Source: Paracoccaceae bacterium
GTDB taxonomy: Bacteria > Pseudomonadota > Alphaproteobacteria > Rhodobacterales > Rhodobacteraceae
Assembly: GCA_026710155.1 (NCBI GenBank)
Contig: JAPORQ010000063.1
Coordinates: 1 to 51,273 of the forward strand
Direction: 5' to 3'
DNA: 51,273 bases
Made by a program: the position numbers and the translations under genes
The notes under the pieces: generated by a model
What the model saw: the letters and a program-made list of their open reading frames with translations, nothing else
The model's database searches: none
Told to the model about the DNA's origin: nothing
Part shown: in pieces, positions 1 through 51,273 of the stretch
How the letters are laid out: each line of letters starts with the position of its first letter
Position numbering within the stretch: position 1 is the first letter of the stretch

Positions 1-90
1 GCAGTAATTCTGGTGGGCCAGGATCCTGCGAGCGAGGTGTATGTCAGGAACAAGGTCAGACAAACCTCTGAAGTCGGTATGGAATCTTGA
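1..90 (+). pseudogene. folD internal fragment, partial duplicate
   Basis: This scrap copies codons 37-65 of the intact folD that begins at 2379. Positions 1-88 match 2487-2574 with a single difference, which changes the Ala of NKARQ to Val. The reading frame ends at a TGA (88-90) exactly where similarity to folD stops and a dispersed repeat begins. It starts at the window edge, so more of the 5' part of the gene may lie upstream. Near-identity suggests a recent duplication. It cannot encode a working enzyme, because the NADP-binding half is absent. Confidence 0.9.
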
Positions 91-175
91 CTTGAGATAT
101 TTTATCCTTTTGAAAAAAATTGACTCCCCATGAACAGGACGTTTCAGCCAAAAAATGTCTGAAGTAAGAAATCGG
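84..175 (+). repeat. Dispersed repeat A (copy 1)
   Basis: The block runs from ATCTTGACTTGAGATATTTT through an A-run and TTGACTCCCCAT to CAGGACGTTTCAGCC. Its left half recurs at 1829-1890 and its right half at 2149-2185, so copy 1 looks like the fuller version. It joins directly to the truncated folD scrap. No transposase or clear terminal inverted repeat is visible. Confidence 0.7.
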
Positions 176-352
176 GCATTTTCTGGGCATGCACTAGGTA
201 AGAATTATTGTCAAGGCATTTATTCTTTTGAGCTGCCATTATAGTTCGGGTACGGGCATTTTGTTGAACCAATTACTGGTAGTTCCAAATCAAGCCAATG
301 TCCAATATGTTGAATATGTATTATGCTCAACCTGTTGTTTGCCCATTCATGC

Positions 353-1123
353 TCAATGACTTCGTTCCCAGTCAAAATTTTCCAGCCTGGGGTCGGTTTT
401 CCAGATTTCGGGTGAAATGTACACTTCCTCATCTTGAAACCCACAGATGGCATAAACACCTGTCCTGTTGAACCAGAGGCGCTAGGTTTGGAAGGATTTC
501 GGGGCCGATTCTGCGAATGCGTCACAATTCAGGATTGCGACATTTGTTTTCTGTTCTGGGGTACGGACTGAGTTATAAAGGATTATTTGGATGCCTTCGG
601 TACGTGCCATTTCTTCAAGTATCTGACAAGTCCCGTAATCGGTTGGATTTATCCAGAGATCACTGGCATCAGTAAAGGGCTTGGCTGTTAGATCTATGGC
701 AAGAGATGTTTTGACGGGAACATCAAATACCGTATGCTCACTTGGCTGGGATGGAAAAGGTGTGTCAGGAGAATCCACAAAGAAAAGAATTAAGTGGAAA
801 GCTGTTTCAATGATCGCTGTTGAAGGTTCCTTGGACACATAACAGACACCTGGGGTTGGTCCTGCTTTTCGAAAACGTGATCCGTTAGGATAGACCCCAT
901 AACGGAACGGCGTCATATAAAGATAGTGTAAACCAATGCATTCAGCAGGTACTGATGGTTTTGTCTCTTCAAGAATATCTTCCAGCAGATACTGTTCATC
1001 CAGTGTATCCACAAGTTGAAGCGTGGAGACAATATGTTGAGCCTCCACGCATCTCCAGCAGATCTTTTCAAAATTTTTCTGCTCAGAGCGGAGCGCGTCT
1101 GGAATCCAGATAGGCAAGGCCAA
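353..1123 (-). pseudogene. RES-domain toxin with in-frame amber stop
   Basis: RES toxins are NAD+-degrading enzymes paired with Xre/MbcA/ParS antitoxins. The open frame 1123-482 shows the family signature: WRCVEAQH near the N-terminus, the GSRFR arginine, the AIIETAFH glutamate and the NSVR serine. It stops at TAG (482-484) just after SFQT, where relatives read QTW. Past that codon the same frame continues for 43 codons (RLWFNRTGVYAICGF onward) to TGA at 353, and this resembles the usual RES C-terminus. A TGG-to-TAG change is therefore the simplest reading. The catalytic residues lie before the stop, so the short form could still fold, but disruption is more likely. The start is uncertain: TTG at 1123 lies within the antitoxin gene and no ATG is nearby. 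Confidence 0.85.
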
Positions 1124-1463
1124 GGGTTAATCCTGAAATTGTCATGATCTGGTCGAGTGGACAACCTCCAAGTACCCTGTTCTCGTTTCGCAACCAAGCA
1201 TTCGCAACCTTACGATCACCACCCGTGATTGCATCAAGTGAACGAAACAGGCGAACAAAAAGTGCACCAAGTTCAAAAGACTTCGATCCTTCTTCCAACC
1301 GAAACTTATCCTTGCGCATCCTGGACACGGTTGGTTCTGATACCCCCAGAATCCTAGCGAGGTCCTTGCCCGATAATTCTAATTTTTCTGCGGCACGTAC
1401 AACAGCCATCGTTAAGACCCGTGCTCGTTCCCGGCTGTCAACTGCAAGCCCTTGAGTCATCAT
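1083..1463 (-). CDS. MbcA/ParS/Xre-type antitoxin (DUF2384)
   Basis: This is the antitoxin that would neutralise the adjacent RES toxin and repress the operon. The N-terminal half holds a helix-turn-helix (KDLARILGVSEPTVSRMRKD). The C-terminal half is the toxin-binding domain, with AWLRNENRVLGGCPLDQIM and an ISGLTLGLAYLDSR tail. I chose the ATG at 1463 (MMTQGLAV) because AAGGA sits just upstream; a longer frame begins at 1514 without such a site. It lies upstream of the toxin and overlaps its likely start by about 40 bases, implying coupled translation. The antitoxin looks intact although the toxin frame is broken. Confidence 0.88.
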   Translation of the reverse strand: MMTQGLAVDSRERARVLTMAVVRAAEKLELSGKDLARILGVSEPTVSRMRKDKFRLEEGSKSFELGALFVRLFRSLDAITGGDRKVANAWLRNENRVLGGCPLDQIMTISGLTLGLAYLDSRRAPL

Positions 1464-1828
1464 AGTATCCTTTCTTGTGAAAGAAAATATATTATTTATT
1501 ATTGTGGAAATCAATATGATATTTACTTTTATGATAATTCCCGATTGTTGTGCTTGGGCTTATTCAAAGAAAGTGAGAACGCAATAATCATGGAATTTAT
1601 AATATCATCAAGAGCAGATGCATAACTACTAGATATAGATCGTGACCCGCCACACAACTATCCAGTTAACTAGTATTGGAAGCCTCCAGGGATTCTTATC
1701 ATTGAACAAGGGCCACGAAAACTCAAAATAAATTTAACAATTAAATGATCTCGTTCAATGATTTTTCGTAACTATTCAGGTACCCCAAAATCACCAGTTT
1801 ACAGTTTGGGTAAGGATTGCGTTTATTG

Positions 1829-1890
1829 CAACTCTTGACTTCAGATATTTTGCCCTTTTGAAAAAAAAATTGACTCCCCATTTGCAAGGG
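1829..1890 (+). repeat. Dispersed repeat A (copy 2, left half)
   Basis: ACTCTTGACTTCAGATATTTT followed by GCCCTTTTG, an A-run and TTGACTCCCCAT matches the left half of the repeat at 84-175. After CCCCAT the sequence diverges. The surrounding stretch 1515-2378 has no convincing gene: a 63-codon minus frame at 1791-1982 overlaps this repeat and has no recognisable features. Confidence 0.65.
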
Positions 1891-2029
1891 GTTTTAGGCT
1901 GCTCAAATTGAATTGCAAAAAAGTAGTGCCCTCGGTTTTCCACCTTTGATCCTTTTTTTCTTGCATTTCCCCCAAACCTCAATTACCTATCCGTAAATCG
2001 ACCTTGGTCAATTGAAAATGCTTGATGGC

Positions 2030-2140
2030 TGGAGCTGATTTTAATCGGTTTCGCAATAGAGGGGATGGTTTTGGCTTGGGAAGAATAAAAAGGTCAAAAT
2101 TGATGCAAAAAAAGGTGGGGAAAAAGCAGTGTCCTTTTTA
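2030..2140 (+). repeat. Dispersed repeat B (copy 1)
   Basis: The block with CGGTTTCGCAATAGAGGGGA, then TGGTTTTGGCTTGGGAAG, AATAAAAA and a CAGTGTCCTTTTT end matches 28442-28545 closely. Copy 2 lies directly beside a MITE. Neither copy is obviously coding. Confidence 0.75.
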
Positions 2141-2142
2141 GG

Positions 2143-2200
2143 GTATAGACCCCCATGAACAGGACGTTTCAGCCAAAAATGCCTAAAATCAAGAAATTGA
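2143..2200 (+). repeat. Dispersed repeat A (copy 3, right half)
   Basis: ACCCCCATGAACAGGACGTT followed by TCAGCCAAAAATG matches the right half of the repeat at 84-175. It lies about 180 bases before folD, so repeat A sits close to both the intact folD and its truncated copy. Confidence 0.65.
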
Positions 2201-2378
2201 AAGGATCTTTCCCGGCAAGGGCAAGTACTTCAAGGAGGCAGCATGTGAGAGGCGGGGTGTTACAGCCTGGGTGGAAAGGGAAGGAGACATCTCAATCGGG
2301 GATAGTGTGATTTGTTTTGTTCCTGCCCAGAGACCCTGGCTTGCCAATCAGTGAATACACCTCGGAAAAAGGAATACC

Positions 2379-3278
2379 ATGACAGCAGAAATCATAGATG
2401 GAAAGGGTTTTGCCCGGAGATTACGTTCAAGAGTTGCTTCAACGATAGCTGAAATACGCTCTTCCCAAGGTATGGGGCCTGGTTTGGCAGTAATTCTGGT
2501 GGGCCAGGATCCTGCGAGCGAGGTGTATGTCAGGAACAAGGCCAGACAAACCTCTGAAGTCGGTATGGAATCTTTCAAATATGTTCTTGATGCTGATGTT
2601 TCGGAAGAAACTCTTCTTGATTTGATTGATGAAGTAAATCGAAACGATTCAATCCATGGATTGTTGGTTCAACTTCCCCTGCCCGACCATATAGATTCGG
2701 ATTTGGTCATAAACTCGATCTCTCCACAAAAGGATGTGGATGGATTTCACATATCCAATGTGGGGCTTCTTTCTACTGGTCAAAAAGCAATGGTGCCCTG
2801 TACACCCCTTGGGTGCAAATTGATGTTGTTGGATCATCATGGTTCCCTATCAGGAATGAATGCTGTTATCGTAGGAAGGTCCAACATTGTCGGGAAACCG
2901 ATGGCCAATCTTCTTTTGCATGAGCATTGTACGGTTACCGTAGCCCACAGCAGAACTCGGGATTTACCGGCTGTTTGCAGGGAAGCTGACATTTTGGTGG
3001 CTGCAGTTGGCAGGCCGAATTTTATTCAGGGTAGTTGGATCAAGCCTGGAGGAACTGTCATTGATGTCGGCATTAACAGAATAAACAATCCCGATCCTGC
3101 CATTTCCAAACCCAAGTTGGTTGGTGATGTTGATTTTGACCAGGCCATCAGTGTAGCCGGTGCCATTACACCGGTTCCGGGTGGAGTAGGTCCCATGACA
3201 ATTGCTTGCCTGTTAGCCAATACAGTCACTTCATTTTGCCGGACCGAAGGTTTACCCGATCCAAATTGGGTAAAATAA
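2379..3278 (+). CDS. folD: Bifunctional methylenetetrahydrofolate dehydrogenase/cyclohydrolase
   Basis: FolD interconverts 5,10-methylene-, methenyl- and 10-formyl-tetrahydrofolate in the cytosol, using NADP+. The 299-residue length is normal. Visible signatures are [14 protein letters not shown] (substrate side), [36 protein letters not shown] (Rossmann region) and the C-terminal [12 protein letters not shown] motif. The ATG at 2379 follows a purine-rich GGAAAAAGGAATA. It is monocistronic, followed by a gap and tRNA-Cys. An internal segment is duplicated at the start of the window. Confidence 0.97.
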
Positions 3279-3420
3279 TAAACCCATCAGATCTAGTCAG
3301 AATACGGATTGATCGCAGTCCATTTACCTGATTCAGTTATAATTTGATAATTTTTGCCATCTGGAGTTGAAAACAGTTTTGCAAGGCCTCATTTTTGGTA
3401 ATGAAAACGAAATGATGCAA

Positions 3421-3494
3421 GGCGAGTTGGCGGAGTGGTTACGCAGCGGTCTGCAAAACCGTGGACACCGGTTCGATTCCGGTACTCGCCTCCA
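3421..3494 (+). tRNA. tRNA-Cys (GCA)
   Basis: GGCGAGT pairs with ACTCGCC to form the acceptor stem, followed by discriminator T and an encoded CCA. The D-arm begins TGGCGGAGTGG. The anticodon loop is CTGCAAA, with GCA at 3453-3455. The T-arm is CACCGGTTCGATTCCGGTA. All arms fold normally. Confidence 0.96.
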
Positions 3495-3512
3495 TTTTCA
3501 AAGTTTGCATCT

Positions 3513-4517
3513 TCAGGCTGACCTTTCCTTTAAACCTTTCAATCGGTCTTTAACCAGTTGATCTCCCTTTTCAGATCCATCATGGAAAGTTCCAAACCAT
3601 TTATCCAAAGGTATCGAACCATCCGCATAATTCACTTCAAAATATTTGTGATGGAGATAATGGGCAAAACAATGGGTTTCCAATAATTTCCTGTCTCCAA
3701 CGATAACCTTGTCAAAACCTGCATGCCCTGGCGTCGGGGACATGACAAGATGAACCAGATGGAATAAGGCATGGACTGGATGGGATGGAATGATCCAGTG
3801 GATTATTACACCTGAAAAATAAAACAGGTGCTCAACTGGGTGCATCGATAATCCTGACCAAGGGCCGGGGTTTGAATTGGCATGATGTATTTTATGCACG
3901 GTGCGATATAGCGGAGGCCAATGGATTAGCCTGTGAATGCAATAGAAATGCATTTCCCTGAAGAGGGGAAGAAACAAAAATATTGCAAAAAACAGGATTG
4001 GATTTGTGTCAAGGTTCAAATATGGAATGTATCCATTGGACATCATCCACAAGGTAATGACTTCAAAGGCAGTCCAGATCGGCAATCCACTGGCAAAACA
4101 CCAGATCAAATTATCAGTTGTCTGATTTTTGAACAGGAAGGCTGAACTATCAGTTTCCGGCCATTTGGGGTTGTACTTGAAAGCTGTTCCCTGATTCCTT
4201 CGAACATACAGCCAAAGATGAAACACACCATACCACAAAGTCAATAATACGCTGTTTCTAATGGCTATGTAAGCAATCCAATCTATGGAAAAGGATTTCA
4301 TGGTTTCCATTGGGGGTGTAAAGTAGGTCCAAACGAGAATTGCTGCCAAAGCATAAATGAAATTCCAGGGAAAGATGTAACCATCCCAACGAAAGAGCCA
4401 TTTGAAGAGTTGTATGGGTTTTGAGGGCCAACGGAAGAAAGGACCATAATCGACCCTCTTGAACGGTCTCCAATGACCCTTTTTATCTCTTTTGCCAAAA
4501 TGATTTTCAATAACCAT
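3513..4517 (-). CDS. Fatty acid hydroxylase / sterol desaturase family membrane protein
   Basis: This is a 334-residue integral membrane di-iron oxygenase of the fatty acid hydroxylase superfamily. The histidine clusters that bind the metals are visible: HFYCIHRLIH (about residue 206), HKIHH (about 224), HPVEH, and HYLHHKYFEVNY near 300. Several hydrophobic segments precede and separate them, for example WNFIYALAAILVWTYF and ILFFAIFLFLPLF. Members hydroxylate or desaturate lipids, sterols or carotenoids. The substrate cannot be told from sequence, and no lipid-biosynthesis neighbour helps. It converges on tRNA-Cys and appears monocistronic. Confidence 0.9.
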   Translation of the reverse strand: MVIENHFGKRDKKGHWRPFKRVDYGPFFRWPSKPIQLFKWLFRWDGYIFPWNFIYALAAILVWTYFTPPMETMKSFSIDWIAYIAIRNSVLLTLWYGVFHLWLYVRRNQGTAFKYNPKWPETDSSAFLFKNQTTDNLIWCFASGLPIWTAFEVITLWMMSNGYIPYLNLDTNPILFFAIFLFLPLFREMHFYCIHRLIHWPPLYRTVHKIHHANSNPGPWSGLSMHPVEHLFYFSGVIIHWIIPSHPVHALFHLVHLVMSPTPGHAGFDKVIVGDRKLLETHCFAHYLHHKYFEVNYADGSIPLDKWFGTFHDGSEKGDQLVKDRLKGLKERSA

Positions 4518-4735
4518 GAATATTTGTTTCCAAATAAATTATAACATCCAGAAAACTAATCAGGATTCTGATAATGGCATTAGATATTTTGAGTCTTCAT
4601 ACTTAAACTCATACAAGATTATACCTTATTCCAAGGCACTTTCAATCCCATGTCAAAAGTTAATTGGTGTGGATTATACGCTTGATGACTTCCTGGATCT
4701 TTGAAACCACTGAATCTGAAAAAGCAATAACACAA

Positions 4736-5297
4736 TTAGTGTTTGTGACAAGAGTAGGTTTCTTTGTGTAAGGTCGATTTAGCGTCATAAAACTCATAAT
4801 AAGCCCCGGAATCATCTCTGATATAAAAAGAATATTGTTCAGCAGGTGCATCTTGTCCATACCAACGCCAAACCCTCAATTCCGAATAAGGTTGTAATTG
4901 TTGGGAATTATATACTTGATTGAATTTCCCATTTACCGAAAATACAACAGGTGTTCAGACACCGCGGGGGAATACAACTGCACTCCAGGGGAATGTGTGT
5001 GGTAGGTTTTTTCACAAAATCGCCGGAAAACCAGCGATGCCTCCACAAAAAAATAGGGAAATTCAATCAAGTATATAATTCCCTAATTGTTGGAAGTTCC
5101 TAGATTTTGCTGCTGCCAATTCCATCTTCGAGATTTAAGACAAGCTCTATTGGGTGTGGATGTGATGATGATCCCCACCAGTCAGAACATCCCCAAAGTT
5201 CGGATTTTGCTGGCATGGCTATTGTGATCACAACAAAGAATGCCAAAGTATAATAAAGGCTACGAATCGCAATAGATTTTATAATAAATTCCTTCAC
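4736..5297 (-). pseudogene. Small secreted protein gene split by a MITE
   Basis: The 5' part (5297-5100) encodes a signal peptide (LYYTLAFFVVITIAMPAKS) and a short mature region ending SSHPHPIELVLNLEDG before a TAG. Removing the MITE at 4903-5083 and one 8-bp target copy gives a continuous frame on its far side (NFQQLQPYSELRVWRWYG through STLHKETYSCHKH) ending at TAA, 4736-4738. The two parts differ by one base, and dropping one base of the four-base A-tract (T4 at 5105-5108 on the plus strand) joins them into about 123 residues. I do not recognise the family. The gene is broken twice: by the insertion and by the frameshift, which may be decay or a sequencing error. Confidence 0.75.
4903..5083. 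mobile_element. 181-bp MITE, probably IS1595-mobilised
   Basis: It has perfect 28-bp terminal inverted repeats (4903-4930 and 5056-5083; outer bases GGGAATTATATACTTGATTG). It is flanked by identical 8-bp TAATTGTT copies at 4895-4902 and 5084-5091. The 125-bp core has no open frame. Perfect ends and target duplication indicate recent movement. The TATACTTG core of the ends recurs at 28227-28441 and beside an IS1595 transposase fragment near 29600. IS1595 elements are known for 8-bp duplications. Confidence 0.93.
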
Positions 5298-5706
5298 TAA
5301 ACTAAAACCTGATAAATAATCTGATATAACATTGAATTGAGATAAATTCAGGGTGTCAAGCGTATATAACCCCAGGACTATCGCGCTTGAAATTTCAGAT
5401 ATGTTTTTGTATCAAAATTAATCCTTTATGGGGTTGTTCAGGAGTGAAATTGGTATCAAATCCTTGTTTTGAGATAAGTTACATTAAATTGGGCATTAAA
5501 TTTACATGATTTTCTGAGAATCCCTTCAAATCATTTCGACCTATTCTCAAATGCGGTAGCCCTGATATAACCACCTAGTCGGTTTAAAGTATTGTTATTA
5601 TGGTTTTTAATCCCATTCAGATTGTAAAAAATTACCATTTCGATACTGGCTAGAGTAGGCAATATATACCTTGTAATTTCGGAATTTAATTCCTAAAATA
5701 GAAGAT
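5298..5706. other. Intergenic, no gene seen
   Basis: This AT-rich stretch separates the broken secreted-protein gene from the ATPase gene. I see no open frame with coding character, no RNA gene and no strong hairpin. It presumably carries the promoters of the two divergent genes. Confidence 0.5.
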
Positions 5707-6882
5707 ATGATAGAAAGATGGGTTACAGACAGACTAAAAAAAAGTATCAGCCGCTACCCTGCAGTAGCTTTGCTTGGTGTTCGTCAAGTAGGAAAGACGA
5801 CTTTGGCGAGGGTTTTAGCCGAAGACATCAAATCTGTCTATCTTGACCTGGAATTCCCAAGAGACTTGGTAAGATTGCAAGATCCTACGACTTATCTGGA
5901 ATCTCACAGTGATAAATTAATAATACTGGATGAGATACAACACATGCCAGATATATTTTTGGTCCTACGCGGGTTGATTGACCAAAACAGATGGAAAAGT
6001 CGCAATGCGGGTCAATTTTTAATTTTGGGATCAGCATCAATGGACTTGCTTCGCCAATCATCTGAAAGTTTAGCAGGACGTATCAGCTACATAGAGATGA
6101 CAGGTCTTAATATTATGGAAACGGGTGATTCACGTAAAGATATTCAAAATCTATGGATGAGGGGTGGTTTTCCTGACAGCTACTTGGCTGAAGATAATGA
6201 GATATCTATAGACTGGCTTGAAAATCTCATAAAGACATACTTGGAGAGAGATATTCCTCAACTGGGGTTTCAAATTCCAGTTGTCCGTCTAAGGCAACTT
6301 TGGACAATGCTTGCTCATTTGCAAGGCGAAACGGTTAACTATTCAAAACTGGGATCCAATCTTGAAATTGATAGCAAAACTGTTTCCAATTATATAGATA
6401 TTCTAACCGATCTATTATTGGTACGTCGGATTGAACCCTGGTACACGAATGTTAAAAAGCGATTAATCAAATCACCACGATTTTATGTTCGGGACAGTGG
6501 GGTATTACATCGGTTGCTTGGTATCAATAGTTACAATATGCTACTTTCCAATCCCATTCTTGGAAAGAGTTGGGAAGGTTTTGTTGTTGAGAATATTCAC
6601 TCTGTTATGCCAAGTTTTGCAGAAACCTATTTTTATCGTACAGCAGCTGGAGCAGAGGTAGATTTGGTAATTAAAATGCCGAATGCAGAAATTTGGGCAG
6701 TTGAAATCAAATTTGGTGTTGCACCAAAACTCGGCAAACATATCAGACAAACCTTCAAAGATATAGGAGCAACGCATAAATTCGTCGTCTATGGTGGAAA
6801 AGATGAATTTTCCATTGGCGATAATATTTGGATGATTTCCCTACCTAAATTCATGAATAAGCTTATTTCACATCAATCATGA
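5707..6882 (+). CDS. AAA-family ATPase with DUF4143 domain
   Basis: The 391-residue protein has a Walker A motif GVRQVGKTT (about residues 24-32), Walker B LIILDEIQ (about 70-77) and a sensor-like LILGSAS. A winged-helix/DUF4143-like middle follows, then a C-terminal nuclease-like region with AEVDLVIKMPN and WAVEIKFG, which resembles a PD-(D/E)xK core. The family is widespread in accessory DNA and its role is mostly unknown; it is often described as a putative DNA-binding or defence-linked ATPase. The frame is intact. It is followed by two nucleotidyltransferase genes, so this cluster may be a small defence or toxin-antitoxin patch. That last point is inference from context. Confidence 0.88.
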   Translation: MIERWVTDRLKKSISRYPAVALLGVRQVGKTTLARVLAEDIKSVYLDLEFPRDLVRLQDPTTYLESHSDKLIILDEIQHMPDIFLVLRGLIDQNRWKSRNAGQFLILGSASMDLLRQSSESLAGRISYIEMTGLNIMETGDSRKDIQNLWMRGGFPDSYLAEDNEISIDWLENLIKTYLERDIPQLGFQIPVVRLRQLWTMLAHLQGETVNYSKLGSNLEIDSKTVSNYIDILTDLLLVRRIEPWYTNVKKRLIKSPRFYVRDSGVLHRLLGINSYNMLLSNPILGKSWEGFVVENIHSVMPSFAETYFYRTAAGAEVDLVIKMPNAEIWAVEIKFGVAPKLGKHIRQTFKDIGATHKFVVYGGKDEFSIGDNIWMISLPKFMNKLISHQS

Positions 6883-7161
6883 TATTGCCCCAAACTTATT
6901 GGAACAGTTAAGGATCATTTTTGAAAATTCCTTGCCAGAAAATGGCTTTATCATTATATTTGGCTTGCTACAGAATGACAGCAATTAATGAACCAGTTGA
7001 GCGAATACAAATATGTGGAGGTAGCATCCATCCGCAGACAGTACAATGTTCATGGTTTGGAAGTATTCGGCTCGGTAATCTGGGGTATGGATTTTAATCC
7101 AGTTGATAGTGATATCGATTTGCAATTAGCATTCGGTAAACCAATCAATATCCCCCGCAAG

Positions 7162-8298
7162 GGGTGTGATTCCTGTATTGCGGTGCATTTTCAATCAAGC
7201 TGCCTTCTTTTTTCCTTCCAGTGATTCCAATTGTCATTGGCCGGATTCCTTCTCTTCAGTTCCTCCACGATATATTCCCATGACCGGTCACAAAGATCCG
7301 GCCCGATCGAATGCCCGGAATGGCCTGGCCACCTGCCATGCTCCAACGCATCCCCGACCTCTTCATCCTCTCCCCGACATGGGTCTTGTTGACGGCCTCC
7401 ACATGACCCGGGCCAATCGGCCAACCCCGGCGTTTCAGATCCGCATGCTGCATTCGTCCGCGGCGCCCGTTGAAGTCATTGCAAATCGTTCGCAATTCCT
7501 CCCTTGATGCGTCGTCGCATGGTGACAGTCGACAATCTCTCCATCGACTTCCTGGCCGGACAGGAACATCCGGCTGTCCTTCGCACCATCCGCTGCACCA
7601 ACACTGGTCAAATCCGGCCGCTTCTCCATGATCACCTTGAACCCGTCCGACAGCCATGTCCTCATTGCAACGGATATCGGCATGCGCCTTCACGGATGCA
7701 TTCCGCTAGGACCAGTCAACCATCCGTGACAGTTTCCGCCAGGTGGATACTGCAGGAGAAACACCAACGAAACCGTCAAAAACATCCCTGGAAGTCCTGA
7801 TCGGCAATTCCGGAAGCATGTGGGTCGCCATCCTGCCCGCCGGACAGTTCATCCTTTCGGCCGGCAAGCCAAGGCTTTCATCAACGGGACAGATCGATGT
7901 GCTCACCGCACCGTTCCGATATCCGGAACGTGTGCACTCCACCTTGCCAAAACAAAAGTGAAAGGTTCCTGCGGAAGGTTCCCGCAAAAGCCGGCACGTT
8001 CGGAAAAGGCTTCATGCAATGTCCCTGACAACGCCAACGCAATCGGTCCCTTGTCAAAATCATTTTCCCGGGCTATATTCCCAGTCATCGGGAATACTCC
8101 CCATTCATGGTCAAAAACACGGTTGTGGTGTTCTCGGTCCTTCCCCGGAAAGACATGGTCCTGCATGTTCTTGACCCCTGGGGTCGGAAAACGAACAAAA
8201 TTGAAATGGAAGTTGGACGAATCAAGCCGGAAAAGGTCAAAAACACCAAATCAGGGCTGTTTCATGGCAAAATCTACCGCAATAGCAAAAACACACCC
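7162..8298 (-). mobile_element. Degenerate ISKra4-like insertion relic
   Basis: The element is about 1.14 kb and clearly richer in G+C than its flanks. Its ends form imperfect inverted repeats: GGGTGTG, a spacer, TATTGCGGT and ATTTT at the left, mirrored at the right end. It holds a decayed transposase on the minus strand. The segment 8050-8298 recurs at 18680-18924, so this family has another fragment in the window. No target duplication is recognisable, as expected for an old insertion. Confidence 0.7.
7191..7990 (-). pseudogene. ISKra4-family transposase remnant
   Basis: Pieces of one transposase appear in at least three frames. An early part (7987-7706) reads CPVDESLGLPAERMNCPAGR and SRDVFDGFVGVSPAVSTWRK, resembling the central region of ISKra4 transposases. 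A later part (7693-7256) has the hallmark WPIGPGHVEAVNKTHVGERM followed by KRSGMRWSMAGGQAI. The tail shifts frame to DRSWEYIVEELKRR (7191-7290). The total is much shorter than a full transposase, so internal deletions have also occurred. It cannot be active. Confidence 0.8.
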
Positions 8299-8391
8299 AC
8301 TTGGAACCATTGACTCCGATTACCTGAAAAGTTCGATTTATGAAAATTGTAAAATGGTTTATGAAGACGGATAAACATATGGAAAAGCCCT

Positions 8392-9078
8392 GTGGAAATC
8401 TCGGTTAAGAATGAGTTTGATCTTCCCTCACCTGCAGGAAGTATACTTGCTCAAATAGGCTCATCACTACTGAAACTCTGGCGTGCTGAAAATATTGTTC
8501 TGGGAAGAGGTACTACACTTTCTGCTAGATGGAATCATCGAATCAGTACCGATATTGACCTTTTTGTCCCATTTGATCAATTCTATTCCGTTTCAAACCA
8601 ATTACCAAACCTGTTTTCAAGCGCAAAACTCATACGATCCAACTCCGGAAATGGTTGGTTTACTGGTACGTATCCGGAAGGTGAATTTTCCATTTCAACC
8701 ACGCCTTCCTTACTCCCAAAACCCGTATCTGTTCCAAATGACTTGGTAAGGGATTGGGGAATGCCCATTGAATTACCATCGGAGATTCTTGCAAAGAAAC
8801 TCAAGTTAAGAATATATGGAAATGGAGAATTTGTCTCAAGGGATTTCTATGATTTGTGTACTGCTGGTGAAAAGGATCCCCAGTCTTTAAAAATGGCCCT
8901 TGAAATTCTGACAGACAGTGAGAGGGAAGAAATTAGCGAAGAAATCCAATCTTTCGGTACACGTGCTTCTAGAATGGGCCGTACTCTCCTAAAGGTTCAC
9001 CGGCCAGAATGGCTCTCGGATTTGGATAGACGGACGGCAGACCTGATCAAGCCACCGTCTGAAGAAAAACCAGTATAA
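8392..9078 (+). CDS. AbiEii/AbiGii-type nucleotidyltransferase toxin family protein
   Basis: The 228-residue protein carries the nucleotidyltransferase signature LGRGTTLSARWNHRISTDID followed by LFV: a G-rich loop and the DxD metal site at about residues 36-58. It continues with LPSEILAKKLKLRIYGNGEF and a SRDFYDL motif, as in the AbiEii (PF08843) family. AbiEii proteins transfer nucleotides to tRNA or other targets and act as toxins, usually next to an AbiEi regulator. No AbiEi is seen; an unrelated gene follows after 17 bases. The GTG start is the first in-frame candidate; an ATG at 8379 is out of frame. It begins 17 bases after the MNT remnant. Confidence 0.85.
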   Translation: MEISVKNEFDLPSPAGSILAQIGSSLLKLWRAENIVLGRGTTLSARWNHRISTDIDLFVPFDQFYSVSNQLPNLFSSAKLIRSNSGNGWFTGTYPEGEFSISTTPSLLPKPVSVPNDLVRDWGMPIELPSEILAKKLKLRIYGNGEFVSRDFYDLCTAGEKDPQSLKMALEILTDSEREEISEEIQSFGTRASRMGRTLLKVHRPEWLSDLDRRTADLIKPPSEEKPV

Positions 9079-9095
9079 GGATCAGGGTTCTGAGA

Positions 9096-9713
9096 ATGCC
9101 ATCTTTCAACCTCAATGAAGTTCGCAGAGAATTTGACCGGCTTGATCGGGAAAAGGGAAAAATTCGCAATGATCGAATACCTACCAGGGAAGACCTTCAT
9201 GCCCGTTGGCATTGGATCAGGGAAAACAGAATGTTAAAAAATGGTCGCAATCCGGCCAAGCATGATATTGGTCGCAAAAGCTGGATTATTAGTGGCAAGG
9301 GAGAACCGCATTTTAAGGAGGAAGGTCCCCTACTGGAGCACAGGTTTCGTTATGATCCAATGCCGCTTGACTGGTTTGATAACACGGCCGCGAGAAAGAT
9401 ATTCCGCGATCCTGATCCTGAACATGGTCTCTTGGAACACATGTGTGCCAAACATCTTGCCGGATGGCGAGACCGTCCTTCTGGAAAAGAAATGTTCCGA
9501 ATGTTGCGTGAGGGTACGGCTAATGAGGATGAGAGGGATGTCGTAAGAGAGTTGCTGGTAGACCTTTATCCGGAAGTCTATCCTCAGTTGCGGCGCAGGG
9601 ACGCACTTAGTATCTGGCACATTGCCAGGGCGGCATTGGAGTGTGATGTCAAGCGGGGTGCCCTATCATGGTGGTTGAACCAGTTCGCTGTCAAGCCTGA
9701 ATCAAACTTGTGA
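9096..9713 (+). CDS. Hypothetical protein paired with nucleotidyltransferase
   Basis: I do not recognise this 205-residue protein. It is charged, with many Arg, Lys, Asp and Glu residues, and no signal peptide or membrane segment. Notable parts are EVRREFDRLDREKGK at the N-terminus, RKSWIISGKGEPHFKEEG, DPEHGLLEHMCAKHLAGW in the middle, and an ALSIWHIARAALECDVKRGA helix-like tail. It starts 17 bases after the AbiEii-like gene in the same direction, so both are probably one operon. An antitoxin or accessory role is a guess from that pairing alone. A short gap separates it from the acetoacetyl-CoA synthetase gene. Confidence 0.7.
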   Translation: MPSFNLNEVRREFDRLDREKGKIRNDRIPTREDLHARWHWIRENRMLKNGRNPAKHDIGRKSWIISGKGEPHFKEEGPLLEHRFRYDPMPLDWFDNTAARKIFRDPDPEHGLLEHMCAKHLAGWRDRPSGKEMFRMLREGTANEDERDVVRELLVDLYPEVYPQLRRRDALSIWHIARAALECDVKRGALSWWLNQFAVKPESNL

Positions 9714-9817
9714 GGGGGGATATGGATTGTTCAGGAGGTATCACAGTACTAAACCACCAATGAATTTAGTCAATCTCATAGAGAGATTATCAATATATTA
9801 TATATACAGGAGTTTAA

Positions 9818-11767
9818 ATGAATGTAAGACTTTGGTCTCCTTCACATGAAAGGCAGATGAATTCCAATCTGGCTGACTTCATGAAATCTATCGGAGTTGG
9901 ATACAGTCAGAAAAATTTGGATTACGATGAACTTTGGCGATACTCTGTTCAAAATTGCGAACGATTTTGGGATGAGACATGGAAGTACTGTAAAATTGTT
10001 GGAGACAAGGGTGAAAAGGTTCTTGAATCTGATACTCATTTGAAAGACACCCGCTTTTTTCCCGACGGTAAAATCAATTATGCCGAAAATCTGATCTCAA
10101 AATCGGGACCGTGCCCAGCAATTATTTTTCATGGTGAAAATGGATTGGTCAGGGAGATTTCATGGGATGGATTACGTGAAAAGGTTGCAAAGGTAAGAAA
10201 TTTCCTGATTGAAGAAGGAATTGAAGAGGAAGATGTAGTTGGAGGAATAGTTACCAATTCCCCAGAGGCGGTAATCACAATGCTGGCAACAACTTCACTT
10301 GGAGCAGTTTGGTCCAGTTGTTCACCTGATTTTGGAGTGAATGGTATTCTGGACAGGTTTGAACAAATTGATCCCAAGATCATTTTCGGAGTAGAGGGCT
10401 ATTATTATAACGGTAAATGGTTCGATACAGTCAGTAAGTGCAGAAAGGTCGCAAGTGAAATAACATCGACAAAAAAGCTGGTTATGATACCTTATGATGG
10501 AGCCGCTTTTGTTGATCAAAGCAATCTGGAGGAATATCCATTCTGGCAAGAAATCATGGCAATTCAAGGTTCTTATGAAATTACCTTCAAAAGGGTTAAC
10601 TTCAACTCGCCCTTGTTCATAATGTTTTCTTCGGGAACAACAGGCAAACCCAAATGCATAGTACATTCCGTGGGCGGTACCTTGCTCCAACACCGCAAGG
10701 AACATTGTTTTCATTATGATGTACATGAAAACGACAGAATGCTGTTTTTTACAACCTGTGGATGGATGATGTGGAATTGGCTGGTGAGTGCTTTGGCAGG
10801 CAAGGCCACAATTGTCTTGTATGATGGTTCCCCCGTATTTCCAACTGTTGAACGGATGGGAGAAGTAATACATGAATCACAACTTACCCAGTTCGGTGCT
10901 TCGGCCAAATATTTTGATGGCTGCCTGAAAGCAAATTTCATACCTACCGATAAATACGACTTCAGTTCACTGAGATCGGTTTTTTCCACCGGCTCCCCAC
11001 TTTCGGGTGAAGCGTTTGACTATATTTACTCCTATTGGAAGAAAGATGTTTGCTTGTCTTCTATTGCAGGTGGCACTGATATCATCGGCTGTTTTGTGGG
11101 TGGAAGTCCAATTAGCCCAGTATACAGGGGACAGTGCCAAAAAAGGCTTCTTGGAATGGATGTAAGGGTGTTTGATGAAAATGGAAAATCGTTGGAAAAC
11201 TCACCCGGCGAACTCGTATGTGCATCACCCCATCCCACCATTCCGCTTTGCTTCATGAATGACGAAGACGGTCAAAAGTTTGAAAATGCCTATTTCAGCA
11301 AGTTTGAGGGCGTATGGCATCATGGAGATTGGGTCCAGTTGACCGATCAAGGGGGAATGATATTTCATGGCCGTTCAGATGCCACCCTTAATCCAGGAGG
11401 TGTACGAATAGGAACCTCGGAAATCTACCGACCTGTTGAGCAATTGGAAGAGATTGCAGAGGCACTTGTTATTGCCAGGGACATCGGTGGGGATGTTGAA
11501 TTGGTTTTGTTTGTCAGGCTGCAAGCAGGCATATCACTTGATGAAGAACTCATAACCATTATCAAAAACCAAATTAGAAACAATGCTTCCCCCAGACATG
11601 TCCCAAGGAAAGTGATTCAGGTTTCAGATCTACCCCGAACAAGATCGGGTAAACTGGTGGAAATTGCTGTCAGGGATGTCATTCATGGCAATGAAGTGAA
11701 AAACATTGAGGCCATTGCCAATCCCGAAGCATTGATGCAATTCAGGGACATGAAAGAACTTGCCTGA
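9818..11767 (+). CDS. aacS: Acetoacetyl-CoA synthetase (acetoacetate-CoA ligase)
   Basis: This cytosolic adenylate-forming enzyme activates acetoacetate with ATP and CoA, for ketone-body or polyhydroxybutyrate turnover. The 649-residue length is normal. The P-loop-like motif is FIMFSSGTTGKPKCIVHS (about residue 268). Other signatures are TTCGWMMWNWLVSALA, the HGDW motif and the C-terminal PRTRSGKLVE with the catalytic Lys. The N-terminal ACAS-type domain (DFMKSIGVGY, FWDETWKYC) fits this subfamily rather than acetyl-CoA synthetase. The ATG has a clear AGGAG site upstream. It ends just before a convergent tRNA-Tyr. Confidence 0.95.
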   Translation: MNVRLWSPSHERQMNSNLADFMKSIGVGYSQKNLDYDELWRYSVQNCERFWDETWKYCKIVGDKGEKVLESDTHLKDTRFFPDGKINYAENLISKSGPCPAIIFHGENGLVREISWDGLREKVAKVRNFLIEEGIEEEDVVGGIVTNSPEAVITMLATTSLGAVWSSCSPDFGVNGILDRFEQIDPKIIFGVEGYYYNGKWFDTVSKCRKVASEITSTKKLVMIPYDGAAFVDQSNLEEYPFWQEIMAIQGSYEITFKRVNFNSPLFIMFSSGTTGKPKCIVHSVGGTLLQHRKEHCFHYDVHENDRMLFFTTCGWMMWNWLVSALAGKATIVLYDGSPVFPTVERMGEVIHESQLTQFGASAKYFDGCLKANFIPTDKYDFSSLRSVFSTGSPLSGEAFDYIYSYWKKDVCLSSIAGGTDIIGCFVGGSPISPVYRGQCQKRLLGMDVRVFDENGKSLENSPGELVCASPHPTIPLCFMNDEDGQKFENAYFSKFEGVWHHGDWVQLTDQGGMIFHGRSDATLNPGGVRIGTSEIYRPVEQLEEIAEALVIARDIGGDVELVLFVRLQAGISLDEELITIIKNQIRNNASPRHVPRKVIQVSDLPRTRSGKLVEIAVRDVIHGNEVKNIEAIANPEALMQFRDMKELA

Positions 11768-11794
11768 TAAAACGATGTGGGTTTTTGCACGGGA

Positions 11795-11878
11795 TGGTGG
11801 GCGACCCTGGAATCGAACCAGGCACAGGTCTCCCCGGCGGAGTTACAGTCCGCTGCCGCACCTTGCAGCACGTCGCCC
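11795..11878 (-). tRNA. tRNA-Tyr (GTA), with unusual core
   Basis: The acceptor stem is GGGCGAC/GTCGCCC with A and an encoded CCA. The anticodon arm is GCGGA-CTGTAAC-TCCGC with anticodon GTA. A long class II variable arm follows, then the T-arm CCTGG-TTCGATT-CCAGG. The D-arm pairs CTGC with GCAG. Position 8 reads G and position 14 reads C by my alignment, where T8 and A14 are nearly universal. The length of 84 is right for tRNA-Tyr. It lies beside rlmB. Confidence 0.85.
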
Positions 11879-11946
11879 AAATTTGGTGGTTACCTTATTG
11901 ATAATTTAAGGTTGGTATTTCAAGTCATCAAGCATAAATTTCTTGC

Positions 11947-12753
11947 ATGCAGGATAAAATATTCAGGAAAAAGGTGCAAGGGTTGGGAAAAAATTCAAAT
12001 CGGCAAAAAGCCCGCAATAGATATTGGGTCTTCGGGTATCATCCTGTCAAAGCTGCCCTGTTAAATCCAAATCGAGTGAGCCACCGATTGATCCTGACTC
12101 AAAATGCAGCCAATAAACTACAGCAGGATATCAATACCCTTGATGATCTGAATCCCGAAATCCAGCCTTCAAAATTTATCGCTGATCTATTGGTTTCGGG
12201 TGCTACCCACCAGGGTTTTGCATTGGAGGTGGAGCCACTACCGGAATATCGGTTTGACAATCTGGATTTGAACAATGGGCCATTGAAGCCTGTCGTTTTG
12301 TTGGATCAGGTCACAGATCCACAAAATGTTGGCGCAATTTTGCGATCAGCCGAGGCTTTTTTTGCCAAGGCTGTCATTGCAACCACTAGAAACACTCCAG
12401 TTGAATCTGGTGTTTTGGCCAAAGCTTCTTCAGGAGCCATTGAGCGCATCCCCTTGATCAGGATTTCCAACCTGTCTGTTGCCATGAAGGTTTTGAAGGA
12501 AAACGGTTGTTGGTTGATTGGTCTTGATCCTTTGGCAGAGGATGAATTGGAAAATGTATTACTATCAACCTCAGATGTAAATATTGGTTTTGTGATGGGG
12601 GCAGAAGGCAGGGGATTAAGAGAATCGGTAAGGAAGCAATGCGATTATTTGGCAAAAATTACCATCAAGACTACGATCGATTCACTGAATGTATCAAATG
12701 CAGCAACAATTTGTCTTTATTCGGCTCACGTAATCAGAAACAAAAGCAACTGA
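11947..12753 (+). CDS. rlmB: 23S rRNA 2'-O-ribose methyltransferase (TrmH/SpoU family)
   Basis: SPOUT-class methyltransferase that modifies ribose on 23S rRNA using SAM. The three family motifs are present: LDQVTDPQNVGAILRSAEAF (motif 1), VMGAEGRGLRESVRKQCD (motif 2) and SLNVSNAATICLY (motif 3), which form the SAM-binding knot. An N-terminal substrate-binding region begins YWVFGYHPVKAALLNP. Its length of 268 residues fits RlmB. A paralogue such as TrmH cannot be fully excluded, but the N-terminal domain favours RlmB. It is divergent from the adjacent tRNA-Tyr. Confidence 0.92.
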   Translation: MQDKIFRKKVQGLGKNSNRQKARNRYWVFGYHPVKAALLNPNRVSHRLILTQNAANKLQQDINTLDDLNPEIQPSKFIADLLVSGATHQGFALEVEPLPEYRFDNLDLNNGPLKPVVLLDQVTDPQNVGAILRSAEAFFAKAVIATTRNTPVESGVLAKASSGAIERIPLIRISNLSVAMKVLKENGCWLIGLDPLAEDELENVLLSTSDVNIGFVMGAEGRGLRESVRKQCDYLAKITIKTTIDSLNVSNAATICLYSAHVIRNKSN

Positions 12754-12984
12754 CTTGAATCCATTTTTTTCAAACCAATTCACATCTTTTCATTTGCGGA
12801 CCATCAAACAATTGGTTCTAATTAGTATAAAATTAATCTAAAAAATTATGACATAATCCTATAATTTTACTTATATTAGGATAATTTACCATAATATAAA
12901 TTATTCATTCTTGCAAACTACATTTTTTGAAAATCGTGATTAAAACAATCTCCCATAGGATTTATTTTCAATTAGGAAAGAAAT

Positions 12985-14277
12985 ATGAGCGATAACCCGA
13001 CTTATGGATTTGATACTTTGCAAATTCATGCTGGATCCTCCCCTGACCCGGCAACTGGTGCAAGGCAAACTCCCATCTATCAGACAACAGCCTTTGTTTT
13101 CAGGGATTCCGAACATGCTGCGGCTTTGTTCAATCTTCAGGAAGTAGGTTTCATCTACTCAAGACTAACCAATCCCACTGTTGGTGTTCTCCAGGAGAGG
13201 ATAGCCACGCTTGAGGGTGGAGCCGGTGCAGTTTGCTGTTCTTCCGGCCATGCAGCCCAGATCATGGCACTTTTCCCCCTGATGGGACCTGGATTGAATA
13301 TTGTCACATCCAATCGGCTTTATGGGGGTACAGTTACCCAGTTCAGCCGGACCATTCAGCGTTTTGGTTGGGAAGCCAGGTTCGTTGATACTGAAAACCC
13401 TGATGAGGTCAAGGCGGCAATTGATGAAAATACCAGGGCCATATTCTGTGAATCCATTGCCAATCCGGGAGGTTACATTACCGATTTGAAAGCTTTGGCA
13501 AATATTTCCAATGATGCAGAGATTCCCTTGATTGTAGACAATACATCGGCAACACCTTACCTGTGCCGACCCATTGAGTTTGGCGCAACCCTGGTTGTCC
13601 ATTCGCTTACCAAATTCTTGACGGGCAATGGTACCGTAACTGGTGGGGCCATTGTCGATTCCGGTAAATTTGATTGGTCTGTAGGAGGCAAGTTCCCTTC
13701 CCTTGCGGCACCTGAACCGGCTTATCATGGATTGAATTTCTATGAAGCACTTGGTTCAATGGCCTTTACTTTCCATGGAATTGCGGTGGGACTACGTGAT
13801 CTTGGCATGACCATGAATCCCCAAGGAGCCCATTATACCTTGCTCGGTATCGAAACCCTCTCCATGAGGATGGACAAACATGTTTCAAATACAGAGAAGG
13901 TCGCCAAATGGTTGGAACAGGATAGCAGGGTCAACTATGTGACTTATGCCGGATTGCCATCATCTCCCTATTTCGACAGGGTTGAGAAATACTGTCCAAA
14001 AGGTGCCGGTTCGCTGTTTACCTTTGCATTGAAAGGTGGCTATGAAGCATGTGTCAAACTTGTCGACAGCCTGGAATTGTTCAGTCATGTGGCAAATCTG
14101 GGTGATGCCAAGTCGCTGGTTATCCATTCGGCTTCCACCACTCATCGTCAACTTACTCCTGAACAACAGGAGGCAGCCGGTGCCATTCCTGATGTGGTGA
14201 GATTGTCGATTGGCATTGAAGATCCGGATGATTTGATTGCTGATTTGGATCAGGCACTAACCAAGGCCCACGCCTAG
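12985..14277 (+). CDS. metY: O-acetylhomoserine sulfhydrylase
   Basis: A PLP enzyme that makes homocysteine from O-acetylhomoserine and sulfide. At 430 residues it matches the MetY subgroup of Cys/Met-metabolism enzymes, which is longer than cystathionine synthases. It opens with GFDTLQIHAGSSPDPATGAR and has QTPIYQTTAFVF, the YSRLTNPT motif, VDNTSATPYL and HSLTKFLTGNGT with the PLP lysine. The ATG follows AGGAAAG. The upstream 230 bases are very AT-rich, and I could not fit a SAM riboswitch there. A hairpin follows the gene. Confidence 0.96.
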   Translation: MSDNPTYGFDTLQIHAGSSPDPATGARQTPIYQTTAFVFRDSEHAAALFNLQEVGFIYSRLTNPTVGVLQERIATLEGGAGAVCCSSGHAAQIMALFPLMGPGLNIVTSNRLYGGTVTQFSRTIQRFGWEARFVDTENPDEVKAAIDENTRAIFCESIANPGGYITDLKALANISNDAEIPLIVDNTSATPYLCRPIEFGATLVVHSLTKFLTGNGTVTGGAIVDSGKFDWSVGGKFPSLAAPEPAYHGLNFYEALGSMAFTFHGIAVGLRDLGMTMNPQGAHYTLLGIETLSMRMDKHVSNTEKVAKWLEQDSRVNYVTYAGLPSSPYFDRVEKYCPKGAGSLFTFALKGGYEACVKLVDSLELFSHVANLGDAKSLVIHSASTTHRQLTPEQQEAAGAIPDVVRLSIGIEDPDDLIADLDQALTKAHA

Positions 14278-14295
14278 ACAAAACAGGACTTGTGA

Positions 14296-14320
14296 AGCCT
14301 TCCGTTATCAGGAAGGCTTT
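14296..14320. terminator. Bidirectional hairpin between convergent genes
   Basis: AAGCCTTCC (14296-14304), loop GTTATCA, and GGAAGGCTT (14312-14320) form a perfect 9-bp stem between metY and the convergent FAD-oxidase gene. Stem ends in AA/TT give a short U-run on either side. Confidence 0.75.
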
Positions 14321-14325
14321 CCCGG

Positions 14326-15702
14326 TCAATTCAAATTCACGACTTTCCCTGGATTCAGAATGTTTTTTGGATCCAGGGTTTTTTTTATATTGGCCATTAC
14401 TATCCAGGATTCACCATGTTGTTGGTGCATGTATTTCATCTTACCCCGACCTATGCCATGTTCACCTGTGATGGTTCCTCCAAGTTTCAGGCTCCGGGCA
14501 TTTAACCTGGACGTGATTTCCTTGGCTATGGCCAGTTCCTCGGGATTGTCAGGATCGATTAGCAAGGCTGTATGGAAATTGCCATCACCCACGTGGCCAA
14601 CAATTGGTCCTTGCAGGGGACTGTTTTCGATATCTTCAACCGTTTCAAGAATAGCTTCGGTTAGTTTGGAAATGGGAACACAGGAATCGGTTGTTAGCAC
14701 CTTGCATCCGGGTCGAAGTGATTTTGCTGCATAATAGGAGTTATGTCTGGCTTTCCATAGATGGTTACGATCTTCGGTCCTCGTTGCCCATTGGTAATCA
14801 CTTCCTCCATAATCGGAAATAATTTCACCAACTGTTTCGGATTGTTCCTCAACACCCGTCTTCGAACCATGAAACTCCAGAAACAAATGGGGAGTTTCAG
14901 GTAGATTGAAATCCTTATCCCATAGGTTCATGCCCCGCATCATGGCGGCATCCACCAACTCTATCCGAGCAATCGGAATACCCATCTGGATTATTGTAAT
15001 TACAGAATTGACCGCTGATTCTACATCCTCAAAGGCACATACTGCTGCTGATATTGCCTCGGGTTGTCCCTGCAATTTCAGGGTAATTTCCGTAATTATG
15101 CCAAGGGTTCCCTCGGAACCAACAAACAGTGAGGTCAAATCATAACCGGCAGAATTCTTTTTTGCCTTGGTGCCCGTCCTGATAATTTTTCCATCAGCCA
15201 GAACCACTTCCAGGGCCAGGATGTTATCCTTCATCGTTCCATAGCGAACGGCAGTTGTTCCTGATGCTCTTGTGGAAGCCATACCTCCCAATGTTGCATT
15301 CGCACCCGGATCAATCGGAAAGAACAACCCGGTATTGCGAAGTTCCTGATTCAATTCCTCACGGGTTATCCCGGGTTGGATGACAACATTCAAATCCTCC
15401 TCATTGATTTCGAGAATTCTTTTCATCTGGCTTAAATCAATGGTAATACCTCCATTAATCGCCATGGAATGACCTTCAAGGGAAGTTCCCACACCCCAGG
15501 GTATAACAGGACAATTTTCCTCGTTGCAAATGACGGCAATTTGTGAAACTTCCTCGTTATTGGCAGGAAACACAACACCATCAGGTAGTGAAATGGGGAA
15601 ATAGGATTCATCAGCCCCATGAAGTTCCAAAACAGAATTATTGGTGGAGAATCTGTCACCAAACAACTCCCTCAATCTTGTTTTGGCATTTTCAATGGTC
15701 AC
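14326..15702 (-). CDS. FAD-linked oxidase, D-lactate/glycolate dehydrogenase type
   Basis: The 458-residue flavoprotein belongs to the GlcD/Dld group. The FAD-binding (FAD_binding_4) part includes CPVIPWGVGTSLEGHSMAIN and GANATLGGMASTRASGTTAV. The C-terminal cap contains VGHVGDGNFHTALLIDP and GTITGEHGIGRGKMKYM, with metal- or substrate-binding His residues. Likely substrates are D-lactate, glycolate or D-2-hydroxyglutarate; sequence alone does not decide. No GlcE or GlcF partner is adjacent, which favours a single-subunit D-lactate dehydrogenase. It is convergent with metY. Confidence 0.9.
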   Translation of the reverse strand: MTIENAKTRLRELFGDRFSTNNSVLELHGADESYFPISLPDGVVFPANNEEVSQIAVICNEENCPVIPWGVGTSLEGHSMAINGGITIDLSQMKRILEINEEDLNVVIQPGITREELNQELRNTGLFFPIDPGANATLGGMASTRASGTTAVRYGTMKDNILALEVVLADGKIIRTGTKAKKNSAGYDLTSLFVGSEGTLGIITEITLKLQGQPEAISAAVCAFEDVESAVNSVITIIQMGIPIARIELVDAAMMRGMNLWDKDFNLPETPHLFLEFHGSKTGVEEQSETVGEIISDYGGSDYQWATRTEDRNHLWKARHNSYYAAKSLRPGCKVLTTDSCVPISKLTEAILETVEDIENSPLQGPIVGHVGDGNFHTALLIDPDNPEELAIAKEITSRLNARSLKLGGTITGEHGIGRGKMKYMHQQHGESWIVMANIKKTLDPKNILNPGKVVNLN

Positions 15703-15813
15703 GGGTGATCTCGAAGTTTATGAATAAAGGCAAAATGTTACTGAATCAACAAGAATTAATTTGGCAGTTTCTGGTACCTTAAATATACTAAAAAACAGTA
15801 ATTAGGAAATTCG

Positions 15814-16398
15814 ATGGTGCCAAATTTAGCATTCAAATTCAGTTATACCATGGTTCATCTTTTTCACCGCAAAAAGGATGGTGTTTGGTTCATGATGGAT
15901 TCTGTTCATCATGGTGAGCCGGATTTGCACCTGAAGATGGAAAAGCTGAAGCGTAATGCCATTAAACTTGGCGAAGCGAATCTGGCAACATTACTTGTGT
16001 TGCCCACAAACGAGATAAGTTGCAGAAACATGATAATTGGACAAAAGCCTGGCAGATTGACACCCAAAAAAGTCAGGCGATATCTTGATCAGATTTCTAA
16101 GGAATCCACCAGCGATTCATCTTATGACTGGTTTTTTGAGGATGGCAAGTTACATTTTGCCGTAATACCTTCTAAAACAATGGAAAAGGCAATCGAATTT
16201 TCAGAAAAACATGGTTTTAAACCAAGCCTCGCTATTGGAATACCGCAAAGCAAGGAGTATGGTAAAACTGCCATTTTCAAGGTAATCTCAAGCAAAAATG
16301 TAGATCTTTCCGACTTGAAGCAATCCCCTTCAGAATTTGAAATGGAGGCAGTCAAACTACCTAAATCCACCAGCAGGGATTCTCAAACTATATACTGA
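15814..16398 (+). CDS. Hypothetical protein, N-terminal part of the PilP-partner family
   Basis: This 194-residue protein resembles the N-terminal part of a much longer protein that, as I recall it, lies upstream of a PilP-like gene in Rhodobacterales. Shared features are the LAFKFSYTMVHLFHRKKDGV opening, LVLPTNEISCRNM, RRYLDQIS and AIEFSEKHGFKPSLAIGIP. That layout suggests a GspL/PilM-like actin-fold start of an envelope assembly protein. The remaining long domain of the larger relatives is absent here. The ATG follows an AGGA. It is followed by the PilP-like gene in the same direction. Function is unknown. Confidence 0.65.
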   Translation: MVPNLAFKFSYTMVHLFHRKKDGVWFMMDSVHHGEPDLHLKMEKLKRNAIKLGEANLATLLVLPTNEISCRNMIIGQKPGRLTPKKVRRYLDQISKESTSDSSYDWFFEDGKLHFAVIPSKTMEKAIEFSEKHGFKPSLAIGIPQSKEYGKTAIFKVISSKNVDLSDLKQSPSEFEMEAVKLPKSTSRDSQTIY

Positions 16399-16471
16399 AG
16401 TGGGCTTAATAGGATGGATATAACAAGCACAAAATACTTTGACAGTTTATCGGATAGCCGAGTCATCTGAT

Positions 16472-16897
16472 ATGAAATTGACCGATTTACTTTCTCCAAT
16501 TACAAGGCCATTCGGTTTATCAGGACCCAAACAGGTCTTTAACGGTATAAAATTCAGGCCTGGAAAACTTTCTGGCGTGAAAACGGATATTCAGAATGTT
16601 GTGTTGAGACCGAGAACCCTCAATCGGCCAAGCAGTTCATCCAGAGAACAAAAGAGAGATTATATTACGGGTGGGCTTTCGGTCGAGGACAATCTCCTGA
16701 ATTTGGATAAATTCAACTTGATAGGGGTTTTTGGCCCACCTGAGGACAGGGAGGCACTTGTACTTTCACCAAGGGGAAAAATCACAAGATTAAAGGTTGG
16801 AAGCAGATTTCAAAGGGGGAGGGTAATATCCATAGGAAAGGATCAAGTGGTCTACATAAGAGACAACAAGAATTATGTCTTCAGGATGAAAAATTGA
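16472..16897 (+). CDS. PilP-like pilus/secretion assembly protein
   Basis: The C-terminal 75 residues (FNLIGVFGPPEDREALVLSP, ITRLKVGSRF, GRVISIGKDQVVYIRDNKN, YVFRM) match the beta-rich PilP/GspC HR-like domain that links inner-membrane and secretin parts in type IV pilus systems. The N-terminal 60 residues are basic and low in complexity, with no lipoprotein signal. I chose the ATG at 16472; a TTG at 16439 would add 11 residues and has no better ribosome site. It lies 73 bases after its likely partner. No other pilus gene is in the window, so a true pilus role is uncertain. Confidence 0.7.
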   Translation: MKLTDLLSPITRPFGLSGPKQVFNGIKFRPGKLSGVKTDIQNVVLRPRTLNRPSSSSREQKRDYITGGLSVEDNLLNLDKFNLIGVFGPPEDREALVLSPRGKITRLKVGSRFQRGRVISIGKDQVVYIRDNKNYVFRMKN

Positions 16898-17140
16898 TTT
16901 GAAATCCAATTTCCAATCAATCGTATTGTGTTCGGGAAATTGCTTTGTCTTTACGGTGATACCAAGAGTAGTTGCCATTACTGTTATATGGAACAACCTG
17001 TTGGAAATTATTGCAGGAGGATTTGTAAATATCCATGAGATTGCTGGAAAACCTGGCCATCCTTGAATTACAATTGACATTAATCCAACCCACCATAATT
17101 TTGGCAGTAAAAGGAAAGCAACAATATTGAAGGGGACATA

Positions 17141-17356
17141 ATGCAAAATGAATTGAACATGAATGAGAAAACTACCCTTGCCGATGATCAAGGGAGTCAA
17201 CAAATGACAACGACCGATATGTTTAGGGAGTTGGTTTCCAACAACTTGATTATTCCTGAAAACAATAATTTTTATCTTCCTCCCATGCCAACTGCATATG
17301 AACCTATTCCAAGTATTTCATCAACAAACACTATTCCACTCAATTTAGGGGAATAG
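17141..17356 (+). CDS. Small hypothetical protein upstream of SDH protease
   Basis: This is a 71-residue acidic and Asn/Pro-rich frame with no signal peptide or motif I recognise (TTTDMFRELVSNNLIIPENN, then a proline-rich middle). It ends 7 bases before the Clp-fold protease frame in the same direction, so the two are likely co-transcribed. Its reality rests mainly on that spacing. The preceding 240 bases (16899-17140) show no gene I trust. Confidence 0.45.
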   Translation: MQNELNMNEKTTLADDQGSQQMTTTDMFRELVSNNLIIPENNNFYLPPMPTAYEPIPSISSTNTIPLNLGE

Positions 17357-17363
17357 CTTTAAT

Positions 17364-18271
17364 ATGCCAAACTGGAACCATGTACTTAAAGAAATTGAAA
17401 AAGAGACATCACAGGGCAACCCCACTCCATATGACACAATTCGACGAAAATATTTGATACAGCTTCATAAGCATTCTGGAAGAAATACGATAGGATATTA
17501 TTCCGGCTCCCTGGTTAAACCAACTGTCAATGGAATCAGTATTTCTGACGAAGACAAAAATGGTTTCATGGCTTGCATTCACAAAATGGATAGGTCCAAG
17601 GGGTTGGATTTAATCCTCCATACCCCGGGAGGTGATATAGCGGCAAGTGAATCCCTTGTCCACTATTTGAAGGGAATGTTTAAGAACGATATCCGAGCAA
17701 TTATTCCACAAATTGCTATGTCTGCAGGAACAATACTTGCCTGTTCATGTAAATCAATCGTAATGGGGAAACATTCCAACCTTGGACTTGTTGACCCACA
17801 GATTAACGGGATTCCCTGTATTGGAGTCCTTACCGAATTCAAAAAAGCCTATTCTGAAATACAGAAGGACAATCGGGCTGCATTGGTTTGGAATCCCATT
17901 CTCAGCAGTCTCACACCTTCTTTTCTACAGCAGTGCGAATGGGCAGTTAAAAGGCTTTTCTGGAGAAGACCCTGAGGGAAAACATGTTGAGTGGTTTTGA
18001 GGAAAATAAACAAAACGATACCGTTAAAATGATTTTGGACAGATTGACAAATTTGGAATTCAACAAATCACATGATCGGCACATACACCATCAGGAATGC
18101 CAGCATATTGGTTTAAAAATCGAAAGGCTTGAAGACAAGAAAAGTCAAAAGTTCCATGATCTTGTCCTTACTGTCCATCATTGCTTTATGCACACCCTTG
18201 CCAATACCAATGCTTTCAAGATAATCGAAGACTATCGGGGTAGGGCACTGGTAAAAATCCAAACTTTATGA
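17364..18271 (+). pseudogene. SDH-family Clp-fold serine protease, frameshifted
   Basis: The first frame (17364-17975) encodes the protease core: LDLILHTPGGDIAASESLVH, IPQIAMSAGTILACSCKSIV with the nucleophilic Ser, and GLVDPQINGIPC. These are features of the SDH (serine dehydrogenase proteinase, PF01972) family, often membrane-linked SppA relatives. Homology continues in another frame with KAFLEKTLRENMLSGFEENK and HIHHQECQHIGLKIERLED to 18271. One extra A in the four-base A-tract at 17949-17952 restores a single protein of about 302 residues. The break could be real decay or a sequencing indel. The whole family sequence is present and otherwise undamaged. Confidence 0.85.
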
Positions 18272-18298
18272 CATCGGATAAACTAAAGTATTTTTTAG

Positions 18299-18475
18299 GG
18301 ATTATATACTTGTTTCCCCATTGCCTGATTTCAGTTTTTTTTCTTGTTTTCCAAAAACCGCTAGTCCTTCTTTGGCGGTTGCATTGTTATTGCCTCGCCT
18401 GCATTTTCAGGTGAGTCCTTGATCATGGGAGACTCCTCGTGGCATTCGGACTGGTTTGCCCTGGGTTTCTTTGTT
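18299..18475 (+). repeat. MITE-like left end, repeat C (copy 1)
   Basis: It begins GGGATTATATACTTGTTTCC and shares TGATTTCAG, CTTCTTTGGCGGTTGC, GTCCTTGAT and TGCCCTGGGT in order with 28228-28400. The matching right end seen at 28441 is missing here; another repeat fragment follows instead. It is best read as a truncated relative of the MITE family with TATACTTG ends. Confidence 0.7.
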
Positions 18476-18679
18476 TCTTAGGCTTGCGTCTTGACTGTCG
18501 GACGATCATTGCGGGTTGGCATGTTCTTCTCCAATTATGGATGATGGCAATGTTTCAACAGGATTGTTGTTCCGAATCTGAACGATCTTCACTCAAGACG
18601 AATCCGTCATTTTCGACATTGAACTGTTGGCAGGAAGAATATCGACCATCGCCAAATCGTTTCTTCCCATTCTTCCAAT

Positions 18680-18924
18680 CTTGTCAAAATGATTTTCTCA
18701 CCCTATGTTTTCAGTCATCTGGAATACTCGTTCTCTTGGATGCAAAATGTGTTTGTGGTATTCCCGACCCTTCCCCCAAAAACCTGATTCTGCACGTTTT
18801 ACCCCTTTGGGACGGAAAACGAACAAAATCGAAAGGGAAATTGAACGAATCAACCCGAAGAGGCAAAATCACCCAAATTGGGCTGTTTCATGGCAAAATT
18901 TAGCGCAATATGGAAAACACACCC
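18680..18924 (+). repeat. ISKra4-like element fragment, repeat D (copy 2)
   Basis: This stretch matches 8050-8298 along its whole length, including TTGTCAAAAT, CGGAAAACGAACAAAAT, GGGCTGTTTCATGGCAAAAT and the terminal ACACCC. It is therefore the outer end of the same element whose transposase relic splits the MNT gene. The transposase part is not recognisable here. Open frames over it are by-products. Confidence 0.75.
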
Positions 18925-19732
18925 GAAAAGCCCAGGAAACACACCCATGAATTACCGGCTGGCTTTTACGGATTGGGCTAACATTCGCTCGGCGATGGGC
19001 ATAGCCGACAATCCGGTTTCCAGCATTGGTGTCACTGCCAAGATCATAAACACCAGCGCCGAAGTTCAGGAAATTGACTTGGGAACGATGACTTCAACGC
19101 AAGATCTATCAGGCGTGAGAACGAACGTTGCCCTGACTGAAAAGACACCCTATTCTACAATCTTATACACGGATTTTGCAGGGCAGGGGAAGACGATCCC
19201 ATGTCGGTGAGATGTTTCATGACGGGCAGGAATTAAAGCGTCACTGATGGTATTGAGGGTTTGCCTACTATCGGCGGCACGGGTTCGGGATGTTTCCAGA
19301 CGGGTCGATTTCTGGATATCAGAAATTGCATGTGCGGTCGAAGTTATTTTTCAAATTCCATTGAAAACGCCAGCCATAAGATTTTGTTGGGATACCGTTG
19401 ATGATGTCCTGAAGGTACTGTTTTTGAGGTAGATGCATCGAAGACTTTTTTATAATCTTCAATGAGTCATTATCTTTGGAGAAATGGTATTAATTCAAGG
19501 AAGTTTATGCTAACCATCATTTTCCTTGAGGGCTTCAACCCCATTACCAAATCCCGTTAATGAAATACTTTATGATAGGGTTGACAGGCGTAACAACGAT
19601 CGATGGCAAAATGGATGTCTTCGTGCCCTTGAGTCCTTTTGCCACGAAATTGGTTTGCAAAACTGCTGGTAGGATAATAAGTAAGGGAAATTCAATCCTT
19701 GGGTGTAATTGCAAGAGATGGATTAGAGATAA
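18925..19732. other. Repeat debris and unrecognised coding scrap
   Basis: The frame at 18947-19210 (MNYRLAFTDWANIRSAMGIA to a TGA) has a protein-like composition, with ITAKIINTS-like beta strands, but no family I recognise and no gene context. It may be the end of a lost surface protein. From 19211 to 19732 there is no convincing gene, RNA or strong hairpin. The stretch ends at the prpE start. Confidence 0.4.
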
Positions 19733-21631
19733 ATGAGTTACAAGAAGGTATACAACACTTGGAAAAATGATCCTGAAGCCTTTTGGCTCAATTTATGTGA
19801 GGATATTGATTGGGATAGGAAACCCTCCAAGGCACTATTTACCAGAAAGGAACCTTTTTACAGCTGGTTTGATGATGGGATGGTCAATACCTGTTGGAAT
19901 GCAGTTGACCGACATGTAAATGCAGGCAGGGGAGACCAACCCGCATTGATTTATGATAGTCCGGTTACGCAATCCAAATCAATAACAACATATTCCGAAT
20001 TACAGTCAAAGGTATCCAAGGTTGCCGGCGTACTGGTGAATCTGGGTGTGAAAAAAGGGGACAGGGTCATAATTTACATGCCCATGATTCCAGAGGCTGT
20101 AATTGCCATGTTGGCATGCAGCCGAATTGGAGCCATCCATTCGGTTGTTTTTGGAGGGTTTGCAGCAAGGGAGTTGGCTGTAAGAATAGATGATGCCAAA
20201 CCAAAATGCATTTTAACTGCTTCCTGCGGGATTGAACCCAATGGTCTGGTCGAATACAAGCCACTTTTGGATGAAGCCATCGAATTGGCAAATTGCAAGC
20301 CACAAAGTTGTGTGCTTTATCAAAGGGAACAATGCCATGCTGATTTAATCGAGGGAAGGGATTACGATTGGAATGAAATGACTTCATCGGCCACACCGTC
20401 TGATTGCGTATCCCTACCCGGTGATCACCCCCTTTATATTTTGTACACATCTGGAACCACTGGCCAGCCGAAAGGCGTGGTTCGTCCGAGTGCCGGTCAT
20501 CTTGCTGTTCTGCATTGGACCATGAAAAACTTTTATGGTGTTGAACCAGGAGAAGTTTTCTGGGCTGCCTCCGATGTCGGTTGGGTGGTTGGACACTCCT
20601 ACATTTGTTATGCACCTCTGATTCATGGAAACACAACCGTAATCTATGAAGGCAAACCTGTTGGAACCCCTGATGCAGGCGCGTTTTGGCGGGTGATTTC
20701 TGAATACAAGGTAAGTACCTTATTTACGGCACCAACAGCCTTCAGGGCAATCAAGAGACTTGACCCCAATGCAGAATTGCTGGCTGGGTATGACATGTCC
20801 TGTTTCAAAACCCTGTTTCTGGCTGGTGAAAGGGCAGACCCGGATACTCTTCAATGGGCCGAGAAACATCTGAGGGTACCGGTCATTGATCATTGGTGGC
20901 AAACCGAAACCGGATGGGTGATTACAGGAAACCCGATAGGGATTGAAACACTCCCCGTGAAACACGGTTCCTCCTACGTACCAATGCCTGGATATGATAT
21001 TCAAATACTGGATAATGAAGGTCATGAACTTTGCCGTGGCGAACTTGGTTCGATTACGGTCAAATTACCCTTGCCACCGGGTAATTTCCCAACCCTGTGG
21101 AATGCCGATCAGAGGTATATTACAAGTTATCTTGAGGAGTTTCCGGGTTATTACAATACGGGCGATGCCGGATATATGGATGAGAATGGTTATGTCCATA
21201 TCATGGCCAGAACGGATGATGTGATCAATGTTGCCGGTCACAGATTGTCCACGGGCGGCTTGGAAGAAGTCCTTGCAAGTCATCCGGATGTTGCAGAATG
21301 TGCGGTCATTGGTGTCGCCGACGAACTGAAAGGTCAACTGCCCATGGGGCTTGTTTGCCTGAATTCAGGTTCGGAAGGAAGAACAGAAAAGGTTGTACCG
21401 GAATGCATCAAGTTGATCAGGGAAAAGGTCGGTCCGTTTGCTGCCTTTAAACTCGCAGTCGTTGTAGACCGCTTGCCCAAAACAAGATCAGGTAAAATCC
21501 TGCGGGGTATAATGGTCAAGATTGCCAATGGAGAATCCTACAACATGCCTGCTACAATAGATGACCCGGTTATATTGGAAGAAATAACCGAGAAACTTGC
21601 AACCATCGGTTATCCCAAAACCATTATTTAA
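19733..21631 (+). CDS. prpE: Propionyl-CoA synthetase (propionate-CoA ligase)
   Basis: It activates propionate to propionyl-CoA via an adenylate in the cytosol. At 632 residues it has the PrpE N-terminus (YNTWKNDPEAFW, CEDIDWDRKPSKALF), the phosphate loop LYILYTSGTTGQPKGVVRPS, the ATP motif WWQTETGW and the Lys motif PKTRSGKILRG near residue 590. PrpE rather than Acs is favoured by the DIDWDRKP segment and ASDVGWVVGHSYICYAPL. It supplies the substrate of PccAB, encoded about 15 kb away. upp follows after 14 bases with its own ribosome site. Confidence 0.93.
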   Translation: MSYKKVYNTWKNDPEAFWLNLCEDIDWDRKPSKALFTRKEPFYSWFDDGMVNTCWNAVDRHVNAGRGDQPALIYDSPVTQSKSITTYSELQSKVSKVAGVLVNLGVKKGDRVIIYMPMIPEAVIAMLACSRIGAIHSVVFGGFAARELAVRIDDAKPKCILTASCGIEPNGLVEYKPLLDEAIELANCKPQSCVLYQREQCHADLIEGRDYDWNEMTSSATPSDCVSLPGDHPLYILYTSGTTGQPKGVVRPSAGHLAVLHWTMKNFYGVEPGEVFWAASDVGWVVGHSYICYAPLIHGNTTVIYEGKPVGTPDAGAFWRVISEYKVSTLFTAPTAFRAIKRLDPNAELLAGYDMSCFKTLFLAGERADPDTLQWAEKHLRVPVIDHWWQTETGWVITGNPIGIETLPVKHGSSYVPMPGYDIQILDNEGHELCRGELGSITVKLPLPPGNFPTLWNADQRYITSYLEEFPGYYNTGDAGYMDENGYVHIMARTDDVINVAGHRLSTGGLEEVLASHPDVAECAVIGVADELKGQLPMGLVCLNSGSEGRTEKVVPECIKLIREKVGPFAAFKLAVVVDRLPKTRSGKILRGIMVKIANGESYNMPATIDDPVILEEITEKLATIGYPKTII

Positions 21632-21645
21632 TTGAGGAGAGTTGA

Positions 21646-22278
21646 GTGGAAGACAATCTGACCATAGTAAACCACCCCCTTATCCAGCATAAACTGACCT
21701 TGATGAGGAAGAAAAAAACATCCTCGTCGGAATTCAGAAGATTGCTGAGGGAGGTTTCGATGTTGCTGGCATATGAAATTACTCGGGATCTTCCTGTTGG
21801 CACAAAACCGATTGAAACACCCTTGATGCCCATGGATGCACCAACGCTGAAGGGCAAGAAACTCGCGCTGGTTTCTATTCTCAGAGCAGGCAACGGACTT
21901 TTGGAAGGTGTTCTGGAATTAATTCCATCTGCCAGGGTAGGTTATATCGGTTTATACCGCAATGAAGAAACACTGAAGCCTGTCGAATATTATTTCAAGG
22001 TGCCCCTGGACCTGGACCAAAGATTGGTTATTCTTCTTGATCCCATGTTGGCGACAGGGCATTCAGCAGCAGCAGCTGTTGCAAGGTTGAAGGATGAGGG
22101 TGCAAAAAACATACGATATGTATGCCTGGTTGCTGCACCTGAAGGTGTCAAGGTCATGAAAGATCTGCATCCGGATATTCAGGTAATAACCGCAGCACTT
22201 GACACCAAACTCAATGAGGTGGGATATATTCTTCCTGGATTGGGTGATGCAGGTGACCGATTATATGGTACAACCTGA
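21646..22278 (+). CDS. upp: Uracil phosphoribosyltransferase
   Basis: It salvages uracil to UMP with PRPP. The 210-residue protein has the family start ([19 protein letters not shown]), [20 protein letters not shown], the PRPP loop [20 protein letters not shown] and the C-terminal [11 protein letters not shown]. The start is GTG at 21646, well placed after GAGGAGAG. It probably shares a transcript with prpE and converges on guaD, forming a small base-salvage pair. Confidence 0.96.
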
Positions 22279-22291
22279 GATTGCAATAACG

Positions 22292-23602
22292 CTATTGGCT
22301 TGAATTGTGGGTATTGACCTTCTCGCCATAGACCCAAACATCCTTAATGGCTTTTTCGTTTCCCATCATGATCGTGGGAAAGAGGGCATCCCAGATATTG
22401 TCTGAGCGTTTTGCCCTCTGCGAAATCACCTCGGTGGAGTATAAATCCAGGGCAATGATGTCCGCTTCCATGCCAGGCTGTAAGTTCCCTATGGTATTCT
22501 CCAAATGGAGTGATTTGGCGTTTCCAACCGTTGACAACCAATATAGCTGTGAAGGATGCAGTGAATATCCGCAAAGTTGACTAACCTCATAAGCAGAGGC
22601 CATTACCCGAAACATGGAGAATGATGATCCTCCACCGGTGTCAGTTGCCAGGCCGGTATGAAAACCTGCAGTTTTTCTTTCCCATAATCTGAACAAACCG
22701 GAACCGATAAAAAGGTTTGATGTCGGACAGTGTATCAACCTGCCATCAGCCTCTTTTATTCTGTCAAGTTCGCTGTCGGACAAGTGGATGCCATGGCCAT
22801 ACAATCCTCGATCACCAAGCAAGTTGAAGTGTTCGTAGACTTCCAGATAATCTTTGCTGTTTGGGAAAAGTTCACCAACCCAAGAAATTTCTTCCAATTG
22901 TTCCGAGAGATGCGTCTGCATCAGGCAATCGGGATATTCCTTCCACAAGGAACCCATCGCTTCCAGTTGCTCAGCCGTCGAGGTCGGGGCAAACCTCGGT
23001 GAAATGGCATAGGACAAGCGGCCTTTCTCGTGCCACCTGGCAATCAATTCCCTTGAATCATCATAGGCTGATATTGGCGTGTCAAGCAGTCTCGGTGGAG
23101 CATTGCGGTCCATGCATGTTTTGCCCGCAATAATTCTCATGCCCCTCTGTTCAGCGCCTTCGAATATGGCATCAACACTTTCAGGATGTATGGTGCAGAA
23201 AGAACTGACTGAAGTAACACCATTTTGCAAAAGGGTGTCGAGGTAAAACCCTGCGGTTTGACTGGCATATTCACTGTCTCCGAATTTTTCCTCTTCCGGA
23301 AAGGTATAGGTATTCAACCATTCTATCAATCTGGCTCCCCAACTGGCTATGATCCTGGTTTGAGGGTAATGGGCATGGGTATCGATCAGGCCAGCAGTAA
23401 GTATGCAATCCCTGTAATCAAAGGTTGGGACTTCGGGATATTTTGACAATAAATCCGAACGATTGCCCATATCGGCGATAAGACCATCGACAATGTATAA
23501 TCCACCATCCGAATTATAATCCGTGGCATTGTCAAATGACTCCTCAAAGGGTTCTGCCTTAAAGCCAAGCGTTTGACCAAGTAATATCTTTTTCCCGCTC
23601 AT
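22292..23602 (-). CDS. guaD: Guanine deaminase
   Basis: A zinc amidohydrolase that converts guanine to xanthine. At 436 residues, the metal ligands are visible: DTHAHYPQ (HxH, about residue 72), QTHLSEQ (about 230), GHGIHLSD and ATDTGGGSS with the final Asp. GLIDTHAHYPQTRIIASWGA and HCPTSNLFIGSGLF are typical of guanine deaminases rather than cytosine deaminases. It converges on upp and diverges from mgtE. The promoter must lie in the 143 bases shared with mgtE. Confidence 0.93.
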   Translation of the reverse strand: MSGKKILLGQTLGFKAEPFEESFDNATDYNSDGGLYIVDGLIADMGNRSDLLSKYPEVPTFDYRDCILTAGLIDTHAHYPQTRIIASWGARLIEWLNTYTFPEEEKFGDSEYASQTAGFYLDTLLQNGVTSVSSFCTIHPESVDAIFEGAEQRGMRIIAGKTCMDRNAPPRLLDTPISAYDDSRELIARWHEKGRLSYAISPRFAPTSTAEQLEAMGSLWKEYPDCLMQTHLSEQLEEISWVGELFPNSKDYLEVYEHFNLLGDRGLYGHGIHLSDSELDRIKEADGRLIHCPTSNLFIGSGLFRLWERKTAGFHTGLATDTGGGSSFSMFRVMASAYEVSQLCGYSLHPSQLYWLSTVGNAKSLHLENTIGNLQPGMEADIIALDLYSTEVISQRAKRSDNIWDALFPTIMMGNEKAIKDVWVYGEKVNTHNSSQ

Positions 23603-23745
23603 TTCAAAATTTCATATTTATTTTTCAGTTTGGTACAATATCATAGGCAAGTAAATTGAAGCCCCAAGAAAAATCGTACAACAAATAGAGGCCTTAACTC
23701 CAGTTTGTGGGGAAATCAACCGCTGAATGGGTGATGGAGGGTAGC

Positions 23746-25116
23746 ATGGTAGAAAATATTTCCAGTCACGAAACATCTTATGAGTTGAACTCAAATCTGG
23801 TTGAATCTGTTCTTACGGCAATTGAAACCAAAGACAGGGCATTACTCAAACAGCTGTTCGAGGATATCCATGAAGCCGATATTGCTGATTTGCTCGAACA
23901 ATTTGATGCCGATATCAGGGAAAAGCTGGTAACAATTTGGGGTTCGGATTTTAATTTGGAAGTTCTCCCCGAATTGGAAGAAAAAATCAGGGACGAGATT
24001 GTATCGCTGCTCCATCCAAATCAAATCGCAAGCTCGGTTGGTGATCTCGAATCTGATGAAATTGTTGATATTGTCGAAGATCTCGAAACCAGGCAACAGG
24101 ATATGTTTCTAGGGGCCTTGGAAGAAACCGAGCTTGCTGCAGTGCAGATGTCGCTCAATTACCCAGAGGATACTGCCGGGCGATTGATGCAAAGAAAATT
24201 CGTCATGCTTCCCGAGGGCTGGAATGTGGGTCAAGCCATTGATAAAATAAGAAGTTCGGAGAATCTGCCCGACGAATTTTATCATATCCTGGTGGTTTCA
24301 CCCAAGATAGCACCATTGTATCAGGTTTCACTGGGACGATTGATGTCTTCCCACCGTAATGTTGAACTGGCCTCGGTCGCCGATGAGGATTTCAGGACCT
24401 TTCCCGCACTGGAGGATCAACATGACGTGGCTTATGCCTTCAACCAGTACCATCTGATTTCTGCACCGGTTGTTGATGAAAACGACCGGGTTGTAGGAGT
24501 TATAACGATCGATGATGCCATGGGTGTCCTTGACGAAGAGGCTGAGGAAGATTTAATGAGGCTTGGGGGCGTAGGTGATGAAAGCCTTACCGACAGGGTA
24601 TTTGGCATTGCCAGACAAAGGCTGCCTTGGTTGTTGATCAATCTGATAACGGCAATATTGGCATCAATGGTTATCGCTCAATTCACTGACACCATAGAAG
24701 CCATTGTTGCTCTAGCGGTTCTGATGCCAATCGTTGCCTCCATGGGCGGTAATGCCGGAACACAATCTCTGACTGTTGCCGTAAGAGCATTGGCAACCAA
24801 GGACTTGACCGGCTTGAATTCATTCAGGGTCATAAGAAGAGAGTTTTGGGTAGGTTTGATAAACGGCATCCTATTTGCCTTGATTGTCGGTGGGGTTGGA
24901 TATTTGTGGTTTGGCGATCCAATTCTCGGTATCGTTCTGGGTCTGGCCATGGTCGTCAATATGGTTGTGGCAGGCCTTTCAGGAATACTGACTCCACTGG
25001 CCCTTGAAAAAGTCAATATTGACCCGGCGGTTGCTTCCAGTGTTTTTGTTACAACAGTTACAGATTTGATCGGCTTTTTTGTTTTTCTTGGACTGGCTGC
25101 GGTAGTCCTTCTGTAA
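23746..25116 (+). CDS. mgtE: MgtE magnesium transporter
   Basis: An inner-membrane Mg2+ channel gated by its cytosolic domain. The N-terminal MgtE domain (DIHEADIADLLEQFDADIRE) is followed by two CBS domains (about residues 140-260, with HDVAYAFNQYHLISAPVVDE and VVGVITIDDAM). Five hydrophobic helices follow from about residue 290, with the pore motif MPIVASMGGNAGTQ and the VRALATKDL segment. I chose the ATG at 23746 over the GTG at 23707 because GGAGGG sits just before it, giving 456 residues. It converges on the mutase gene with an 11-base gap. Confidence 0.95.
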   Translation: MVENISSHETSYELNSNLVESVLTAIETKDRALLKQLFEDIHEADIADLLEQFDADIREKLVTIWGSDFNLEVLPELEEKIRDEIVSLLHPNQIASSVGDLESDEIVDIVEDLETRQQDMFLGALEETELAAVQMSLNYPEDTAGRLMQRKFVMLPEGWNVGQAIDKIRSSENLPDEFYHILVVSPKIAPLYQVSLGRLMSSHRNVELASVADEDFRTFPALEDQHDVAYAFNQYHLISAPVVDENDRVVGVITIDDAMGVLDEEAEEDLMRLGGVGDESLTDRVFGIARQRLPWLLINLITAILASMVIAQFTDTIEAIVALAVLMPIVASMGGNAGTQSLTVAVRALATKDLTGLNSFRVIRREFWVGLINGILFALIVGGVGYLWFGDPILGIVLGLAMVVNMVVAGLSGILTPLALEKVNIDPAVASSVFVTTVTDLIGFFVFLGLAAVVLL

Positions 25117-25128
25117 TGATTTGAAAAT

Positions 25129-27264
25129 CTACGAGTTTCGTTGGGCGTTATTGAGTAACGCCATCACTTCACGAGCGGCATCGGTAATCTTGGTTCCGGG
25201 GCCAAATACAGCCTTGACACCAGCATCAAAGAGGAATTGGTGATCCTGCTTGGGGATTACACCTCCACAAATCACGATTTTATCACTTGCTCCTTCCTGT
25301 TTCAGATGTTCGATAAGTTTGGGTGCAAGCGTGGTGTGACCAGCCGCTTGTGAACTCACACCGATAACATGAACGTCATTATCGATGGCATCCCTGGCAG
25401 CTTCTTCGGGAGTTTGAAAAAGCGGTCCAATATCCACGTCAAAACCAAGATCGGCAAATGCGGTTGCTATGACCCTCGCTCCCCTGTCATGCCCATCCTG
25501 TCCCATTTTGGTAACCAATATACGTGGTCTTCGTCCCTCCAGCTTGGCAAAATCGTTAACCAATTTCTGAACATTCCTAAATTCCTCATCCCCATCCAGG
25601 GCATTCCCATAGACACCGGTAAGGGTATTGGGATTGGCAAAATACCTTCCATATATTTCCTCAAGGGTCAATGAGATTTCACCAACCGTGGCTCGTTCCC
25701 TGGAAGCTTCAATTGCAGCCGTTAATATATTGTCATCTCCCGTTGCAGCCTCTTTCAGCTTCTGAAGAGCCTGTTGGCATTTCTCCTCATTTCTTGCAGC
25801 CTTGATTTTTATCAGTTTGGCAACCTGTTCGTCCCGAACCTTGTGGTTTTCAATCATCCTGATGTCCATTTCCTCCTCTTCCCGAGGTTGATATTTGTTG
25901 ACACCAACGATGACTTCCTCTCCCGTATCAATCATGGCCTGGCGGCGGGCAGCGGTCTCTTCAATCCTGAGTTTTGGCAGACCGGAATTAATGGCCTTGA
26001 CCATGCCCCCCATTTCATCCACTTCTTTCAGCAGTGACCATGCTTTTGCAATGATTTCATTGGTCAGTGTTTCCACGTAATAAGATCCGGCAAGGGGATC
26101 AACCGTATCCGTGATTCCCATTTCCTCCTGGAGAATCAACTGGGTATTGCGGGCAATTCTGGCCGAAAATTCCGTAGGAAGGGCAATCGCTTCATCAAGG
26201 GCATTCGTATGAAGGGACTGCGTTCCACCCAATACGGCAGCCAATGCTTCATAAGATGTTCTGATAACATTGTTGTAGGGGTCCTGGGCTTGTAAACTTA
26301 CACCGCTTGTCTGGCAGTGGGTACGCAACATCTTGGAGCGGGGATTCTGGGGATTGAATTCCGACATGATCCTGTGCCAGAGTACCCGTGCAGCCCTCAA
26401 TTTGGCAATTTCCATGAAAAAATTCATTCCTATGGCAAAGAAGAATGACAATCTTCCGGCGAAGCCATCAACATCAAGTCCACGAGAGATTGCAGCCCGG
26501 ACATATTCCCTTCCATCAGCAAGGGTATAGGCAAGTTCCTGCACGATGTTTGCCCCGGCTTCCTGCATGTGATATCCGGAAATCGAAATTGAATTGAACT
26601 TCGGCATTTCCCTGCTTGTAAAGGCGATGATATCACCAACAATTCGCATTGAAGGTTCAGGTGGGTAGATATAGGTATTTCGAACCATGAACTCTTTCAA
26701 AATATCGTTTTGAATTGTACCGGACAGTTTTTCGCGAGGTACTCCCTGTTCCTCCCCGGCAACAATGTAATTGGCCATGACCGGTATTACTGCACCGTTC
26801 ATGGTCATTGAAACGGAGACTCTGTTCAGGGGAATACCCTCAAACAAAATCTTCATGTCTTCAACAGAATCTATTGCTACACCGGCCTTGCCCACATCAC
26901 CTTCCACCCTGGGATGATCACTGTCATAACCCCGATGGGTTGCCAGGTCAAAAGCAACTGATATTCCCTGTTGGCCTCCATCCAGTGCTTTCCTGTAGAA
27001 AGCATTGGACTCCTCAGCCGTGGAAAAACCGGCATATTGTCTTATGGTCCAGGGTCTTCCTGTATACATGGTTGCTCTGGGGCCCCTGAGAAAGGGTTCC
27101 TCTCCCGGAAGGGAATCGAGATTGGGATTATCTAACAGATCTTCTTTGCTGTAAAGGGGCTTAACAACGATATCTTCAAGCGTAACCTTGTTGAGGTCTT
27201 CGGGCTCCTGTCCCCGTAGTTCCTTACGGGCTCTTTGTTTCCATTCGCTTAATTTTTTTGTCAT
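25129..27264 (-). CDS. Methylmalonyl-CoA mutase
   Basis: A B12-dependent enzyme that isomerises methylmalonyl-CoA to succinyl-CoA, the last step of propionate use. The barrel domain carries [39 protein letters not shown] and [10 protein letters not shown]. The C-terminal cobalamin domain has [19 protein letters not shown], with the DxHxxG motif whose His ligates cobalt. The protein is one chain of 711 residues from the ATG at 27264; a GTG at 27321 would add 19 residues, and neither has a strong ribosome site. The epimerase and the MeaB-type chaperone are not in the window. Confidence 0.95.
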
Positions 27265-27461
27265 TCGATTTACCGGATATGTTTTGATACTGGTTTGATT
27301 TACAGGTCGGGTCTTGAACACTTAACAGGAAAATGACCCAAGATTGGTGATAATTTCTTTTAATCCACATATATTGTAGAGGTTGAAGTTATTAAATGTT
27401 TTCCAGATTTAGAGTTCAAACCAATTGTCAATTTGAATTTCTTCGTGACCAAATATCAAAA

Positions 27462-27920
27462 ATGAAACCTGTTGTAACATTTTTTCTGGTGCCAATATTC
27501 TCTTTGCTGCTACCTTCCGTTGTTTTGAGTCAGGAAGATTCAGCAACAGTTCTGGATATAACCGATTTAACTCTAGAGGAAAACACCGGACTTACCATTG
27601 ATGAATTTCTGTGGCAAAAAAGACTTTTCATTATTTTTTCTGATTCGCCATTTGACCCGAATTACATAGAGCAGTTGGGATTTCTCGAAGATGGAGTTGA
27701 AAATCTGGATGAAAGGGAAGTTGTTGTCATGCTGGATTACAGCCCCGATGCCGAGAGCGCTATTCGTACCGAATTCCGTCCAAGGGGTTTTGCCATTTTA
27801 TTGATCGGCAAGGATGGAACGGTTTATCTCAGAAAGCCAACGACATGGAATGTCAGGGAAATCAGCCATACAATCGACAAATTCCCCATAAGACAACAGG
27901 AACTCCGGGCCAAAAACTAG
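27462..27920 (+). CDS. DUF4174 family secreted protein
   Basis: The 152-residue protein begins with a signal peptide (MKPVVTFFLVPIFSLLLPSV followed by VLSQ). The mature part has the DUF4174 features FLWQKRLFIIFSDSPFDPNY, DEREVVVMLDYSPDA, RPRGFAILLIGKDGTVYLRK and ISHTIDKFPIRQQELR. Its fold is thioredoxin-like in appearance but has no CxxC. Function is unknown; members occur in marine Alphaproteobacteria. I chose the ATG at 27462 rather than 27396 because it opens the signal peptide. A decayed pccA scrap follows. Confidence 0.85.
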   Translation: MKPVVTFFLVPIFSLLLPSVVLSQEDSATVLDITDLTLEENTGLTIDEFLWQKRLFIIFSDSPFDPNYIEQLGFLEDGVENLDEREVVVMLDYSPDAESAIRTEFRPRGFAILLIGKDGTVYLRKPTTWNVREISHTIDKFPIRQQELRAKN

Positions 27921-27939
27921 GTTTCGGCCCCACGATCAG

Positions 27940-28045
27940 GACGCTTATACTAATTCAAGTATTATTTAATCGGTAGTCGGGAAGTGCCAGATGATACGGC
28001 TATGGATTTGATTGTTCCCTTGCGGTTGGCCTACAAATTCGACAT
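27940..28045 (-). pseudogene. pccA 3'-end fragment, decayed duplicate
   Basis: This matches the end of pccA (about 36645-36770), at roughly three in four bases by eye. Shared blocks include AATTCAAGTATTA and TATGGATTTGATTGTTCC, and similarity extends about 20 bases past the stop codon. It covers the last 30 or so codons, after the biotinylation motif, with frame damage. It is much more diverged than the folD scrap, so it is an older event. Confidence 0.75.
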
Positions 28046-28226
28046 CGCTACAAGCCAACTCAAGTACCAAAATAAAGATAAGTTTGAAGAATGGATCGTC
28101 TGATCGTTATAGAAAGATACATACGCTCTGCTAAAAAAATTGTAATTTTACTTCCTGACATCATAAAACCTAAATATGGCTACTCAATCCAGCATAGAAT
28201 AATCCATACTTGATAGCTAAATTTTG

Positions 28227-28441
28227 GGGGATTATATACTTGTTTTCCCTGGAACTGATTTCAGCCTATTTTCTTCTTTTCCACAAATCTTCAATTCTTC
28301 TTTGGCGGTTGCTTCGCATGGCCTTGGCAAAATTCCGGGGGAGGGTCCTTGATAATTGCCTCCCCGTCATGCCACGGGGGTGGTTCGCCCCGGGCTTGGA
28401 TGCTTCATTCAAGAACATGGGGGAACAAGTATACAATCCCC
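28227..28441. mobile_element. MITE-like element, TATACTTG family (copy 2)
   Basis: The left end GGGGATTATATACTTGTTTT is mirrored at the right end, whose reverse complement reads GGGGATTGTATACTTGTTCC. Its interior shares repeat C with 18299-18475. No 8-bp target duplication is visible, unlike the element at 4903. The ends share the ATTATATACTTG core with that perfect MITE. No functional open frame is present. Confidence 0.75.
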
Positions 28442-28545
28442 TTAATTTCAGCCGGTTTCGCAATGGAAGGGATGGTTTTGGCTTGGGAAGGATAAAAAAG
28501 TCAATATTGATATGAGAAAAAAGGGGGCAGTGCCCTTTTTGGAGT
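28442..28545 (+). repeat. Dispersed repeat B (copy 2)
   Basis: CCGGTTTCGCAATGGAAGGG, then TGGTTTTGGCTTGGGAAG, GATAAAAA and CAGTGCCCTTTTT match 2030-2140. It abuts the right end of the MITE-like element. From 28546 to 28725 the sequence turns GC-rich; its minus strand shows a short hydrophobic tail (GVPVLATALVAIGLAVPG) ending at 28585, discussed with the next gene. Confidence 0.75.
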
Positions 28546-28725
28546 GCCCCTGCCCGTTCGTCACCACCGCCACATGGGCTGGATTCACCGAGCCATGCCC
28601 GGCACGGCCAGTCCGATCGCCACCAGGGCGGTGGCGAGGACCGGAACCCCAAATGCGGTGGAGGGAGGGCATTCGGGATTTCATCCATCCCCTCCCTGCT
28701 AGTTTCCCGCGTGACCGGGCCGCCA

Positions 28726-29382
28726 TCAGCTGCCGTCGACTGTATACCTGAAGTCGCACCACCGCGCAAACGGCTCCCAGACCGCAGCCTCTGCTTCCAC
28801 TGTGGGCCATTCGGCTGGCGCACAGCCCGGCCCCGGTCTGAAGGTCGCGCTGTAGCCGGTTCGGAATTGACCATAATTGTTGACTGCGGCGCAACCAAGT
28901 TCAACCGTCCACAATGCCCCGCCCCCTGGCGTGACCTTGCCATTGGGTCCGAAGGTGTTGCATACGGAGATGGTGTTGTCGTAGACCTTGCCATACACCC
29001 GGACGGTGAGGGTGATTGTGTTTCCTGTCAGCTCCCAGTTGTTGGGCCAGGATGATCCCTCGCCCGTAATATATCCACCGCACTGCCGCCCGATCGGGCC
29101 ATTCGTGTACGGGCTGTTGACAACATAGTCGACCTGCTGCGGGCGCGGGTTGCGGACATACTTCCGCTTCTCAACCCCGTCCTCTATAACCGTTTGCCAG
29201 CTGCCGCCGGTCGATGCTTCATAGGCACACCGACCCGTCTTGCCATCCACCCCGGCCATGCCGCCATCCACCCAACCAATGATCTCGGTTTCGAGGCCGC
29301 CACCTGCCGCACCGGTCGTCACACTGCCGCCGGAGAACAGGCTCCGACCTTGTGGCAGATTTGCCGGGTTCACGGTTGGAAT
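28726..29382 (-). pseudogene. Cysteine-containing secreted-type protein, 5'-truncated
   Basis: I do not recognise the family. The frame is GC-rich and protein-like, with spaced cysteines (GRCAYEAS, RQCGGYITG, SVCNTFGP, LGCAAVN, GPGCAPAE, RWCDFRY) and beta-type segments such as NTITLTVRVYGKVYDNTI. The open frame runs up to 29529, but beyond 29383 it is antisense to a transposase fragment, so the true 5' end and signal peptide are probably lost. Downstream, in another frame, a hydrophobic stretch (GVPVLATALVAIGLAV) ends at 28585 and resembles a C-terminal membrane anchor. The gene thus looks broken at both ends. Confidence 0.5.
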
Positions 29383-29605
29383 GGAACCTTCCACCACTTC
29401 ACCCCGAAGCACATGAACAGATACATCAACGAATTCGTCACCCGCCACAACATCCGCAGGCAGGACACCATCGTCATTATGGGGGACACGGTCGGCCTGA
29501 TGGTCGGGAAGCGATTGACCTGCAAACAACTTGTCGGAGGTTGAAATGGCGGAAAATCAGGGTTCTGATGATTTAAAAATCGCATAATCAAGTATGTAAT
29601 CTCGT
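29383..29605 (+). pseudogene. IS1595-family transposase C-terminal fragment and end
   Basis: The coding part 29383-29544 reads GTFHHFTPKHMNRYINEF, RHNIRRQDTIVIMGDTV and MVGKRLTCKQL, the usual C-terminus of IS1595 transposases. About 40 bases later, ATAATCAAGTATGTAATCTC (29585-29604) resembles the inverted end of the MITEs here, reading GATTACATACTTGATTAT in reverse complement. The rest of the transposase is absent. This links the MITE family to an IS1595 source. Confidence 0.75.
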
Positions 29606-29611
29606 TTTTTT

Positions 29612-29620
29612 GGGGGGGGG
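29612..29620 (+). repeat. Poly-G tract (G9) before a secreted-protein gene
   Basis: Seven T are followed by nine G, immediately upstream of a possible -35 (TTGAAA, 29621-29626) with CTAAAT 17 bases further on. The gene start is at 29688. Such tracts change length easily, which could move or weaken the promoter. The promoter itself is a guess. Confidence 0.55.
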
Positions 29621-29687
29621 TTGAAATTGTACAAATTGCCATGCTAAATGGGGTGAATTCAGAAACATTCAGTAGGAGAATAAAAAA

Positions 29688-30149
29688 ATGAAACGATTGT
29701 TGAACACCTCTATTTTTAGTGTCCTGGCCGCCGCGCTGCTGACAGTAGTGGCGGCAGTTCCGTCATATGCCTCCGTAACGGAGGGCGAGACGGCGGTTTT
29801 CGAGATCACGGTGACGCCTAAATACGGTAGCCATATATTCACACATATTCGCGTGTGGTATGAAACAAGCGATGGGACGGCGGTTGCAGAAACGGACTAC
29901 CGCCCCACCTATCCCTGGAAGGACAACCATGTCCACGGGCTCATTGGACAGCCGCTGACAATTTTGGTGGAGACTTTCGAGGACAGTGACGTTGAAGGCG
30001 ACGAGACCTTCAAAATCCGGATCAAAAAACTGGAAGTTGGGAGGTTCCAGCAAGTGTGGAGCAACCAACAGTTGCGCTGGATGAGAACATCAATGTCTGG
30101 TTGGAACATCAGCGGTGGAATGACTGCCACCATCTCGGATGCGCCATAA
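29688..30149 (+). CDS. Secreted Calx-beta-like protein
   Basis: This 153-residue protein has a clear signal peptide (MKRLLNTSIFSVLAAALLTV followed by VAAVPSYAS). The rest is one Calx-beta-like domain: VTEGETAVFEITVTP, VWYETSDGTAVAETDYRPT, ILVETFEDSDVEGDETFKIR and a closing GMTATISDAP. Calx-beta domains bind Ca2+ and are common in surface adhesins. A single domain without an anchor suggests a free secreted product. GGAGAA precedes the ATG. It is GC-rich compared with the core genes, lies just after IS1595 debris and is probably acquired. Confidence 0.75.
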   Translation: MKRLLNTSIFSVLAAALLTVVAAVPSYASVTEGETAVFEITVTPKYGSHIFTHIRVWYETSDGTAVAETDYRPTYPWKDNHVHGLIGQPLTILVETFEDSDVEGDETFKIRIKKLEVGRFQQVWSNQQLRWMRTSMSGWNISGGMTATISDAP

Positions 30150-31064
30150 TGACTGCGTAGGGGATGCTGTAGGAGGGTGCTGACCAGCGCTGAGCACCAT
30201 TTTGGTCAGTCGGGCGCTTCATGTTGCCCGGGAAATAACAAATGGGATGTACCATGCCTGAAGGGCGGCATTGCCCAGCGCGAACCCGCCGGCAGAAAGG
30301 GGCGGTCCGCGGACCGCCCACTGTGCGCCTTCCAAGGGATGCCGGATGTTCGCCAGGGCAAAGGATCATGGAGGTAACCTGACCATGTTCCATGGCATCC
30401 GGACGCGCCCATTTCAAATGCTCCAAGACCAGCCATCAAGCGTAAGGAGCCTCTTTTTCTTCCCGTTTGAGGGCATGGATGAAAACACCTGCGGAAGCAA
30501 GGTCAAAAATTAGCGGGAACTACGGGAATAATTGCTGATTGTATAAAAAAACTTGAAACGGTATCCCTGATTTGTCGTATATGGGAGTGAGTTTTCGTGG
30601 CCCTTGCTCAATGACAGGATTCCCTGGCGGTTTCTTGTATTTGTATAGGATAATTGTGTGGCAGGTCACGATTATGTATCACTTACTTTGTTCCATAGGT
30701 AATATTCAGTTGCAATTTTATCCTGAATGATTTCCACATTCCCGGAAGCGATTTTCCTTCACACATTCAGGCAACAGCCTAAAACAGAGGGGTTACCTGC
30801 AGCCTGATGGTGCAGGTAACCCCTTGATTGACCTCTGGCAGGGTTGGCGCAACCCCTTGATGTGAGTTTCCGGTATTCAGGCCTTTTGTTCACGGTAGAA
30901 CTGGGGGATCTACCACCGAGGGAAATCAGGCTCCACTCCCTTTCCCTAGAATGCGACCCCTAGGGGTTGATATAGAAATTGAAGATTGTTTCCATGAAAA
31001 TGGATCATTCCCACTATCACTCGCACATGTCGGATCTGGCCTGGCGAAGGGATGACCGGGGAAA
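30150..31064. other. Non-coding stretch with palindrome and hairpins
   Basis: No convincing gene is present; several short frames overlap on both strands. A perfect 20-bp palindrome GGGCGGTCCGCGGACCGCCC lies at 30300-30319. A strong hairpin at 30789-30823 has a 13-bp perfect stem (GGGGTTACCTGCA, 9-base loop). A second at 30841-30855 has GGGTTG-GCG-CAACCC. The motif AACCCCTTGAT repeats after both hairpins. CCCCTAGGGG follows near 30957. These may be terminators, a structured RNA or repeat relics. Confidence 0.6.
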
Positions 31065-31531
31065 ATGGCAGGGAAGTATGCGGTCAATTCAATTGCAGGT
31101 GCCGCTTCAGACTTCCATTCCCCGCTCCGGCAAAACCGTCTGGAGGTTGCCAGTCAAGGATTTGCATTTAGGGGAAATACCGCAGTGTGGCAGGGCGAAA
31201 TCGGCCTTATCAAGGGGGGGGTGATCTTGACCTTTGGATGGATACCATCCATTACGGACAAGGTAGGGTTGAACTCTTGCAAATAACCGAAGCCATGAAT
31301 GGCAGGTTTGCAGTTGCCAATACAGGTGATCTTGTTGATCAAAATCCTGCTTATTGGCTTCTGGAAAAGGACTTTGGGAATTATCTCCGGATGGGGCCAT
31401 TGAATATCGAGGGAATAGGGAATTCAGCGGGTCTACAGCTGATAATCCGGAATCTCCTGCCCTGGTTTGATGAACCGGGAGCTGAAGCCCGTCAGGTTGC
31501 GGAGGAAGTCGTGATTGTCCTTGGCAATTGA
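31065..31531 (+). pseudogene. Unrecognised protein gene, out of frame at a G8 tract
   Basis: Two frames join naturally at a run of eight G (31214-31221). The first reads KYAVNSIAGAASDFHSPLRQ to EIGLIKGG. The second reads GDLDLWMDTIHYGQGRVELL and ends EEVVIVLGN at 31531. Nine G would make one frame of about 155 residues. The family is unknown to me. A preceding frame from 30979 (MDHSHYHSHMSDLAWRRDD) may be the true N-terminus, with a second shift at an A-run near 31061. The tract may be a length-variable switch, a decay scar or a sequencing error. Confidence 0.5.
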
Positions 31532-31532
31532 T

Positions 31533-32990
31533 TTACCCCATGCGAAACCGGTTTCGTAATGTGAGCAATAGCAGGAACAAAAGGATTGGTCCCACCATTG
31601 CCTGAATGGTACCCACCGTTGAGAACAGCCACATCACTTGATCCAGAACTTTTTCGAGATCCTTGTAGTTGCTGCTGAGATATCCACTTTGAAGGCGTAG
31701 AAATGAAAGGGAGTTGGACAAGCTGACCAGAAAACCATCAAGTGGTATCCACCAATTCAATTGATCACCATTTTCATTGGCTTGGTAGCATGCTGCTCCT
31801 GCCAAAACCAGCCAAAATAGTATAATATGTCCGAACCACCAAGTTAAGGAACGGCGTATCCCCCAGCCATAATCAGAGAGTATATCGAACAACCAATTCA
31901 CTGTAGATGAAATTGATATACCTTCAGCCTGGCGTTTTGCCCTCATTTTCAATCGAAAGAATTCATGCCGCTCCCAAGGCTTTTCCTGCTTGCTCATGAT
32001 CAGGGCAAGCCTCTCCCAAGCCAGGACTGCATTTTCTGCCCTTGTTGTAATTTCGTCGGGTTTTACATCCTTGTTTTTACGATTGCTGTAGGAAAGTTCG
32101 GCTTTGTTCCAGTCAATGCCATTGAAGTTGATATCCTCGTGGACAACTGCTTCGAAGAACTTTGGCGGTTGTCCGAAAGTTGCCTCACGAAAGGATGTTG
32201 TGTTATTGAATTTGGAATTATTGAAATTGACATCACTGAAAAATTTGGTTTTCCTGAAGTTGGCACCATCATTGAATTCAACATTCTTGAAACCACCAGC
32301 ACAAAAAAACATCGCTTTCGAGAAATTGGGTTCCGCACCGAATTTGGCACAATCAAATAACACCCCGCTCAATTCTGAATCATTTCCGAATATAGCCTCC
32401 TGAAAATATCCGGCAGACAGGAATTCGGAATTGTCGAACCTCGAAATTCTTGGAAATTCCGTACCCTTGAAATAAACGGTATTGCAGAAAATCGAATCGG
32501 CAAATGATACCACACCGTGACTGGCCGGTTGCATGGTTTTATGCCCTTCGAACCTTGCACCTTCAAAATGGGTAAGTCCAAGAAAGGCAGCACCCCTGAA
32601 ATCTGCCCAACCATTGAAAACAGCATTCCTGAAATCGGCACCAATCAACAATCTTCCGGCGAATGAGATGTTCTCCGGGAACTCCACATTTGAAAAATCC
32701 ATGAATGATTCAATGGGATAGGTAAAATTGCTGGGAATTTCGAGCCTTCCAGCGGCGTAAGCCTTCCACTTTTCCCTTTCTTCATATTCTATTCTGGCAG
32801 GATCGAACTTTATAGTCTCCACGATATTTTTAGGGAAATTGTTGGGAAAAAAGGATTTTATTGGTCTGATATTTGAACACAAACACTTGTTCCAATTCCC
32901 CTTTTTCTCGGCATCGGAATCGCCTTCTTCCAGAAGTTTCAACCAAAAACCTGCATTGTTTTGTACATTCCTTTTCATTCGAACCTTCAC
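31533..32990 (-). CDS. Pentapeptide-repeat membrane protein
   Basis: The 485-residue protein has an N-terminal domain (NAGFWLKLLEEGDSDAEKKG). A long run of pentapeptide-like A(D/N)FxxxxF repeats spans about residues 95-290, for example ADFRNAVFNGWADFRGAAFL and ANFRKTKFFSDVNFNNSKF. These form a right-handed beta-helix. The C-terminal third has membrane helices, including WWFGHIILFWLVLAGAACY and GTIQAMVGPILLFLLLLTL. Such membrane-anchored pentapeptide proteins are known but their role is unclear. It ends almost exactly where the broken frame on the other strand ends, so the two genes are convergent. Confidence 0.85.
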   Translation of the reverse strand: MKVRMKRNVQNNAGFWLKLLEEGDSDAEKKGNWNKCLCSNIRPIKSFFPNNFPKNIVETIKFDPARIEYEEREKWKAYAAGRLEIPSNFTYPIESFMDFSNVEFPENISFAGRLLIGADFRNAVFNGWADFRGAAFLGLTHFEGARFEGHKTMQPASHGVVSFADSIFCNTVYFKGTEFPRISRFDNSEFLSAGYFQEAIFGNDSELSGVLFDCAKFGAEPNFSKAMFFCAGGFKNVEFNDGANFRKTKFFSDVNFNNSKFNNTTSFREATFGQPPKFFEAVVHEDINFNGIDWNKAELSYSNRKNKDVKPDEITTRAENAVLAWERLALIMSKQEKPWERHEFFRLKMRAKRQAEGISISSTVNWLFDILSDYGWGIRRSLTWWFGHIILFWLVLAGAACYQANENGDQLNWWIPLDGFLVSLSNSLSFLRLQSGYLSSNYKDLEKVLDQVMWLFSTVGTIQAMVGPILLFLLLLTLRNRFRMG

Positions 32991-33100
32991 CCCTTCCTTG
33001 TATCCAAAATCGATTCGTTAACATTTCATGAACTTGATCTTTTGGGAAAATTCCGAATCTTAGCAAACCCTGGATTGAGGCTTTTTTTACTTACCTGATT

Positions 33101-36100
33101 TTACCGTATCTGATTGGGCAGCAATCGGGAAGCAACCTCATCCAATCTAGCGGCGATGCCCTCTGCATCGAGCCTTCGCCGGATCCGTTTGGACAGGTCC
33201 ATCTGGCCCGGCAGTTTATTCCCCTCGACCTGCCCTTCCAAAACCTCTTGAATCAAATCTTCGGCCGCATTCTCAGCTTCCACGGTCAACCCGGCCACCT
33301 TTTGGTGAAGATCGTTGTCCGGGTCAAATACGGGAATGGGTACCCTCCTCCAGGGATATTGGTGAAAGTGCCTGCCACTGGACCGGCATTCACTGAATGC
33401 CATGCGCAGGGAAGGGGCATTGAGCAATCCCACCAGAAAGGCAGCCTCTTCAGCTTTGTCAAATGATTTGTAATATACCGATGAATCGATTATCCTGGGA
33501 ATGGAACGGGTTGCCCGCATGATATCACCGGATGTTGGGTACAGGACCAAACGGGGAACCCGATTGGGCATCGAGGGCAGTTGACTGGAGAGTTTCTGGT
33601 TATAATTAATATTGCTTATCAAGGTTCCAGGAGTATTTTGGCCTTTTCCTCGGTGTTCCCGGTAAATTCTTTCCAGTTCTCCCCAGAACCCGCACTCAAG
33701 ACCGGGATTTTCATGCAACCGGCCATTCCGGTCAACGGGAATGATGAACTCATTCTCCCGAAGGGTGGTGAAGGGCAGGAGTTGTCCGGACCTCAAGACA
33801 GGCTTCAACCAGGTTCTCGGCACCTCACCGGTCCGTGACTCGATGACCTTCCAGGGTGCATGTTGTGACCGGCGTGTCCTAACACTGAAAGTGTCATTTG
33901 ACTGGGTTTCCTCCTTGCCATCGATCAGGGTCAGGACATGCGGGACAATGGTTGCCCCTTGCCGAAAAACCGGTTTGCCGTTTTCATCAAGATAGCCGGA
34001 TGGCCCCTGCTCTATCGAGTCGGATGCCGGTTCGAATCGAAGGAGATCGCCAAGCCTGTGCAGCCGTTCAAAACTGTCCAATTTCCTCCCTGATGGCAGT
34101 TCGATTGCCTTGAGCGCGTCTGAATCCGCGGGTTGCATCCGTACATTTTCCAGAATGAGGCAGCAACGCCGTGCATCGCCGCCGCCAAATGGTTTCAAAA
34201 CATCCAGGTCCACGGTTTGGATTGAGTTTTCCAGGCGTCGGGAATGAAGGTTCCTGAATTTCTGCCAATGGCTGGCCCCCAGGGCAGACCGCTTGACCAG
34301 CCATCCGGCAGAATCTACCTTAACATCCTGCATGAACGAGTTGCGGCAACGATGGATGAAAAGCTGGGCAATATCAAAATGGGGAGCATTGTTGCCACCC
34401 TCCCATAAATTTTCCCCTTCGATTTTGGCCAGATCCTCAAGTGCCCGCTTCCTGGTCTCCACTTGGATGTTTGCCAACTTGACCCAGGGCGGGTTGGCAA
34501 TGATGCGGTTGATCTTGCGGTTCCGGAGGCGATCGACGGAACTTCTGTTTGATATGTACCAGGACCAGACGGAATTCCCTTCCCTTGAGATGATTCCCGT
34601 CAGGCAATCGTGCAGCTCGCTCAACAGTTCCTTATCCCCGGCATCACCTGCCGTTATCTCGGGCGGCAGGGATCGCCCCTCCCTGGCTGCCAGAACCAAC
34701 AGCCTGAGCTGGTCATCGAAATCTTCACCTTCCACCCATTGACGGGGTATATGCATTTCGGTGCCACGTGGAGAGGTTACCTGAAGGGTTCCATTCCGGT
34801 CACCGCCAAAGAGACCACCTGTCTGCTGGGGAGTATCCAGGGAATCGCCTATGTATATCCGGATGGCGGAAATTCCGGCCGAAGGTTCGGCCGGAAGGGC
34901 ACGCAACAAGGTGGCACGCGCAATCTCGACAGCCACCGGATGGACATCCAGGCCATTGACCAGCGAAGCAACCACATCAGCCTGTCGTACCGGCGTAAGT
35001 TCCCGGATTTCCGGACGGGACAACAGGTGTTGGGCGGCATGGTAGAGAAAGGTTCCGGACCCACAGGCCGGATCAAGGACACCTATTCCATTCGGCAATC
35101 CTTGAGGGGTACGGACATCCCTTATCGATTGCTCGCACCAATTGGCATCAAGAACCGATTGGACGACCAGTTCCGCAAGCCAGTCCGGAGTATAGAACTC
35201 CCCAAAATCCCGGCGGTCCCCGGGATCGATCAGGGCCGCGTAAACCTCCCGCAGAATATCTCCTGCACGTGCCCGCCAGTCCCATCCGTGAATGTGTTCC
35301 AGCAACGCACCTGCCATTTGCCGTCCGGCCTGCTGTTCCAGTACCCAGGCGGCAAAACCGTCACCATGGATCGTTTCCGGATTTGGTTGATCCTGCTCCC
35401 GGTGCGTCAGGGTCCAGACCACCCCACGTGCGATCATGACCAGATAGGAGTGGGCAACAAAGAGCCGATTGCGGGCCTGTTCATTGTCAGGCAGCATTCC
35501 TGACACGAACATCATGTCACGCCAAAGCTCCCACTTGGTCTGGGTATGGACGGCGGACTGTCCGGTGAGGTTGGCATATAGATCCTGCCAGCCATCAAGA
35601 CCGGGCAGGAATTCCTCGGACAACCGTACGGGTGGCCAGGGTCGGCCAACCCGTCCGCCTTCGGTGACAAGTCGGTCCAGCCAGGTAACCAATTCTCGAG
35701 CACATGCAGTTTTGAAGTCACTGTAAACTTCCTCGGCTGCAGCCCCATGCCTGTGTGGCCACCTCCAGACATGCCAGATTCGGCCATCGGTCACAATTCC
35801 AAGCCAGGAACGGTCACCAATATCCTCCAAATCGAAGCGGTTCAAAAAATGTGATCGGAGGGCGACAACATATCTCTCCAATTGCTGGAAGGGGGATTCA
35901 TTGTTGTTCCGGTGCTGGGGTAGGTTTGGTTCATTGGCCAAGCCTGGGCGTTTGGTTTCAATGACAATCCGGTGCTGGGGCAGGACGATGTCCGCTTCCC
36001 CATCACCGATATGGGAGGCTAGTTCGTTGGGAGCATCCATCGCGAACAGCAAGGCACGCAGGTCGGCCTGAACCTCTGTTTCCGAAGTGGTCTGAAGGAG

Positions 36101-36136
36101 GCGGGCATGGATTTCCTTCTGCAAGTCCGTAGTCAT
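33101..36136 (-). CDS. Type IIG-like restriction enzyme / adenine methyltransferase
   Basis: A single 1011-residue chain. The N-terminal domain has a PD-(D/E)xK-like nuclease motif (GDGEADIVLPQHRIVIETKR, about residues 44-64). The central N6-adenine methyltransferase has YTPDWLAELVVQSVL, the SAM motif LDPACGSGTFLYHAAQHLL (about 350) and the catalytic NPPW in IIANPPWVKL (about 545). The C-terminal part fits a TaqI-like target-recognition domain (SNINYNQKLSSQLPSMPNRV). The fusion suggests restriction and modification in one protein. It is more GC-rich than its neighbours and stands alone, which suggests transfer. BREX PglX is an alternative, but no BREX neighbour is present. Confidence 0.85.
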   Translation of the reverse strand: MTTDLQKEIHARLLQTTSETEVQADLRALLFAMDAPNELASHIGDGEADIVLPQHRIVIETKRPGLANEPNLPQHRNNNESPFQQLERYVVALRSHFLNRFDLEDIGDRSWLGIVTDGRIWHVWRWPHRHGAAAEEVYSDFKTACARELVTWLDRLVTEGGRVGRPWPPVRLSEEFLPGLDGWQDLYANLTGQSAVHTQTKWELWRDMMFVSGMLPDNEQARNRLFVAHSYLVMIARGVVWTLTHREQDQPNPETIHGDGFAAWVLEQQAGRQMAGALLEHIHGWDWRARAGDILREVYAALIDPGDRRDFGEFYTPDWLAELVVQSVLDANWCEQSIRDVRTPQGLPNGIGVLDPACGSGTFLYHAAQHLLSRPEIRELTPVRQADVVASLVNGLDVHPVAVEIARATLLRALPAEPSAGISAIRIYIGDSLDTPQQTGGLFGGDRNGTLQVTSPRGTEMHIPRQWVEGEDFDDQLRLLVLAAREGRSLPPEITAGDAGDKELLSELHDCLTGIISREGNSVWSWYISNRSSVDRLRNRKINRIIANPPWVKLANIQVETRKRALEDLAKIEGENLWEGGNNAPHFDIAQLFIHRCRNSFMQDVKVDSAGWLVKRSALGASHWQKFRNLHSRRLENSIQTVDLDVLKPFGGGDARRCCLILENVRMQPADSDALKAIELPSGRKLDSFERLHRLGDLLRFEPASDSIEQGPSGYLDENGKPVFRQGATIVPHVLTLIDGKEETQSNDTFSVRTRRSQHAPWKVIESRTGEVPRTWLKPVLRSGQLLPFTTLRENEFIIPVDRNGRLHENPGLECGFWGELERIYREHRGKGQNTPGTLISNINYNQKLSSQLPSMPNRVPRLVLYPTSGDIMRATRSIPRIIDSSVYYKSFDKAEEAAFLVGLLNAPSLRMAFSECRSSGRHFHQYPWRRVPIPVFDPDNDLHQKVAGLTVEAENAAEDLIQEVLEGQVEGNKLPGQMDLSKRIRRRLDAEGIAARLDEVASRLLPNQIR

Positions 36137-36655
36137 TTGATATTACATCTCGAATAATCTTGAAAGATCTGGTTGGACATTTTCTCAAAGCCAGTTCCAT
36201 AAGTCCAAAAATGAAGCAGCTTCAATACACTTCCAGACAAAAAACTATCATTGATTCCAGAATCAGCTCTGAATTTTAGATCAAACAGCATCATCTTTAT
36301 TGTTTTTGTGACTTATGATTCAGGCTTTCAATCACTAGAATTATGAGAAAGATATTTTCGCAGGTATGTACTTGCGCCAAATGTTGCCTTGTTCCGATTA
36401 TCATTATCAGTGGAAACATGACTCAATAGATCATATTTTCCATGACCTATTTTTCCCTGGAATTTATTGTACAAAGAACTTATTTTGCCGGCTTTTGCAT
36501 CAGAGAATCCAGCTTGTACCATCTTGGATTCAATTCCCAATTTTATTAATAATTTGTCGTGCATTCGGTCAATAGGTATATACTTGTATTACTGAATTAC
36601 AAACAACATAAATATAGAGTTGAGATACAAGGCTTCAGCCCTTGGTTCGGAGCAC
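36137..36655. other. Intergenic; one doubtful short frame
   Basis: A 78-codon minus frame (36564-36328, MHDKLLIKLGIESKMVQAGF) has plausible composition but no motif, partner or clear ribosome site, so I do not call it. Near 36571, GGTATATACTTGTATTAC recalls the MITE end sequence, without a partner. Nothing else is seen. Confidence 0.4.
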
Positions 36656-38656
36656 TTATTCGAATTCAAGTATTACCTGATCTACTGTCAGGGAACTACC
36701 CGGTGATACGGTTATGGATTTGATTGTTCCATTTCGGCTGGCCTTCAGAACATTTTCCATCTTCATTGCTTCTACGGTACACAAGGGTTGACCATCTTCA
36801 ACCTTGTCCCCTACCGAGACATGGATATCCGCAATCAATCCGGGCATGGGACAAAGCAGATATTTGCTTGTATCAGGCAGTTCCTTTTCCTTCATGTATG
36901 AACTTAGTTCCTGTTGCCGAGCTGTACGGACGAGAACATCCAGTTCGGCACCCCGATATTCTATATGATAACCCTCGGAAATGGGTTTGACCCGCAACAG
37001 CATCTGATCACCTGCAACAGCAAATTCTGCAAGGGTCTTACCCGGGGTCCATGCCGAGGTTATTGTCAATTCCCTGGCATTGTTGACGTTGACCCTGCAT
37101 CCATTCTCGAATGGGGCAAGGGAGATGTTGAGTTCTGTTTGATTGATCCTTGCAATCCAGTCATTACCAACCTTGTGTAGATGGTTGGCCAACCGGCCCG
37201 AAATTCGTGTTCGCCGGATTTCAGCAAAGCGATGCATCATGGTAACACAGGAGGCAATCCTCGCAATGGTCTCCTCAGAGTGCTCGACTCCGGAAAAACC
37301 TTCAGCAAATTCCTCCTCAATAAAGCCCGTCGTAATATCACCACTTATGAATTTGGGATGATCAAAGACGGCTGAAAGAAAAGAGATGTTACTGGTAATA
37401 CCTTCAATCTCGAAGGAATCAAGAGCCTTTCGCATGGTTTCAATGGCCGATAAGCGATCATTGGACCAAGTACAAAGTTTGGCGATCATTGGGTCATAAT
37501 GGACACTGATTTCACCTCCTTCAAATACACCTGTATCGTTCCTGATGGCATTTGAACCGTCATGAAATTCGGCCGGTGGGTTATATTTGGTAATTCGTCC
37601 GATTGAAGGAAGAAAATTTCTTTTTGGATCCTCGGCATATACCCTTGATTCAAAGGCCCAGCCATTGATCATTACCTGATCCTGAGTCAAGGACAGTTCA
37701 TTCCCATTGGCCACATTGATCATCTCCTTGACCAAATCCACTCCAGTGATGAGCTCGGTAACGGGATGCTCGACCTGCAATCGGGTGTTCATTTCAAGGA
37801 AGTAAAAATTCTGGTTACCATCAACTATGAATTCTACTGTTCCCGCCGAATAATAATCAACTGCCCTGGCCAAACTTATGGCCTGGTTTCCCATGGCCTT
37901 TCTGGTCTTCTGGTCCAGAAAAAGTGAGGGTGCTTCTTCGATCACCTTCTGATTTCTACGCTGGATGGAGCACTCCCGTTCATTGAGGTACACGAAATTG
38001 CTGTGTTTGTCGCCCAGTACCTGAATCTCGATATGACGAGGCGAAGTGATGAATTTTTCGATCAGTATGCGATCATCGCCAAAGGAACTTGAAGCTTCAT
38101 TTCGGGACGATTGATAACCCTCGGCAACTCCTTCCTTGTTCCAGGCAATACGCATACCCTTGCCACCACCTCCGGCAGAAGCCTTGATCATGACAGGAAA
38201 ACCGATTTCACAGGCAATTTCCAACGCATGTTCAGGCGAGTGAATTTCCCCCAGATAACCAGGAACGGTCGAAACTCCGGATTCATGGGCAATTTTCTTG
38301 GATGCAATTTTGTCCCCCATGGCTTCGATGGCCTTTACAGGTGGTCCTATAAAGGTGATACCGACTTCTTCCAGCCTTTTGGCGAATTGGGAATTTTCCG
38401 AAAGAAACCCATAGCCCGGATGGACGGCATCAGCCTCGGTTTTGGCGATTGCATCCATGATATTGTCGATCAGAATATAGGATTGATTGACTGGAGGAGG
38501 GCCGATAAAAACTGCTTCATCCGCCATTTGAACATGCAGGGAGTTTTTGTCAGCTTCCGAATAAATGGCGACAGTCTTAATGCCGAGTGATTTTGCTGAT
38601 TTGATAACCCGACAGGCTATTTCACCCCGGTTAGCTATTAAAATTTTGTCAAACAA
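36656..38656 (-). CDS. pccA: Propionyl-CoA carboxylase, biotin-containing alpha subunit
   Basis: The alpha subunit carboxylates its own biotin and passes the carboxyl to PccB to make methylmalonyl-CoA. The 666 residues hold the biotin carboxylase domain (MFDKILIANRGEIACRVIKS, MIKASAGGGGKGMRIAW, FLEMNTRLQVEHPVTELITG), a BT linker and a C-terminal biotinyl domain with CTVEAMKMENVLK, where the Lys carries biotin. The length and BT region favour propionyl- over acetyl-CoA carboxylase. It lies 32 bases after pccB in one operon. Its last part is duplicated in decayed form at 27940-28045. Confidence 0.93.
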   Translation of the reverse strand: MFDKILIANRGEIACRVIKSAKSLGIKTVAIYSEADKNSLHVQMADEAVFIGPPPVNQSYILIDNIMDAIAKTEADAVHPGYGFLSENSQFAKRLEEVGITFIGPPVKAIEAMGDKIASKKIAHESGVSTVPGYLGEIHSPEHALEIACEIGFPVMIKASAGGGGKGMRIAWNKEGVAEGYQSSRNEASSSFGDDRILIEKFITSPRHIEIQVLGDKHSNFVYLNERECSIQRRNQKVIEEAPSLFLDQKTRKAMGNQAISLARAVDYYSAGTVEFIVDGNQNFYFLEMNTRLQVEHPVTELITGVDLVKEMINVANGNELSLTQDQVMINGWAFESRVYAEDPKRNFLPSIGRITKYNPPAEFHDGSNAIRNDTGVFEGGEISVHYDPMIAKLCTWSNDRLSAIETMRKALDSFEIEGITSNISFLSAVFDHPKFISGDITTGFIEEEFAEGFSGVEHSEETIARIASCVTMMHRFAEIRRTRISGRLANHLHKVGNDWIARINQTELNISLAPFENGCRVNVNNARELTITSAWTPGKTLAEFAVAGDQMLLRVKPISEGYHIEYRGAELDVLVRTARQQELSSYMKEKELPDTSKYLLCPMPGLIADIHVSVGDKVEDGQPLCTVEAMKMENVLKASRNGTIKSITVSPGSSLTVDQVILEFE

Positions 38657-38688
38657 TTTTCATGCCTTTGCATATCTGGATAATCGAA

Positions 38689-40221
38689 TCAGAGGGGTAT
38701 ATTGTCATGCTTTTTCCATGGATTTTTGGCTTTCTTGTTTCTTAAGGTCGCAAAGGCCCTGCATATCCGAAGCCTGGTTGAATGAGGCATTATCACTTCA
38801 TCAATAAAACCTTTTTCGGCTGCAACAAACGGGTTGGCAAACCTGTTTTCGTATTCCTCGGTTTTTTGCTTGACCAGCTCAAGGTCATTTATCTCCGAGC
38901 GGTATAGTATTTCAACCGCCCCTTTTGCTCCCATGACTGCAATCTGGGCACTGGGCCAGGCATAATTGTAATCTCCCCGAAGATGCTTCGAGGACATGAC
39001 GTCATATGCCCCTCCATAAGCTTTTCTTGTGATGACGGTTACCTTGGGAACGGTTGCCTCCCCAAAGGCAAAGAGCAGTTTTGCACCATGGACAATAATT
39101 CCACCGTATTCCTGTGAAGTCCCGGGAAGAAATCCGGGGACATCTACCAGGGTGAGGAGGGGAATGTCGAAGGAATCACAAAATCTTACAAACCTTGCCG
39201 CTTTTCGTGAGCTGTCAATATCAAGGCAGCCGGCCAGTACCATGGGTTGATTTGCCACAACTCCCACGGTGGAACCCTCAAGTCTGATAAATCCGGTAAT
39301 CATGTTTTGGGCAAAATTCTCCTTTACCTCAAAGAGATCACCTTCATCGGCAATTTTCAGGATCAACTCCTTCATGTCATAGGGTACATTGGGATTCTCC
39401 GGGGCCAGGGTATCGAGGGAGGGTTCTATCCTTTCAGGGTCATCATAGAAAGGTCTGGTTGGTGACTTGTCCTTGTTATTCAGGGGAAGAAAATCAAAAA
39501 ACCTTCTGACTTCAGCCAGGGTCTCAACATCGTTGGAATAGGCTCCGTCAGCAACTGATGATTTGGTTGTGTGGGTTGTTGCTCCTCCCAATTCCTCGGC
39601 CGTGATAATTTCATTGGTGACTGTCTTGACAACATCAGGTCCGGTTACAAACATGTAAGAGGAGTCCTGAACCATGAAAATGAAGTCGGTCATGGCCGGT
39701 GAATAGACCGCACCCCCGGCACAGGGCCCCATTATCACGCTGATTTGAGGGATGACACCAGAGGCCAGTATGTTCCGTTGAAACACTTCCGCATAACCTG
39801 CCAGGGAAGCAACACCTTCCTGAATTCTGGCACCGCCGGAATCATTCAAACCGATTACCGGAGCTTGGTTTTGGACAGCCATATCCATGATCTTGCAAAT
39901 CTTGCCGGCATGTGTTTCCGAGAGAGAGCCGCCAAAAACCGTAAAATCCTGGCTGAAAACATAAACCATTCGCCCATTGATCGTTCCACAACCGGTAACC
40001 ACACCATCACCGGAGAATTTTGTCTGTTCCATACCAAAATCCGTACACCGGTGAGTCACAAACATGTCAAATTCTTCAAACGAGTTTTCATCCAGCAACA
40101 GATCGATTCTTTCACGGGCGGTCAGTTTTCCCTTGCTGTGCTGAGCCGCAACTCTCCTGGCACCACCACCGCTTCTGGCTTCAATGCGGCGTCTTTCCAA
40201 TTCTGAAATTATATCATTCAT
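38689..40221 (-). CDS. pccB: Propionyl-CoA carboxylase beta subunit
   Basis: The carboxyltransferase half of the enzyme has 510 residues and the usual two crotonase-like domains. Visible signatures are [80 protein letters not shown] and [20 protein letters not shown]. It is the first gene of the pccBA pair. The 154-base gap to the divergent MFS gene must hold its promoter; no regulator gene is adjacent. It acts between PrpE and the mutase. Confidence 0.95.
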
Positions 40222-40375
40222 TAAATTGCCTTAGTTCAAATTCAAGGTTTAGAAACTTTCTGCTATTTGTTATGAAGCGAAGTTTAAAGCAATCAATATT
40301 TATTTCAAACAATAGTGATTTCAGATTGAGGTAAGGTGGTTCGGTTTTGTAAGAAAAAACTACATAGTTAATTAT

Positions 40376-41596
40376 ATGGCAAAATCAGCAGTAAAATTTC
40401 TTGACCGGAAAACACCACCTCATATTTCGACCCTGATCATTTTATCGGCCCTTCCGGCCCTTTCAATGACCTTGTTTCTTCCTTCCCTTCCCAACATGAC
40501 CGAGTATTTTCAAACAGATTACCGGGTCATGCAACTCTCGGTTGCCACCTATCTCTTTGTTAATGCCGTATTGCAGGTTGTTGTAGGGCCCATATCCGAT
40601 TTCTATGGCCGTCGGGTGATTGTTCTATGGGGAATCGTATTGTTTCTCATTGCTTCCCTGGGGTGCATGCTGGCTCCAAATGTCGAGTTGTTTCTGTTCT
40701 TTCGCATGAGCCAGGCCGTAATTGTAACCGGAATGGTTTTGGCAAGAGCCATTGTCAGGGATCTCTTTCCGGCAAACGAAGCAGCATCAATGATCGGCTA
40801 TGTTACGATGGGAATGGCCGTTGCACCCATGCTGGGACCAATGATCGGAGGTTTTCTGGATGAGGCCTTCGGATGGAAAGCAAGCTTCTCCCTGTTTCTG
40901 CTCATAGGTGGCATGACCCTGATCATTTCATACTATGACCTTGGCGAGACCTTGCCAGCAAGAAAAAAGAATATCTGGTCACAGTTCAGGGAATACCCAG
41001 AACTATTCCGCTCGCATCGTTTCTGGGGCTATTGTTTTGTTGCGGCCTTTTCGTCAGGGGTATTTTTTGCCTATCTTGGAGGGGCACCGTTTGTAGGAAC
41101 TGAAATTTTTGGATTAAGTCCTGGCATATTGGGATTCTATTTTGGCCTTACCGCCTTCGGCTATATGAGTGGCAATTTCCTATCCGGCCGGCTGTCAATC
41201 AGGTTGGGAATAAACAAGATGATCATAATTGGTTGCATGATCACCCTGATAGGACCAACGGGACCAATCCTGGCTACATATGCTGGCTCAACGCACCCCC
41301 TAAGTTTTTTTGGATTTGCTGTCCTCATGGGTATCGGGAATGGATTTATCATGCCCAACGCTACTGCCGGGATGTTATCGGTCAGACCTCATCTTGCTGG
41401 CACGGCCGCCGGAATCGGAGGTGCAATAATGATCGGGATTGGTTCGGGGTTATCTGCTTTGGCTGGTTCCCTTTTGACCAAGGAGTCAGGTCCCTATCCA
41501 CTTTATTACATAATGTTGCTATGTGTCATTTTGGGTCTGATTAGCGGGTGGTATGTTGTTATCCGAGGTCGAAGCAACCCTAGCAATCAAGATTGA
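40376..41596 (+). CDS. Bcr/CflA-type multidrug efflux MFS transporter
   Basis: The 406-residue protein has 12 predicted hydrophobic helices of the major facilitator superfamily. The opening LIILSALPALSMTLFLPSLPNM, the SVATYLFVNAVLQVVVGPIS and DFYGRRVIVLWG (motif A), and the RAIVRDLF motif fit the DHA1 Bcr/CflA subgroup, which exports drugs such as bicyclomycin or small metabolites by proton antiport. The natural substrate is unknown. It is divergent from pccB and convergent with the DMT transporter, with no obvious operon partner. Confidence 0.9.
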   Translation: MAKSAVKFLDRKTPPHISTLIILSALPALSMTLFLPSLPNMTEYFQTDYRVMQLSVATYLFVNAVLQVVVGPISDFYGRRVIVLWGIVLFLIASLGCMLAPNVELFLFFRMSQAVIVTGMVLARAIVRDLFPANEAASMIGYVTMGMAVAPMLGPMIGGFLDEAFGWKASFSLFLLIGGMTLIISYYDLGETLPARKKNIWSQFREYPELFRSHRFWGYCFVAAFSSGVFFAYLGGAPFVGTEIFGLSPGILGFYFGLTAFGYMSGNFLSGRLSIRLGINKMIIIGCMITLIGPTGPILATYAGSTHPLSFFGFAVLMGIGNGFIMPNATAGMLSVRPHLAGTAAGIGGAIMIGIGSGLSALAGSLLTKESGPYPLYYIMLLCVILGLISGWYVVIRGRSNPSNQD

Positions 41597-41616
41597 TATT
41601 CCCGGTTATTTCAAGA

Positions 41617-42510
41617 TCATTTGGTCTTGCTTCGTAGATAGTAAACTGCTTCTCTCCAGGCCAGAAATGTTACCGAACCGATAATAATGGTTCCTCCCAA
41701 CATCACCCATAAATCGATTGGTTCAGCAAATAGCAGGGTACCAAGCATCGTGGCCCAGACAAGTTGTAGGAAGGTGACCGGCTGGGTTGCTGTTACGGGA
41801 GCACTGTAGAATGCCTTGGTCATGGTATAATGGCCAGCCGTGGCAAAAAAGGCGACAAGGAACAACAAAAAGAGTTGCTCATTTGTGGGAGGAATCCATA
41901 CAACAGCAGCAATGGGAAACAAGCCAACCGTTACCGTGAGGGATAACATCGTAATGATCATTTCGGGATTGAGGCGACCAGTAACCTTTTTGGCAATCAG
42001 GTAGGATACAGTGAAGGAAACAACAGTTACCATCATGGCTAGGTGACCGGGTGACAATTCCCGGAAACCTGGACGCAATATCAGGAGAGTACCAAACAGG
42101 GCAATGAATATGGCCATCATTCGTCGCAAGGAAAGTGATTCTCCCAAAATCATGATTGCAGCCAGGGAAAGAAATACCGGGGTGAGGTAATTCAGTGAGG
42201 TAACCTCGGCAATCGTGATTTCGGTCATGGCATAAAACCAGCAAATGACTCCAACCGTATGAAAAACCCCTCTGACTGCAAACAATATATATTCTTCCTT
42301 GGTAAAATTGGTTTGAAAGAACTCCTTAAGAACAGGGATAATGAAAACCAGGCCAAGAAGGTATCTGAGAAAGGCCGATTGGGCAGGCGGGACAGCTGTA
42401 CCCAAGAATTTGACGATTGCTGTGACTCCCACAAAGCATAAGCCAGAAACCACCATCCAGAAAACCCCGACCAGGGTTCCCGATTTTCTGAGTTCATCAA
42501 TTTGCATCAC
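41617..42510 (-). CDS. EamA/DMT-family membrane transporter
   Basis: The 297-residue protein has about ten hydrophobic helices in two EamA repeats. It opens GVFWMVVSGLCFVGVTAIVK and includes SLNYLTPVFLSLAAIMILGE, LNPEMIITMLSLTVTVGLFP and QLVWATMLGTLLFAEPIDLW. Members export amino acids, purines or other small metabolites, and the substrate cannot be predicted here. It ends 20 bases from the convergent MFS gene and is separated from YebC by under 100 bases. Confidence 0.88.
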   Translation of the reverse strand: MMQIDELRKSGTLVGVFWMVVSGLCFVGVTAIVKFLGTAVPPAQSAFLRYLLGLVFIIPVLKEFFQTNFTKEEYILFAVRGVFHTVGVICWFYAMTEITIAEVTSLNYLTPVFLSLAAIMILGESLSLRRMMAIFIALFGTLLILRPGFRELSPGHLAMMVTVVSFTVSYLIAKKVTGRLNPEMIITMLSLTVTVGLFPIAAVVWIPPTNEQLFLLFLVAFFATAGHYTMTKAFYSAPVTATQPVTFLQLVWATMLGTLLFAEPIDLWVMLGGTIIIGSVTFLAWREAVYYLRSKTK

Positions 42511-42604
42511 GAAGCAGGACTCTCGTTACATACTACTGGTACATCAAATCACATGGGAAAACCCACAGGCCAATTCAAATATACTGTAAAGGTTCAAATG
42601 GATT

Positions 42605-43345
42605 TCAAAGCTGATCGAAAAATTCTTCGGGAATATCGAAATTGCTGGTTACCTTCTGAATATCATCATCTTCTTCCAGGGCATCAATCAACCTGATGAC
42701 CTTTTTGGCATTCTCCAGTTCGAGACTTGTTGTGGTCGAGGGTTTCCAGATGAGTTTTGTGGAGGTTGTTTCACCCAATGCCTTTTCCATTTCGTTGGAG
42801 ACTGAGGCAAGGTCGGTATCAGAAGTATAGATTATGTGGCCATCGTCACTTGATTCGACATCTTCGGCACCGGCTTCCGTGGCAATTTCGAAAACGAGAT
42901 CCTCGTCTCCAACTTCAGGTGAAAATACAATTTCACCCTTGCGTTCGAACATGAAACTGACCGCGCCGGTTTCTGCCAGATTACCACCTAGTTTTCCGAA
43001 AGTGGATCTGACAAATGAAGCAGTTCGATTCCTGTTATCGGTAAGTGCTTCGACGATTACGGCCACGCCAGCTGGGCCGTAACCTTCATATCTTACCTCT
43101 TCCAATGCGTCTGAATCGCCACCTGTTGCCTTGGTTATTGCCCTTTCAATCACATCCTTGGGAACTGAATTGCTTTTGGCTTCCTTGATTGCCAAGCGAA
43201 GCCTGGGATTTTTATCCGGGTCTGGATCACCCATTTTTGCAGCTACCGTAATTTCCCTTGACAGCTTTGAAAAAAGCTTTGATCTGGTGGCGTCCTGTCG
43301 TCCCTTGCGGTGTTGAATGTTGGCCCATTTCGAATGACCTGCCAT
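42605..43345 (-). CDS. YebC/PmpR family protein
   Basis: A 246-residue cytosolic protein with the highly conserved start [19 protein letters not shown] and the segments [40 protein letters not shown] and [18 protein letters not shown]. YebC proteins have been described as transcription regulators and, more recently, as translation factors that relieve ribosome stalling at proline stretches. Which applies here is not shown. In other bacteria the gene often sits beside ruvC, but not in this window. Confidence 0.95.
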
Positions 43346-43661
43346 TTTATTTCTCCAAATACTGGTTTAGATTACCTAACTCATCTAAATTATTCTTAAT
43401 GCTCATTTATTTAAATGGAGTTGAACCGAACTATTCAAAGATCACTGAATTTGAATTTATCCAGTAGTGTTTGAATGTTTATACCACCAAGTAAAATCGA
43501 AACGAGCCAAAGCTAATACCATCTGGATAAGTAAGCGCAAAGACACTTACCAGTCAAATTCGCTAACCTGATAAATTATGATTTTGAAACAGGACTCCAC
43601 ATGAGATAATTCAATCAAACGCAGGATTGTTTTATATGATAATATTATGGTTTAAGGTGAA

Positions 43662-44426
43662 ATGAACAAATCCAGAACAGTTATCAAGGTTGGAGGTGAA
43701 GATACCCTCGATTTCCTTCAGGGTTTGGTAACGAACGATGTATGCAAGGCAGATAATAATCTTGTTTATGCAGCCTTGCTGACTCCCCAGGGCAAATATT
43801 TTGCGGATTTTTTCATCTTCCAGATCAAGAATTGCTGGTATATTGATGTTAATTCTCTTTTGGCGGATGCACTCGTCAAGCAATTGTCATTTTATCGGTT
43901 GCGCTCCAAGGTAACGATCGAGAAGTCTGACCTCGGGGTTGTTCGGGGATTGGGAAAGGCTTTGGAAGGAGCATATTTGGATCCTAGACATCCTTCTTTG
44001 GGATGGAGAAAATATTGTGAAAATGCAAACAATGCTCCAGAAGTTGATTGGAATCGAATCAGGGTCAAATACTGCATTCCTGAAACCCTGATTGAACTAA
44101 TTCCAGAAAGTACATTTATACTGGAGGCAGGATTTGAACGACTGAATGGTTTGGACTTCAAGAAGGGATGTTATGTTGGCCAGGAAGTGACCTCAAGAAT
44201 GAAGCACAAAACACAACTCCTGAAAGGGTTGGTTCGTGTAAAGGTGGATGGTTCAGCACCAGTTGGAACCGAAATCAGGTCGGAAAAAGGGCCAGCAGGT
44301 TACTTATATACCCAATGTGATGGTTTCGCTCTTGCTCAGATAAGGTTTCGACAAGTACAAAATGCTCCATTGAAAGCAGGAGATGCATTGGTGCAACTGG
44401 ATCAGGATTTTGAAAAATTTACATGA
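43662..44426 (+). CDS. YgfZ/GcvT folate-binding protein (iron-sulfur assembly)
   Basis: The 254-residue protein has the hallmark KGCYVGQEVTSRMKHK motif (about residue 170), with the conserved Cys of the COG0354 family. It opens with IKVGGEDTLDFLQGLVTNDV and has AALLTPQGKYFADFFIF. YgfZ uses tetrahydrofolate to support repair or maturation of certain Fe-S enzymes. The ATG follows a purine-rich site. Its 3' end overlaps the convergent IMPase-like gene by 8 bases. folD at the other end of the window makes related folates, but no operon links them. Confidence 0.93.
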   Translation: MNKSRTVIKVGGEDTLDFLQGLVTNDVCKADNNLVYAALLTPQGKYFADFFIFQIKNCWYIDVNSLLADALVKQLSFYRLRSKVTIEKSDLGVVRGLGKALEGAYLDPRHPSLGWRKYCENANNAPEVDWNRIRVKYCIPETLIELIPESTFILEAGFERLNGLDFKKGCYVGQEVTSRMKHKTQLLKGLVRVKVDGSAPVGTEIRSEKGPAGYLYTQCDGFALAQIRFRQVQNAPLKAGDALVQLDQDFEKFT

Positions 44427-45195
44427 AATGATCAAGAACAACATCCCTGAATCTTTCGAAACCCTTGAATCCCGAACCCAAAAGTCCTTTGGTTTCATTC
44501 AAGGGATGGGTTAAACCACCAGACTCAAGCAACAGGAGTTTGGCCGGGGCAATATCAATGCTATCAACCATCGGTGCGATTGTACCATCGATTTTACCTG
44601 ACGCCAGATTTATCAAATCTAGAGAAGGGTTGCCTGTTGATTTGATCTGTTTGAATGACTTTAGCAGATGTTCAAGATTACGTGGTACGGTTGTATCATA
44701 CTCAAATCTGAAATCCAGGGCCACAACAAATTCTTCAACTTTCTGGATGGGAGCAACTCGAAGCTTCATATGCCTTGAATAAGCACCATCTCCCTTGATG
44801 ACCTTAAATAATTCGTTTGAACAGGGGTAGTAAATTACACTATTTACCATTTCACCCTTGTGTTCCAAACCAAGTGAAACTATCCAGTTGGGGTTACCCC
44901 TCGAAAAATTTTCCAATCCTGAAACCGGACTTATCAACCACTTTCTAGTGTCATCTTTCCCGGTAATATTACCCGATAAGGTACTGTGATGGCCGTAATT
45001 GGGCCTTGCTTCCGTGAGTTCGAAAATCAATCTGTGATTGGCCCTGATCAAAGCCTTGCGAGTTAATTTGCCAGCTCCTTCCAATGAGGCCTGCAATCTT
45101 TGAATCTCTTCAAAGTCCCTATGAAGTACATCACCTGCTGAAAGTACAGCCTTGGTCATTACATTAAGGTTGGCAGAATGATTTAGCATTGGCAA
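44419..45195 (-). CDS. Inositol-monophosphatase-like protein, metal site lost
   Basis: The overall fold is that of SuhB/IMPase (258 residues): MLNHSANLNVMTKAVLSAGD, NWIVSLGLEHKGEMVNSVIY, STGNPSLDLINLASGKIDG and IDIAPAKLLLLESGGL. The catalytic metal ligands are replaced. The usual EE pair before the core reads HHSTLSG. The DPxDGTxNF motif reads ISPVSGLENF, with both Asp changed to Ser. Only the late Asp (IDIA, normally WD) remains. It is therefore probably not a phosphatase, but could keep a structural or RNA-polymerase-binding role, as described for SuhB. It lies near efp, as in many Alphaproteobacteria. The frame is intact. Confidence 0.85.
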   Translation of the reverse strand: MPMLNHSANLNVMTKAVLSAGDVLHRDFEEIQRLQASLEGAGKLTRKALIRANHRLIFELTEARPNYGHHSTLSGNITGKDDTRKWLISPVSGLENFSRGNPNWIVSLGLEHKGEMVNSVIYYPCSNELFKVIKGDGAYSRHMKLRVAPIQKVEEFVVALDFRFEYDTTVPRNLEHLLKSFKQIKSTGNPSLDLINLASGKIDGTIAPMVDSIDIAPAKLLLLESGGLTHPLNETKGLLGSGFKGFERFRDVVLDHFM

Positions 45196-45308
45196 GAAGC
45201 CTTATAATTCAAAATAAAATTGCAAAACATGAAGTTGGTAAGGTTGCAATATCTAGTTGAGAAAATATTGTTTTTCATGTTTGGTAAAACTGATGAACTT
45301 ATAATGTA

Positions 45309-45797
45309 ATGGGGAAAACCATGGAACAAGGGGCTGGTTCAGTTTATTCATACAATAAGGAAGTATCTGAGTTGACAGGGCTGGAAATAATTCAGGGTAT
45401 GCTGAGAGGGCAATTTCCACCACCTCCCATGGCAGAGCTGTTGAATTTTGCCCTCCACAATGTTGTCAAGGGCAAGGTGGTCTTCAAGGGAACTCCAACA
45501 TGGGAATGTACAAATCCGATGGGAACAGTCCATGGCGGCTGGTACGGAACAATTCTTGACAGTGCCATGGCATGCTCGGTAATCACGGAGCTGCTGCCTG
45601 GCAAACAATTTACGACTCTTGAATTTAAAGTGAATCTGATACGCCCGATTCCCCTGGATTTGGAAGTGTTTACCGAAGGAAAGGTGATTCACCTTGGAAA
45701 AACAACCGCCGTGGCCGAAGCCAATATTAACGATTCTGAAGGCAAGATCTACGCGTTGGGTACTTCAACGGGTATTATATTCTCGCCCAGGATATGA
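45309..45797 (+). CDS. PaaI-type hotdog thioesterase
   Basis: The 162-residue hotdog-fold protein has the active-site motif MGTVHGGWYGTILDSAMACS around residues 75-94 and LEFKVNLIRPIPLDLEVFTE as the second strand pair. Such enzymes hydrolyse acyl-CoA, often aromatic or medium-chain intermediates. The substrate is unknown. It opens divergently from the IMPase-like gene and converges on efp with a 22-base gap. The first ATG (45309) is used; an in-frame ATG at codon 5 is also possible. Confidence 0.88.
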   Translation: MGKTMEQGAGSVYSYNKEVSELTGLEIIQGMLRGQFPPPPMAELLNFALHNVVKGKVVFKGTPTWECTNPMGTVHGGWYGTILDSAMACSVITELLPGKQFTTLEFKVNLIRPIPLDLEVFTEGKVIHLGKTTAVAEANINDSEGKIYALGTSTGIIFSPRI

Positions 45798-45819
45798 AAT
45801 CGACCCCCAAAAATACATC

Positions 45820-46383
45820 CTACAGCCGTTCCGAAAACTCGAATGTTTCGGTATTGACCGCAATTTCGGTACCTTCTGATATGTAGGGAGGAATCATTAT
45901 CTTAATTCCATTGTCCAAGGTGGCGGGTTTGTAACTGTTGGCTACTGTTTGACCTGAAATTACCGGTTCGGTTTCAACAACGGTACAGGTGACTTTTTGT
46001 GGAAGGGTTATCCTCAGAATTTCTTCCTCGTAAAATTCCGCTGTCACCACTATGCCTTCCTGCAAGAAGGATAGTTTATCCCCAAGAAGTGAACTGCTTG
46101 CGTGGGTTTGTTCATATGTTTCCATATCCATGAGAATCAGTGATTCACCTTCGGAATAAAGGTATTGTTGATCCCTTTGCTCAAGTCTTACCTTCTCTAC
46201 CTTGTCGGCTGAACGAAACCTTTCATTCAATTTTGAACCGTTTCGGAGGTTTCGCAGTTCAACCTGAGCAAAGGCCCCACCCTTGCCAGGTTTGACATGT
46301 TCAATCTTTACTGCCGACCAAAGCCCACCCTTGTGTTCAAGGATGTTGCCTGGCCTGATTTCGTTTCCATTGATTTTAGGCAT
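45820..46383 (-). CDS. efp: Elongation factor P
   Basis: EF-P helps ribosomes form peptide bonds at proline runs. From the ATG at 46383 (MPKINGNEIRPGNILEHKGG) the protein has 187 residues, the normal length. A longer frame to 46455 adds 24 residues unlike EF-P, so I rejected it. The modified Lys is in HVKPGKGGAFAQVEL at about position 34. The three beta domains follow, ending with KIMIPPYISEGTEIAVNTET. The Lys at the tip fits EpmA-type modification, but no epmA or epmB is in the window. Confidence 0.96.
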   Translation of the reverse strand: MPKINGNEIRPGNILEHKGGLWSAVKIEHVKPGKGGAFAQVELRNLRNGSKLNERFRSADKVEKVRLEQRDQQYLYSEGESLILMDMETYEQTHASSSLLGDKLSFLQEGIVVTAEFYEEEILRITLPQKVTCTVVETEPVISGQTVANSYKPATLDNGIKIMIPPYISEGTEIAVNTETFEFSERL

Positions 46384-46557
46384 TAAAAAAAACTCGTAAT
46401 TTTGTTGCAAAATAATATTGTATCTGGTATACCAAAGTGTTAGATTTGGTTTCAATTGTTCATGGAAACATAAACTCGGGATTAATTGACCGAATAACCA
46501 AAACCGGGTTTAGAGTGTCCTGAAAGATAATAGTGATAATTAGGGGGGAATATATCA

Positions 46558-46869
46558 ATGGCAAATTACGATGATGTGGCTTTTAATTTGGAGCAAGGTG
46601 CAAGATCGAGAAAGCTTTTTGCCGCAGTGGTTCTGGCAGCACTTGATGATGCCATATCCGATAATTTGCGATTTGGTAATGGACCAGAAATCATCGCCAG
46701 ATGGGCTAGATCGAAGGATGGCAGGGAAATTCTCACTTGTGCAGGAATTAACCCCAGCGAACGTGTTGTAATGGGTTTGATGAATTTTGTATCACGGGGT
46801 ATTAGAACGAGCGTTGCCTTGTCCAGGGACGAGGCCGAGAAAAGTAATCCACGGGCCAAAGCCGCATAA
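46558..46869 (+). CDS. DUF6280-type small conserved alphaproteobacterial protein
   Basis: The 103-residue protein has a conserved-looking core: NLEQGARSRKLFAAVVLAAL followed by DDAISDNLRFGNG, then EIIARWARSKDGREILTCAG and SRGIRTSVALSRDEAEK. It is helical, soluble and without known catalytic residues. I recall near-identical proteins of about 100 residues in Rhodobacterales, labelled DUF6280. The function is unknown. GGGGGAATA precedes the ATG. A weak hairpin follows. Confidence 0.75.
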   Translation: MANYDDVAFNLEQGARSRKLFAAVVLAALDDAISDNLRFGNGPEIIARWARSKDGREILTCAGINPSERVVMGLMNFVSRGIRTSVALSRDEAEKSNPRAKAA

Positions 46870-46870
46870 A

Positions 46871-46902
46871 GCCGGTGGTTTAGTTATACCACACCGGTTA
46901 TT
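46871..46902 (+). terminator. Weak terminator-like hairpin after small conserved gene
   Basis: CCGGTG (46872-46877) pairs with CACCGG (46892-46897), extended by GT/AC across a two-base bulge, and is followed by TTATT. It lies just after the stop codon at 46869. The U-run is poor, so the call is tentative. Confidence 0.4.
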
Positions 46903-47069
46903 CGGTTGGATATTCCAACTGTTTGGTTTGCCGAAGCGAAAATAATTCATTCACGGATGAAAGTGAGTTTGCACAACCATTCTTGGTCGTGGCTCAATTA
47001 ATTTGAAAAACGGTTTTTTTTGAAGATGGGAATGGTAAATAACAGCGCATTACCAACCAATATTTGAAG

Positions 47070-47745
47070 ATGAGATTGAAAATGCCCAACCCAATGACAT
47101 TGCACCCCCCCCCTCACTAAATTAACAGCCCTTCTGTTGCTAGCAGCGCTGGCCATGCCGGTATCGGCGCAGAACCTTGTTATTCCAGCAACGACCGGGA
47201 CCGAGGCCTGCACGGAAGGAGGCTGGTCAGAGTTACAGCCGGCGGCTTTTAGCCGTGTTGATACACCTACGCTAAACAGCGTGACAATGCGCTTGCAAGG
47301 GTTTGCGCGTGGTACGGTAAGGACATGGGGAGGTAGAGGAAGTTCCTTCAATTTGAACATAGCGGTGCAAAAAAACACGAGCGGAGCCCCAGATGAAACC
47401 AGGAACATTGGCCAAATAACTGCAACTACCGTCATACAATCCCGGGATTATACATTCTCGAACCTGGAAAAGAATACGCGCTATGTGGTGACCATTTACA
47501 ACAATAATGATCATGCAAACCCTTATGTAAGGCGCTGCTTCAAGACGCGGGGCGAGTATACGAATGCGGAGCAGAATCTCAACCCCGATGGAAGCAGGCC
47601 AGACAAGGATGGCCGTTTCGGATGCTTTGCGGTTGCCAGCACGCGGCAGGACATTAGGGACTGCCTGTGCGGCCAAAGAAGAAGCAATGGTGTGTTGGGC
47701 AATGTCCTGGGCGATAGTTACCGGACCAGTCTGGGATGTTCTTAA
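47070..47745 (+). pseudogene. Secreted protein gene, out of frame at a poly-C tract
   Basis: A strong signal peptide and mature protein read from 47113 on (LTKLTALLLLAALAMPVSA, then QNLVIPATTGTEACTEGG) and end at 47745. The ATGs at 47070, 47082 and 47094 are in one frame with each other, but the nine-C run at 47105-47113 puts them one base off. Eight C would give an intact product of about 225 residues. The mature part has paired cysteines, a beta-rich centre (YTFSNLEKNTRYVVTIYNNN, like a fibronectin-type strand) and a Cys-containing tail (CFAVASTRQDIRDCLCGQ). I do not recognise it. A TTG start at 47137 would give only a short signal. Confidence 0.6.
47105..47113 (+). repeat. Poly-C tract (C9) in signal-peptide region
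   Basis: Nine C lie between the ATG cluster and the hydrophobic core of the signal peptide. C8 or C11 restores the frame; C9 and C10 do not. This is the classical position for slippage-based on/off switching in secreted proteins, but also a common site for sequencing error. Confidence 0.7.
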
Positions 47746-47899
47746 CCATAATTCCTCCTTCCATTGATAGAGGCACTTGACGGACGGGAGGTGGCTTGTG
47801 GTAATGTTTTATGACCGACATCAAACTGGTGGTTCATGACAGAAGATGCATTGATAAAGCTGAAGTCACTTCATCTATCACTTCAATGATGGTGATATA

Positions 47900-48598
47900 C
47901 TAGTTTGATCTTAGTACCCGCATTCTGCCAAAGCGGGTGTGAAGGATAATTTTTTGCAGTTGGTAATAGTTTTCCACTTTGGGTGAAGGCTCGTAATAGA
48001 GTTCAAACTTGAAGGATGGTTTTGACATATCATCTTCGGCATAACCAGATTTTCTTACGTATTCAGAGTTGCATTGGTATTTTCCCGAGCGAAGGCGTAC
48101 CGGATTGCCGATAATTACCTCAGCCACCCTTTGCTCATCGGCCAATGTATAGGAAAATCCACATAAATCCTCTTCAAGCGTATCTCGTATAACGACAAAA
48201 AAACCTGAAAGATAATCGATGCCAGAATCACTTTGCCTTGTACCTTCTTCCTTGATTACCTTACCCTCTTTGAAGGTCAGAGTTTTTGTAGTTGTAATTC
48301 CATCTTTCATACGTTCAAGATGATAGTTTGTAGGAATGACGTTTTTTCCATCGATTCTCCCCCTGATCTTGGCTTTGAGTTTCATTTTGCCAAAAAAGTT
48401 GCCAACACCTGTCGAACCAACCAGCGAAGTTGCTGCATAAAGATTGCCTTTCGTATTTGAAGCCAAAATCATATAACCGATCCTGAATCCGAGTAAGCTG
48501 ATGTTGAATTCTGCCCTCTCCTCTCGAATTTCATCGGCAATGGTTGTTGTTACGGCTAGCGAAACCACAAAAATTACGGTTATTAATAACTTTTTCAT
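47900..48598 (-). CDS. DUF3108 periplasmic protein
   Basis: The 232-residue protein opens with a signal peptide (MKKLLITVIFVVSLAVTTTI, then AD). The mature part fits DUF3108: AEFNISLLGFRIGYMILASN, FFGKMKLKAKIRGRIDGKNV, YLSGFFVVIRDTLEEDL and a late VRLRSGKYQCNSEYVRKSGY. It is a beta-rich periplasmic protein of unknown function, common in Gram-negative bacteria. It converges on the poly-C gene and appears monocistronic. Confidence 0.85.
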   Translation of the reverse strand: MKKLLITVIFVVSLAVTTTIADEIREERAEFNISLLGFRIGYMILASNTKGNLYAATSLVGSTGVGNFFGKMKLKAKIRGRIDGKNVIPTNYHLERMKDGITTTKTLTFKEGKVIKEEGTRQSDSGIDYLSGFFVVIRDTLEEDLCGFSYTLADEQRVAEVIIGNPVRLRSGKYQCNSEYVRKSGYAEDDMSKPSFKFELYYEPSPKVENYYQLQKIILHTRFGRMRVLRSN

Positions 48599-49276
48599 TT
48601 TTTAGAAAGCAGGGAAAGAATTATTCAAGGTATATAAATATTTCTGATTTAGTTTAAATGTAAGTAATTTAAATCAATCCTTGAGACAGTATTAAAGTTG
48701 AAACAGTAATTTTCGCTAATTTTATTAATGCTTTTTTACGACCTTCAAATTAGATTGATAATTTGGTATCTAGGGGCATTTATTCCCTTGATCCATGTAA
48801 CCGATTTTCAATTGATCATGTACCTAACGGCTTTGGGCAAAAAGATCCAGATGACCACGAAAAGGTATGTTAACTAGCTCTTACCTATTCATTGCCATTT
48901 ATGGTAGGGAAGTAAACGGAAAATCTTTTTCTAACTGTTGAGTTATACACATGTGGATCTCAATCGCATCTGGTTCAGATTGATATGCTTTTATAATAAG
49001 GTTGGATCCGAGCGAAATTTGATTATACCATGTTATATTTAAACTCCCTCACCTCAAGATTTAAAGTGAGGTAAAATAGTATCAATCACCCGAATATGAT
49101 TGCCGACGCTGGGATAAATAATGCCGAAATGTGATACCAACTACACTTCGTTGTGGAATTGAACTTCCTTATAACGCTGATTCGTCATGGGTGAAATTTA
49201 ACTAAAATGTCGAAATAATTTCTTTCAATAGGTAGCAAAGGTAAAATATTTAGGCCATTTCAGTCAAAATATTGGG
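48599..49276. other. Intergenic, no gene seen
   Basis: About 680 AT-rich bases between the DUF3108 gene and the methyltransferase. TTTAAACTCCCTCACCTCAA with AAGTGAGG shortly after can form a small hairpin (CCTCAC/GTGAGG, about 49050-49070). Otherwise I see no gene, RNA or repeat. It may mark the boundary of an acquired methylase region. Confidence 0.5.
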
Positions 49277-50824
49277 CTAGTTTTCCTTTGTACTACTTAA
49301 TGTACTTGGTATCAATATATTTTCAAATTTTGCTTCAAGCCAAGATGGTATAAGATCTGTTTTCTTATATTCAGCAACAGCTTCAAGAATTTCATTGTGA
49401 GATATTGTATCAAAGAAATCCACCTTAGGTACCAATGCATTATTTATGTCATTTGGTTCAAATTTACCTAAATCATCTCCATAATACCTTGAAACTTGAG
49501 CAACTATTTTTCTACCAATGTCAGAGGAAAGGAATAAAAAAAGATGATCAACATAGTTTAATCCAAATAAATTCGGATAAAACCCATGGAAACATGTCAA
49601 ATTCAGGGCTTTGCTAGTGTTTCGAATCACCTTATATTTCCCACGAGTAAATACTCCAAATAGAAGAGGAGCAGGTTCTCTATTTTCAGATTTGTACCAA
49701 GGTTTCCTGTTTTTTGTAACATATCTTTTATGAAGACCTTTGGATTCTCCCGTTTTGATGTAAGACCTAACTTCAGGACTAGCAGTAGAATGTGCAGAAA
49801 ATAGAAAAACCGGTTTGTCGTCATTCATAAGTGTCAGCAAGTCATCCATCTCAAAGAATGGTTTTCTGATTTGAAAGCTTTTAGATATACAAGCTTTACA
49901 ATCTAAAGATTCATTTATGCCAATTTCTGATATTTTACTTCGATTTAAGGAAAAGAAATTATTGGCTCCTGTCGCTATACCACGAGTGAACCGACCATAA
50001 TATAAGAGATTGGTCATAACGCATTTGTTGATTTCAACCTTGTTTTTATTGAAATACGGTTGCCATTTATCCCTTTCGTTAATATTTCTAATGGATATCT
50101 CAGAGATAGGAAATGTATGCTGAAAGTCCTCAATATCTCTTATTCTAGAAAAAGAAAAGAACTTAACAGATGATGAGGATTTTGATTTATCTACCAAAAT
50201 AATACCCACTGAAGTGGTGGCATCAGGAAAAATCTCTTTTTCACAATTAAACTGGATTATTCCCACCAAGTGGCCAGTTTCCAATAACAGTTTTTTTACA
50301 TAGATACCGTAACCAGAATTTAGAAATTCTAATGGCATTATGTAGGCAAGGCGCCCCCCTTTGTTTAATTCACTCAAGGATTTAACTAAAAATGCCGATG
50401 CTACATTTGTATATCCCGACAATTCTATATCCAAATATTTTTTGAAATTGGAAAAAACCTTTTGACGCCCCACAAATTTTTGAAATCTCATATAAGGTGG
50501 GTTGCATACAATATTATCGTGCTTCATTCCCCACGAATGCAGATAATTTCCACAAGTCACAAAATCGCTTTTACAACCAGTTCTTTTTTTCCAGAAGTCA
50601 AGTATTTTGAAATCAATTTCCATTGCCGAGTAGGAATTTTTGCAGGCATCAGGTGATTGTGTAAAAAACTCACCTAATCCAAAAGCCGGATCAAATATAG
50701 ATTTCAAACCGGATTCGATTACCCATTCAATCATGAAATTGGCAATGGAAGGATGGGTAAAGTACTGTCCAAAACTTTTCCGGTGTTCTGCTCCGATATA
50801 ATCTGTGTAATCATGATTCATCAT
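49277..50824 (-). CDS. TaqI-like N6-adenine DNA methyltransferase
   Basis: The 515-residue protein is a class-gamma adenine methyltransferase. It opens RKSFGQYFTHPSIANFMIEW (motif X) and has FDPAFGLGEFFTQSPDA, a SAM motif of the D-P-A-x-G-x-G type, and VCNPPYMRFQK with catalytic NPPY at about residue 109. A long C-terminal target-recognition region follows (GIATGANNFFSLNRSKISEI; YGDDLGKFEPNDINNALVPK). It could be the modification half of a type II system or a solitary methylase. Its start overlaps a truncated upstream frame by 14 bases, so its original partner may have been deleted. It is AT-rich, unlike the type IIG gene. Confidence 0.9.
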   Translation of the reverse strand: MMNHDYTDYIGAEHRKSFGQYFTHPSIANFMIEWVIESGLKSIFDPAFGLGEFFTQSPDACKNSYSAMEIDFKILDFWKKRTGCKSDFVTCGNYLHSWGMKHDNIVCNPPYMRFQKFVGRQKVFSNFKKYLDIELSGYTNVASAFLVKSLSELNKGGRLAYIMPLEFLNSGYGIYVKKLLLETGHLVGIIQFNCEKEIFPDATTSVGIILVDKSKSSSSVKFFSFSRIRDIEDFQHTFPISEISIRNINERDKWQPYFNKNKVEINKCVMTNLLYYGRFTRGIATGANNFFSLNRSKISEIGINESLDCKACISKSFQIRKPFFEMDDLLTLMNDDKPVFLFSAHSTASPEVRSYIKTGESKGLHKRYVTKNRKPWYKSENREPAPLLFGVFTRGKYKVIRNTSKALNLTCFHGFYPNLFGLNYVDHLFLFLSSDIGRKIVAQVSRYYGDDLGKFEPNDINNALVPKVDFFDTISHNEILEAVAEYKKTDLIPSWLEAKFENILIPSTLSSTKEN

Positions 50825-51005
50825 TGATTATAACTCGCTCAAACCGCTGAATATCCAGATAACCTTTTCCCACTTCAAAAGTAACATAATAGAGCAACCT
50901 TTCACGGTCTAACTCCTTTAGAGCAGGTCGATGTTGCGGGAAATCAATTTTGCCCAATAATTTATTACCTACCTTTACATTGATCTTACAAGTAGTTTCT
51001 GGGGC
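50811..51005 (-). pseudogene. 3' remnant of gene upstream of methyltransferase
   Basis: An open frame without an ATG starts right after a TAA (51006-51008). It reads KINVKVGNKLLGKIDFPQHR, then ALKELDRERLLYYVTFEVGK, and ends RVIINDES with TGA at 50811. It overlaps the methyltransferase start by 14 bases, the usual layout of coupled genes. With no start codon it looks like the tail of a gene whose front was lost. The lost gene might have been a restriction partner, but the family is not recognisable. Confidence 0.55.
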
Positions 51006-51074
51006 TTATGAAGATGGGTTGACAAAAGGTATTTTTAAGTTGAATTGACCTAATGCTTACAATATCTAGATTCA

Positions 51075-51273
51075 ATGACAGAAATCAACATTCCAAATAG
51101 GACGATCTTCTGCAAGGACAATCTCGATGTCATGCGGGGCATCAATTCCAACTGCATTGACCTGATCTACCTTGATCCTCCGTTCAACAAGAACAAGAAA
51201 TTCACCGCGCCGATTGGCAGCAGTGCGGAGGGAGCGGAATTTTCCGACATCTTCAGGGAGGAGGATGTCAAGG
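51075..51273 (+). CDS. Site-specific adenine DNA methyltransferase, partial
   Basis: This gene runs off the window. Its first 66 residues read MTEINIPNRTIFCKDNLDVM then RGINSNCIDLIYLDPPFNKN. The DPPF catalytic motif near the N-terminus and the preceding DNLDVM fit a class-beta (type III Mod-like) N6-adenine or N4-cytosine methyltransferase. It is more GC-rich than the divergent methylase next to it. A partner Res or restriction gene, if any, would lie beyond the window. Confidence 0.85.
   Translation, partial: MTEINIPNRTIFCKDNLDVMRGINSNCIDLIYLDPPFNKNKKFTAPIGSSAEGAEFSDIFREEDVK

Follow-up and report, generated by a model that had tools for sequence, protein, structure and literature searches.

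Introduction

The founding paper of the IS1595 family is reportedly that of Siguier et al. 2009. Elements of this family are described, in the available parts of two sources, as having 8-bp duplications, ends that start with GG and a DDE_Tnp_IS1595 domain (PMC8101967, PMC12561309). One described MITE belongs to the IS1595-family element ISHwa6 of Haloquadratum walsbyi: it is 165 bp long, occurs in 7 copies, and has 25-bp ends and 8-bp repeats (PMC3852290). The MITE reported here resembles it, as far as that description extends, in being short, in its 8-bp duplications and in its assignment to a resident IS1595-family IS. Ends that begin GGGG and A/T-rich 8-bp duplications are likewise seen in the account of ISApl4, also of the IS1595 family; unlike our element, ISApl4 is autonomous, with 712 bp and 14-bp ends (PMC12561309). 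A third system, MITEAba12, is also short and non-coding, has only its ends in common with its candidate parent ISs and lies at A/T-rich targets, but the available text gives it a different partner (ISAba12), 9-bp duplications and another end sequence (PMC6382973). The same source defines the type I MITE as an internal deletion of an IS.

Here we analysed a stretch of 51,273 nucleotides from Paracoccaceae bacterium (contig JAPORQ010000063.1), hereafter the window. The host of the ISHwa6 MITE is archaeal, unlike this bacterium. A preliminary description of the window had reported a short element with inverted ends, and had proposed that it be folded and that its end and its empty sites be looked for in the genome and in relatives. 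In the literature on IS1595 elements with MITEs, within the text available to us and with ISfinder outside the comparison, we recognised no description of this MITE family, and the accessible portions of PMC7371123 and PMC9208149 contain nothing further on MITEs of IS1595 elements. Within the reach of these searches, the family is new as a sequence but of a known kind. It combines a clean, recently active MITE family with MITE-free homologous sites and a candidate partner IS resident in its genome. It is useful for annotating draft genomes of the genus and is otherwise ordinary; more unusual are its surroundings, in which IS1595 elements have methyltransferase or restriction-modification genes as passengers and a small-protein cassette is repeated.

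Structure of the element and its copies

The element occupies positions 4903-5083 of the window and is 181 bp long. Its left (4903-4930, plus strand) and right (5056-5083, minus strand) terminal inverted repeats, delimited from the sequence, an end-pattern search and an end comparison, are 28 bp each and are exact reverse complements with 0 mismatches. The 8-bp target-site duplication TAATTGTT lies on either side, at 4895-4902 and 5084-5091, as read from the window sequence and the printed flanks; the structure at 4895-5091 is thus exactly that of the preliminary description. Between the ends is a 125-bp non-coding interior (4931-5055), which the genome search and the copy alignment found to be conserved among copies. 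No open reading frame (ORF) of at least 80 aa overlaps the element. We found that the 197 bases of element and duplications, treated as a DNA strand, fold to -41.8 kcal/mol, far more stably than shuffled sequences (mean -19.0 kcal/mol; z -7.2; 0 of 200 shuffles equally good). The window element, short, lacking coding capacity and bounded by perfect terminal inverted repeats, is a non-coding MITE.

The MITE is dispersed through its own draft genome (G000; 3.13 Mb, 83 contigs) as at least 18 distinct copies or fragments, a lower bound because only 40 of 64 first-look candidates were scored. With up to 3 mismatches allowed, the 28-bp end occurs at 32 genome sites, 16 forward and 16 reverse, including two that are IS ends (on contigs C10 and C2); the reversed-pattern control gave 0 sites, and we therefore conclude that the repeat is not due to chance. 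Of the 17 copies for which flanks were printed, 14 were delimited at the true ends of the element. Perfect 8-bp duplications flank 11 of these 14; their sequence differs from site to site, and 80 of their 88 bases are A or T (hand count). Copies L009, L012 and L013 have true ends but no perfect duplication. For L014 and L016 the match stopped before the ends, and no perfect duplication was seen by eye; L017 reaches the end of its contig. In the eighteenth copy, C51:43058-43229, which contains an N run, the flanks match by eye at 7 of 8 positions. A rough ORF scan of 16 copies found no overlap with an ORF of at least 120 aa, a result that does not prove intergenic sites, since an interrupted gene could fall below that length.

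Age of the copies and distribution of the family

We aligned 16 of the 18 copies; the two omitted are the fragment C2:18358, which lies at a contig end, and the copy with the N run. With gaps ignored, the window copy is identical to that at C70:124, differs by 1 substitution from three copies and by 5 from two more, and is separated from the remaining nine by 17-30 substitutions. With six copies separated from it by 0-5 substitutions, some movement is recent, and the alignment thus records a recent burst superimposed on older lineages.

The preliminary description had drawn recency from the perfect symmetry of the ends. Recent movement is supported by the seven near-identical copies (the window copy included); the symmetry itself is not evidence for it. 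In 12 of the 16 aligned copies there are 0 mismatches between the copy's own two ends, and four of the symmetric copies (L009, L010, L012 and L015) have accumulated 18-24 substitutions relative to the window copy, so end symmetry alone provides no clock. At end position 12, each of the 12 symmetric copies has the same base in its two arms, either A or C, and the four diverged copies just named carry the C variant in both. Perfect ends in diverged copies would reflect either source lineages with constrained ends and recent insertions or homogenisation of the arms.

Beyond its own genome, the MITE was found in none of the 60 other genomes searched, 8 of them of the same genus, so that the proposed search of relatives yielded no further copy. 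Likewise, the plasmid and phage collections gave no match to it (distant mode, E≤0.01). When 101 genomes were searched for a 23-base end pattern with 1 mismatch, it was found in the genome of origin and otherwise at one site, in G061. Transposases like that of the candidate partner described below are present in 31 of the 101 genomes, the own genome included, with a best-scoring outside match of 53% identity, and 375 plasmid records carry a relative, each below 60% identity.

A candidate partner IS

The preliminary description did not recognise the family by name. We found that it can be named as IS1595-dependent, on the basis of an IS on another contig of the same genome, C10:2776-5152 (L031, G000:C10). 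This IS is 2,377 bp long and is flanked by the 8-bp duplication TATATTTT, equal in length to that of the MITE. Its 324-aa transposase matches NF033547 (IS1595 family, E 2.2e-54) and covers positions 3-153 of the 153 of the PF12762 profile; a zinc ribbon (PF12760) is also present. When the seven transposases retained by a motif and length filter are aligned, the C10 residues D147, N247 and E250 prove invariant, and the second catalytic D is not in the columns that pass 90%. The MITE ends, like those of the IS1595 family, begin with GG, and they agree with the right end of C10:2776-5152 at 25 of 28 positions and with its left end at 21. For the three other IS1595 elements in which paired ends and a duplication were found, one end each was compared and matches at 18 (C51), 17 (C64) and 13 (C11) of the 28. 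A derivative of the C10 element that lacks the transposase, C2:16195-16911, has the same ends as that element and its own duplication TTAAATTT; the two further genome sites with an end related to that of the MITE are the right ends of C10:2776-5152 and of this derivative.

The resemblance is confined to the ends. The genome-wide search with the MITE returned C10 at 25 end bases only, and the interior (4931-5055) had no match in this search to the part of C10 inside the IS ends. The MITE therefore did not arise from C10 by simple internal deletion, and it lacks the IS-derived interior of a type I MITE.

From these comparisons we consider it very probable that the MITE depends for its mobility on an IS1595-family DDE transposase acting in trans, with C10:2776-5152 or a close relative as the likeliest source. 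Such a transposase would recognise the 28-bp ends of the MITE, on which the C10 enzyme may itself act, and would cut or copy the 181-bp unit. The unit would then enter an A/T-rich target with a putative 8-bp stagger, giving rise to the 8-bp duplication. The enzyme would be supplied by C10:2776-5152, or by a close relative that is now lost or unassembled, and movement may be continuing.

It is less probable, although it overlaps with the wider form of this explanation, that the MITE belongs to the IS1595 group while its true partner is a lost or unassembled IS with exact ends, C10 being a cousin. The MITE end departs from the right end of C10 at 3 and from its left end at 7 of the 28 positions, the interiors are unrelated, and at least three other IS1595 elements with different ends reside in the genome. 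PF12762 has 16 matches there, some of which are pieces of one element; paired ends were sought within about 1.5 kb on each side of the other transposases, and most yielded none. Within that distance of a transposase, the 83 contigs yielded no IS whose 28-bp end matches exactly, and a better partner may be hidden, given the draft state of the genome and the reach of the end search. Against a different partner, the C10 ends are the closest found in the genome, and the 23-base pattern has only its single G061 site in the 100 other genomes.

The insertion site

According to the preliminary description, the MITE had inserted inside a secreted-protein gene. It does lie within a gene-like region: the remains of a gene for a small, probably secreted protein (4736-5297, minus strand; limits set by eye against the C18 and G005-C45 frames) are interrupted by it. 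The frame is disrupted independently of the MITE as well, and the region belongs to a repeated cassette. We found that the flanks of the insertion align with MITE-free copies on contigs C82 and C18 of the same genome and on C45 and C44 of a congener, G005. These homologous copies, two in the own genome and two in the congener, provide the empty sites that had been sought, and they may occupy other chromosomal loci. C18 and G005-C45 contain an uninterrupted 127-codon frame with a hydrophobic N-terminus (by eye), which matches no Pfam family above cut-off; the protein of which the window holds the gene remains is thus about 127 aa long in homologues.

A recent knock-out of a working secreted-protein gene would fit the position of the MITE and the uninterrupted frame in two of the four MITE-free homologues. 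We consider it improbable: an 11-column gap is common to the window copy and to MITE-free C82, whose frame is split, and is absent from C18 and both G005 copies. Unless this gap arose twice, the break in the gene most likely predates the MITE. G005-C44, without the gap, is likewise split, which suggests that decay of this gene is common.

All five copies of the cassette sit between IS1595-like inverted ends, of the GGATTATACGCTTGATGA type here and of the GGGGATTATATACTTGAATA type in G005, as judged by loose patterns that were picked after alignment of the copies and run without a control. In the window, the GGATTATACGCTTGATGA-type end lies on one side at approximately 4669-4690 (plus strand) and a GGGGTTATATACGCTTGA-type end on the opposite side at approximately 5352-5373 (minus strand). 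Given this placement, the gene looks like the cargo of a cassette without a transposase. With the gene probably broken beforehand and enclosed by IS1595-like ends of its own, it is probable that no function was lost through the insertion and that the MITE has little effect in its cassette. A gene between IS-like ends, without a transposase, constitutes a mobile insertion cassette, a class that the small-protein cassette resembles, its target duplication not being established here. The term is used in the available part of PMC5444012. The cassette is repeated in two species of the genus (window 4669-5373; L075, L076, L077 and L078). The DNA past it (window 5373-5566) is itself repeated at G000:C83:28041-28231 and C1:1673-1862, with 72-73% identity.

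We regard it as highly improbable that the MITE is no transposable element at all but a structured RNA or a REP/BIME- or ERIC-like dispersed palindromic sequence. The strong fold, the conserved interior and two terminator-like minus-strand hairpins inside the element (against 0.3 in shuffles) would suit such a reading, but the 8-bp duplications of different sequence at each site, the MITE-free homologous sites, the IS-like ends, the lack of an Rfam match at E≤1 and the scarcity of covariation (a term of +0.97, with double changes at five pairs, of which three belong to the terminal arms) all argue against it. The Rfam search that led us to reject a structured RNA covered window 4500-5500 at E≤1. 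A promoter was rejected as well, with 0 sigma-70-like sites in 4880-5110 against a shuffle mean of 0.7. The 2 minus-strand terminator-like sites noted above were predicted in this same interval, against a shuffle mean of 0.3.

Other IS1595 elements and their cargo

C10:2776-5152 carries, on the opposite strand, an N6/N4 DNA methyltransferase-HNH passenger. A poly-G tract marks a split in the frame of this passenger, which could reflect phase variation, decay or an assembly error. A second IS1595-family element, L033:91-2414 (G000:C11), has matching ends and the duplication AAAAAAGA, and its cargo, a D12 adenine methyltransferase and a PD-(D/E)XK nuclease, is a probable restriction-modification pair. 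A third, L041:714-2496 (G000:C51), with the duplication TAAATTAT, holds a copy of the MITE inside it. We tentatively raise the possibility, which we regard as rather unlikely, that IS1595-type ends serve in this genus as a general cassette system, in which related transposases would move ISs, MITEs, the DNA-methyltransferase and restriction-modification modules of C10 and C11 and a family of small secreted-protein cassettes, all mutually nested, and in which the arms of the MITE evolve in concert.

A 23-base IS1595-like tip, GGGRATTATATACTTGACTGAAT, is present at L054:4622, L055:3354 and L056:242, in three Alphaproteobacteria MAGs, and at L120:1021, in a viral contig. By blastn, the three MAG stretches match the MITE or C10 over 23-30 end bases only, two of the three loci being cut close to the match; in the viral stretch, one end of this type alone is present when up to 5 mismatches are allowed. 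Within the window itself, positions 29350-29565 hold a remnant of an IS1595-family transposase.
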